Shown one piece after another: positions 1-38,472 of a stretch of 38,472 nt of DNA. The notes under the pieces were generated by a model. The model was given only the letters and a program-made list of their open reading frames with translations. It did not search any database and was not told the origin of the DNA. How positions within the stretch are numbered: position 1 is the stretch's first letter; each line of letters opens with the position of its first letter. The DNA lies in assembly GCA_030536265.1 (NCBI GenBank), contig JAUNQJ010000003.1, positions 1-38,472 on the forward strand, written 5' to 3'. The position numbers were made by a program, and so were the translations under genes. The stretch comes from Erysipelotrichaceae bacterium (GTDB lineage Bacteria; Bacillota_I; Bacilli_A; Erysipelotrichales; Erysipelotrichaceae).

Positions 1-385
1 GATTCTTATTAGAGAAGATAATAACTCCATCAACTCTTGATTTAATAACTCCATCAATAACTTCTTGAATATTTGTGATTCCATCAGATACTGTATGGAA
101 AGAAATATTATAGTTATAAATTCTTGCCACGTCACAAAGCCCATTGATTAATTGGGCACATTGAGAAATACATGCTTCCGGAAAAATTAAACCAATTGTT
201 GTAGTTCTTTGTAGAGCTAAACCTTGGGCTATAGCATTGGGGCGATATCCCAATTTAGCAATAGCTTGTTCAACCTTTTCTTTTGTTGCTTGTTTAACAA
301 CATCGGAACCATTCATTACTCTTGATACAGTAGCTAATGACACTTTCGCTTCTTTAGCAACTTCATAAATGGTTACTTTCTTCAT
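1..385 (-). CDS. LacI/CcpA-family transcriptional regulator (partial, C-terminus off the window)
   Basis: The first 128 residues are readable before the window edge cuts the gene. Residues 1-26 (MKKVTIYEVAKEAKVSLATV..) are a typical LacI HTH followed by the hinge helix region NAIAQGLA. The segment after it (TTTIGLIFPE, then IYNYNI and RVDGVIIFSN) aligns by eye with the N-terminal effector subdomain of Bacillus CcpA. It starts 2 nt after the stop of the upstream coiled-coil gene, so it is probably the last or a late gene of that operon. In Bacillus subtilis ccpA also lies downstream of murC-ytxG-ytxH. CcpA identity is therefore likely, but the HPr-Ser46-P contact residues lie outside the window, so a sugar-specific LacI paralogue is not excluded. 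Confidence 0.85.
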   Translation of the reverse strand, partial: MKKVTIYEVAKEAKVSLATVSRVMNGSDVVKQATKEKVEQAIAKLGYRPNAIAQGLALQRTTTIGLIFPEACISQCAQLINGLCDVARIYNYNISFHTVSDGITNIQEVIDGVIKSRVDGVIIFSNKN

Positions 386-387
386 AA

Positions 388-999
388 CTATTTTTCTTCG
401 TCTTTCTCTTCTTCAGGTTTTAGCCATTCTTTTAAAGCAGCAACAGCTTTTTCTGCATAATCGATAGTTACATCTTTAGCTTTATCGATTCCTTCTTTAA
501 CTTCTGGTTTCTCAAAGAAATCATTAACGCCTTTAACAGCGTTGTTATAAGCTTTAGTTACACCATCAGCAAAATCCTTAACATCAGGATTTTCCATTGC
601 TTTGTCATATGCTTCTTTAATAGCTTGAGTAGCTTTTTCAGAAGCGTCTTTAAAGAATTTTTCTGTATCATCAACTGTCTTTTTAACAGTATCAGATGCC
701 ATAAACTCATTAATCTTTTTCATTGAAGTTTCATATACTTCTTTTGATTTAACAGTTACAAAATCAACAGCCTTTTTAATTTCATCAGGATCTGTTACGT
801 TAGCCCAAACTTCTTCTAGCTTATCTGAAGCTTGTTTTAATACATCAGCAGCTTTATCACTAAGTTCTCTAGCTTTGCTTGAATACTCTCCTTCAACCTT
901 GCTAGCTTCTTTTGATATTTCATCAATCTTAGCTTTCATTTGTTCAACTGTTTCGTTGATTGTTTTTTCCATTTCTTCTTTGTTATATTCGTTGACCAT
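388..999 (-). CDS. Acidic/basic helical coiled-coil protein, YtxH-position
   Basis: 203 residues, almost entirely charged amphipathic helix (Lys, Glu, Asp, Ala rich) with no signal peptide, no membrane segment and no Cys. The second half has loosely repeated units of the type FF-(K/E)-x(3-5)-A/V-x-(E/D)-x(2)-K, for example around FFKDASEKA and FFEKPEVKEG. The composition recalls phasin, LEA or apolipoprotein-like proteins. It sits directly after a YtxG-like membrane protein and before a CcpA-like regulator, the place taken by ytxH in Bacillus. Its Shine-Dalgarno GGAGGATAG is formed by the last two Gly codons and the stop of the gene before it. Function unknown; a cytoplasmic partner of the membrane protein is an inference from position only. 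Confidence 0.7.
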   Translation of the reverse strand: MVNEYNKEEMEKTINETVEQMKAKIDEISKEASKVEGEYSSKARELSDKAADVLKQASDKLEEVWANVTDPDEIKKAVDFVTVKSKEVYETSMKKINEFMASDTVKKTVDDTEKFFKDASEKATQAIKEAYDKAMENPDVKDFADGVTKAYNNAVKGVNDFFEKPEVKEGIDKAKDVTIDYAEKAVAALKEWLKPEEEKDEEK

Positions 1000-1002
1000 A
1001 TT

Positions 1003-1395
1003 CTATCCTCCTATAATATCGTCGGGGCTAGGTTCTTTAATATCCTCAGCCTCTTTGTTTTCTTTAGATGTTAAATCTGAAATCTTTTCCTTAATTGTTT
1101 CAGCATTCTTTGCAATAAAGTCCTTTGCTTCTCCCAATCCCTTAATAGTTGCATCATGAGCAGCATCTACAGTATGAGACACTTTAACCACAGAATCTAA
1201 AGGAGCTTGCACTTTCTTAATAGATTCGTCTACCAAATCAACAGTTCCCTTAGTCTTATTAAGGAAATTATTGGCATTTTTAAGAGTCTTAATAAGCTCA
1301 ATAATTAGAATAATTACTACTATTAAAGCAATAACCCCAAGTAGTGGTAATACATTTAGACTTATTTCTTTTGCAGTTTCTAGAAAAGTATTCAT
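1003..1395 (-). CDS. YtxG-like (DUF948-type) membrane-anchored protein
   Basis: 130 residues. One strongly hydrophobic segment at about residues 13-34 (LNVLPLLGVIALIVVIILII) is followed by a long helical region with TVDLVDESIKKVQAPLDSVV, then a charged tail ending in GG. A single N-terminal TM plus this type of helix matches DUF948/YtxG proteins, which are envelope- or stress-associated in Bacilli. It is the first gene after the murC terminator and has its own good promoter (1413-1440) and Shine-Dalgarno AGAGGTGAT. The family call rests on architecture and gene order, not on a search. Confidence 0.65.
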   Translation of the reverse strand: MNTFLETAKEISLNVLPLLGVIALIVVIILIIELIKTLKNANNFLNKTKGTVDLVDESIKKVQAPLDSVVKVSHTVDAAHDATIKGLGEAKDFIAKNAETIKEKISDLTSKENKEAEDIKEPSPDDIIGG

Positions 1396-1412
1396 ATCAT
1401 CACCTCTTAAAT

Positions 1413-1440
1413 ATCATACCAAAAATGAAAAAATTTTCAA
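1413..1440 (-). promoter_or_regulatory. Sigma-A-type promoter for the ytxG-like operon
   Basis: On the minus strand TTGAAA (1440-1435) is separated by 16 nt from TATGAT (1418-1413). The -10 is preceded by TGG, giving an extended -10. Transcription would start near 1406 and leave a short leader containing the Shine-Dalgarno of the 130-residue gene. Confidence 0.7.
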
Positions 1441-1483
1441 TAATTATGAATGCTCTTACATAATTTTACATAAACAATAAAAA

Positions 1484-1515
1484 AATGAGGTTTAAAGCAA
1501 GCTTTTAACCTCATT
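1484..1515 (-). terminator. Rho-independent terminator overlapping the murC stop
   Basis: 15-bp inverted repeat with one mismatch (arms 1484-1498 and 1501-1515) followed on the minus strand by a T-rich run (TTTTTTATTG). The right arm lies in the last codons of murC and the hairpin includes its stop codon. Confidence 0.8.
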
Positions 1516-2796
1516 TGCGATGTTATAGATGTCCTTGCTAGACATGAATACATATACTGATCCACGGTGTTTAGCAAGCTCTTTCGCACCTTTTTCATCC
1601 TCTGAAAGGATTATAGAACCTGGGGTTCTATCAGCTAGATAAGAGATATTTACATCGGTTCCATCTTGTTTATCATCTATAGAAGTAAACTCTAATAGAT
1701 AAATCTTGTCAGCGATCTTTAATGCATTAGCAAAATCATCAACAAAGTATTTAACTCTACTAGCTCTATGTGGTTTAAAGATAGCCACTATTTGTCTATC
1801 AGGATATCTCTTTCTTGTCGCTTCTAAAGTTACTTTAACTTCGGTTGGATGATGAGCATAATCATCTACAAAAATGGAATCTTTATATTCTTCAACAACA
1901 TATCTTCTCTTTGGCCCTTTATAATTACTTAAAGCTTCTTCAACGCCTTTATGATCAAACCCCATGTAAGCAGCTAAACCAATAACGCCTAATGCGTCTA
2001 GTAGTAAATGCGTTCCTACAAAAGGCAAATCGTAATGAGCTACATTGTTCCCTTTATAGAATAAATCAAAACTTGTACCATTAATATCTTCTTTTAAGTT
2101 TGCTGGATAAATATCATATTTTGGATCTCTTCCATAAGATAAATGATCTATACCATTAAATACCAGCTTATTGCACCAAACATCTTCACCGTTATATATA
2201 ACAAGTTTTTTAGTTTGATTGACCATTTGTTGATAGGCATCAAAATAATCTTGTTCATCTTTAAAATAATCAACATGATCTATTTCAATATTATTAATTA
2301 CAGCATAGTCTAAATTGTAAGCTAAGAAATGTCTTCTAAATTCATCAGCTTCTACGCAAATATATTCTGAATCTTTATCAATATATCCTTCTCCATCACC
2401 TATTAAATAAGCGGTATTTGCAAACTTAGAGAAAACGGTTTTAGCCATTGTTGTAGTAGTAGTTTTACCATGCGAACCAGATAAACCTATAGACTTATAT
2501 CCTTTAATAAGTTCACCTAAATATTCGTGATATCGATAGCACTTACAAGTCGGATTATTTCTGGCAGCAATCACTTCTTCAAAGTCTTCTAAAAAAGCAT
2601 TACCAATAATTACTGAATAGTTATCTTTTATGTTGTTCTTATCAAAAGGTAGAATCTTTATTCCTCTTTTAATAAGTTCATCTTCCGTAAAAAAATGCTT
2701 CTCAAGATCAGAACCCATAACCTCATTTCCTAGGTCATGCATCATGATTGCTAAAGAAGCCATTCCTGTGCCTTTAATGCCAATAAAATAAAACAT
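1492..2796 (-). CDS. murC: UDP-N-acetylmuramate--L-alanine ligase
   Basis: 434 residues, usual MurC length. Cytoplasmic ATP-dependent ligase that adds L-Ala to UDP-MurNAc, the first amino acid of the peptidoglycan stem peptide. Visible hallmarks: N-terminal nucleotide-sugar motif GIKGTGMASLA (residues 6-16), ATP P-loop GSHGKTTTTTM (about 107-117), central NNIEIDHVDYF and DDYAHHPTEV (about 312-321). Its start overlaps the stop of the upstream gene (TAATG), indicating translational coupling. The position upstream of ytxG/ytxH/ccpA-like genes matches Bacillus. Confidence 0.96.
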   Translation of the reverse strand: MFYFIGIKGTGMASLAIMMHDLGNEVMGSDLEKHFFTEDELIKRGIKILPFDKNNIKDNYSVIIGNAFLEDFEEVIAARNNPTCKCYRYHEYLGELIKGYKSIGLSGSHGKTTTTTMAKTVFSKFANTAYLIGDGEGYIDKDSEYICVEADEFRRHFLAYNLDYAVINNIEIDHVDYFKDEQDYFDAYQQMVNQTKKLVIYNGEDVWCNKLVFNGIDHLSYGRDPKYDIYPANLKEDINGTSFDLFYKGNNVAHYDLPFVGTHLLLDALGVIGLAAYMGFDHKGVEEALSNYKGPKRRYVVEEYKDSIFVDDYAHHPTEVKVTLEATRKRYPDRQIVAIFKPHRASRVKYFVDDFANALKIADKIYLLEFTSIDDKQDGTDVNISYLADRTPGSIILSEDEKGAKELAKHRGSVYVFMSSKDIYNIANEVKSLL

Positions 2797-3869
2797 TAAT
2801 CATCGTCTCCGATTAATTCGTCAAATAAATCTGTATCTTTGTTATCTTTTTCAGTTAATTCATCAAAATCAAATAATTGAATAGGAGTAGTATCATATAT
2901 ACTTCTATTTGGTTTTTGAACATTTTCAAATTCATCTTGTTTTGGAATCTCTTGAGTATCATCTTGTGAAACTTGGATCTCTTGAGTTTGTTCTTCAACA
3001 TTTTCAAATAATTCTTCAGGTTCTTCAAAAGTTTCTTCTTTTATTTCTTCAACAGGCTCTTCAAATGAATCAAAGATGTTTTGAACTTCTTTCAAACCAT
3101 CTTCTTCAACAGTTGGTTCCTCTACCGTCTCTTCTTCAACTTGAGGCTCTTCATATGACTCTTCTTGAATATCATTTTCGAAATTTAATTCTTCAATAGG
3201 ATCTTCGTAAACATCTTCGCTTGTTTGTTCTTCTACTATTTCTTCTTGAATATCTTCTTGAATATTTTGCTCAATTATTGGATTTGAACTAGGATTTAGT
3301 TCGACAACTGCTTCTTGAATAGCTTCCTTAATTGTTTCTGTCATATCTTCAGGGATTTCAAAAGCAGGTTCATCAAAGTCATATAAGTAATCACTAGTAT
3401 CTTCTATCTTTTGAGGTTTATTCAACAACTGTTTTCTAGCATCATTTGCTTTTGATGTATCATAACCATAAATTGGTGAAATAACTATTCCAGTATATTC
3501 TTGTGTTGCGCTACTTACAGCTTTTTGAATTTCTTTTTCTGTAGCAGTTTTCTTTTTCTTTTCCTTTTGAGTGATTGGACCAAAAATTGGAGATACATTA
3601 TCTCTCATTTCATATGGCTCTTCGTTTACAGTATCTACAGGCTTTTCTCTTTTTGGAACTTCAAAGTAATCAATAAAGCTTGATGGCTTATCTTGTTTAC
3701 CATAAAGAACATCCTTAACATTAGGAGACTTTATTGGTTCTTTAATTTCATTATGTTTAATTTCTTCCTTCTTTTCTACTTTAACATCAACCAAAGGCGC
3801 TTCAGCTTCAATTTCTTCGGTTTCTTGTTCAAATAGAATGTCTAAGAATTTCTTTTTAATATCACTCAT
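2796..3869 (-). CDS. Acidic low-complexity protein with two SPI(F/Y)G motifs, upstream of murC
   Basis: 357 residues, no signal peptide or TM. The N-terminal part is Lys/Glu mixed and holds VSPIFGP at 92-98 and ISPIYGYD at 130-137. The rest (about 170-340) is a Glu/Pro/Val/Gln-rich repeat region with units such as EEPVEE, EEPTVEE and EEPEEL. It occupies the place held in Bacillus by sftA, a cell-division DNA translocase whose N-terminal linker, as I recall, also carries SPIYG-type motifs; here no FtsK motor domain follows. A division-associated adaptor is a reasonable inference, no more. There is no Shine-Dalgarno; a TAAAAT -10 lies 8 nt before the ATG. Confidence 0.6.
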   Translation of the reverse strand: MSDIKKKFLDILFEQETEEIEAEAPLVDVKVEKKEEIKHNEIKEPIKSPNVKDVLYGKQDKPSSFIDYFEVPKREKPVDTVNEEPYEMRDNVSPIFGPITQKEKKKKTATEKEIQKAVSSATQEYTGIVISPIYGYDTSKANDARKQLLNKPQKIEDTSDYLYDFDEPAFEIPEDMTETIKEAIQEAVVELNPSSNPIIEQNIQEDIQEEIVEEQTSEDVYEDPIEELNFENDIQEESYEEPQVEEETVEEPTVEEDGLKEVQNIFDSFEEPVEEIKEETFEEPEELFENVEEQTQEIQVSQDDTQEIPKQDEFENVQKPNRSIYDTTPIQLFDFDELTEKDNKDTDLFDELIGDDD

Positions 3870-3877
3870 ATAAAATT

Positions 3878-3883
3878 ATTTTA
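3878..3883 (-). promoter_or_regulatory. -10 element (TAAAAT) of near-leaderless gene at 3869
   Basis: TAAAAT on the minus strand, preceded by TG, ends 8 nt before the ATG at 3869. The predicted start of transcription leaves only about 2 nt of leader and no Shine-Dalgarno is present. Confidence 0.5.
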
Positions 3884-3905
3884 CACCATTTTAAGACTCA
3901 ATGCA

Positions 3906-4655
3906 TTAGTCTTCTAGTTCCTCTTCTTCTATTTCGTCTTCAATCTCTACAATTTGTTCTTGATTATCGCTATCTGTTGGAATTTCACCATCACCATTAA
4001 CAATAGTTCCGTTACTTTGGTGAACTAAATCACTTAAGAATCCAGAAACTGGTATGTCATATTCGAATAGATTTACTGGTTGTTTTACATATTCGATAAT
4101 ATCTTTATTTGAGTATTTTAGATTCACTTTTTCATAATTAACTTCAGCTGACTTTGCAATTATAAACATATGTCTTACAACTTGAACTAAATCATAATCA
4201 TCGCATACTCCATAGAAATTTAATTCATTTGTGATAAGATTTACCAAATTACTATTCCCGTCATTATATATTTTTAATAAGTATTTTGAAGAAGATTCAT
4301 CATACATAGAAAAGTTATCTGCTTTTTGATAAACAAGCATGTCATCTTTAAAGAAACCATCATTATTAAATTTATCTACACCAAATGAATAACTGTTTAC
4401 AACAGCAGAAATATTCAAATTAATCACTATTTTATTTTCGTTGTATTTAACAGCTGCGGAAATATCATCCCCGTCTTCGTTAACCATATCACTAGGTAAA
4501 TAGTAATTGAAAAAATCAGTAGAAGTATTTTCTCTAACTATATACTTATAATCCAAATTAGCTAACAAAGTGTCTAAATCAGATGTAACATCAATGGGTT
4601 TGTTTACACATCCTGTTAATAATAAAAGTATTAATAAAACAGTTATTTTTTTCAC
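3906..4655 (-). CDS. Small lipoprotein with acidic C-terminal tail, unknown function
   Basis: 249 residues. Residues 1-16 form a lipoprotein signal peptide with lipobox LLTGC (lipidated Cys16), so the protein should be anchored on the outer face of the membrane. The body contains no motif I recognise; it ends in a Glu/Asp-rich tail (EDEIEEEELED). The start is GTG, not preceded by a Shine-Dalgarno; a perfect extended -10 (TGATAAAAT) formed partly by the radC stop lies exactly 6 nt upstream. The gene follows radC but is likely transcribed on its own as well. Confidence 0.75.
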   Translation of the reverse strand: MKKITVLLILLLLTGCVNKPIDVTSDLDTLLANLDYKYIVRENTSTDFFNYYLPSDMVNEDGDDISAAVKYNENKIVINLNISAVVNSYSFGVDKFNNDGFFKDDMLVYQKADNFSMYDESSSKYLLKIYNDGNSNLVNLITNELNFYGVCDDYDLVQVVRHMFIIAKSAEVNYEKVNLKYSNKDIIEYVKQPVNLFEYDIPVSGFLSDLVHQSNGTIVNGDGEIPTDSDNQEQIVEIEDEIEEEELED

Positions 4656-4661
4656 AAACTA

Positions 4662-4670
4662 ATTTTATCA
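4662..4670 (-). promoter_or_regulatory. Extended -10 TGATAAAAT overlapping the radC stop; leaderless start of the lipoprotein gene
   Basis: The radC stop codon TGA (4670-4668) supplies TGn and is followed by TAAAAT (4667-4662). Six nt later comes the GTG start at 4655, placing the expected +1 on the start codon. Confidence 0.6.
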
Positions 4671-5315
4671 TAATAGACCATGCAGTTTAAACGAGTAATA
4701 ACCACTGTTTGAAACAATAATATGATCGAAGAGTCTTATCATCATTAAGTCACAAGCTTTCTTTAAATTTTCTGTAATGATTCTGTCATTATCGGAAGGG
4801 TCAACATTTCCACTAGGATGATTATGACATATTACTATTCCACTAGACTTTAATAATATCGCCTTTCTTAACACTTCATCTACTGCTACTATGCTTTGAG
4901 ATTTAGAACCTTTAAAAAGAATTTCAGATTTCAATATTTTTCCACTAACACTTAAATACACAACAAAAAATTCTTCAGTGTTAGAAAAGCCAATATTAAA
5001 TCTTAGCCAATCAAATATTTTTCCAGGCGAAGTTAAGCTCTCCTCTTTTACAGAATCAACATTTGTTAATCGTTTTGCTATTTCTAAAATAGCTAATATT
5101 TCTAAGGCTTTAGCTTTATTTATTCCTTTAATTTCTAATAGCTCTTCATAGCTTAAAGATAATAGATTATTAAATCCATTAGCTTTATTTATTAATTGTT
5201 TTGATATATCAAATACAGTATTATCTTTGTGGCCTGATTTTATGACTAAAGCTAACAGCTCTTCATTATTTAAACTAGTAATTCCATAATTTATTGCTTT
5301 TTCTCTTGGAAGCAT
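4668..5315 (-). CDS. radC: RadC/JAB-domain protein (UPF0758)
   Basis: 215 residues. The N-terminal third has a helix-hairpin-helix type region (LNNEELLALVIKSG, then GINKAKALEILAILE). The C-terminal JAB/MPN metalloprotease-like domain carries the metal motif CHNHPSGNVDPSDND near residue 165 (His-x-His plus Asp). RadC proteins were named for a repair phenotype, but their biochemical role is unsettled. It overlaps the end of the VanZ gene by 25 nt in another frame and ends TGA-TAA. Confidence 0.93.
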   Translation of the reverse strand: MLPREKAINYGITSLNNEELLALVIKSGHKDNTVFDISKQLINKANGFNNLLSLSYEELLEIKGINKAKALEILAILEIAKRLTNVDSVKEESLTSPGKIFDWLRFNIGFSNTEEFFVVYLSVSGKILKSEILFKGSKSQSIVAVDEVLRKAILLKSSGIVICHNHPSGNVDPSDNDRIITENLKKACDLMMIRLFDHIIVSNSGYYSFKLHGLL

Positions 5316-5731
5316 AATTTGTCAATTAGATGAACAAACACACTACCCAAAGCACTACCTGAAGTATCAATAAGAATATCAGTAAACATAAACACCCTAT
5401 CACTCACAAAAAGCTGATGAAATTCATCAGTTAAAGCATACAAACAACATAAAACGATAGTAAGCGTAATAGGTTTTTTATTAGATGGAGTACTTATATT
5501 AATATAAACAAGAATACCTAAAATAAAATACTCAAATAAATGTGCTAGTTTTCTAATAATAGGACCATATTTATTAACAAATTCACTAATGTTTTCTATG
5601 TTAAAGAACATCGCAATTTGAGCTAATAAACCGTTTGATAAGTTACCACTTTCTGCGCCGTTTTGGCTAGAGAAAAAATATATAACCCCTAACCAAATAA
5701 CAAGTAATCCTAATTTAATATACTTTTTCAT
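5291..5731 (-). CDS. VanZ-family membrane protein
   Basis: 146 residues with about four hydrophobic segments. The family pattern is clear: FFSSQNGAESG near residue 20, then KLAHLFEYFILGIL, LYALTDEFHQLFV with the conserved Glu-x-His-Gln, and DILIDTSGSALG. VanZ-like proteins are linked to teicoplanin resistance in one case, but most have no assigned role. The gene has no Shine-Dalgarno; TGATAAAAT sits 6 nt before the ATG. Confidence 0.9.
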   Translation of the reverse strand: MKKYIKLGLLVIWLGVIYFFSSQNGAESGNLSNGLLAQIAMFFNIENISEFVNKYGPIIRKLAHLFEYFILGILVYINISTPSNKKPITLTIVLCCLYALTDEFHQLFVSDRVFMFTDILIDTSGSALGSVFVHLIDKLCFQEKKQ

Positions 5732-5737
5732 AATTCA

Positions 5738-5746
5738 ATTTTATCA
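5738..5746 (-). promoter_or_regulatory. Extended -10 TGATAAAAT overlapping the upstream stop codon; leaderless start of vanZ-like gene
   Basis: The TGA stop of the SAF-domain gene (5746-5744) forms the TGn of an extended -10; TAAAAT (5743-5738) follows and the ATG at 5731 lies exactly 6 nt downstream. It is the same arrangement as at 4662-4670. Confidence 0.6.
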
Positions 5747-6445
5747 TGATAACAAATCAAATATTTTAGAAGAACTATTTAATGATGCGCTACCGTTATT
5801 GTATAAGTCGCTTCCAACAATCAAACTAACTTCACCTATAGTAATAGCTTTGTTTAGAATTGGAACCATGTCTTTTTTAATAGCTATAGAAATTGTCCCT
5901 AAAGTATAATTATCATTATTTGCTTTAATCTCTTTATTGTTAATATCATAAAGACCAGTAATTCTAGCTCCACTTATAAGTAAATCAGATACAATTTCTT
6001 TTTTATTTATTGTTAAATATAAGTCAACATTCATTCCTGTTAATAAATGAGCCGGATTAACCTTAATATCTTTAATAAATAAATCATATGTAACTTCGTC
6101 CTTCTTTAAATCTAAATGAAGTCCATCTTTCATATTGCTTTTATCTTCAACAAAGTCTTTATATATTAAACTTCCTTTAGGTATATAAGAATTCAATTTT
6201 ACATATTTATCTAGCACTTCTTCTTTAGATAAATATGCATTATCTTTAACGTATTCTTTAGGAACATAGATATATTCAAGTAAGTCCTCCTTTATCATAG
6301 TTCTTTGAGGTAAAGACATTTTAGCTACCACAACTTTTGTTAAACCCAAACGATATATTGCTAATAGCTCACTACCAAAATACAGTATTGCAAAAATAAG
6401 TAAAACAAATATTGGTATTAAAAAGAACTTCTTTCGTTTCTTCAT
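5744..6445 (-). CDS. SAF-domain membrane protein (CpaB/RcpC-like)
   Basis: 233 residues. Short Lys/Arg N-terminus, one TM (about 8-28), then a SAF-type region (VVVAKMSLPQRTMIKEDLLEYIYVPKEYV followed by LNSYIPKGSLIYKDF, about residues 37-100) as in the Flp pilus assembly protein CpaB. The second half lacks motifs I recognise. No pilin, secretin or TadA gene is nearby, so a pilus function is not supported here. Shine-Dalgarno AAAGGAGAAG precedes the ATG. It ends in TGA-TAA, which doubles as promoter sequence for the next gene. Confidence 0.75.
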   Translation of the reverse strand: MKKRKKFFLIPIFVLLIFAILYFGSELLAIYRLGLTKVVVAKMSLPQRTMIKEDLLEYIYVPKEYVKDNAYLSKEEVLDKYVKLNSYIPKGSLIYKDFVEDKSNMKDGLHLDLKKDEVTYDLFIKDIKVNPAHLLTGMNVDLYLTINKKEIVSDLLISGARITGLYDINNKEIKANNDNYTLGTISIAIKKDMVPILNKAITIGEVSLIVGSDLYNNGSASLNSSSKIFDLLS

Positions 6446-6542
6446 CTATCTTCTCCTTTCTACTAACTTATTAATACGAAAAAAATCTCATTTTCCTATA
6501 CCAATTTAATTTTTTATGTCTTTTAATACTTTTTAAGTATTA

Positions 6543-6577
6543 AAAAAGATCCTTTTTTAATAAATAAGGATCTTTTT
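6543..6577 (-). terminator. Terminator of the rnf operon
   Basis: Perfect 12-bp inverted repeat AAAAAGATCCTT / AAGGATCTTTTT (6543-6554, 6566-6577) with an 11-nt AT loop, ending in a T-run on the minus strand just after rnfB. It could also work from the plus strand. Confidence 0.85.
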
Positions 6578-6585
6578 AGTTTAGC

Positions 6586-6894
6586 TTATATAGCTTTTAC
6601 TTTTAATGTTTCGCCATCTGGGCCTGGAGTAGAATTCAAGTACTCAACGATTTCTTGTCTTCTATCAGGTTTACAAGGTTTGCAACTAACTGTATCAGTA
6701 GACTTTCCTACTAAAGCAGCAGCTAAGCCAGAACATCCAGGATAGCCACAACCACCACAGTTATAACCAGGAAGCATTTCAGTTACTTTAGCTTCTCTTT
6801 CATCTACTTCAACATAGAATACTTTAGCAGCAACACCGAGCATAACACCAAGTAAAGCGCCAATAATTAACATCGTCAATGCAGCATTAATCAT
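6586..6894 (-). CDS. rnfB: RnfB, short form lacking the ferredoxin domain
   Basis: 102 residues, much shorter than typical RnfB. Residues 3-25 are the N-terminal membrane helix (Gly-rich), followed by the RnfB Fe-S motif LPGYNCGGCGYPGC (Cys46, 49, 54) and Cys71 (with Cys74), enough to bind one [4Fe-4S]. The downstream 2[4Fe-4S] ferredoxin-like domain of canonical RnfB is missing: the frame simply ends after KVKAI and is followed by the operon terminator. No remnant of a second domain is visible. In Rnf, RnfB takes electrons from reduced ferredoxin; here the entry path must differ. A strong AGGAGG lies at the end of the preceding small gene. Confidence 0.9.
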   Translation of the reverse strand: MINAALTMLIIGALLGVMLGVAAKVFYVEVDEREAKVTEMLPGYNCGGCGYPGCSGLAAALVGKSTDTVSCKPCKPDRRQEIVEYLNSTPGPDGETLKVKAI

Positions 6895-7066
6895 TTTTTA
6901 TTTCCTCCTTTAATTTAGGATTATTAATGCACGAAGTGATATGACAATCACCACATGCGGCATTTAAATTTTCACATCCCTCTGGTTTTGGAGTTTTAGC
7001 GTTTAAAATATAACCTACAACAACTAAACTAGCCAACACAACAAAGAGAATTATTGCTGGAAGCAT
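6887..7066 (-). CDS. 59-residue Cys-rich membrane protein in the rnf operon, NqrM-like
   Basis: One N-terminal TM (about residues 3-22), a short Lys/Pro linker and a soluble tail with four Cys: GC at 31, then ACGDC at 38/41 and SC at 46 (C-x6-C-x2-C-x4-C). Its ATG overlaps the rnfA stop (TAATG) and its stop overlaps the rnfB start, so it is part of the operon and translationally coupled. TM plus four spaced Cys resembles NqrM (DUF539), the small factor needed to assemble the iron centre between NqrD and NqrE of Na+-NQR; RnfA and RnfE are their homologues. Assignment is by architecture and context; direct homology is untested. Confidence 0.75.
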   Translation of the reverse strand: MLPAIILFVVLASLVVVGYILNAKTPKPEGCENLNAACGDCHITSCINNPKLKEEIKND

Positions 7067-7638
7067 TAAGCAATACCAGCTAATCCTGCAAGAGCAAGAG
7101 CCATTAAGCCAGCAACAACTAAGGCGATTGGATTACCCTTCCAAGTAGGATTTGTATCAGCAGCATCTAGTCTTTCTCTAATGCAAGAGAAGATATATAG
7201 AACTAGCATAAAGCCAACTGGTACAGCGATTGAATTGACGATTGTTTGTATTAAGTTGTAACCTTCAGAAATATTATTTTGAGTTACATATAATACTGTA
7301 CAGTTTGTTGTAATTAAAGGAAGATAAACACCTAAAGATTTGTATAAACCAGGTGAGAACTTCTTTAAGAACATTTCAACAAATTGAACAAATGCAGCAA
7401 TAACAAGAATAAATGAAATTAATTGCATGTATTCAATACCAAATGGTACAAGAACTAAATAATATAAAGCATAAGTAATCATACTAGAAGCAAAGATTAC
7501 AAATATTACAGCAAGTCCCATACCAACTGCAGACTTAGAGTTTTTAGAAACACCTAAGAATGGACATACACCTAAGAATTTAGCAAGTACGATGTTATTA
7601 ATTAAAATAGCACCAATGATCATAGAGAATAGATTCAT
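7066..7638 (-). CDS. rnfA: Rnf complex subunit RnfA
   Basis: 190 residues, six predicted membrane helices, usual length. Contains the RnfA/NqrE signature LAKFLGVCPFLGVSK near residue 20 with the Cys that binds the intramembrane iron centre, and TTNCTVLYV near residue 112 with the second Cys. With RnfE it forms the membrane electron-transfer core that couples ferredoxin:NAD+ oxidoreduction to ion pumping. Good Shine-Dalgarno AAGGAGG overlapping the end of rnfE. Confidence 0.96.
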   Translation of the reverse strand: MNLFSMIIGAILINNIVLAKFLGVCPFLGVSKNSKSAVGMGLAVIFVIFASSMITYALYYLVLVPFGIEYMQLISFILVIAAFVQFVEMFLKKFSPGLYKSLGVYLPLITTNCTVLYVTQNNISEGYNLIQTIVNSIAVPVGFMLVLYIFSCIRERLDAADTNPTWKGNPIALVVAGLMALALAGLAGIA

Positions 7639-7639
7639 A

Positions 7640-8278
7640 TTACTTTACCTCCTTCTTACTTGAATTACTTCTCAATTTTGCAAATAGTGCAGCGAAGCAA
7701 GCAAACGCTAAGAATGCACCAACAGAAGTTGAGAAGAAAGAAATCTTATATGGTTCAAGAGCAGGAATAGCAATCTTGAAGATTTCTTGACTAGCATCAA
7801 ATGGATTATGGAATACAAGTCCCATAGTGCTTAAGAATTCTCTAACAATAGCAAGACCTACAATTGCGATTGTATAACCTAAGCCCATGCCTAAACCATC
7901 AATTGCAGAAGCAAGAATACCATTTTTGTTAGCGAATGCTTCAGCTCTTCCAAGAATGATACAGTTAACAACAATTAATGATAAGAATGCACCTAAAGAA
8001 ACATATAGTTCAGGCATAAATGCATGTACTAACATTTCAACAATTGTTACAAGAGAAGCGATGATAACAATGTATACTGGGATTCTTATTTCATCAGGAA
8101 TAATTTTTCTCATAGCTGAAATAATGCAGTTAGATAAAATTAATACGATGATTACACATAAGCTCATACCAATTGCAGAATCAATAGCACTTGATATAGC
8201 TAATGTAGAACACATACCTAGATATAAACCAAAGACAGGATTTTCTTTAATTAGACCGTTTTTAAAATTTTTCCACAT
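7640..8278 (-). CDS. rnfE: Rnf complex subunit RnfE
   Basis: 212 residues, homologous in fold to RnfA (inverted partner), with about six TM segments. Signatures: NPVFGLYLGMCSTLAIS (Cys near 23) and VNCIILGRAEAFA (Cys near 106), the paired Cys positions for the shared iron cofactor. The C-terminus is basic (KLRSNSSKKEVK). It has its own AGGAGG and sits between rnfG and rnfA in the canonical C-D-G-E-A-B order. Confidence 0.95.
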   Translation of the reverse strand: MWKNFKNGLIKENPVFGLYLGMCSTLAISSAIDSAIGMSLCVIIVLILSNCIISAMRKIIPDEIRIPVYIVIIASLVTIVEMLVHAFMPELYVSLGAFLSLIVVNCIILGRAEAFANKNGILASAIDGLGMGLGYTIAIVGLAIVREFLSTMGLVFHNPFDASQEIFKIAIPALEPYKISFFSTSVGAFLAFACFAALFAKLRSNSSKKEVK

Positions 8279-8291
8279 AATTATTTTCCTC

Positions 8292-8801
8292 CTATCCTAG
8301 TTCAGGGAATACAGCCTTAGCTGCAGCAATCATTCCCTGCATAGCTTTTGATGTTACTGTAGAACCAGAACGTAAATCAACATCTTGATCTAAAGTTTTA
8401 CCGATATATAAAGAGTTGATTGCATCGTCTTTGAAGTTCTCAGCACCAAAGCCGTTTGTTTCTTGTTGCTCAAGTGGTACAAGTTTTTGAATTGTTCCAT
8501 CATAATCGAAGCCAACAAGAATTGTAATACCAGAAGAAGAATAGCCCTTGCCCCAAAGTTTGAAAATGTAGCCTTGACCATCTGCTTCATAAATTCCAAG
8601 AATTGTAGATCCATCAACATACTTATCACCGACTGGTGTAAAGTCTGCACCTGGATACATTAATTCTAAGTTTGCCTTTTCAGCTTTAATAGCAGCTTCT
8701 TGAATTAGAGGCTCTGTAACAGAATTTACATAACCTAATACAAGTCCAGAAATTGCACTAACGATTCCTAGGAATAAAACTAATGTTAATATCTTTTTCA
8801 T
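8292..8801 (-). CDS. rnfG: Rnf complex subunit RnfG (covalent FMN)
   Basis: 169 residues. N-terminal TM (about 4-24), then an extracytoplasmic FMN-binding domain. The flavinylation motif SGSTVTS (145-151) marks Thr148 as the residue esterified to FMN by ApbE; ETNGFGAEN corresponds to the conserved ET-x-G-x-G region. The gene begins 1 nt after the rnfD stop, and its Shine-Dalgarno AAGGAG lies in the end of rnfD. No apbE is present in the window. Confidence 0.94.
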   Translation of the reverse strand: MKKILTLVLFLGIVSAISGLVLGYVNSVTEPLIQEAAIKAEKANLELMYPGADFTPVGDKYVDGSTILGIYEADGQGYIFKLWGKGYSSSGITILVGFDYDGTIQKLVPLEQQETNGFGAENFKDDAINSLYIGKTLDQDVDLRSGSTVTSKAMQGMIAAAKAVFPELG

Positions 8802-8802
8802 A

Positions 8803-10266
8803 TTAGTTAGCTCCTTCTAGTGCTCTTCTAGCTGCAGCGATTGCTGAATAGCTTGAGAAAGTTGCACTTGCATATGTATCAACTTCATCATCTAAGCCTT
8901 TACCAACGAATTGAGCTAAGAAGCCTTCGTCGTAAATCTTATCACCGATACCTTCTGTATCTTTAAACTTAGTGATTTCCATAGATTTAATTACACCGTC
9001 TTCAACAACGATATTAAATCTATTCTTACCACCTTCGTAGTTGAATCCTTTAGCAACAACATCATATGTATTACCATCAACAGATTTAACTTCTGAATTA
9101 GTGTAAGAATCATCTAAACCAGGAATACCTTCAGTTGTAATCTTGATTGTTTCTCCACGTTTATCAGCATCAAATTCAGGTAATGCATAAATTGATTTAT
9201 AAGAATTCTTTGTTAAACCTGTTCCGCATAATGCGATAGCAGCAACAAGTACTACTAGATATGCAGGAATAACAATGTTGAATTTCTTAGCGTTGTCTAA
9301 TTGGTTACCATCAGTAATCTTTTCGATTACACAAGTTAACATATTAGCAATTAAGATTGAGAATACAACACCTTCTGGTAATGAAGCAAATAATCTAATT
9401 AATACAGTTAAAATAGCAGCAACACCAGCGAAGATAATTCTTCCTACTCTAGTGTTAGGATTAGTAACTGGATCAGTTAGCATAAATACTGCACCAAATA
9501 AAATACCACCAGTTGAAATAAATGCTAGAGAATAAGCAATTCCTATACCATTTAATACACCAATTAATGTTGTACCAACAAAGATAACTCCTACATATAC
9601 TGCTGGAACTCTCCAGTCAATTACTTTAGTAATTGCTAGATAAATTGCTACAGCAATTAATAATATAGTAGAAGTTTCGCCAATTGCTCCTTCGTATAGA
9701 CCAAAGAATAAATTCTTTAATCCACCGAAGTCTTCTAGATAAACAGCAAAATCTGCTTGTTTAATTAACCAACCAGCAGAAGCAAATGTATTAGCTGGAG
9801 TAGCTCCAGATAAAACATCAGTAATCTTATTAGCAGCAAATGATGTTCCTAAGATTGCTCTACCAACACCAGCTGGGTTGAAAATGTTTTGACCAAAACC
9901 ACCGAATACTAATTTACCAAAGAAGATAGCAATAATAGTAGCGATAGCAATTGCATATGGATGAGTATCATAAGTAACTGTTAAAACAAGGATAATAGCA
10001 GTAACCCAACCAAATGAGTTCATTAAATAATCTAAAATATTTTTTTCTTTCGTTGCAAGTGCCCAGATAGTTTCTGTAGCAAATGCAGCAACAACTGCAA
10101 CAACCATTAAGATAATAGCATTAATTAAATAAGCTTTACCTAATGTGAATGCATGATATAAACCAAATGCATAAACTACTAGTAGACCAATAGTTAAGCG
10201 AAGCATTATCTTTTGAGTAGACATTGAATCACGAGCATTTGGATTTGCACGATATTTAATTTCCAT
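8803..10266 (-). CDS. rnfD: RnfD with an extra C-terminal RnfG-like FMN-binding domain
   Basis: 487 residues against about 310-350 for ordinary RnfD. Residues 1-330 are a normal multi-TM RnfD/NqrB-type subunit with the flavinylation motif SGATP (153-157, Thr156). After an additional TM (about 331-348) comes an outward-facing domain (about 360-487) that ends DTEGIGDKI...YASATFSSYSAIAAARRAL, the pattern of FMN_bind domains: KDTEGIGDK matches the ET-x-G-x-G region, and SATFSS (467-472, Thr469) the flavin acceptor. The complex would therefore hold two RnfG-like domains in addition to RnfD's own flavin. The reading frame is open throughout. SD AGGAGG precedes the ATG. Confidence 0.93.
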   Translation of the reverse strand: MEIKYRANPNARDSMSTQKIMLRLTIGLLVVYAFGLYHAFTLGKAYLINAIILMVVAVVAAFATETIWALATKEKNILDYLMNSFGWVTAIILVLTVTYDTHPYAIAIATIIAIFFGKLVFGGFGQNIFNPAGVGRAILGTSFAANKITDVLSGATPANTFASAGWLIKQADFAVYLEDFGGLKNLFFGLYEGAIGETSTILLIAVAIYLAITKVIDWRVPAVYVGVIFVGTTLIGVLNGIGIAYSLAFISTGGILFGAVFMLTDPVTNPNTRVGRIIFAGVAAILTVLIRLFASLPEGVVFSILIANMLTCVIEKITDGNQLDNAKKFNIVIPAYLVVLVAAIALCGTGLTKNSYKSIYALPEFDADKRGETIKITTEGIPGLDDSYTNSEVKSVDGNTYDVVAKGFNYEGGKNRFNIVVEDGVIKSMEITKFKDTEGIGDKIYDEGFLAQFVGKGLDDEVDTYASATFSSYSAIAAARRALEGAN

Positions 10267-10278
10267 ACTTCTTCCCTC

Positions 10279-11547
10279 CTATTTTCCTACTAATTTTTTA
10301 GCTCTTCTTACGTTTTCTGTAACATCGATCTTACTTGGACAAACATAAGAACACATACCACACTCAACGCAAGTGTTAGCTTTTAATTTAACTAAACGAT
10401 CTTTATCTTTAGCTTTATAAGCAGTAACAATGTTTACTGGTTGTAAGCCTGATGGACAATGTTCTGAACATGTTCCACATCTTAAACACTTAATTGGATT
10501 AATTTCTTCATATTTATTAACAAGTACACAATTTGTAGTTGGTGTTGTAGAAACTTCATCCTTAGTGACTGACATACCCATCATTGGGCCACCAGCAACT
10601 AACACTATTTGTTCTTCAATATAACCGCCACATGCAATTACTAAATCGTGGAATGATGTACCAATACGACATCTAACATTGTGTTGTTTTTCAATTCCAT
10701 TACCTGATACAGTAACGATTTTTTGATAAATTGGAGAACCTTCTTTAGCACTTCTTGCAAGTTCAATTAAAGTAGTAACGTTAGAAACAATTGCACCAAC
10801 TTCAATTGGAAGTTTGTCATATTCTTTCTTTAATACTTCTCTTACTAAAGTTCTTTCCCAACCCATTGGATATACATCAGGTACAGGTCTAACTTCAACA
10901 AATTGATTACCTTCAAATAATGCTTTTAGTTTTCCAATTAATTCTTTCTTGTATTCTTTAATACATACATAAGCTTTGTGTGCACCAGAAGCTTGAAGAG
11001 CAAACTTAACACCTTGTTTTAAATAATCTAAGTTCTCCTCGATTGTTCTAGCGTCAGCAGTGATATATGGTTCACATTCAACTGCATTGACAATTAATGT
11101 TTCGCATTTATCAGTACTATATTTGATATATGCAGGGAAACCAGCACCACCTTGTCCTAGTAGTCCGATTTCTTTCATGTAGTCTACGATTTCTTCTTTA
11201 GAAGCATCTTCGTTTAAGAATTTGCCTGCAGCTTTTGTATCTTTGTGATCGTTTTCGATTACAACATGATCAGCTGGTCTTAAACTACATGTTTGTTTTT
11301 TCTCGATTGCCTTTACTGTTCCAGACACTGAAGAAAAAATTGGAACATAGAAATGATCATCTCTTTTACCAATGATGTCTCCGATTTTAACTTTATCTCC
11401 CTCTTTTACTAAAGGAGTGATAACAGCAGCACCGTTAACCAAAGGAATAGAAACTATATCAGCATCAAGATCTAAAATATCGTTATGAGCTGTTAAGTCT
11501 TTATGACCTTCAATATGTTTCCTCATTTCGCCTATTAAAAATGACAT
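10279..11547 (-). CDS. rnfC: Rnf complex subunit RnfC
   Basis: 422 residues. Peripheral NADH-side subunit. The Gly-rich nucleotide/flavin motif GLLGQGGAGFPAYIKY is followed by the second signature AVECEPYITAD, and near the C-terminus are two [4Fe-4S] motifs, CLRCGTCSEHCP and CVECGMCSYVCP. I choose ATG at 11547: AGGAGG ends 7 nt before it, while the in-frame TTG two codons upstream leaves only 1 nt spacing. First gene of the rnf operon, following the pgi terminator. Confidence 0.95.
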   Translation of the reverse strand: MSFLIGEMRKHIEGHKDLTAHNDILDLDADIVSIPLVNGAAVITPLVKEGDKVKIGDIIGKRDDHFYVPIFSSVSGTVKAIEKKQTCSLRPADHVVIENDHKDTKAAGKFLNEDASKEEIVDYMKEIGLLGQGGAGFPAYIKYSTDKCETLIVNAVECEPYITADARTIEENLDYLKQGVKFALQASGAHKAYVCIKEYKKELIGKLKALFEGNQFVEVRPVPDVYPMGWERTLVREVLKKEYDKLPIEVGAIVSNVTTLIELARSAKEGSPIYQKIVTVSGNGIEKQHNVRCRIGTSFHDLVIACGGYIEEQIVLVAGGPMMGMSVTKDEVSTTPTTNCVLVNKYEEINPIKCLRCGTCSEHCPSGLQPVNIVTAYKAKDKDRLVKLKANTCVECGMCSYVCPSKIDVTENVRRAKKLVGK

Positions 11548-11603
11548 AAGCAATCCTCCTTACCTGTTTTATTTTACTATATAATTAATCTATTTTTATA
11601 TAA

Positions 11604-11624
11604 AAAGCCTTCTTAGAAGGCTTT
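11604..11624 (-). terminator. Terminator of the S1-pgi transcript
   Basis: Perfect 9-bp stem AAAGCCTTC / GAAGGCTTT with a 3-nt loop, followed on the minus strand by TTTTTAT, starting 4 nt after the pgi stop. It separates pgi from the rnf operon; the rnf promoter must lie in 11548-11600, where a TATAGT-like -10 is visible but no convincing -35. Confidence 0.85.
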
Positions 11625-11627
11625 ATA

Positions 11628-12902
11628 CTATTCTTTTCCTAATAATTTAAACATCTTTTTCTTATATACTTCAACGCCTGGTTGATTAAATGGATTAACA
11701 CCAGCTAAATAGCAAGTCATTCCACAAGCTCTCATAAAGAAATAAATCATGTAACCAAAGCTATAAGCCGAATTGTCTTTTAAATGGATCTCAATATTAG
11801 GAACATTTCCATCATCCGCATGAGCTGATAATGTGCCTTGTTGAGCCATTTTATTTACCCAAGATACGTTTTTGCCAGTTAGATAGTTCATGTTATCTAA
11901 ATTCTCATCATCATCAGGGAATACGATATCATTAGGCATCTCATCTATTAATAGTAGAGTTTCATATAATACTTTTCTACCATCTTGAACAAATTGTCCT
12001 AGAGAATGTAAATCAGTTGAGAAACAAGCAGATGTAGGAAGAATTCCGTTTCCACCCTTTCCTTCAGATTCGCCAAATAATTGTTTCCACCATTCAGCAA
12101 TCATTGTTAATTGAAGTTCATAAGTTACAAACATTTCTGCAGTATAGCCTTGTTTATCTAATATTCTTCTAGCTACTGCGTATTTGTATGCATCGTTTTC
12201 TTCAATAGATTCTATTGAATATGCATTCATTGCATCTAAAGAACCTTTCATCAATTCTTTAATATCAACGCCAGCTAAAGCTAATGGCAATAATCCTACA
12301 GCAGTAAATACAGAAAATCTTCCACCAACGTCATCAGGAACAACGAATTCTTCATATCCTTTTTTATCAGCTAATGATTTTAAGGTTCCCTTATGAGCAT
12401 CAGTGGTAGCAATAATTCTCCATTTTGCTTCTTCTTCGCCATACTTCTTTTCAATAAATTGTTTAAAGATTCTAAACGCTACAGAAGTTTCAGTAGTAGT
12501 ACCAGATTTAGAGATAACATTAAGAATAACGTTTTTGTTTTCAATATGTTTTAATACTTGAGAAATGTAATTGTTTGAGAAAGTGTTTCCAACAAAAATC
12601 ACTTCAGGTCCATCGGTTGGATATAAGCCTCTAATCATTTCAAGAGCTGCTCTAGCTCCTAAATATGATCCACCAATTCCACAAACTAATAGGCAATCAT
12701 ATTTTCCTTTAAGCTTTTCTTTAAGTTTCAAGATACGATCAAATTCTTCCTTATCATAGTTAACAGGCCACTTAACCCAGCCAACAAAGTCGTTACCAGC
12801 TCCTGTTTTATCTTCTAACCATCTATGTGCTTCAGATACTTTAGTTTGATAAGTACTTAAATCTTCTTTTAGTTTTGCATTAGTTAAATCTAGTTTTAGC
12901 AT
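11628..12902 (-). CDS. pgi: Glucose-6-phosphate isomerase
   Basis: 424 residues, the short Firmicute type. Interconverts glucose-6-P and fructose-6-P in glycolysis. Visible: VCGIGGSYLGARAA (about 75-88), NVISKSGTTTETSVAFR (about 136-152, phosphate-binding Ser-Gly-Thr), GGRFSVFTAVGLLPLA (about 194-209), and near the C-terminus GVEVYKKKMFKLLG with the catalytic Lys region. It overlaps the upstream S1-domain gene by 7 nt and has SD AAAGGAGA. The same pairing (yugI near pgi) occurs in Bacillus subtilis. Confidence 0.97.
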   Translation of the reverse strand: MLKLDLTNAKLKEDLSTYQTKVSEAHRWLEDKTGAGNDFVGWVKWPVNYDKEEFDRILKLKEKLKGKYDCLLVCGIGGSYLGARAALEMIRGLYPTDGPEVIFVGNTFSNNYISQVLKHIENKNVILNVISKSGTTTETSVAFRIFKQFIEKKYGEEEAKWRIIATTDAHKGTLKSLADKKGYEEFVVPDDVGGRFSVFTAVGLLPLALAGVDIKELMKGSLDAMNAYSIESIEENDAYKYAVARRILDKQGYTAEMFVTYELQLTMIAEWWKQLFGESEGKGGNGILPTSACFSTDLHSLGQFVQDGRKVLYETLLLIDEMPNDIVFPDDDENLDNMNYLTGKNVSWVNKMAQQGTLSAHADDGNVPNIEIHLKDNSAYSFGYMIYFFMRACGMTCYLAGVNPFNQPGVEVYKKKMFKLLGKE

Positions 12903-13261
12903 TCTTCTTTCTCCTTTATCCAGTTAGGCATCTCTTCGTTTATAGAACCAAATCCTTTGACATTTTCAGGCATACCTTCAAATTTTACTCGTTTAATATG
13001 TCTTCTAGTATTTTCGCTTAGTGCTTTAAACGAAAGCCTAAGTTGTTTGTGTTCTTTATCAATATCGATGACTTTAAGCATACAATACTCCCCAACATTA
13101 ACAAAATGACCAACGTCTCTTACAAAACCATTAGACAATTCTGATATATGTATTAATCCGGAAACGTCATTATCAAATTCTACGAAAGCACCATATGGCT
13201 TAATGCCACTAATTCTTCCATATACCGTCATTCCTACTTTATAATCATCAATTTTGCTCAC
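12896..13261 (-). CDS. S1-domain RNA-binding protein (YugI/CvfD/GSP13-like)
   Basis: 121 residues if the second of two tandem GTG codons is used. Residues about 8-75 form one S1 RNA-binding domain (VGMTVYGRISGIKPYGAFVE, then SGLIHISELSN, and LRLSFK); the tail is short and charged. Such single-S1 proteins bind ribosomes or mRNA and act as regulators in Bacilli. There is no Shine-Dalgarno. The TATAAT at 13273-13268 ends 6 nt before the GTG at 13261, so I favour this start and a leaderless transcript. Alternative: GTG at 13264 (one residue longer). Confidence 0.85.
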   Translation of the reverse strand: MSKIDDYKVGMTVYGRISGIKPYGAFVEFDNDVSGLIHISELSNGFVRDVGHFVNVGEYCMLKVIDIDKEHKQLRLSFKALSENTRRHIKRVKFEGMPENVKGFGSINEEMPNWIKEKEEC

Positions 13262-13267
13262 CACTCT

Positions 13268-13273
13268 ATTATA
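13268..13273 (-). promoter_or_regulatory. -10 element TATAAT for leaderless S1-domain gene
   Basis: Perfect consensus -10 on the minus strand. Counting standard spacing puts +1 at 13261, the second GTG. No ribosome-binding sequence can fit between this -10 and the start codon. Confidence 0.6.
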
Positions 13274-13293
13274 CTAGAAATCATAAAAAGTAT

Positions 13294-13299
13294 TATAAT
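13294..13299 (+). promoter_or_regulatory. -10 element TATAAT for nfu
   Basis: Consensus hexamer on the plus strand, 27 nt before the ATG of nfu, leaving a leader with a weak AAGG ribosome-binding site. It is divergent from the S1-gene promoter, with the two -10 elements about 20 bp apart. Confidence 0.5.
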
Positions 13300-13326
13300 A
13301 ATGAATGTTAAATAAGGTATATATGT

Positions 13327-13578
13327 ATGGAAAAACAAGAGAAAATAAATTTAATATTAAAATCTATAGAAAAAGTAAGACCATACCTACAAAGAGATGG
13401 CGGTGACGTTGAATTTGTAGAGCTTACTGATGACAATATTGTTTATGTAAAAGTATATGGTGCATGTGTTGGATGCCTAATGCTTGACCAAACACTTAAA
13501 GATGGAGTTATGTCTATCATCATGGACGAAGTTCCAGAAATTGCTGATGTTAGACTTGCAGAAATTGAACCAAAATAA
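13327..13578 (+). CDS. NifU C-terminal-domain Fe-S scaffold/carrier protein (Nfu)
   Basis: 83 residues, a complete stand-alone Nfu domain. It has VRPYLQRDGGDVEFVEL and the cluster-binding Cys pair in VKVYGACVGCLML (C-x2-C). It carries [4Fe-4S] or [2Fe-2S] clusters to apoproteins, likely relevant to the Fe-S rich Rnf complex nearby, although it has its own promoter. One of only a few plus-strand genes here. Confidence 0.93.
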   Translation: MEKQEKINLILKSIEKVRPYLQRDGGDVEFVELTDDNIVYVKVYGACVGCLMLDQTLKDGVMSIIMDEVPEIADVRLAEIEPK

Positions 13579-13606
13579 AAATATGACCGATGTCATATTT
13601 TTATTT
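13573..13606. terminator. Bidirectional terminator between nfu and the AI-2E family gene
   Basis: Perfect 15-bp stem (13573-13587 / 13592-13606) with a CGAT loop. A/T-rich arms give U-runs in both directions. It overlaps the stop codons of both convergent genes. Confidence 0.9.
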
Positions 13607-14752
13607 GTCTTTTGCTTTAGCTGTTTTTTTATAATTAGGATCTAATCTTTTATACACTTCTTCTTTTACCAAATAATATACTACAGAGAAGATTGGAACA
13701 CCTAATAACATTCCGAAGAATCCAAAATATCCTCCACCTACTAAAATTGCAAACATAATCCAAAGAGAAGATAAGCCAACAGAATCACCAAGAATTCTTG
13801 GACCAATAATGTTTCCATCAACCTGTTGAAGAACTAATATCATAATAATAAATATTAATGCTTCAAATGGATCAACCATTAGTAGAATTAACGCAGAAGG
13901 AATAGCGCCAATGAATGGACCAAAGAATGGAATAATATTTGTGATTCCTACAACAACGGAAATTAACATAGCAAAATCTAATCCAAGGATTGACATTGTT
14001 ATAAAACAAATAACTCCAATAATTAATGAATCTAATAATTTTCCTTCGAAGAACTTATAGAATTTAGTTAATGCTACATTATATACAACAGTCATTTTTA
14101 CATATGTATCATTTGATACAAAAGCTTTAAAGAATTTTCTAAAAGCATCTACAATTTTTTCTCTATCAATTAACATATATAAAGCAACAATAAAGCCGAT
14201 TACAAAGTTAAGTACTCCGCTTACTGTATCAATTGTTGCGTTTACAATATTAGGAATAGAAGTCTTTAACGCAGTCCAAATACTATTAACTAGTGTATTT
14301 GAATAATCATACATGATTTGTACAATTTCTTTTGGAAGATTAGAAGATAATTCTACTTTATGAATCCATTCCTTAGGATTAGCAGTAAACTTAACTACAA
14401 TTTTTGATAGTTTAGAAACGCTTTCTGCAAGTTGAGGAGATACAATCAATACCACAACAACCACAATTATTACTAATAATAGAATTGATAATAAACTTGA
14501 AATAAATCTCTTTAATTTAAAAGCCATGCTGTTTGGTAGTTTCTTCTCTAAGAAATCAGCAAACTTAGACATAATAAATGCAAAAGCAGCGCCCCAAATA
14601 AATGGAGATAAAATATCAATTAAATCTTTTATAAAGTTAACTAACGATCCTATATTAAATAGAATAAAAGCGCCAGCAACAACAATAATTCCGCTTAATG
14701 AATATACTATTATTTTTTTCTTGTTTTTTTCATCTAATATAATCTTTTTCAT
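13601..14752 (-). CDS. AI-2E/PerM-family membrane transporter
   Basis: 383 residues, about seven to eight TM segments: two at the N-terminus (about 13-60), one near 82-105, then after a long extracellular segment a cluster from about 180 on. Family hallmarks are NIIPFFGPFIGAIPSALI near 268-285 and the DGNIIGPRILGDSVGLS segment near 312-330. Family members include Na+/H+ antiporters and the AI-2 exporter TqsA; substrate cannot be told from sequence. No Shine-Dalgarno: a TATACT -10 lies exactly 6 nt before the ATG. Basic cytoplasmic tail. Confidence 0.9.
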   Translation of the reverse strand: MKKIILDEKNKKKIIVYSLSGIIVVAGAFILFNIGSLVNFIKDLIDILSPFIWGAAFAFIMSKFADFLEKKLPNSMAFKLKRFISSLLSILLLVIIVVVVVLIVSPQLAESVSKLSKIVVKFTANPKEWIHKVELSSNLPKEIVQIMYDYSNTLVNSIWTALKTSIPNIVNATIDTVSGVLNFVIGFIVALYMLIDREKIVDAFRKFFKAFVSNDTYVKMTVVYNVALTKFYKFFEGKLLDSLIIGVICFITMSILGLDFAMLISVVVGITNIIPFFGPFIGAIPSALILLMVDPFEALIFIIMILVLQQVDGNIIGPRILGDSVGLSSLWIMFAILVGGGYFGFFGMLLGVPIFSVVYYLVKEEVYKRLDPNYKKTAKAKDK

Positions 14753-14758
14753 ACTTAT

Positions 14759-14764
14759 AGTATA
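14759..14764 (-). promoter_or_regulatory. -10 element TATACT, leaderless start of the AI-2E family gene
   Basis: TATACT on the minus strand followed by ATAAGT and the ATG at 14752, so +1 falls on the start codon. It lies just past the ileS terminator. Confidence 0.5.
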
Positions 14765-14772
14765 TCAAAAGA

Positions 14773-14795
14773 AAAGCGGTTATATTAACCGCTTT
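14773..14795 (-). terminator. Terminator of ileS
   Basis: Perfect 10-bp stem AAAGCGGTTA / TAACCGCTTT with a 3-nt loop, followed by TTTTCTTTT on the minus strand (first T inside the arm), 7 nt after the ileS stop. Confidence 0.88.
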
Positions 14796-14802
14796 ACTTA
14801 AA

Positions 14803-17529
14803 TTATCCTAATACTTTAACACATCTTTCGCACAAGCAGTCTTCCCTAGTAGAAGGTGTGATATTCCAACAACGTGGGCACACAACTCCCTCTGCCTTTT
14901 TGATAGATACTTCTGCAACATTATACTTAGTCAATGTATCTTTAGAATAAGTAACTTTCGATACCTTTAACCATTGATCTACTTTGTTTCCAAACGCTTC
15001 ATCAAGTAATGCTTTATCGCTATCATCTAAGTGTAGTACAACTTCAGCTTCAAGAGGCTTATCTATTGCTTTATTAGCAATTGCTTCTTCTCTAGCTTTG
15101 AAGATATCTTCTCTTATGGCATGAATCTTTTCAAACTTAGTTAAGATATCGCTTGCATCATCATATTCTTTAACTTCAGGGAAATGAGTGTAATGAACTG
15201 ATGTTGCTTCGCCTGAATCAAATACCTTCCAAGCTTCGTAAGTTGTAAATGGTAAAATTGGAGCCCACAACTTAAGCATAGTATCTAAAGCGTTAAATAA
15301 CACTGTTTGAACTTTTCTTCTTCTAGGATCAGCTTTGCCATCACACATCAAGATATCTTTAGCAAAATCGAAATAATAAGAAGATAATTCATTAATCATA
15401 AAGTTTGTTAATAAATTAGATACGCCAACAAAATTATAATCATTATAAGAATCGATAGCAGATTTAACTACATCGTTTAATCTAACCATCATATACTTAT
15501 CAAGTGGTTCTAATTCCTTATAATCAACAACATCTTTAGAGTAATCAAAATCATTCTTATTAGTGTATCCCAACATGAAACGGAAAGTATTTCTAATCTT
15601 ACGATATTGATCAGATACTTGTTTAAGGTTAGAATCGCCAATTCTCATATCAGCTTTAAAATCTTCGCTAGCTGCCCAAAGTCTTAATATATCAGCACCA
15701 AATTTTTCAATAATATCTAATGGATTTACTACATTACCAACAGACTTATGCATTGCCTCACCTTTTGAGTCGCATACCCATCCGTGAGAAATAACTGACT
15801 TATAAGGAGCAACGCCATGATTAGCAACAGATACAATCATACTTGAATTGAACCAACCACGGTATTGGTCACTTCCTTCAAAATACAAATCACATGGATA
15901 AGAATAACCTCTAGCTATCAATTCATTCCAAGATGAACCAGAATCAAACCAAACATCCATAATATCTTTTTCTTTTGTGAATTTTCCATTAGGAGATTTA
16001 GGATTTGTATAGCCTTCCGGTAATAAATCTTTAGCATCTAATTTAAACCAAACGTTTGAACCTTCTTTTTCAAATAAATCAGCTATATGATCAAATACTT
16101 CTTTTTCAATAATTGGTGATTTATCTTCATTATAGATAATTGGAATTGGTACACCCCATAATCTTTGTCTTGATATACACCAATCTTTTCTATCTTTAAT
16201 CATATTAGTGATTCTTAATTCACCAAATGAGTTTAACCAATTAACTTCTTTTATTACTTTTAATAATTGAGGTTTAATTTTTTCAATGGAAGCAAACCAT
16301 TGAACAGTTGCTCTGAAGATAACAGGTTTCTTTAATCTATCATCATGAGGATAAGAGTGGGTAATAGGTTCTACTCCTAATAAAGCACCACAATCATCTA
16401 ACATTTTTATTACAACATCATTTGCATCAAATACAAATTTACCTTCAAGTTCAGGACCAGCCTCTTTAGTTAAATTACCCTTTTCATCAACCGGACAGAA
16501 TGCAGGTAAATCATATTTCATACCAACAAAGAAGTCTTCTGCACCATGCCCTGGAGCAGTATGAACACATCCTGTACCATCTTCATCAGTAACATGGTTG
16601 CCTAAAATTACAACAGAAGTTCTATCAGCATATAAAGGATGGCGACAAGTAATATATTCAAGTTCACTTCCTCTAAATGTTTTAACAAGTTCTCCAGTAA
16701 TACCAAACTTCTCAAATAGTCTATCTTTCATAGATGCTAAGAAGATTAGTTTTCCTTTTGATGTGTTGAATAAACCATATTCAAAGTCTGGGTGTAAACA
16801 AATCGCAAGGTTTGCAGGAATAGTCCAAGGTGTAGTAGTCCAAATTACAAACTTTTCATCGACATCAAGTACTCCCTTGTTGTCTACAACATCAAATGCC
16901 ACAAATATTGATTTATCAGTCTTATCAAAATAAACGATTTCACTATCAGCAATTGCTGTTTCTTGATAAGGAGACCAGTAGATTGGTTTTAATCCTTGAT
17001 AAATCATTCCGTCTAATGCCATCTTAGCAAAAGATCTAATTTGTCTTGCTTCAAATTCTTTATTTAAAGAAATATAAGGATGATCATAATCAGCTATTTG
17101 GCCTAAACGTTTTTCAGTTTCACGTTGTGTGTTTAATTGACCCCACGCATATTCTTCACACTTCTTTCTGAATTCTTCAGCCGTAACTTCTTTACGATTA
17201 ACACCTAATTTTTGTACAGCATTTTCAATTGGTAAGCCATGTGTGTCCCATCCTGGGAAGAACGGTGTGTAATACCCTTCCATTCCATGAGATCTAACAA
17301 TGATATCCTTAATAATTCTATTCATTGCAGTACCAGCATGAAGATTACCATTAGCATATGGTGGGCCATCGTGAAGAACAAATGGCGTTTTATCTTTGTT
17401 CTTATCTAATATTTTTTGATAATGATTATCATCTTCCCATTCTTTTAAGATAGTAGGTTCTTTAGTTGGAAGATTACCTCTCATCTCAAATGGTGTCTCT
17501 AACATTTGTAAAGTATCCTTATATTCCAT
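14803..17529 (-). CDS. ileS: Isoleucyl-tRNA synthetase
   Basis: 908 residues. Class I synthetase charging tRNA-Ile. The ATP motif is present as HAGT in DGPPYANGNLHAGTAMNRI (about residue 64). The editing (CP1) domain follows, with VIWTTTPWTIPANLAI and DGTGCVHTAPGHG. The second ATP loop is GEAMHKSVGN instead of the common KMSKS-type sequence, while the conserved Lys-Ser is kept. The C-terminal zinc motif is CPRCWNITP...CLCERC. Expression is controlled by an upstream T-box leader; SD AAGGAGG before the ATG. Confidence 0.97.
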   Translation of the reverse strand: MEYKDTLQMLETPFEMRGNLPTKEPTILKEWEDDNHYQKILDKNKDKTPFVLHDGPPYANGNLHAGTAMNRIIKDIIVRSHGMEGYYTPFFPGWDTHGLPIENAVQKLGVNRKEVTAEEFRKKCEEYAWGQLNTQRETEKRLGQIADYDHPYISLNKEFEARQIRSFAKMALDGMIYQGLKPIYWSPYQETAIADSEIVYFDKTDKSIFVAFDVVDNKGVLDVDEKFVIWTTTPWTIPANLAICLHPDFEYGLFNTSKGKLIFLASMKDRLFEKFGITGELVKTFRGSELEYITCRHPLYADRTSVVILGNHVTDEDGTGCVHTAPGHGAEDFFVGMKYDLPAFCPVDEKGNLTKEAGPELEGKFVFDANDVVIKMLDDCGALLGVEPITHSYPHDDRLKKPVIFRATVQWFASIEKIKPQLLKVIKEVNWLNSFGELRITNMIKDRKDWCISRQRLWGVPIPIIYNEDKSPIIEKEVFDHIADLFEKEGSNVWFKLDAKDLLPEGYTNPKSPNGKFTKEKDIMDVWFDSGSSWNELIARGYSYPCDLYFEGSDQYRGWFNSSMIVSVANHGVAPYKSVISHGWVCDSKGEAMHKSVGNVVNPLDIIEKFGADILRLWAASEDFKADMRIGDSNLKQVSDQYRKIRNTFRFMLGYTNKNDFDYSKDVVDYKELEPLDKYMMVRLNDVVKSAIDSYNDYNFVGVSNLLTNFMINELSSYYFDFAKDILMCDGKADPRRRKVQTVLFNALDTMLKLWAPILPFTTYEAWKVFDSGEATSVHYTHFPEVKEYDDASDILTKFEKIHAIREDIFKAREEAIANKAIDKPLEAEVVLHLDDSDKALLDEAFGNKVDQWLKVSKVTYSKDTLTKYNVAEVSIKKAEGVVCPRCWNITPSTREDCLCERCVKVLG

Positions 17530-17545
17530 AATTTCCTCCTTATAT

Positions 17546-17750
17546 AAAAATAAAAGGTGCTACCAAAGGGCGTGATTCACGCGGTACCACCTTAATTTTT
17601 CTCTTAAACTCTTAACGCGAGTAACGGCAAGTTTTACTAATTTCAAACTTACAGCTAATAAGTGATATCTTAAACATTTGCATATCTTCTTTCACCAAAC
17701 GAAGACTCTCTATGATGCAAGCTTGTTTAAGACTTGTCTTAATCTTTGCT
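17546..17750 (-). promoter_or_regulatory. T-box riboswitch (tRNA-Ile sensing) of ileS
   Basis: Minus-strand leader between sepF and ileS. The T-box sequence AAGGTGGTACCGCG is exact (17593-17580). Stem I elements AGAGAGTC and GGTGAAAGAAGA are visible near 17715-17690. The proposed specifier is ATC (17666-17664) in GATATCAC, matching the Ile anticodon GAU. The terminator uses the T-box segment as its 5' arm, pairing with GGTAGCACCTT around an inner GCGTGA/TCACGC stem, and runs into TTTATTTTTAT (17553-17540). A perfect 16-nt palindrome (17727-17742) stands at the 5' end. No separate promoter is obvious, so read-through from sepF is possible. Confidence 0.92.
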
Positions 17751-17753
17751 TAA

Positions 17754-18158
17754 TTAATATGTTTCTTCTTCAACAGCGCCTAAATCAATTTCGCCGCCAA
17801 CTTGAAGTTTCTTAGGTGAACATAAAATAACATTTTCACCAATCTTCTTTATTTGACCATCAACACCAAATATTACACCAGACAAGAAGTCGATAACTCT
17901 TTGTCTGAATTCTTGTGGCATTCTATGTAAGTTAATGCAACAAGCTCTATTTAGTTTAATGTGTCTACCAATTTCTTCCGCTTCATCAAAATTACGAGGT
18001 TCAAATAATACGATGTTAGTATTTGCAGTAATATTTGAAACACTAGAATTTTGCGCTTGTTCATAAGTACTTAATGCGCTTGCTTCTTCCTTAGATAGTT
18101 CAAGTTCATCTTCAACTTCTGGAGCAATAAAATCTTTAATTTTATCTGTTAATCCCAT
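17754..18158 (-). CDS. sepF: Cell division protein SepF
   Basis: 134 residues. N-terminal amphipathic membrane-targeting helix (MGLTDKIKDFIAPE), an acidic linker, then the SepF core: NIVLFEPRNFDEAEEIGRHI, RACCINLHRM, RVIDFLSGVIFGVDGQIKKIGENVILCSP. It bundles FtsZ filaments and anchors the Z-ring at the membrane. In most Bacillota sepF is followed by ylmG, ylmH and divIVA before ileS; here it runs straight into the ileS T-box. SD AAAGGAG. Confidence 0.95.
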   Translation of the reverse strand: MGLTDKIKDFIAPEVEDELELSKEEASALSTYEQAQNSSVSNITANTNIVLFEPRNFDEAEEIGRHIKLNRACCINLHRMPQEFRQRVIDFLSGVIFGVDGQIKKIGENVILCSPKKLQVGGEIDLGAVEEETY

Positions 18159-18182
18159 AACGTTTCTCCTTTAACCTTTAAT

Positions 18183-18191
18183 ATTTTATCA
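18183..18191 (-). promoter_or_regulatory. Extended -10 TGATAAAAT of sepF
   Basis: The same nonamer as at 4662 and 5738 on the minus strand, but here 24 nt before the ATG, giving a normal leader with a Shine-Dalgarno. It helps to show that TGATAAAAT is a real promoter element in this genome. Confidence 0.55.
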
Positions 18192-18200
18192 TATAAATAA

Positions 18201-19004
18201 CTAATCAATAGGCTTAATTAAGCCATCTTGAACCATTATTTGATAGAACCCATCATCAAGTACATCTGGAGCAACATTCTTTGCTAAAGCTTTTAGTTTT
18301 GGATTAGCGTTTTCTACAGCATAGCTCTCTTCGACTGCTTGAAGCATCTCTAAGTCGTTTAATCCATCACCAAATGCATAAGCATCTTTTTTATCTATTC
18401 CATAATACTCTAAGACTTTCTTAACACCATAACCTTTATCTATTCCAAACTCCCCAACATCAAATGAAGTGAAGCCATATTGTTTTCTATAATCTACAAT
18501 TCCATTCATAGCTTTTTCAAACTCAAAGCATTCTTCTTCAGAATTAAAAGCCGTCATCATCATTTGATAATTATCTTTAAGTCCAACATCATCAATAAAG
18601 TTTGCATCATTTACTCCCCAACAAGTAATAAAGGCAATGTGTAATGGATCTGTTATATCTCTAGTTCTAATGTATTCTTGTGTTTCTAAATAATAGACTC
18701 CATTATGATCATTACAATAATTAACTACAGCATCAACTTTATCTTGAGGAATATCGTATGTAAAGATAATTTTTTCTGAATTAAAAGCACAGCCACCATT
18801 GCCAGTAATAAAGCCAGTAGGATTTAATGATGTAATATCTTCAGTCATTAAACATTTACTTCTTCCAGAAGCAATATAAACTAAATGACCATTCTTAATT
18901 AATTCTTTAATAGCGTATCGTGATTTATCAGATACCTTTTCCATGCCTCTAGGCATATCAAATAAAGTACCATCACAATCTAAAAAGATAATCTTCCTAT
19001 TCAT
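18201..19004 (-). CDS. HAD-superfamily IIB (Cof-like) phosphatase
   Basis: 267 residues. HAD motif I DCDGTLFD (residues 9-16), motif II in VYIASGRSK, and motif IV GDGLNDLEML near 217-226 with the C2-type cap between, as in Cof/YkrA-type sugar phosphatases. Substrate not predictable from sequence; phosphosugars or flavin phosphates are usual for the family. Monocistronic-looking, between the opp terminator and the sepF promoter. No Shine-Dalgarno; extended -10 TGTTAAAAT ends 9 nt before the ATG. Confidence 0.9.
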   Translation of the reverse strand: MNRKIIFLDCDGTLFDMPRGMEKVSDKSRYAIKELIKNGHLVYIASGRSKCLMTEDITSLNPTGFITGNGGCAFNSEKIIFTYDIPQDKVDAVVNYCNDHNGVYYLETQEYIRTRDITDPLHIAFITCWGVNDANFIDDVGLKDNYQMMMTAFNSEEECFEFEKAMNGIVDYRKQYGFTSFDVGEFGIDKGYGVKKVLEYYGIDKKDAYAFGDGLNDLEMLQAVEESYAVENANPKLKALAKNVAPDVLDDGFYQIMVQDGLIKPID

Positions 19005-19013
19005 ACTTAATGT

Positions 19014-19022
19014 ATTTTAACA
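19014..19022 (-). promoter_or_regulatory. Extended -10 TGTTAAAAT of the HAD phosphatase gene
   Basis: Predicted +1 is about 3 nt before the ATG at 19004, so the mRNA would be almost leaderless. Confidence 0.5.
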
Positions 19023-19031
19023 CAAAATAAA

Positions 19032-19051
19032 GGAGGCTCATTTGAGCCTCC
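19032..19051 (-). terminator. Terminator of the opp operon
   Basis: Perfect 9-bp GC-rich stem GGAGGCTCA / TGAGCCTCC with a 2-nt loop, followed on the minus strand by TTTATTTTG. It lies 28 nt after the oppA stop. Confidence 0.9.
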
Positions 19052-19079
19052 CCCGTAAGTTAAATATTAGATATTTTAA

Positions 19080-20822
19080 TTATTCACCGAAATATTTGTT
19101 GATAACTTCTAATGCAGCAGCACAGTTGCTTTCTAGAGCAGCAGCACTTACATCATAGTAACCAACGAAACCGTCGTTATGACCAGCGTTCTTGTAGAAT
19201 TCAGATCCATCAGGTTCAGTTAAACCTAGAGCAACGAATGAAGAAGCAGGAAGTTGTCCAGCTTGACCGATTTCATCAACAACGTAGTTTCTGTCTAGTA
19301 ATAGAGAGAATGCTTTTCTTACTGCAGCTTGTTCAGTTTGGTAAGTAACAGCATCAAGACCAGCACCAGCAGATCCTAATAAGTCAGCATTTACGTTCCA
19401 GCAAATGTAGTATGTACCAAGTTGACCACCAACATAGTATTCAGTTGGATATTCAGCTTGAAGAGTCTTAATTTCAGCATTTGGTACTGAGTCAATCATT
19501 AGCCAATCGCCGTTCTTGTAGTTAGCAAGCATAGCGTTATCATCATCTGATAAGAAGAATTTTAATGTTGGCATTGTAACTGTATCAGCATCAATGTAGT
19601 TAGGGTTCTTTTCAAGAGTGATTACTGAGTTATGTTCCCAAGCAGTCATCTTGTATGGTCCGTTACAAATGAATGTAGAAGGATCAGTAGCCCATGCTTC
19701 GTTAGCAACAACATCTTCTCTTACTGGGAAGAAAGTTGGGAATGCTAATAATTCTTCAAAGTATGGAGTGTAGTTGTTTAATGTAACTGTTAAAGTCTTA
19801 GCAGCATCATCAGCAACAACAGCTAGATCATCAGGGTAACCCTTGATTGGTTCAAACATATAGCCATAGTCAGCAGCTGTATCAGTAGCAGCAGCTCTCT
19901 TCCAAGCAAATTCGAAATCAGAAGCTTTTAATTCTTGGCCATCAGACCATTTTAAACCATCTTTTAATGTGTATGTGTAAGTGATAGTTCCATCAGCATT
20001 AGAAACACCTTCAGGAAGTTCAGTTGCACATGCAGCAACGTAAACTAATTTACCATCTTTTTCAACTAGTTTAGCGATACCTTCAAATAAGTGAGAATCT
20101 AATGTAGCACCGTCAACTGCAGAGTTGAATGCAGGGTCGATGTTATCAGGTTCAGAAGCGATACAAACTGGAAGAACTGTACCACCATCAGATAAAGTTG
20201 TATTTTGGAAGAACTTGTATCCTAAAGGTGAGCAATAGAATCCAGAAATCTTATCTGAAAGCATATAGATATCAGTATAGTAATAGATTGGTGTTAAGCA
20301 ACCAGTTTCCATTAAGATATCTTCAGCAACGTGCATCATACCGAAACGTTTGTCTTGATCAACTTCAGTCTTGATATAACCGATTAGTTTATCATATGTT
20401 TCAGCCCATGTGCCGTTTTCAACTTTTTCATATCCGTAAGGTGTTAAATCCATGCTATAAATAGCAACGTCTTTATGAGCATCTCTACCGAATTGAACAT
20501 CGTTGTTACCAGAAGCAGTAGTCCACATGTCTAGGAATGAAATAGGATCGTTGAAGTCACCTAACCAACCATTTCTAGCAACAGTGTAGTTACCATCTTT
20601 TCTAGTGTTTAAGAATGTAGCCCATTCTTGGTTCTCAAGGTTAACGTTTACGCCAGCTTGAGCCCATGCTCCTTGACAATACTCAGCGATAGCTTGGTGT
20701 CCAGAGCCTGTGTTATATAGGTATGTAATAGATGCAGGTGTTTTTGCTTCTTCCTTAGCACCACAACCAGCAAGTGTAACTACCATTACAAGCGCTAATA
20801 ACACTGTAAGTAATTTTTTCAT
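19080..20822 (-). CDS. oppA: Circularly permuted peptide-binding lipoprotein (OppA-type)
   Basis: 580 residues, intact. Lipoprotein signal peptide with lipobox LAGC (Cys20). Mature residues 31-210 correspond to the C-terminal third of ordinary OppA: SITYLYNTGSGHQAIAEYC, then NQEWATFLNTRKDGNYTVAR, GWLGDFNDPISFLDMW, AEDILMETGCLTPIYYYTD and SPLGYKFFQN. After a short linker (TTLSDGG), residues 215-575 correspond to the canonical N-terminal two thirds: IASEPDNIDPAFNSAVDGAT, HLFEGI, YTLKDGLKWSDGQELKASDF, CNGPYKMTAWEHN, AVRKAFSLLLDRNYVVD, then GYYDVSAAALESNCAAALEV at the new C-terminus. The order is thus inverted relative to Bacillus OppA. It is the last gene of the opp operon, with its own SD. Confidence 0.93.
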   Translation of the reverse strand: MKKLLTVLLALVMVVTLAGCGAKEEAKTPASITYLYNTGSGHQAIAEYCQGAWAQAGVNVNLENQEWATFLNTRKDGNYTVARNGWLGDFNDPISFLDMWTTASGNNDVQFGRDAHKDVAIYSMDLTPYGYEKVENGTWAETYDKLIGYIKTEVDQDKRFGMMHVAEDILMETGCLTPIYYYTDIYMLSDKISGFYCSPLGYKFFQNTTLSDGGTVLPVCIASEPDNIDPAFNSAVDGATLDSHLFEGIAKLVEKDGKLVYVAACATELPEGVSNADGTITYTYTLKDGLKWSDGQELKASDFEFAWKRAAATDTAADYGYMFEPIKGYPDDLAVVADDAAKTLTVTLNNYTPYFEELLAFPTFFPVREDVVANEAWATDPSTFICNGPYKMTAWEHNSVITLEKNPNYIDADTVTMPTLKFFLSDDDNAMLANYKNGDWLMIDSVPNAEIKTLQAEYPTEYYVGGQLGTYYICWNVNADLLGSAGAGLDAVTYQTEQAAVRKAFSLLLDRNYVVDEIGQAGQLPASSFVALGLTEPDGSEFYKNAGHNDGFVGYYDVSAAALESNCAAALEVINKYFGE

Positions 20823-20848
20823 AAGTATGTTTTCCTTTCTTATATATC

Positions 20849-20866
20849 TAACATCATTCGATGTTA
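20849..20866 (-). other. Intercistronic hairpin between oppF and oppA
   Basis: Perfect 7-bp stem TAACATC / GATGTTA with a 4-nt loop, 5' of the oppA ribosome-binding site and without a U-run. Such hairpins often stabilise the abundant binding-protein mRNA after processing; that role is an inference. Confidence 0.5.
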
Positions 20867-20870
20867 AGAC

Positions 20871-21869
20871 CTATTTATTAAATTCTTCATCAACTTTGTG
20901 GCATGCTACGTAATGACCAGGTTTATATTCTTTAAACTCTGGCATACTCTCAGCACATTTATCACTAGCATATGGACATCTAGTTCTAAATGGACAGCCA
21001 CTTGGTGCGTTTAGTGGAGATGGAATATCACCACTTAATACGATACGTTTATTTGCTCTAGCAGTTTTTGGATCAGGTACTGGAACTGCAGATATTAGAG
21101 CTTGAGAATATGGGTGAAGCGGATTGTCATAGATATCTGCTGCATCAGCTAATTCAACAAGTCTACCTAGATACATAACTGCGATACGATCTGAGATGTG
21201 TCTTACAACAAGCAAATCGTGAGCAATGAATAAGTAAGTTAAACCAAGTTTCTCTTGAAGTTCTTTAAACATATTGATTACTTGAGCTTGAATAGAAACA
21301 TCTAGTGCAGATACTGGTTCATCACAAACAATGAAATCAGGATTTACAGCTAACGCTCTAGCAATACCAATACGTTGTCTTTGACCACCCGAGAATTCGT
21401 GAGCATAACGAGTAGCATGTTCAGAGTTTAGTCCAACATGATTCATTAGTTCAAGAATCTTTTCGCGTCTTTCTTCAGGAGTGTTATACAATTTGTGAAC
21501 ATCTAATGGTTCACCAATAATATCAGCAACAGTCATTCTAGGATTCAATGATGAATATGGATCTTGGAATACCATGGTTGCTTTTTTACGGAACTCATGA
21601 ATATCTTCTTTAGTCTTGATTAATTTACCATTGTAGTAAATTTCTCCATCTGTAGGTTCATATAGATTTAGGATAGTTCTACCAACAGTAGTCTTTCCAC
21701 AACCTGTTTCTCCTACTAAACCTAATGTTTCACCTTTTCTAATAAAGAATGAAACATCATCAACAGCTTTTAACTTTTTAGTTTTAAATAAGCCATCATT
21801 AATATCGAAATATTCTTTTAAGTGTTTTACTTCAAGAAGAGGAGTTTCGTCAAATTTCTTTTCGCTCAT
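20871..21869 (-). CDS. oppF: Oligopeptide ABC transporter ATPase OppF
   Basis: 332 residues. Walker A GETGCGKT (about 54-61), Q-loop FQDPYSSLNPR, signature FSGGQRQRIGIARAL, Walker B DFIVCDEPVSALDV and the H-loop IAHD. The C-terminal oligopeptide-transporter extension has the Cys motif GCPFRTRCPYASDKCAE. ATP-hydrolysing half of the peptide importer. The start lies 3 nt past the oppD stop. Confidence 0.96.
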   Translation of the reverse strand: MSEKKFDETPLLEVKHLKEYFDINDGLFKTKKLKAVDDVSFFIRKGETLGLVGETGCGKTTVGRTILNLYEPTDGEIYYNGKLIKTKEDIHEFRKKATMVFQDPYSSLNPRMTVADIIGEPLDVHKLYNTPEERREKILELMNHVGLNSEHATRYAHEFSGGQRQRIGIARALAVNPDFIVCDEPVSALDVSIQAQVINMFKELQEKLGLTYLFIAHDLLVVRHISDRIAVMYLGRLVELADAADIYDNPLHPYSQALISAVPVPDPKTARANKRIVLSGDIPSPLNAPSGCPFRTRCPYASDKCAESMPEFKEYKPGHYVACHKVDEEFNK

Positions 21870-21871
21870 TT

Positions 21872-22885
21872 TTATTTACCCCCTTCTTCAGAAACTTCAA
21901 GCTCACCAGTATCAATTCCTTCTTTAATCGCCATCCAACAAGTTGATTGGTGATCATCGTTGATTTGAATTCTTTCAGGTTTTTGTTCTAAACAAATCTT
22001 CATACAATTCTCACAACGAGGTGCGAATGCACAACCCTTTGGCATATTTAATAAATCAATAGGAGTACCAGTAATTGGTTTTAATTTTTGTCCCATTGTT
22101 TTCATTGTTGGAATGGATCTTAATAATCCTTTTGTATATTCATGTTTTGGATTATAGAAGATTTCATCTGCTGTACCTTGTTCACAAATTGAACCAGCGT
22201 ACATTACAATTACTTCATCACAAATTTGAGCAATAACACCTAAGTCATGGGTAATCATTATGATTGCCATTCCTAATTTCTTTTGTAGATCCATCATTAA
22301 CTCAATAATTTGAGCTTGGATTGTAACATCAAGTGCAGTTGTAGGTTCATCTGCGATTAATACATCTGGTTCACAAGCTAGTGCCATTGCGATACCTACA
22401 CGTTGTCTCATACCACCAGAGAATTCATATGGATATTGATTAACACGTTTCTCTGGTTCATTGATACCTACAAGTCTAAGCATTTCAACCGCTCTTTCCT
22501 TAGCCTGTTTTCTATCACGGTCAGTATGTAATAATATTGCTTCCATCAATTGATGACCAACAGTATATGTTGGATTTAATGAAGTCATTGGATCTTGGAA
22601 GATGATAGAGATTTTATTACCTCTAATAGTCTTCAAGAAGTTTTCTTTTGCGCCAACCAATTCTTGGCCATCAAACTTAATTGATGATCCATCTTTGATT
22701 TGTCCAGTTGAAGCTAAAATTTGAAGAATAGAATATGCAGATACTGATTTACCAGAACCAGATTCACCAACGATACCTAATACTTTTCCTCTTTCAAGAT
22801 TGTAAGAGATATCATTTACTGCTTTAACTTCACCATTATCTGTAAAGAAGGAAGTTTTTAGATTTCTTATTTCAAGTAATGCCAT
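21872..22885 (-). CDS. oppD: Oligopeptide ABC transporter ATPase OppD
   Basis: 337 residues. Walker A GESGSGKS (about 38-45), Q-loop [17 protein letters not shown], signature [15 protein letters not shown], Walker [16 protein letters not shown]-loop ITHDLGV, and the Opp/Dpp C-terminal Cys cluster [15 protein letters not shown] that in relatives holds an Fe-S cluster. Partner of OppF. SD AGGAGG overlapping the oppC end. Confidence 0.96.
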
Positions 22886-22895
22886 AACTTTCCTC

Positions 22896-23954
22896 CTATC
22901 CGTTTAACTTAGGGTCAAATGCATCTCTTAATCCATCACCAAATAAGTTAAGTGATAATACGATTAATGAGATAACAACTGCCGGTATTATTAATCTATA
23001 AGTATATGTATTAACGCCGTTTAATGCATCTGAAGCAAGCGAACCAAGTGAAGGCATTGGAGCATTAACACCTAAGCCTAAGAATGAAAGATAACTTTCA
23101 GTAAAGATAGCACTTGGAATTTGTAAAGCTGTAGAAATAACAATTACTGAAATACAGTTTGGAATTAAGTGTTTCTTAATAATCCAACCAGCTTTAGCTC
23201 CTGTAGCTTGAGCACTTAATACATATTCTTGTTCTCTTAGTGATAATATTTGTCCACGAATTAAACGTGACATTGAAACCCAATATAATAATGCAAAGAC
23301 AATGAATAACGAAATGATATTTGAGCCAATCTTACTTAAAGCAGATCTATCAATAACCTTCGCTAATTCCGTTTGTTTTAATACTGATGATAATAAGATA
23401 ACCATTAGCATATCAGGTAATGAATAGATAATATCTACAATACGCATGATAACTAAATCGACCTTACCACCACAATAACCAGCAATAGAGCCAACAGTCA
23501 TACCAATTACAAGAACGATAATAGAAGCAAAGAATCCAATTGATAATGAAATTCTTGTTCCATAAATAACTCTTATAAAGTAATCTCTTCCTGCGGCATC
23601 TGTACCAAAGAAGTGTGGCATAACAAACTCGCCAGCCGCCTTTCTTGCAAGTTCAGACTCTGAATATTGCATTGGGAATAAGTTATTGTAAGATGCATCA
23701 ACTGGTTTACCAATTTGCATACCTAATTGTTGTTCATAACCATAAGGCCAGAAAATTGGAATGATAATACTAGCTAAAGTAATAATGATAATAATAATCA
23801 ACGATACTGTAGCAACTTTATTTTTAAGTAATCTCTTGCAACCATCTTTAAAGAATGTTGAAGATGGTCTCATTTGAACTAGATAAGCTTTTTCTTCGTT
23901 AGTAGCAGGAATGAACTTGTCTAGGTCAACATGCATTGTTAATCTTTTCTTCAT
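22896..23954 (-). CDS. oppC: Oligopeptide ABC transporter permease OppC
   Basis: 352 residues. A long cytoplasmic N-terminus (about 45 residues) precedes the first TM, as is normal for OppC. An extracytoplasmic segment with HFFGTDAAGRDYFIRVIYGTR follows, then the five-TM core. The EAA loop is ALSAQATGAKAG..IIKKHLIPN-like (VLSAQATGAKAGWIIKKHLI). C-terminus GLRDAFDPKLNG is typical. Confidence 0.96.
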   Translation of the reverse strand: MKKRLTMHVDLDKFIPATNEEKAYLVQMRPSSTFFKDGCKRLLKNKVATVSLIIIIIITLASIIIPIFWPYGYEQQLGMQIGKPVDASYNNLFPMQYSESELARKAAGEFVMPHFFGTDAAGRDYFIRVIYGTRISLSIGFFASIIVLVIGMTVGSIAGYCGGKVDLVIMRIVDIIYSLPDMLMVILLSSVLKQTELAKVIDRSALSKIGSNIISLFIVFALLYWVSMSRLIRGQILSLREQEYVLSAQATGAKAGWIIKKHLIPNCISVIVISTALQIPSAIFTESYLSFLGLGVNAPMPSLGSLASDALNGVNTYTYRLIIPAVVISLIVLSLNLFGDGLRDAFDPKLNG

Positions 23955-23966
23955 GTTTTCTTCCTC

Positions 23967-24896
23967 CTACTCTAAGTTGATTCTAGGGTCAACAATCTTG
24001 TACATAATATCAGATACTAAGTTTGCGATAACGATTAATACTGATAAGACAATAGTTGTTCCCATAATCAATGGATAATCACGGTTAGTAATTGAATTTA
24101 CGAATGCTCTACCAATTCCAGGAACTGAGAAAATCTTTTCAACTACTAATGAACCAGTTACGATGTAAGCTAACATTGGTCCAACATATGTAATAACAGG
24201 GATTAATGAATTCTTTAAAGCGTGTTTAAATACAATACCCCATTTAGAAACACCTTTAGCTTTTGCGGTTCTAATATAATCTTGACCTAAAACATCTAAC
24301 ATACTAGATTTAGTTAATCTTGTAATGTAAGACATTGGTGATAAAGACAATGTAATAACCGGAAGAATTAATCCACCAGCTGCATCACCGTTTGCGGGCA
24401 AGATATGTAGTTTAACTGAGAACAATGTTAATAAGAATGTTCCCATAATAAATGAAGGCATAGATACAAACGCAGTAGAAACAACCATGATAACTCTATC
24501 AATAATTGTGTTTCTATTTAATGCTGCACATGATCCAAGTAAAATACCAAAGATTAAAGCAATGATTGCTGCGATTACACCAAGCTTAGCAGATACTGCC
24601 ATGCCTGTAGCAATAATAGTAATAACATCTCTTCCTCTTTGTTTAATAGATGGACCGAAATCGAATTTTGTAACGATGCCAGTTAAGTAATCTAAATATT
24701 GTTGCATTAAAGGTTTATCTAAACCATACTTTGCTTCTAATGCTGCTTGTACTTCAGGAGATACAGCCTTCTCAGATAAGAATGGTCCTCCAGGAACTGC
24801 GTGCATAACGAAGAAAGTTACTGTAATAACAACCCATACAGTAACGATGGCTAAGATAACTCTTTTAACAATATATCCTAGTGTTTTTGAATTCAT
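23967..24896 (-). CDS. oppB: Oligopeptide ABC transporter permease OppB
   Basis: 309 residues. TM1 (about 8-30), then the conserved FFVMHAVPGGPF, the KYGLDKPLMQQYLDYL segment, and EAA loop RTAKAKGVSKWGIVFKHALKN. C-terminal DIMYKIVDPRINLE is the usual ending. First gene of the operon; SD CGAGGTAG. The promoter is 58-86 nt upstream. Confidence 0.96.
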   Translation of the reverse strand: MNSKTLGYIVKRVILAIVTVWVVITVTFFVMHAVPGGPFLSEKAVSPEVQAALEAKYGLDKPLMQQYLDYLTGIVTKFDFGPSIKQRGRDVITIIATGMAVSAKLGVIAAIIALIFGILLGSCAALNRNTIIDRVIMVVSTAFVSMPSFIMGTFLLTLFSVKLHILPANGDAAGGLILPVITLSLSPMSYITRLTKSSMLDVLGQDYIRTAKAKGVSKWGIVFKHALKNSLIPVITYVGPMLAYIVTGSLVVEKIFSVPGIGRAFVNSITNRDYPLIMGTTIVLSVLIVIANLVSDIMYKIVDPRINLE

Positions 24897-24953
24897 AATC
24901 TACCTCGTTTTTTCCAAATAAAAAAATATCCCTTATTTAACTTTACTTTTACA

Positions 24954-24982
24954 ATTATATATAAGGATGAAACATATAACAA
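24954..24982 (-). promoter_or_regulatory. Promoter of the opp operon
   Basis: TTGTTA (24982-24977), 17-nt spacer, TATAAT (24959-24954) on the minus strand: near-consensus sigma-A promoter giving an approximately 50-nt leader for oppB. Confidence 0.8.
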
Positions 24983-25003
24983 TAAAATTTTCACAGTTTT
25001 TTC

Positions 25004-25037
25004 ACATTTTTATGAAAATTTACATTTTTATGAAAAT
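25004..25037 (-). promoter_or_regulatory. Tandem 16-bp repeats upstream of the opp promoter, CodY-box-like
   Basis: ACATTTTTATGAAAAT occurs twice exactly (25004-25019, 25022-25037), period 18 bp, about 20 bp upstream of the opp -35. On the minus strand the core AATTTTCATAAAAAT differs at two positions from the CodY consensus AATTTTCWGAAAATT. The surrounding 24985-25050 is very AT-rich, so chance similarity is possible. Peptide importers are classic CodY targets; no codY is in the window. Confidence 0.4.
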
Positions 25038-25064
25038 ATTTTCATTTATCAAAAAAACATAATA

Positions 25065-25088
25065 AAACCGTATATTTCTATACGGTTT
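25065..25088 (-). terminator. Terminator of the phosphofructokinase gene
   Basis: Perfect 10-bp stem AAACCGTATA / TATACGGTTT with TTTC loop, then TTATTATGTTTTTTT on the minus strand, 5 nt after the stop. Confidence 0.88.
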
Positions 25089-25093
25089 AATAA

Positions 25094-26299
25094 CTATCTC
25101 ATGAAGTATGGTTTTACATATGCTGGTACGCCATCTTTGTATATTACAGTTGGGCTACCAACGATAAGTGGTTTTAAGTATTTGATAGCATCTTCACTAA
25201 TTCCCTTGTAGTTAGGTAATATCCATTCAGTTGGGAAACCTTTTACTTGGTTAGCTACTTCAACAGCATCAAATGCTTCGAAATCTACATCATATGTAGG
25301 AATGTCTTTTCTTACAAGTCCTACCATCTTACCAGTAAACTTACCATCAGTAGATCTCATGTGTGCTGACATACCTAATTGGAATGATTCAGTAACATCA
25401 ACTAATGATTGTTCGCTAGCAAAGCATCTTTGAGCAGTTGCTAAATCTTGAACTTTGCATCTTTCAGAAATACCGTTTTCAAGAATCATATTCTTAATTG
25501 CGTTTCCTGCACCGCCTAATTGAGCATGACCGAATCCATCGTTCTTGCTCTCACCTGCTGCAACATATGTTCCATCAGTGAATTTAGCTCCTTCTGATAC
25601 AACGATATAACACTTATTAGTTTCTTCAACGCATTTTCTAACTTCGTTTAAGAATACTTCTTTATCTAGCGGTACTTCAGGAAGAATTAATAGATCTACA
25701 CATCCAGATAAGCAAGCGCTAGCTGCAAGCCATCCTGCATCTCTTCCCATTGTTTCTAGAACAAATACTTCTTGTCTAGTATATACGTTAACATCTAGCC
25801 ATGTATGTAAAGCAGTAGTTGCAATGAATTTTGCAGCACTTGCAAATCCAGGACAGTGATCAGTTAAGATTAAGTCGTTATCTACAGTCTTTGGACAACC
25901 AACAAATCTATGATTTGTAATATTGTTTGCCTTAGCATATTCAGATAAAGCAGCAACAGTATCCATAGAATCATTACCGCCAGTATAGAACATAGTTTCA
26001 ATGTTGTATTTATCTAAAATTTCGATTAGTTTCTTAAATGTTTCAACATTATCCCTTTTTAATTTAAATCTACAAGAACCTAAAGCACTAGATGGAGTTT
26101 GTCTTAAGATAAGATTTTCTTCATCAGACATATTTGTTAAATCAACAAATCTTTCGTTTAAAATTCCTTCGATACCATTTAAGCCACCATATACCTTATC
26201 GTAATAAGGATTCATTTGATTAGCTTTTACTACACCTGCAACAGTTGCATTAATAACTGATGTAGGACCGCCACTTTGAGCAACTAAACAATTTCCCAT
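25094..26299 (-). CDS. 6-phosphofructokinase, probably pyrophosphate-dependent
   Basis: 401 residues, group of long PfkA-like enzymes. AQSGGPTSVINATVAG at the N-terminus is the nucleotide/PPi loop. The phosphoryl-donor motif reads GGNDSMDT (near 104-111) with Asp where ATP enzymes have Gly, and the catalytic motif is PKTVDNDL with Lys instead of PGTIDND. Both substitutions mark PPi-dependent PFKs in this family. ETMGRDAGWLA binds fructose-6-P. It would phosphorylate fructose-6-P with PPi, saving ATP in a fermenter. SD AAAGGAGAA; extended -10 TGATATTAT upstream. Confidence 0.92.
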   Translation of the reverse strand: MGNCLVAQSGGPTSVINATVAGVVKANQMNPYYDKVYGGLNGIEGILNERFVDLTNMSDEENLILRQTPSSALGSCRFKLKRDNVETFKKLIEILDKYNIETMFYTGGNDSMDTVAALSEYAKANNITNHRFVGCPKTVDNDLILTDHCPGFASAAKFIATTALHTWLDVNVYTRQEVFVLETMGRDAGWLAASACLSGCVDLLILPEVPLDKEVFLNEVRKCVEETNKCYIVVSEGAKFTDGTYVAAGESKNDGFGHAQLGGAGNAIKNMILENGISERCKVQDLATAQRCFASEQSLVDVTESFQLGMSAHMRSTDGKFTGKMVGLVRKDIPTYDVDFEAFDAVEVANQVKGFPTEWILPNYKGISEDAIKYLKPLIVGSPTVIYKDGVPAYVKPYFMR

Positions 26300-26327
26300 A
26301 ATAATTCTCCTTTAATTTTCCTAAATA

Positions 26328-26336
26328 ATAATATCA
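26328..26336 (-). promoter_or_regulatory. Extended -10 TGATATTAT of the phosphofructokinase gene
   Basis: Minus-strand TGATATTAT directly after the ABC-F terminator hairpin, 28 nt before the ATG, leaving a leader of about 20 nt with a Shine-Dalgarno. Confidence 0.4.
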
Positions 26337-26337
26337 T

Positions 26338-26363
26338 AAAAGGACTAGCTTATTAGTCCTTTT
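26338..26363 (-). terminator. Terminator overlapping the ABC-F stop codon
   Basis: 10-bp stem AAAAGGACTA / TAGTCCTTTT; its right arm reaches the ABC-F stop codon. The downstream tract is TTTTATGATATTATTATT, a weak U-run, so termination may be partial. Confidence 0.65.
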
Positions 26364-28255
26364 TATATGAATGTTGATTTGGGCTTATTCTTCTCTTCCT
26401 CAAATTCCATAGCCTCTTCCCACTTCTCTTCTAAGGCATGAATTTCGTTATGAATATCATCTATTTCTTCATCAAGTTCCTGCATACGCTTGGAATCTTG
26501 ATAGTATTCAGGCTCAAATCTTAAGGCTCTTTTCTCCTCCAAAATATCCTCCATATTAGATATTTGTTCTTCTAAGTTTTTGATATTGTATTTAGGACGT
26601 TTTTTAATGTCTTTTAGTTTTATTTCTTCTTTAACTTCAGACTTGTTATTGGCGGTGTTTGATTCTTCTTTTTTATGAGTATCTATATAATCTTTATAGC
26701 CGTCTTCATATAAAGTGGCCTTTCCATCTTCAAGAAGCAAAACTGAAGTAGCTATTTCTTTAATAAAGTATCTATCGTGAGATACAAATAATATTGTTCC
26801 ATCAAAATCTTTTAATGATTTTTCAAGAGCTTCTTTAGATACGATATCAAGATGATTTGTAGGTTCATCTAAAATTAAGAAGTTTGCACGTTTTAACATT
26901 AATTTAGCTAACGATAACCTTACCTTTTCACCACCTGATAATACACTCACTTCTTTAAATACTTCATCACTTGTAAATAAGAAAGCGCCAAGGACACTTC
27001 TGACTTGATATAAATCTAAATTAGGATGTTCATTCCATACTTCTTCTAAGACAGTGTTGCCGTTAGTGAAGTGAGCCATGTTTTGATCAAAATATCCCAC
27101 TTCAATTTGATGGCCAAACATTTTGTACCCATCAAGACTCTTAATTTCATCGATTATTGTTCTAAGTAAAGTAGATTTCCCTGTACCATTATCGCCCATT
27201 ATGCAAATTCTATCGCCTCTATGTATTTCTAAATTTACTTCTCCAAATGGCTCGTCATAACCAAACTTATAGCCTTCTAAAGTTAATACGTTTTTGCCAC
27301 CTTTTACTCCGCTTACAAAATGTGCCTTGAAAGCTTTTGTATCTGCTTTCTTAGGATCTTCAATTCTTTCCATTCTATCTAGATATTTAATCTTGCTTTG
27401 AGCAAATGCTGCTTTATTCTTTTTGTATCTAAACTTCTCAATCAATTCTTCTAAACGTTTAATATCTTTTTGTTGACGTTTATAAGCTTGTTCTTGTTTT
27501 AATAAATCGTTTTTCTTTTGTTCTACAAAATATGAATAGTTTCCACCATATCTTTTTATTTCGCCATATTCTAATTCGTATGTAACGTTACACGTTTTAT
27601 CTAAAAATACTCTATCGTGAGAAACAAGGACCATGGCTTTTTTGTATTTCGCTAAGTAGCTTTCAAGCCATTCGATAGTATTTAAATCTAAATGATTAGT
27701 AGGTTCATCTAGTAGCAACAAATCAGGCTTAGCTAAAAGTAACTTAGCGAAAGCTAACTTAGTCTTTTCACCACCCGAAAAAGAATATACTATTCTATCT
27801 AAGTCTTCGTCTTTAAAGCCAAAGCCATGCAAAACAGTTAGCACTTCAGACTCATAAGTGTAACCGCCTGCCATCTTAAACTCTTCTTGAAGATTAGAGT
27901 ATTCATTAACTAGCTTTTCATCATGATTAGTCTCTAATAAAGTAGTTAATTCGTTTAATCTGTTTTCTTTTGCTATCAAGTCACTAAATACTTCTAGCAT
28001 CTCTTCTTTAACGGTTTTCTTTGAATCTATTAAGGCGTTTTGTTTCAAATATGAAATAACCGTTTTATTAGACTTATATATTTCACCAGATTGTAACTCC
28101 TCTTCACCCAAAAGTACTTTTAAAAGGGTCGTCTTACCAGAACCGTTACGTCCTACAAGGGCAACCTTTTCGTTTTCGTTTACTGTGAAATTGATGTTAC
28201 TAAAAACATCATTGGCACCGTAGAACACGGTGCCATTGTTGATCTGAATTAACAT
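26363..28255 (-). CDS. ABC-F family ATPase (YdiF/Uup-like)
   Basis: 630 residues, two ABC domains without TM. First: Walker A GRNGSGKTT (36-44), signature FSGGEKTKLAFAKLLL, Walker B LLLLDEPTNHLDL. Between them lies the long charged linker that reaches the tRNA/peptidyl-transferase centre in ABC-F proteins (about 240-310). Second: GDNGTGKST, LSGGEKVRLSLAKLML, LILDEPTNHLDI. The C-terminus (about 530-630) is a coiled coil. ABC-F proteins act on stalled ribosomes; antibiotic resistance is not implied. Starts 1 nt after the asnS stop. Confidence 0.94.
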   Translation of the reverse strand: MLIQINNGTVFYGANDVFSNINFTVNENEKVALVGRNGSGKTTLLKVLLGEEELQSGEIYKSNKTVISYLKQNALIDSKKTVKEEMLEVFSDLIAKENRLNELTTLLETNHDEKLVNEYSNLQEEFKMAGGYTYESEVLTVLHGFGFKDEDLDRIVYSFSGGEKTKLAFAKLLLAKPDLLLLDEPTNHLDLNTIEWLESYLAKYKKAMVLVSHDRVFLDKTCNVTYELEYGEIKRYGGNYSYFVEQKKNDLLKQEQAYKRQQKDIKRLEELIEKFRYKKNKAAFAQSKIKYLDRMERIEDPKKADTKAFKAHFVSGVKGGKNVLTLEGYKFGYDEPFGEVNLEIHRGDRICIMGDNGTGKSTLLRTIIDEIKSLDGYKMFGHQIEVGYFDQNMAHFTNGNTVLEEVWNEHPNLDLYQVRSVLGAFLFTSDEVFKEVSVLSGGEKVRLSLAKLMLKRANFLILDEPTNHLDIVSKEALEKSLKDFDGTILFVSHDRYFIKEIATSVLLLEDGKATLYEDGYKDYIDTHKKEESNTANNKSEVKEEIKLKDIKKRPKYNIKNLEEQISNMEDILEEKRALRFEPEYYQDSKRMQELDEEIDDIHNEIHALEEKWEEAMEFEEEKNKPKSTFI

Positions 28256-28256
28256 T

Positions 28257-29639
28257 TTAGAATATTAAATTATTAGGAGTACGAGGATATGGAAGAACAT
28301 CTCTAATATTTTCCATACCTGATAAATACATTACAAATCTTTCAAAACCTACACCAAATCCAGCATGCTTGCATCCACCATATCTTCTTAAATCTAGATA
28401 CCAATCAAGAGTTGATTTATCCATCTTAAGTTCATCCATTCTCTTTTCAAGTAGATCAAGTCTTTCTTCACGTTGAGAGCCACCAACTAGTTCTCCAACA
28501 TGAGGAACTAGTAAGTCACATGCTGCAACAGTCTTGCCATCATCATTTTGTCTCATGTAGAATGCCTTAATATCTTTAGGATAATCAGTTAAGAACACTG
28601 GGCCTTTAACAACTTGTTCACAAATATATCTTTCGTGTTCTGTATTTAGGTCAATACCCCATTCAACTTTATTCTCAAACTTAACTGGAGCATTCTTCAA
28701 TATGTCGATTGCTTCTGTATAAGTCATTCTTCTAAACTCAGAATTCTTTACAGCATTTAATCTATCGAGTAAAGTTTTATCAATCATTGAATTGAAGAAA
28801 TTCATTTCTTCAGGAGCGTTTAATAAACAGTAGTCTATACAATGTTTAATTAAATCTTCAATTAATTGCATATCATCTTCTAAATCGGCAAACGCGATTT
28901 CAGGTTCAATCATCCAAAACTCAGAAGCATGAGTCTTTGTGTTTGAATTTTCAGCTCTAAACGTTGGACCAAATGTATACACATCTCTAAATGCCATAGC
29001 AAATGCTTCAACGTGTAATTGACCAGATACCGTTAATGCTGCGTGCTTTCCAAAGAAATCTTCATCATATTTGTTGTCATCTCTAGTAGTTGCAGTAAAT
29101 ACTTCACCAGCTCCTTCAGCATCGTTGCCAGTAATAATTGGAGTATGAACATAAACAAATCCTTGGTCTTGGAAGAATTCGTGTATTGCCATTGATAAAA
29201 CTGATCTTAGTCTAAATACTGCTAAGAAAGTGTTTGTACGAGGTCTTAAGTGAGGTATCTCTCTTAAGAATTCAAAGCTATGTCTTTTCTTTTGTAAAAC
29301 ATATGTATCTTTACAATCGCCTAAGATTTCAATTTGAGTAGCTTGAATCTCAAATGGTTGCTTTGCTTCTGGTGTATAAACAAATTTACCAGTTACTTGA
29401 ATAGAAGTGCCTGTTAGTATTTTTGCTACTTCATCATGATTATCAAGATTAGGATTATAAACGATTTGAACGTTCTTAAAATAACTTCCATCATTTAATT
29501 CAATGAAGCCAATAGAACCAGAATCACGATTAGTTCTTACCCAACCATCTAGAGAAACATACTCTAGTTGATCGATTTCCATTTGATTTTTTGAGTTACT
29601 TAATTCATATAACTCACGAGCTGTGTAATAGTCTAACAT
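28257..29639 (-). CDS. asnS: Asparaginyl-tRNA synthetase
   Basis: 460 residues, class IIb. OB-fold anticodon-binding domain at about 26-120 ([25 protein letters not shown]), motif 2 region [22 protein letters not shown] near 220, and motif 3 [13 protein letters not shown] near 433-445 with the catalytic Arg. Asn rather than Asp specificity follows from the overall AsnS-type sequence ending [10 protein letters not shown]. Follows rex by 10 nt. Charges tRNA-Asn; AsnA, which makes asparagine, is encoded just upstream of rex. Confidence 0.96.
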
Positions 29640-29649
29640 TTTTAATCCC

Positions 29650-30264
29650 CTATCTATCCAACATGTTTGTTGAGAATACTAATTCTTGAATAATTGATAC
29701 TATATCTATTTCTTTAACAGTAACGCCTTCTGGAACAACGAAATGATGATGAGTCATATCTACGATTCCTTTAATACCTGCTTCAGTTAATTTATCAACT
29801 GTTTCTTGTATTTCTCCTGATATTGCAAGTATCGCAATTCTGCATCCCTTAGGCATTTTCTTATTTAAATCTTTTATGTCATATACTGGAACATTTAAAT
29901 GTCCAACTTTTTCTGGGTACTTATCGAAGGCACAAACTATTTCGCCAACAACATCGTTCCAACCGTTGTAATTAAGAATTGTTTTTCCAAAATTACCACA
30001 ACCAACTAATATTATTTTCTCATTGAAATTTCCACCTAATTCTTTAGTAAAAATATCAATTAGTTTATCAACATCATAGCCATAACCTTGTTTTCCTAGA
30101 TTACCAATTAAAGAAAAGTCTCTTCTTATTGTTGTTGATTTTATGTCAACATAACTTGCTAATTCTGACGACATAACTCTATTTATTCCGTCAGCTTTAA
30201 TTTTTCTTAAAGCTTTTAAATAAACAGGGTATCTTTGTAATGTTGCTTTTGAGATCTTTTTCAT
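29650..30264 (-). CDS. rex: Redox-sensing transcriptional repressor Rex
   Basis: 204 residues. N-terminal winged helix (about 1-78: [16 protein letters not shown].., [36 protein letters not shown]) and NADH-binding Rossmann domain ([14 protein letters not shown], about 84-97). It senses NADH/NAD+ and represses fermentation and respiration genes. Its promoter contains a perfect Rex site at 30284-30302, so autorepression is likely and would include the downstream asnS-ABC-F genes. No Shine-Dalgarno; TATAAT lies 7 nt before the ATG. Confidence 0.96.
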
Positions 30265-30271
30265 AAATAAA

Positions 30272-30277
30272 ATTATA
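30272..30277 (-). promoter_or_regulatory. -10 element TATAAT of rex (near-leaderless)
   Basis: Consensus -10 ending 7 nt before the ATG at 30264; with 17-bp spacing its -35 position lies inside the Rex operator. Confidence 0.55.
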
Positions 30278-30283
30278 CACTAA

Positions 30284-30302
30284 TTGTGAAATCATTTCAC
30301 AA
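30284..30302. promoter_or_regulatory. Rex operator (perfect palindrome)
   Basis: TTGTGAAATCATTTCACAA, a perfect 9-1-9 palindrome identical to the core Rex consensus TTGTGAANNNNTTCACAA. It overlaps the expected -35 of rex and abuts the T-run of the asnA terminator. Confidence 0.92.
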
Positions 30303-30308
30303 ATAAAA

Positions 30309-30333
30309 AGTAATAATCTATAAGATTATTACT
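30309..30333 (-). terminator. Terminator overlapping the 3' end of asnA
   Basis: Perfect 11-bp stem AGTAATAATCT / AGATTATTACT with 3-nt loop; the loop and stem include the asnA stop codon and last codons. Followed by CTTTTTATTT on the minus strand. Confidence 0.82.
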
Positions 30334-31322
30334 CCTTTTTCTTTTGCTAGTTTTAATGTTTCCTCATCCCATATAGATGATTGAACTTCACCAATATGAG
30401 CTTTATTCATTAGAAGCATACATAGTCTTGATTCGCCAATTCCCCCACCAATTGTTAGAGGTAACTCTTTATTTAAAATCATTTGGTGGTATTTGTATTT
30501 AGCTTTATAATCTTCGTTTGCTAAACTTAATTGTTCTTTTAAGGCTTCTTCATCTACTCTGATACCCATTGAAGATATTTCAAGAGCGATATCTAATATC
30601 TCATCATAATATAGAAGATCTCCATTTAAATCCCAATCATCATAATCGCTAGATCTAGAATCGTGAGGTTTCCCGTCTTTTAGTTTTCTTCCTATTCCAT
30701 AGATGAATACAGATTTATATTTCTTTACTATTTCATATTCTCTTTGTTTCGCATCTAAGTTAGGATACAAATCTATTAAATCGTTGCTAGAAATAAATTG
30801 TAATTCTCTATTTAGCTCAACATTGATTGTAGGATACTTAGTTTTTAGTTCTTCGTTTGTCTCAAGAATAACATTATGAATACTATTTACAGTTTCAAAT
30901 AAATATTCAAGATTTCTATCGTTCTTGTTGATGACTTTTTCCCAGTCCCATTGGTCAACATAGATAGAATGAATATTATCTAATTTTTCATCTTTTCTTA
31001 TTGCGTTCATATCGGTATATAAACCATTTCCTTCACGAAATCCATACTCATGAAGTGCCATTCTTTTCCATTTAGCTAAAGAGTGAACAACAACACCTTC
31101 TTTGTTGATGCTTGGGATATTAAAATCGACAGCCTTAGCAATTCCGTCAAGGTCATCATTTAAGCCACTATCTTTTTCAACAAACAAAGGAGCACTAACT
31201 CTTTTTAAATTTAGTGCTAATGATAATTTTTCTTCAAATATTTTTTTAGTTAAACTAATTGCTTTTTGCGTATCATACAAAGATAAACTAGCTTTGTAAT
31301 TATCGGGAAAATAAGTTTTCAT
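30318..31322 (-). CDS. asnA: Aspartate--ammonia ligase
   Basis: 334 residues. Makes asparagine from aspartate, ammonia and ATP; class II synthetase fold without anticodon domain. Recognised by MKTYFPDNYKASLSLYDTQKAI at the start, VVHSLAKWKRMALHEYGF, VDQWDWEKVI and the C-terminal GGGIGESRLCMLLMNKAHIGEVQ. I place the start at ATG 31322, one nt after the tsaD stop and preceded by GAGGA; the longer open frame into tsaD (start 31361) would add 13 residues not found in the family. Confidence 0.95.
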   Translation of the reverse strand: MKTYFPDNYKASLSLYDTQKAISLTKKIFEEKLSLALNLKRVSAPLFVEKDSGLNDDLDGIAKAVDFNIPSINKEGVVVHSLAKWKRMALHEYGFREGNGLYTDMNAIRKDEKLDNIHSIYVDQWDWEKVINKNDRNLEYLFETVNSIHNVILETNEELKTKYPTINVELNRELQFISSNDLIDLYPNLDAKQREYEIVKKYKSVFIYGIGRKLKDGKPHDSRSSDYDDWDLNGDLLYYDEILDIALEISSMGIRVDEEALKEQLSLANEDYKAKYKYHQMILNKELPLTIGGGIGESRLCMLLMNKAHIGEVQSSIWDEETLKLAKEKGVIIL

Positions 31323-31323
31323 A

Positions 31324-32319
31324 TTAGTCCTCAATCGACATATTAGGTTTAGATTCAGCATCTAATCCAACAAATTTATTATGCTTTAAATAATGCATCG
31401 CTGCAACAGCTATCATAGTTGCGTTATCTGTACAGTACTTTAATGGAGGAAGAATTACTTCAGGACCAACAATTTTTTCGCTCATTAATTCACGAAGTCT
31501 AGAGTTAGCAGCAACCCCGCCTGCCACAACTACGGTCTTTACATCTTTATATTCTTCTAACGCTTTTAACGTTTTATTAACTAATGAGTTTAAAGCTGTT
31601 TCTTGAAAAGCGTAAGCTAAATCAGCTTTATTAATCTCTTCGCCTTTCATATTCATTTTGTTTACTAATTGTAAAGCAGCGTTCTTTAATCCAGAGAAAG
31701 AGAAATTATAGCCATCAACCTTAGGCGTAGGAAGTTTATAATTTTCTTTTCCTTCTTTAGATAATTTATCAATCTTTGGTCCACCTGGATATTCTAAGCC
31801 AATTACTCTAGCAACTTTATCGTATGATTCACCTACCGCATCATCTAAAGTCGTTCCAATAATTTTAAATGAATCATCATTTTCCATATAAACTAGTTCA
31901 GAGTGACCACCAGAAACAACAAGAGCAAGCACCGGATAATTTAAAGGTTTAATTAATTCGTTAATAAAAATATGTCCTTTTAAATGATGAACACCAATTA
32001 ATGGTTTATTATAAAAACTTGCTAAAGTCTTAGCGGCAATTCCACCTATATGAAGCGAACCAATAAGGCCTGGTCCAATAGTATAAGCAATAGCATCAAC
32101 ATCATCTACAGTTAAGTTAGCTTGTTTTAAAGCTTCTTCAACAATTACCGAAATTTGTTCTACGTGCATTCTGCTTGCAATCTCAGGGATAACACCACCA
32201 AAACGAGCATGAACATCAATTTGAGATGTAACAACACTCGATAAAATATTTAGTTCTTCATCAATGATTGCGCAAGCAGTTTCATCACAACTTGATTCAA
32301 TCGCCAATATCTTCTTCAC
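31324..32319 (-). CDS. tsaD: tRNA N6-adenosine threonylcarbamoyltransferase TsaD
   Basis: 331 residues. Kae1/Qri7-type ASKHA ATPase that transfers threonylcarbamoyl to A37 of ANN-decoding tRNAs. Visible: IESSCDETACAI (7-18), metal His pair in GVHHLKGHIF (about 106-115), VSGGHSEL, FSFSGLKNA and VVAGGVAANSRLRE. Overlaps rimI by 23 nt. Part of the tsaE-tsaB-rimI-tsaD operon. Confidence 0.97.
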   Translation of the reverse strand: MKKILAIESSCDETACAIIDEELNILSSVVTSQIDVHARFGGVIPEIASRMHVEQISVIVEEALKQANLTVDDVDAIAYTIGPGLIGSLHIGGIAAKTLASFYNKPLIGVHHLKGHIFINELIKPLNYPVLALVVSGGHSELVYMENDDSFKIIGTTLDDAVGESYDKVARVIGLEYPGGPKIDKLSKEGKENYKLPTPKVDGYNFSFSGLKNAALQLVNKMNMKGEEINKADLAYAFQETALNSLVNKTLKALEEYKDVKTVVVAGGVAANSRLRELMSEKIVGPEVILPPLKYCTDNATMIAVAAMHYLKHNKFVGLDAESKPNMSIED

Positions 32320-32758
32320 TTAGTCCCAATAGTCCTTTCACCATATCTATGCCATCAACTCCGGCATAATAACCTTTTCTAATTCTTACATCAATAAAAC
32401 CTAGTTTCTTATAAAGGTTTATTGCTCTTTGGTTATCTACTCTTACTTCCAAATGCAAGAATTCAACATTTTTTCTAATACATCTTTTAATACAATCTTT
32501 TAATAAGAATTCTCCAAGCTTTCTTCCTTGATAAGATTTTCTAATAACAACATTTGTTAAATCAGCATTATCGAACATATACCAAATATGATAATAGCCA
32601 ATTATCTTATCTTCATCCTTTAGCACAATAGCTTCAGCATCTTTGTTTAATTCAATATCTTGAATAAACGCCTCTCTTGGCCAAGGATCATTAAAGCATT
32701 CTTTTTCTATTTCAATTACTTGATCTATATCATCAAGTTTCATGCTTTCTATTTTCAT
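32297..32758 (-). CDS. rimI: Ribosomal protein S18 alanine N-acetyltransferase-like GNAT (RimI)
   Basis: 153 residues. GNAT fold with acetyl-CoA loop VVIRKSYQGRKLGEFLL and the C-terminal VRVDNQRAINLYKKLGFIDVRIRKGYY pattern of RimI. Its usual neighbours tsaB and tsaD flank it. The start overlaps the tsaB stop (ATGA). It acetylates the N-terminus of S18 in other bacteria; that substrate is not shown here. Confidence 0.93.
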   Translation of the reverse strand: MKIESMKLDDIDQVIEIEKECFNDPWPREAFIQDIELNKDAEAIVLKDEDKIIGYYHIWYMFDNADLTNVVIRKSYQGRKLGEFLLKDCIKRCIRKNVEFLHLEVRVDNQRAINLYKKLGFIDVRIRKGYYAGVDGIDMVKGLLGLSEEDIGD

Positions 32759-33342
32759 CTATAGTAGGCATCGCTTTCTTTTAAATATTTTGGAGTTAGA
32801 TGATTAATATTATCCACTTCTACAAAACTATCTTTAGTATTTAAGAAACACTCTACAATATTTGGATTAACAAATACTTTGCCTATTAATTGGCCATCAA
32901 GTACAACGTTATAGTCTTTTGGATCTATTTCGCTAATTGATAACGCTGTATCTTCAAGCAAACATTTTCCTTCATCATATATTCCAACATATGCTCTATT
33001 AGCTCTAGCATCCATTAAAACCATAGTGTTCGCTTTTCCTCCAGCATATAGTTTTAATGAAGAAATTGTATATAACTTAATATTTCTTATTTCGCAAAGT
33101 ACTTTAGCTAAAGTCATCGCTATTCTTACACCCGTATAAGAGCCAGGTCCTTCTGTAATATATACTGCTTCGATAAGTTTCTTATCTAGTTTAGCTTCTT
33201 TAAATAATTCTTCTATAACAACAAATAATTGTTCAGATTGTCTTTTAAAGCATTCTTCACTATATGAAGAAACTATCTTGTTATCTTTTTCTATAGCTAC
33301 AGTTAAGTATTTGTAAGATGTATCAACAAATAAACTATACAT
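32755..33342 (-). CDS. tsaB: tRNA threonylcarbamoyladenosine biosynthesis protein TsaB
   Basis: 195 residues. Degenerate ASKHA protein that supports TsaD. Signature: FVDTSYKYLTVAI at the start, YITEGPGSYTGVRIAMTLAK (about 62-81) and LMDARANRAYVGIY. Shorter than the E. coli protein, normal for Bacillota. Overlaps tsaE by 8 nt. Confidence 0.95.
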   Translation of the reverse strand: MYSLFVDTSYKYLTVAIEKDNKIVSSYSEECFKRQSEQLFVVIEELFKEAKLDKKLIEAVYITEGPGSYTGVRIAMTLAKVLCEIRNIKLYTISSLKLYAGGKANTMVLMDARANRAYVGIYDEGKCLLEDTALSISEIDPKDYNVVLDGQLIGKVFVNPNIVECFLNTKDSFVEVDNINHLTPKYLKESDAYYR

Positions 33343-33772
33343 TTAGTTCCTCCACTATTTTTTGATATCTATCGCCCTTGCCATTAAATTCAATGCTACG
33401 TGTATCATCATCAATATATTTAAAGTTTATCTCTAAATACTCATTAGGAAGAAAATCCTTATAGTATTCAGGCCACTCAATAACCATAATGCCTTCATCT
33501 TCATATTCTTCTAGCCCCAAATCATAAGAATTGTTCTCAAGTCTATATGCATCAATATGAAACAACTTCTTATCTCCTTCATATATTTTTAATATTGTAA
33601 AAGTAGGAGAATTAATAACTTGTTTAATATTTAAAGCTTTGCCAATACCCTTAGTAAAAGTTGTCTTACCACCAGCTAAATCGCCTTTTAAAGTAAGTAC
33701 CATTCCGACTTGTAATTTGTTGCCTAGTTTTTCACCTAATTGAATGGTTTCTTTCTCAGATTTAGATATCAT
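33335..33772 (-). CDS. tsaE: tRNA threonylcarbamoyladenosine biosynthesis ATPase TsaE
   Basis: 145 residues. P-loop GDLAGGKTTFTKGIGKAL (about 30-47), NSPTFTILKIYEG, HIDAYRL and MVIEWPEYY are family hallmarks. Motor component of the t6A machinery. First gene of the operon. It has no Shine-Dalgarno and shares a palindromic -10 with the divergent phosphoesterase gene; TATAAT ends 8 nt before its ATG. Confidence 0.95.
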   Translation of the reverse strand: MISKSEKETIQLGEKLGNKLQVGMVLTLKGDLAGGKTTFTKGIGKALNIKQVINSPTFTILKIYEGDKKLFHIDAYRLENNSYDLGLEEYEDEGIMVIEWPEYYKDFLPNEYLEINFKYIDDDTRSIEFNGKGDRYQKIVEELNV

Positions 33773-33780
33773 ACTCGATA

Positions 33781-33790
33781 ATTATATAAT
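33781..33790. promoter_or_regulatory. Shared palindromic -10 (ATTATATAAT) for tsaE and the phosphoesterase gene
   Basis: A self-complementary decamer contains TATAAT on both strands (plus 33785-33790, minus 33786-33781). Standard spacing gives +1 at about 33797 to the right and 33774 to the left, each within 4 nt of a start codon. Confidence 0.6.
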
Positions 33791-33800
33791 ATTTCTAGTG

Positions 33801-35018
33801 ATGAAATGCTTTAAAACATTTATTGTGCTAGTACTATTATTAAGTATAACTGGGTGTCAAAAACAAGATAATATTAGCATTCATATAATATCCGATCTTC
33901 ATTATGCTCCTAAAGATATGTTTGAGTATGTTGGAGATTTTAAAGAGTACTGTGACGAAAACGGGACTGGTAAACAAATCGAGTATCAAGATGAAATATT
34001 TGATGCATTTATTAACCAAGAGTTAGAGTCAAAGCCAAATTACATTATTATGACTGGTGATTTAGTTTATTCAGGAACTTATAAGGCTCATAATAGATTT
34101 GCCGATAAATTTAAAACGCTAATTGATAACGGTATTCAAGTGTTAGTAATACCAGGTAATCATGACTTTGATTATTACCCTTTCTATTTAGAAAACAATA
34201 TTTCTGTTTATTCAGCTATGTTGAAAAAGGAAGAATTCGAAACAATCTATAACAGCTTTGGATATGATAAAGCATTAAGCAAAGATGACAATTCCTTATC
34301 ATATTCATATAAGTTAGGTTCTTCTACTTTGTTGATAGCGTTAGATACATTATCTGAGTATGGTAGAGCTGATGGGAAATTAAAAGTATCTACTCTAAAT
34401 TGGATTGAAGAACAATTAGAATATGCTAAAAAGCACAAGATGAATACGTTCTTTATTGGTCACCATAATGTCTTGCTTCATAATCCAATGTTTGATGAAG
34501 GCTATCGTTTAGAAAATGATGGTAGAATTATTTCTTTAATGAATAAATATGATGCAAAATTGTATATTTCAGGTCACATGCATATTCAAGACATTAACAA
34601 ACAAGATAGTATTACTGAAATATTAAATGAATCATTTACTTTGTGGCCTCATAGATATGGCGAATTATTAATAACAGGAAGCAATTACTATTATGAAGCC
34701 AAATCAACAGATGTGTCTAAATACACAAATTCAACAAATGATGATTTATTAAACTATGATGAGTATGGTAAAAATTTCTATTACAACAATTTCTATAAAC
34801 AAATAATCAACAAACGTAAAGATAAGAATAATATAAGCGAGGAAGAATTAAGATTTTATAGCACTGAAGCTAAAATAAACGGCGAATACTTCGCAGGTAT
34901 ATATGATGAAACAAACTATGACTTTATTAACAATTCTAATCTATCATCTTCCTATATAAAAAGTATTGTTCGCTATCTTGATGAAGACAATCTAAAAATT
35001 AGTGGAACCTTAAAATAA
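33801..35018 (+). CDS. Metallophosphoesterase lipoprotein
   Basis: 405 residues from ATG 33801. Signal peptide with lipobox SITGC (Cys19). Calcineurin-like phosphoesterase motifs in order: SDLHY (Asp32, His34), MTGDLVYSG, IPGNHDFDYY, GHHNVLLH and SGHMHIQD, giving a complete bimetal site. The C-terminal about 100 residues are family-specific and rich in Tyr/Asn. Surface-anchored hydrolase of unknown phosphoester substrate. The open frame extends 19 codons upstream into tsaE, but the signal peptide fixes the start at ATG, or at GTG one codon earlier (33798). No Shine-Dalgarno. Confidence 0.92.
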   Translation: MKCFKTFIVLVLLLSITGCQKQDNISIHIISDLHYAPKDMFEYVGDFKEYCDENGTGKQIEYQDEIFDAFINQELESKPNYIIMTGDLVYSGTYKAHNRFADKFKTLIDNGIQVLVIPGNHDFDYYPFYLENNISVYSAMLKKEEFETIYNSFGYDKALSKDDNSLSYSYKLGSSTLLIALDTLSEYGRADGKLKVSTLNWIEEQLEYAKKHKMNTFFIGHHNVLLHNPMFDEGYRLENDGRIISLMNKYDAKLYISGHMHIQDINKQDSITEILNESFTLWPHRYGELLITGSNYYYEAKSTDVSKYTNSTNDDLLNYDEYGKNFYYNNFYKQIINKRKDKNNISEEELRFYSTEAKINGEYFAGIYDETNYDFINNSNLSSSYIKSIVRYLDEDNLKISGTLK

Positions 35019-35039
35019 AAGCCTGTGTTACAGGCTTTT
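35017..35039. terminator. Bidirectional terminator shared by convergent genes
   Basis: Perfect 10-bp stem AAAAGCCTGT / ACAGGCTTTT with GTT loop. It overlaps the stop codons of both the phosphoesterase gene (plus) and the HTH-Ugd gene (minus). Confidence 0.9.
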
Positions 35040-36531
35040 AATCTCTTCTATATAAGTCTCTTGTATATACTTTTGATTCAACATCATCTAGACATGCATC
35101 ATATCTATTGGCAATAATAGCCTTTGCTTCTTTCTTAAATTTCTTTAAATTATTAACAACTTTTGAACCAAAGAATGTATCCCCATCTTTTAATGTTGGT
35201 TCATATATTATTACCTCAGCACCTTTTGCTTTTATACGCTTCATAACCCCTTGAATAGATGAAGCTCTAAAATTATCAGAATTAGATTTCATAGTTAAAC
35301 GATATACACCAACCACTACCTTCTTTTCTTTCTTAGGATCATATTTAGCGCTATTTCCGTAAGCTCCCGCTATCTCTAAAACTCTATCGGCAATAAAATC
35401 TTTTCTAGTTCTGTTTGATTCAACTATTGCTTCAATTAGATTTTCAGGAACATCATTAAAGTTAGCTAATAATTGCTTTGTATCTTTTGGAAGACAATAT
35501 CCTCCATAGCCAAATGATGGATTGTTGTAGTGAGTTCCGATTCTAGGGTCTAAACATACGCCATCAATAATAGATTTTGTATCTAAATTCTTTGTCTCTG
35601 CATAAGTATCTAATTCATTGAAATAAGATACTCTTAAAGCTAAATAAGTATTAGCAAATAGTTTTACAGCTTCAGCTTCGGTAACGCCCATAATAATTGT
35701 GTCGATGTTTTCTTTAATAGCTCCTTGTTTTAATAAGGCAGCAAAAGTATTAGCGGCTGCAACTTCTTTTTTGTCCTTTAAATCACAGCCCACAATAATT
35801 CTAGATGGATACAAATTATCAAATAAAGCTTTAGATTCTCTTAAAAATTCAGGCGAGAATAAAATTCTGTTTGTCTTAAACTTCTTTCTAATAGATGCAG
35901 TGTATCCTACTGGAATAGTTGACTTAATAACAATCCAACATTTCTTATTGTGTTTTAATACTAAATCAATTACTGATTCTACTGCTGAAGTATCAAAGTA
36001 ATTCTTTTGAGGATCATAATTTGTTGGTGCAGCAACAACAACATAGTCTGCATCTTTATAAGCTTTAGCGCCATCTAATGTTGCGTGTAAATCTAACTTC
36101 TTATTTTCTAAATAGTCTTCAATATAATCATCTTGAATTGGAGACTTCTTATTGTTTAAAAGTTTAACTTTCTCTTCAATAACATCAACCGCTTCAACTT
36201 TATTGTGTTGAGCTAATAATGTAGCTATTGATAAACCTACATATCCTGTACCAGCTACAGCTATCTTCATAGGCTTAAGTTCAATTTTTGTTTCTTCCTT
36301 CTTTTTGGCTTTCTCACCTTGCTCTTCAAATACATCATCAATATCAAACTTCAACACCTTTTCTAAGGCTTCTAACTGTTCGATAGATGGAACATATTTA
36401 CCATTCTCAAGTTTAGATAACATAGCACGATTAATCTTAGTTTTGTCTGCTAGCTCTTTTTGGGAAATGTTTAACTTTTCCCTATTTGTCTTTATAGTAT
36501 TTGATAGTAATTTTTTAGATAGTTTTTTCAT
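35038..36531 (-). CDS. UDP-glucose 6-dehydrogenase with N-terminal XRE-type DNA-binding domain
   Basis: 497 residues from ATG 36531. Residues 13-66 are an XRE/HTH_3 domain ([17 protein letters not shown], recognition helix around [11 protein letters not shown], then [13 protein letters not shown]). After a Lys/Glu linker (about 67-87) a complete Ugd follows: GTGYVGL (94-100, NAD), [26 protein letters not shown], and [14 protein letters not shown] with catalytic Cys346; C-terminal [18 protein letters not shown]. The Ugd part resembles E. coli Ugd closely (388 residues). It oxidises UDP-glucose to UDP-glucuronate with 2 NAD+. The start has SD AGGTGAGG; an in-frame GTG 3 codons upstream is less likely. 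Divergent from a UDP-GlcA epimerase, with twin operators between. Confidence 0.95.
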
Positions 36532-36549
36532 AATCCTCACCTCATTTAC

Positions 36550-36612
36550 TATGTTACCAAAAATAACTTATATAGGCAATTATTGTGAAATTATGTTATT
36601 TTTGGTAACATA
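36550..36612. promoter_or_regulatory. Twin operator: 18-bp inverted repeat in the HTH-Ugd/epimerase intergenic region
   Basis: Arms at 36550-36567 and 36595-36612 are perfect inverted copies (TATGTTACCAAAAATAAC and its complement), centres 45 bp apart. Each arm itself contains a half-dyad GTTA-N7-TAAC, the form expected for a dimeric XRE repressor. The left copy covers the predicted start of ugd transcription (-10 TATATA/TATAAG at 36574-36567); the right copy touches the expected -35 positions of both ugd and the epimerase. Confidence 0.8.
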
Positions 36613-36634
36613 TATATAAAGAAAGGTTTTATTA

Positions 36635-36640
36635 TAAAAT
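36635..36640 (+). promoter_or_regulatory. -10 element TAAAAT, leaderless start of the epimerase gene
   Basis: TAAAAT followed by AAAAGC and ATG 36647, so +1 falls on the start codon. The only purine-rich stretch, GAAAGG, is more than 20 nt upstream and would lie outside the transcript. Confidence 0.55.
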
Positions 36641-36646
36641 AAAAGC

Positions 36647-37672
36647 ATGTTTAAAAATAAAACTATACTAGTAACTGGTTCTTGTGGATTTATTGGCTCA
36701 TATCTATGTATGAGACTTTTAAAAGAATGTGAAGACATTAAAGTAGTTGGTTTAGACAATATGAATGACTATTATGATGTGTCTTTAAAAGAATCTAGAT
36801 TGAACGAGATCATTAGTTTAAACAAAAACTTCACTTTTGTTAAAGCAAATCTAGCTGACAAAAAAGCCCTTGATGAATTATTTAATAAATATCATTTTGA
36901 TATCGTTGTTAACTTAGCTGCTCAGGCAGGTGTTAGATATTCTATTGATCACCCAGATGCTTATATAGAATCAAACATTATTGGTTTCTATAATATCTTA
37001 GAAGAATGTAGATATCACAAGCCTGAACATTTGGTATATGCTTCTTCAAGTAGTGTATATGGAGGAAACTCAAAGATACCTTTCTCTACTGATGATAAAG
37101 TTGATAATCCAGTTTCTTTATATGCAGCTACTAAAAAATCTGATGAACTATTAGCTCATGCATATTCTAAGCTATACGCCATCCCTTCTACTGGACTACG
37201 TTTCTTTACGGTATATGGTCCAGCTGGTAGACCTGATATGGCTTACTTTTCTTTTACTAATAAATTAGTTAATAATGAAAAAATCAAAATATTCAATTAT
37301 GGAAATTGCCAAAGAGACTTTACATATATTGATGATATAGTTGAAGGAATTATTAGAGTTATGGATAAAGCCCCAACAAATGAAGTTCCATACGCTATAT
37401 ATAACATTGGAAACAATCATCCTGAAAACTTAATGGATTTTGTAAGAACGTTAGCTAGTGTGCTTATCGATAACGATGTTCTTCCAAAAGATTTTGATAT
37501 CAATAATTCAATGGAGCTTGTTCCTATGCAACCGGGTGATGTTCCAATTACTTACGCTGATACATCTGCACTTGAAAAAGAATTTGGATTTAAGCCTAAT
37601 ACTTCATTAAAAGATGGATTGAACGAATTCGCTAAATGGTATAAAGATTACTATAAAAATAAAGAAAGTTAA
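36647..37672 (+). CDS. UDP-glucuronate 4-epimerase
   Basis: 341 residues, extended SDR. NAD motif GSCGFIGS (11-18), AAQAGVRYSIDHP (91-103), ASSSSVYGGNSKIPF (132-146), catalytic Tyr159-x3-Lys163 (YAATK), and LRFFTVYGPAGRPDMA, which separates UDP-GlcA epimerases (Cap1J/LspL type) from GalE. Converts UDP-glucuronate to UDP-galacturonate, directly after the Ugd reaction encoded divergently. The product would feed capsule, teichuronic or other uronate-containing polymers; no glycosyltransferase is in the window. Confidence 0.93.
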   Translation: MFKNKTILVTGSCGFIGSYLCMRLLKECEDIKVVGLDNMNDYYDVSLKESRLNEIISLNKNFTFVKANLADKKALDELFNKYHFDIVVNLAAQAGVRYSIDHPDAYIESNIIGFYNILEECRYHKPEHLVYASSSSVYGGNSKIPFSTDDKVDNPVSLYAATKKSDELLAHAYSKLYAIPSTGLRFFTVYGPAGRPDMAYFSFTNKLVNNEKIKIFNYGNCQRDFTYIDDIVEGIIRVMDKAPTNEVPYAIYNIGNNHPENLMDFVRTLASVLIDNDVLPKDFDINNSMELVPMQPGDVPITYADTSALEKEFGFKPNTSLKDGLNEFAKWYKDYYKNKES

Positions 37673-37684
37673 ATAACTTTCTTT
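37661..37684. terminator. Terminator at the 3' end of the epimerase gene
   Basis: Perfect 11-bp stem AAAGAAAGTTA / TAACTTTCTTT with AA loop followed by TTTT on the plus strand. It includes the epimerase stop codon and lies 2 nt from the convergent DUF1653 stop. Confidence 0.82.
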
Positions 37685-37686
37685 TT

Positions 37687-37902
37687 TTATTCATCAACAT
37701 ATTCAAATCTTTTTACTTTAACATCATCTACTTCAACCTCTTCATTCCACATCGAAGCAGGTCTAACCCACATACCTTGCTCACCATACAAAGCTTTATA
37801 AACAACCATGTCTTCTAATGTTTCTGAATGCTTTGCTAAAGCGATTACTTCATAATAATTACCTTTAAAGTGTTTATATTTTCCTAATTTGATATTATTC
37901 AT
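37687..37902 (-). CDS. DUF1653 domain protein
   Basis: 71 residues, a complete small DUF1653 protein: LGKYKHFKGNYYEVIALAKHSET, MVVYKALYGEQGMWVRPASMW, then an acidic end. The family is widespread and uncharacterised; some members are annotated as hydrolase-associated. No Shine-Dalgarno; extended -10 TGGTAAAAT ends exactly 6 nt before the ATG. Confidence 0.9.
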   Translation of the reverse strand: MNNIKLGKYKHFKGNYYEVIALAKHSETLEDMVVYKALYGEQGMWVRPASMWNEEVEVDDVKVKRFEYVDE

Positions 37903-37908
37903 ATTTTA

Positions 37909-37917
37909 ATTTTACCA
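37909..37917 (-). promoter_or_regulatory. Extended -10 TGGTAAAAT, leaderless start of the DUF1653 gene
   Basis: TGGTAAAAT, then TAAAAT, then ATG 37902. Predicted +1 is the A of the start codon. It lies directly behind the rRNA terminator. Confidence 0.55.
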
Positions 37918-37921
37918 ATAA

Positions 37922-37947
37922 AAAAGCTCATCATACGATGAGCTTTT
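37922..37947 (-). terminator. rRNA operon terminator
   Basis: Perfect 11-bp stem AAAAGCTCATC / GATGAGCTTTT with ATAC loop, followed by TTTATTGG on the minus strand, 2 nt after the 5S 3' end. Confidence 0.9.
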
Positions 37948-37949
37948 AA

Positions 37950-38061
37950 CTGGCAACGTGCTTGATTCACCGCCTATGCAGACGGCTATGCTCGCCGAAG
38001 TAGAGCTTAACTTCTGGGTTCGGTATGGGACCAGGTGTGACCTCTACTCTATAGTCACCAG
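37950..38061 (-). rRNA. rrf: 5S ribosomal RNA
   Basis: Minus strand. The 5' end CTGGTGAC pairs with the 3' end GTTGCCAG (helix I). Conserved loop sequences AGAGGTCACACC, CCCATACCGAACCCAGAAGT and TTAAGCTCTACT are present. About 112 nt; ends are placed by helix I and may be off by 1-3 nt. Confidence 0.93.
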
Positions 38062-38147
38062 ATCTTGAAGGTTTGTTCCTTCAAAACTAAATAACACTAC
38101 AAGGGATTGATACTAAACATTTGTTTTCTTAGTATTTTATTTTTTAT

Positions 38148-38472
<325 letters not shown>

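Follow-up and report, generated by a model that had tools for sequence, protein, structure and literature searches.

The rnf operon of an Erysipelotrichaceae bacterium (contig JAUNQJ010000003.1) poses a question: what is the function of a 59-residue open reading frame (ORF) lodged between rnfA and rnfB? The window, i.e., the whole stretch of 38,472 nucleotides that was analysed, carries all six Rnf subunits (A, B, C, D, E and G) together in one operon, in the gene order rnfC-rnfD-rnfG-rnfE-rnfA-ORF-rnfB, with every gene on the minus strand. RnfB, RnfD and RnfG score below the NCBIfam cut-offs, yet each matches the right family and Pfam domain. The initial annotation had placed the ORF at 6887–7066, had given no strand, and had read it as an NqrM-like assembly factor. 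The gene is indeed present there, on the minus strand, and the junctions are as that annotation had described them: the start of the ORF is coupled to the rnfA stop via TAATG, and its 3' end overlaps rnfB by 8 nt. The features of the operon are as follows.

6586–6894, minus strand: rnfB, 102 aa, a transmembrane (TM) segment and one PF04060 Fe-S domain (domain and family profile matches)
6887–7066, minus strand: the small Cys-rich, single-TM ORF, 59 aa, founding member of a conserved family (sequence)
6904–6909, minus strand: AGGAGG, the ribosome-binding site of rnfB, within the ORF (sequence)
6929–6976, minus strand: Cys tail C-x6-C-x2-C-x4-C of the ORF (Cys31, 38, 41 and 46), with the invariant core Cys38/41/46 (alignments A1 and A5, Cys census)
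6998–7063, minus strand: predicted TM helix, ORF residues 2–23 (AlphaFold2 helix and charge bias)
7066–7638, minus strand: rnfA, 190 aa, with Cys25 and Cys113 (TIGR01943, above cut-off)
7640–8278, minus strand: rnfE, 212 aa (family profile match)
8292–8801, minus strand: rnfG, 169 aa, FMN_bind (domain and family profile matches)
8803–10266, minus strand: rnfD, 487 aa, with an additional C-terminal FMN_bind domain (domain and family profile matches)
10279–11553, minus strand: rnfC, 424 aa (TIGR01945, above cut-off)

Is so small a frame a gene? A single-sequence search with the ORF (E ≤ 0.01) found matches in 136 of the 195 genomes of the window's family, and a profile made from 30 rows (A1) found them in 118 of the 392 genomes of a wider sample. 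Every genome listed in this “phylum” sample belongs to the window's own class; Clostridia were covered by L096 and the plasmid-collection records L212–L214 only. Conservation across so many genera rules out a chance ORF. The initial annotation had staked its proposal on such conservation, which was clearly found.

The family also follows rnfA closely. By the criterion used in the wider sample (TIGR01943, E ≤ 1e-30), rnfA was present in 132 of the 392 genomes: 115 had both genes, 17 had rnfA alone and 3 had the ORF alone. The last comprise two weak matches (G298 and G512) and one divergent protein with no adjoining rnf (G393). Within the window's family, the sample held the ORF in 29/29 rnfA-positive and 0/12 rnfA-negative genomes. 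Of the 129 profile matches, at least 103 immediately follow an rnfA among the 150 rnfA places listed, which do not include those of eight rnfA-positive genomes. The Fisher p obtained for these co-occurrence counts takes no account of relatedness. A survey of rnf operons for a small Cys-rich TM ORF between rnfA and rnfB, as initially suggested, bore out its presence: at 80 named rnfA loci on genome contigs (L031–L110), phmmer detected an ORF-like frame in 73. At L097 and L104, the matching frame passes through assembly N. The seven loci without such a frame are two that end at or just past rnfA (L039 and L105) and five in which an RnfB of 268–283 aa stands directly behind rnfA (L106–L110). A few long frames were checked for fusions to RnfA or RnfB; in G018 (L164), the ORF is its own separate frame with upstream read-through. 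Searches with the ORF returned no match in PDB sequences and, by tblastn, none in the plasmid collection. We conclude that the ORF represents a family of accessory proteins, as yet without a name and widely conserved, that belongs to a distinct branch of Rnf and is found in many Bacilli.

Does this family belong with NqrM? In its excerpted text, a 2025 review of RNF and NQR describes NqrM as the maturation factor of NQR and names no Rnf counterpart; for installation of the intramembrane [2Fe-2S] cluster, it offers NqrM for NQR alone (PMC12174285). The work of Kostyrko on NqrM is taken here as relayed in excerpts of that review and of PMC6209661. We recognised no Rnf counterpart of NqrM in the open-licence literature, in which a term search of PMC12786226 turned up no mention of Rnf. 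The two proteins are alike in size, in their single N-terminal TM helix followed by a short basic linker, a first Cys and a Cys tail, and in being encoded with an NQR/RNF-type complex. However, the partner of the ORF is Rnf and its slot lies between rnfA and rnfB, and the suggested HMM comparison did not uphold kinship. PF04400 (DUF539; curated cut-off 22 bits), against which two annotated NqrM proteins scored 78.7 and 80.4 bits, had no match in the window ORF at E ≤ 1, none among 30 family members at E ≤ 5, and none in 25 genomes (the window's own and 24 further) at E ≤ 1. An hhalign comparison with nine aligned NqrM rows gave a probability of 20.6%, aligning the TM helix and first Cys. When the columns were shuffled 150 times, with TM and soluble parts kept apart, the full-length score was reached by 3/150 shuffles, but the soluble Cys part scored 8.3, equal to the shuffle mean of 8.3, and was reached by 61/150. 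The NqrM motif is GSCGG...CxC or CxxC, with GSCGG invariant in 9/9 rows; the ORF family lacks it and has PEGC...CxxC-x4-C instead. Although the common layout and the full-length score speak for true NqrM/DUF539 homology, at the level of sequence it is already contradicted, and we give it hardly any credence. Of the initial proposal, what stands is that a conserved Cys protein with one TM helix, linked to Rnf, is encoded between rnfA and rnfB; NqrM kinship fell away.

The single TM helix and the C-x6-C-x2-C-x4-C motif were confirmed, with the refinement that only Cys38, Cys41 and Cys46 are essentially invariant. We took a census of 120 distinct members with lengths below 140 and E ≤ 1e-4, identical proteins being counted once. 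Erysipelotrichaceae loci dominate this set, and some genomes occur in two collections. CxxC followed by four or five residues and a third Cys was found in 119 of them, and the exact spacing C-x6-CxxC-x4-C in 94. The exception is L184, whose paralogue reads CVSCHG and is without the third core Cys. In 13 members, the first Cys is missing, there being no Cys in the 14 residues that precede the core; the outer Cys vary in number and spacing, and forms of ~35–40 aa have three or four Cys. N22 and P28 are invariant in alignments A1 and A5, as are all three core Cys, and a linker, N-x-K-T-P-x-P-E-G-C, is conserved in the family. AlphaFold2 predicted helix 2–23 confidently (block mean pLDDT 96, 97 and 85); the Cys tail, modelled alone, had a pLDDT of ~60 and no confident fold. 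Because K/R residues are enriched after the TM segment in 106/120 members, the tail is probably cytoplasmic by the positive-inside rule. The helix and this charge bias together indicate a single N-terminal TM segment with a C-terminal Cys tail.

With which kind of Rnf does the family travel? In a tree of 61 RnfA rows, all short-RnfB rows fell into one 46-row clade (support 96/93). As called, RnfB in this clade has 89–149 aa, except in L145 (187 aa) and L146 (183 aa), which are nested inside it and have the ORF too; lengths above ~112 aa probably come from upstream start codons. Outside the clade, RnfB has 199–429 aa and begins 2–27 nt behind rnfA, or is absent in NQR-like operons. The ORF tracks this one Rnf clade, in which RnfB is mostly without its ferredoxin module and about 100 aa long. 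Canonical Rnf (Clostridia, Fusobacterium, Shewanella, L212–L216) shares the six subunits (five complete in some stretches) and the RnfA Cys, but its long RnfB directly behind rnfA leaves no room for the ORF. The window's RnfB has PF04060 alone and no C-terminal multi-[4Fe-4S] ferredoxin (Fer4) domains, a condition common to most of the Bacilli-type Rnf clade.

On the RnfA tree, the link between the ORF and short RnfB arose once. It thus counts as one event, not as repeated evidence, and the mutual dependence of the ORF and RnfB trimming is not demonstrable from the clade alone. A plain substitution of the ORF for the ferredoxin domain of RnfB is weakened by L145 and L146, in which a longer RnfB and the ORF coexist. 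RnfA Cys25 and Cys113 are kept in 61/61 aligned RnfA/NqrE rows, with or without the ORF. According to the excerpted review, inner helices of two subunits supply four Cys to the [2Fe-2S] cluster (PMC12174285); the assignment of Cys25 and Cys113 as such ligands is our own.

What distinguishes the 17 genomes that have rnfA and no profile match? Four (G412, G499, G506 and G520) have long RnfB frames of 265–292 aa; operons were inspected in G506, G412 and G520, the last with an rnfA split into two frames. In seven others (G210, G249, G285, G290, G416, G431 and G536), the rnfA match is divergent and NQR-like, and we took these genomes as NQR-only, on inspection of the operon in G290 (L165), which has an nqrB-C-D-E-F-like order without rnfB, and, for the rest, on their scores, their genus and RnfB matches that were weak or lacking. 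Another four (G253, G355, G388 and G492) do carry, between rnfA and rnfB, a mini-ORF of ~35–40 aa with a TM segment and CxxC-x2/3-C, which frame inspection revealed and the profile, at E ≤ 0.01, did not. In G414, the slot holds a divergent ORF (E 0.096). Among the short-RnfB genomes inspected, only in G303 was no ORF counterpart found anywhere. The RnfA of this genome (L157:3965-4660) is extended at its C-terminus by an acidic stretch and directly abuts the short rnfB. The NQR-like nqrB-C-D-E-F sets of three Bacilli (L165, L166 and L167) show no nqrA in the stretch, and PF04400 is absent from these genomes.

The gene is not confined to the operon. In ten inspected genomes that keep Rnf (G330, G366, G385, G392, G467, G468, G478, G480, G488 and G529), it lies away from rnf beside unrelated genes, and rnfB stands directly behind rnfA. 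Further Rnf operons without the ORF between rnfA and rnfB occur in G218, G288, G310 and G243, genomes that have the ORF at another Rnf operon and carry one to three copies genome-wide. This arrangement fits a trans-acting factor and would be unexpected for an obligatory cis-encoded subunit. Two paralogues (L184:5708-5851 and L145:3648-3848) are found near genes that, by sequence reading, look like copper ATPase/CsoR-type genes.

We also asked what the family most resembles. Against nine aligned FeoB-associated Cys-rich peptides, the profile probability was 86.6–89.3%; against the TM + CxxC-x4-C stretch of nineteen short RnfB proteins, it was 80.6–90.5%. In both comparisons, 0/150 shuffles reached the score, in the full-length and soluble versions alike. 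These are resemblances rather than memberships, and the shared TM + CxxC layout may be convergent. FeoB-associated peptides are likewise small single-TM proteins with a CxxC-type Cys tail, but the ORF lies in rnf and not by feoB, and it has the additional conserved linker. The Cys spacing differs as well: the motif Cx3-5Cx2-3Cx6-8C, said in the excerpted source to be commonly tied to iron binding (PMC8749426), does not fit a family in which 94/120 members have the spacing given above. Membership in FeoB_associated (PF12669) was rejected: the best score among 10 proteins scored was 20.0 bits (L092) against a curated cut-off of 27, with weak matches in 14/30 members and none in the window ORF. 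Like the RnfB TM segment and its PF04060 [4Fe-4S] domain, the ORF has a TM helix followed by CxxC-x4-C. However, the window ORF has no PF04060 match, the fourth Cys ~16 residues downstream is absent, and the gene adjoins a real rnfB.

What, then, does the protein do? We tentatively lean toward a membrane-tethered factor that handles iron or Fe-S units for short-RnfB Rnf, with a role like that of NqrM and no common descent, a reading that could readily prove wrong. At the membrane surface, the predicted cytoplasmic Cys tail would bind iron or a labile Fe-S unit and would pass it to the intramembrane [2Fe-2S] site of nascent RnfA/RnfE or to the RnfB cluster; the product would thus serve in maturation or repair. 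Through translational coupling of rnfA, the ORF and rnfB, it would be supplied as the complex assembles, and detached copies would act in trans. Its working mode would be that proposed for NqrM, in a separate, unnamed family. Insertion of iron into RnfA/RnfE is one possible activity. Pointing to iron handling are the presence of rnfA in 115/118 ORF-positive genomes, the cytoplasmic placement of the tail, the detached copies and ORF-less Rnf operons, the variable outer Cys, the lack of a confident fold of the tail alone, and the likeness to FeoB-associated peptides above shuffles; on the other side, the match to the FeoB_associated profile is weak. The main weakness of a maturation role is the existence of ORF-free Rnf and NQR with the same RnfA Cys: the four long-RnfB and seven presumed NQR-only genomes lack a profile match to the ORF, and PF04400 was absent in the five tested, so the intramembrane [2Fe-2S] site can evidently be filled without either protein. 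NqrM poses the same puzzle, as three of the control genomes, those of E. coli, Thermotoga maritima and Methanosarcina acetivorans, have RnfA matches and no PF04400 match.

Strict confinement to the short-RnfB clade is also compatible with a subunit role. The main and more exciting rival is a seventh, electron-transferring Fe-S subunit, in which a cluster held by the tail on the cytoplasmic side would do some of the work of the lost ferredoxin module of RnfB. The short RnfB of all but two of the 46 rows in the ORF-bearing clade, the position of the ORF before and overlapping rnfB, and its likeness to the RnfB stretch argue for such a subunit; we nevertheless consider it doubtful, as the fourth Cys is missing in 13/120 members, three or four Cys are present in the mini-forms, L145 and L146 combine the ORF with an RnfB of 183–187 aa, detached genes occur as do Rnf operons with no copy beside them, and the tail has no confident fold. 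Rather unlikely, too, is the fuller claim of an undescribed seventh Rnf component, by which the ferredoxin input of RnfB was trimmed clade-wide and a separate membrane-anchored Cys-cluster protein provides a new electron entry or exit beside RnfA/RnfE/RnfB. If true, this Rnf branch would exchange electrons with the cytosol unlike the solved complexes. The minimal size, the confident TM helix, the conserved N22 and P28 just past it, and mini-forms that retain little beyond TM and Cys motif would instead suit a small structural subunit that steadies the RnfA/RnfE/RnfB membrane interface left by a trimmed RnfB, with the Cys as structural metal sites or contacts. Packing alone, however, needs no near-invariant CxxC-x4-C, and with detached copies in existence we judge this improbable. 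Still further down is a role in metal or thiol stress, by which a protein riding with Rnf would sense copper, sulfide or iron or give protection against them: the paralogues in L184 and L145 lie near CsoR-like and copper-transporter-like genes, but such contexts occur in two genomes only and most copies are in rnf operons, which makes this highly improbable.

Either outcome matters, whether iron handling by a dedicated Rnf factor or an extra subunit in a branch where the known module for electron input is gone from RnfB. The family is also a testable gene in culturable hosts, e.g., Holdemania (L046, L047 and L049).

Several features of these operons were observed in passing. In two genomes, an rnfD-G-E-A-B set is without a recognised rnfC (L178 and L182), and directly beside it are two CydA/CydB-like proteins, presumably of a cytochrome bd (L178:13000-18451 and L182:1285-6839). 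The RnfD of the window has an extra C-terminal FMN_bind domain, and the RnfD and RnfG of its relatives reach several hundred residues longer; multi-flavinylated RnfG is already described in the excerpted source (PMC8238504). ApbE is encoded elsewhere in the window's genome. Finally, an 83-residue protein with a NifU-like domain (13327–13578, plus strand) is encoded 1.8 kb from the rnfC start, divergently from its minus-strand neighbours.

Follow-up and report, generated by a model that had tools for sequence, protein, structure and literature searches.

The last gene of an opp operon in the window, by which we mean the whole 38,472-nucleotide stretch of Erysipelotrichaceae DNA analysed here, very probably encodes a working, naturally permuted class C (SBP_bac_5) oligopeptide-binding lipoprotein that serves as the binding subunit of OppBCDF. 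Equally high confidence attaches, jointly with such a working protein, to the gene's membership in an ortholog family, spread over gut Bacillota and Coriobacteriia, whose terminal opp gene was permuted in place on several occasions, at three recurrent cuts.

The gene, oppA (P0001, type A circular permutant), lies at 19080..20822 on the minus strand, as do all features of the window given below, and encodes 580 aa from an ATG start to a stop codon at 19080-19082, with no internal stop. Its N-terminus, MKKLLTVLLALVMVVTLAGC, reads as a lipoprotein signal peptide (residues 1-19, 20766..20822) with the lipobox LAG-C in a Gram-positive host, and the lipobox cysteine, Cys20 (20763-20765), is invariant in 24 type A proteins (alignment A1). 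The canonical C-terminal third, divided here into pieces C1 and C2, has moved to the front (residues 30-210, 20193..20735); the linker TTLSDGG (residues 208-214, 20181..20201) joins the old C-terminus to the old N-terminus; and the canonical N-terminal and middle parts, N1 and N2, follow (residues 215-580, 19083..20180). The new N-terminus (about residue 30) stands directly before the strand SITYLYNTG, and the second block runs to the new C-terminus (about residue 580), past the helix that in canonical OppA comes before this strand.

When the two blocks were compared with the B. subtilis OppA chain (8are) by phmmer, the matches were crossed, not collinear: residues 211-530 align with chain positions 16-326 (140 bits), residues 30-109 with 369-450 (57.5 bits), and residues 142-208 with 456-522 (22.9 bits). 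The same crossed order was seen against DppE, MppA and Salmonella OppA, and overall residues 30-208 correspond to the C-terminal third of OppA and DppE and residues 211-547 to their beginning and middle. The PF00496 match of the protein reaches 205 bits (curated cut-off 32.4), and the profile is split, with positions 11-268 at 19143-20003 and positions 288-367 at 20502-20738, upstream in the gene. The protein is a homologous member of SBP_bac_5 with a permuted topology, its chain order being C1-C2-N1-N2 instead of the canonical N1-N2-C1-C2; two blocks of one protein are exchanged and the old termini fused within a single open frame, as in a natural circular permutant. This crossed order is far above chance, and it was found in a genus-mate and in about 30 other distinct genomes. 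The initial annotation had read the gene as a circularly permuted OppA with the C-terminal third first; the crossed phmmer matches, the split PF00496 profile and the relatives bear this out, and the joining residues and new termini lie where that annotation had placed them.

The operon runs oppB (permease, first gene, 23967..24896), oppC (permease, 22896..23954), oppD (ATPase, 21872..22885), oppF (ATPase, 20871..21869) and oppA, all on one strand, and this order, with oppA at the 3' end, is common to all architectures of the family wherever upstream genes were available. A promoter-like TTGTTA-17-TATAAT (24954..24982) lies upstream of oppB and a terminator-like hairpin of 11 pairs (19029..19054) directly after oppA, each a kind of site whose count in the region is not above chance.

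Typing of the relatives with four HMM pieces, which follow one another as N1, N2, C1 and C2 in the canonical protein, sorted them into the canonical architecture (N1-N2-C1-C2) and three permuted ones: type A (C1-C2-N1-N2, the order of the window gene), type B (N2-C1-C2-N1) and type C (C2-N1-N2-C1). The type B cut lies about one hundred residues before the type A cut in canonical order, and the type C cut falls within the C-terminal third; members of one type share almost the same cut point, and every permuted relative bridges C2 and N1 with 5-10 residues. With overlapping loci counted, 81 loci were canonical, 48 type A, 35 type B and 22 type C, and the distinct permuted sequences numbered 31, 27 and 19 for A, B and C, respectively. 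Type A order was present in 31 of the loci first found, many of them in Clostridia MAGs from various projects, and type B occurs in both Clostridia and Coriobacteriia. Thus the scope first given to the finding was too small: at least three permutations have arisen repeatedly within a single ortholog family, and the window gene carries one of them. Split matches in G267, G277 and G315 had suggested a fourth permutation with its cut in N1; HMM typing of the full-length ORFs returned canonical, A, B and C orders only.

Several members of the family showed further peculiarities. L205 (3333-5072) is a very divergent type C gene, 34% identical to the window protein, and possibly another independent permutation. 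The type C oppA of L141/L211 carries an in-frame stop, reflecting either a pseudogene or a sequencing error. Unlike the permuted proteins, the canonical members L091, L095, L099, L103 and L105 carry signal peptides of the ordinary secretory kind that lack the lipobox cysteine. Coriobacterial type B proteins (L077-L082, L084, L085, L087, L088) bear twin-arginine-like lipoprotein signals, SRRNFL...SACG, whose sequence suggests export of the folded protein.

For two permuted genes a close canonical ortholog could be identified at the same operon position. Over 556 aa the amino acid identity between canonical L111 and type B L133/L212 is 86.7%; from the operon to the signal peptide L111 1774-5970 is collinear with L212 5469-9682 (78% DNA identity), and beyond it the blocks are swapped, L111 5994-6806 corresponding to L212 10564-11376 and L111 6825-7664 to L212 9712-10551, both about 80% identical. 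L133 even retains a canonical-like end, YCTV, at its own joint. The second pair, canonical L202 and type A L201, comes from one genus of the window's class: the upstream DNA is 87% identical and the downstream DNA 86-88% identical into the next gene, and the oppA halves are exchanged, the blocks themselves being just 72-78% identical. Since the oppA blocks are swapped in both pairs next to matching DNA, upstream in L111/L212 and on both sides in L201/L202, the permutation occurred in place. Around the permutation in the second pair (L201 7020-8795 against L202, reverse complement, 7723-9612) oppA diverged faster than its flanks, a difference absent from L111/L212. Directly downstream of the type B oppA, L212 11478-12104 encodes the C-terminal half of a distant paralogue (31-32% identical, no signal peptide), which is probably a decayed gene.

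The trees place a similar number of rearrangements on the family whichever proteins are used. On the OppA tree of 129 rows, with sequences rotated to canonical order, 9 changes of order were counted; a careful OppA tree of 70 rows gave 10, and so did the tree of the unpermuted neighbours OppB+C+D+F. The OppA and OppBCDF trees agree that type B L133/L212 is nested in a canonical clade and that type A L167/L201 is sister to a canonical gene. Not every one of these changes need be a new permutation, as some may represent recombination or a reversion to the canonical order, and we read them cautiously as at least two events per type, with returns to canonical order counted as events. It is unlikely that each permutation was ancient and single and that reversions and the horizontal transfer of entire operons produced the scatter on the trees. 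Such an origin would suit the almost identical cut points within each type, and AU tests did not reject one clade for type A without L167 (p 0.41) or for type B without L133 (p 0.37). However, a single clade was rejected for types A (p 1.9e-5), B (p 0.0023) and C (p 4.5e-4), each taken as a whole, and the two close pairs speak against it as well, L133 being 87% identical to canonical L111 with the YCTV end still at its joint, and the flanks of L201 and canonical L202 matching at 86-88% identity. Moreover, transfer of an operon leaves the order within oppA unchanged, and a reversion would itself be a permutation event.

As for the recurrent permutation in place that we favour, we infer as the most likely route that the whole or part of oppA was duplicated beside itself, that the adjacent copies were fused through a short linker (about 7 residues in the window gene), and that the outer copies were then lost, leaving a permuted oppA. 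Duplication next to itself, fusion and loss of the outer copies form the standard model of permutation (PMC3320104). None of the 236 ORFs with family matches had a doubled part, as duplication intermediates would, and beside the permuted genes there were no close-matching remnants of the lost halves. A 1177-aa open frame in G1144, considered as a fused tandem oppA, proved to be two separate tandem canonical genes (L200); these two genes (L200 4089-7619) close one opp operon and are a possible substrate for permutation by duplication. This DNA route of duplication, fusion and loss is plausible, as is the tandem duplication that the initial annotation had proposed.

A dedicated DNA mechanism, either local recombination or excision of a circle followed by reinsertion, might instead make oppA a permutation hotspot, and the recurrence at a single locus, the reuse of three cut points and the clean, remnant-free swaps in both close pairs would fit it; a non-systematic look brought up neither a recombinase gene nor a repeated site, reuse of the cut points is also explained by which loops tolerate new termini, and we regard such a mechanism as quite improbable. 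In a broader sense the terminal oppA may be a hotspot that has been rotated in place many times (9-10 changes of order on the trees) among three non-canonical starts, perhaps selected for moving the anchor between the lobes, a reading we put forward only tentatively. Domain III of Salmonella OppA comprises residues 271-486 or thereabouts. We take the A and C cuts to lie inside this domain and the B cut at its start; with cuts inside or at the edge of domain III, permutation would shift the lipid anchor away from the side of the N-lobe and onto that of the C-lobe. Selection for moving the lipid anchor between lobes is, at present, speculation.

The coding sequences point to proteins in use. dN/dS was 0.07-0.22 within type A, 0.16-0.31 within type B and 0.07 for the single type C pair, and between canonical and permuted partners it was 0.053 for L111/L212 and 0.25 for L201/L202; together with the conserved lipobox, linker and operon, these low values suggest that the permuted genes encode working binding proteins. 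The AlphaFold2 model of the window protein is confident (mean pLDDT 87.8, pTM 0.84), with OppA and DppE as best PDB matches, and in combination with dN/dS of 0.05-0.3 it likewise indicates working proteins. The Foldseek matches of the model are partial (TM 0.45-0.49, rmsd 5-9 A, from order-dependent superposition only) because Foldseek aligns in chain order, so they do not prove an unchanged fold; the type B prediction is weaker (pLDDT 74) and adds little. In the proposed scheme new termini would have opened in a surface loop, and the chain would still fold to the ordinary OppA shape with its lipid anchor at a different place; peptide binding and a fold identical to that of canonical OppA are expected of the permuted proteins. 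The suggestion that the window permutant is functional is well supported by its single copy, conserved operon position, purifying selection and confident fold. It is very unlikely that the permuted genes are decaying copies whose task has passed to a different peptide-binding protein. A stop does interrupt one type C gene (L141/L211), and several genomes have other, distant OppA paralogues, but dN/dS stays at 0.05-0.31, lipobox and linker are conserved, oppA is last in an intact operon, and no SBP_bac_5 protein other than the window oppA was found in the genome from which the window comes.

That an assembler fused two neighbouring oppA paralogues or collapsed a tandem repeat has next to no probability and is already refuted for the permuted family: the window does come from a fragmented MAG (96 contigs, 79% complete), but identical junctions recur in dozens of assemblies made independently, in different projects and with different assemblers; the genus-mate G008 (L006/L035, 70% identical) has the window's order with an open frame; L087, a type B locus from a record without a MAG label (Coriobacteriales bacterium OH1046; nearly all of the genomes are MAGs), is permuted as well; every permuted case has an open frame with lipobox and linker, under purifying selection; and a collapsed repeat would still need its start and end at the permuted points. 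No further PF00496 protein was found in the 953 kb of the window's genome (79% complete), which leaves the assembler no adjacent paralogue to have fused, and this together with the order in the relatives all but excludes such a join for the window gene.

Among known proteins, the class C proteins OppA, DppE and MppA (PF00496) resemble the window protein in homology over the whole protein, lipoprotein anchor and opp operon with cognate permease and ATPase genes, and the window protein may also share their bilobed fold, which is predicted for it; they differ in that the window chain is rotated and its termini lie in another loop, beside the strand with which the canonical C-terminal third begins. 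TpMglB-2 (Tp0684) of Treponema pallidum and Gram-positive relatives is a permuted class B sugar-binding lipoprotein that binds glucose and changes conformation (PMC4990184), and is likewise a natural circularly permuted lipoprotein and binding protein of an ABC importer. However, it has the class B/type I sugar-binding fold, from which the window protein is set apart by its PF00496 match and OppA homology, and it shows one permuted topology, with 13% identity in the moved part and without a close canonical sister (PMC4990184), whereas the OppA family has three permutations, and its canonical sisters reach 87% identity. Natural circular permutation has also been described for DNA methyltransferases and for saposin/swaposin, the methyltransferases having several permuted classes and documented duplication intermediates (PMC3320104); those events are old and run across paralogues, whereas in OppA permutation is recurrent at one orthologous operon position and includes recent pairs. 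In the open-licence literature we found no report of a permuted OppA-class protein or of recurrent permutation of one ortholog, which is consistent with the view of the initial annotation that no natural permuted OppA had been described, even though the permuted class B protein TpMglB-2 is known (PMC4990184). As far as could be found, this is the first permutation for the OppA class, and it is unusual in recurring at one orthologous locus.

Evidence for natural circular permutation usually comes from pairs so old and so far diverged that the way in which a permutation happens is hidden. In OppA it recurs at one locus, permuted and canonical orthologs reach 87% identity, and in one genus the DNA on either side of the gene is intact; this recurrence and these close pairs open the mechanism of permutation, its intermediates and its effect on fitness to testing. 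Moreover, in many gut genomes this conserved transport protein is misplaced by annotation and alignment that depend on chain order, and the permuted OppA proteins are natural scaffolds with new termini, useful for sensor design.
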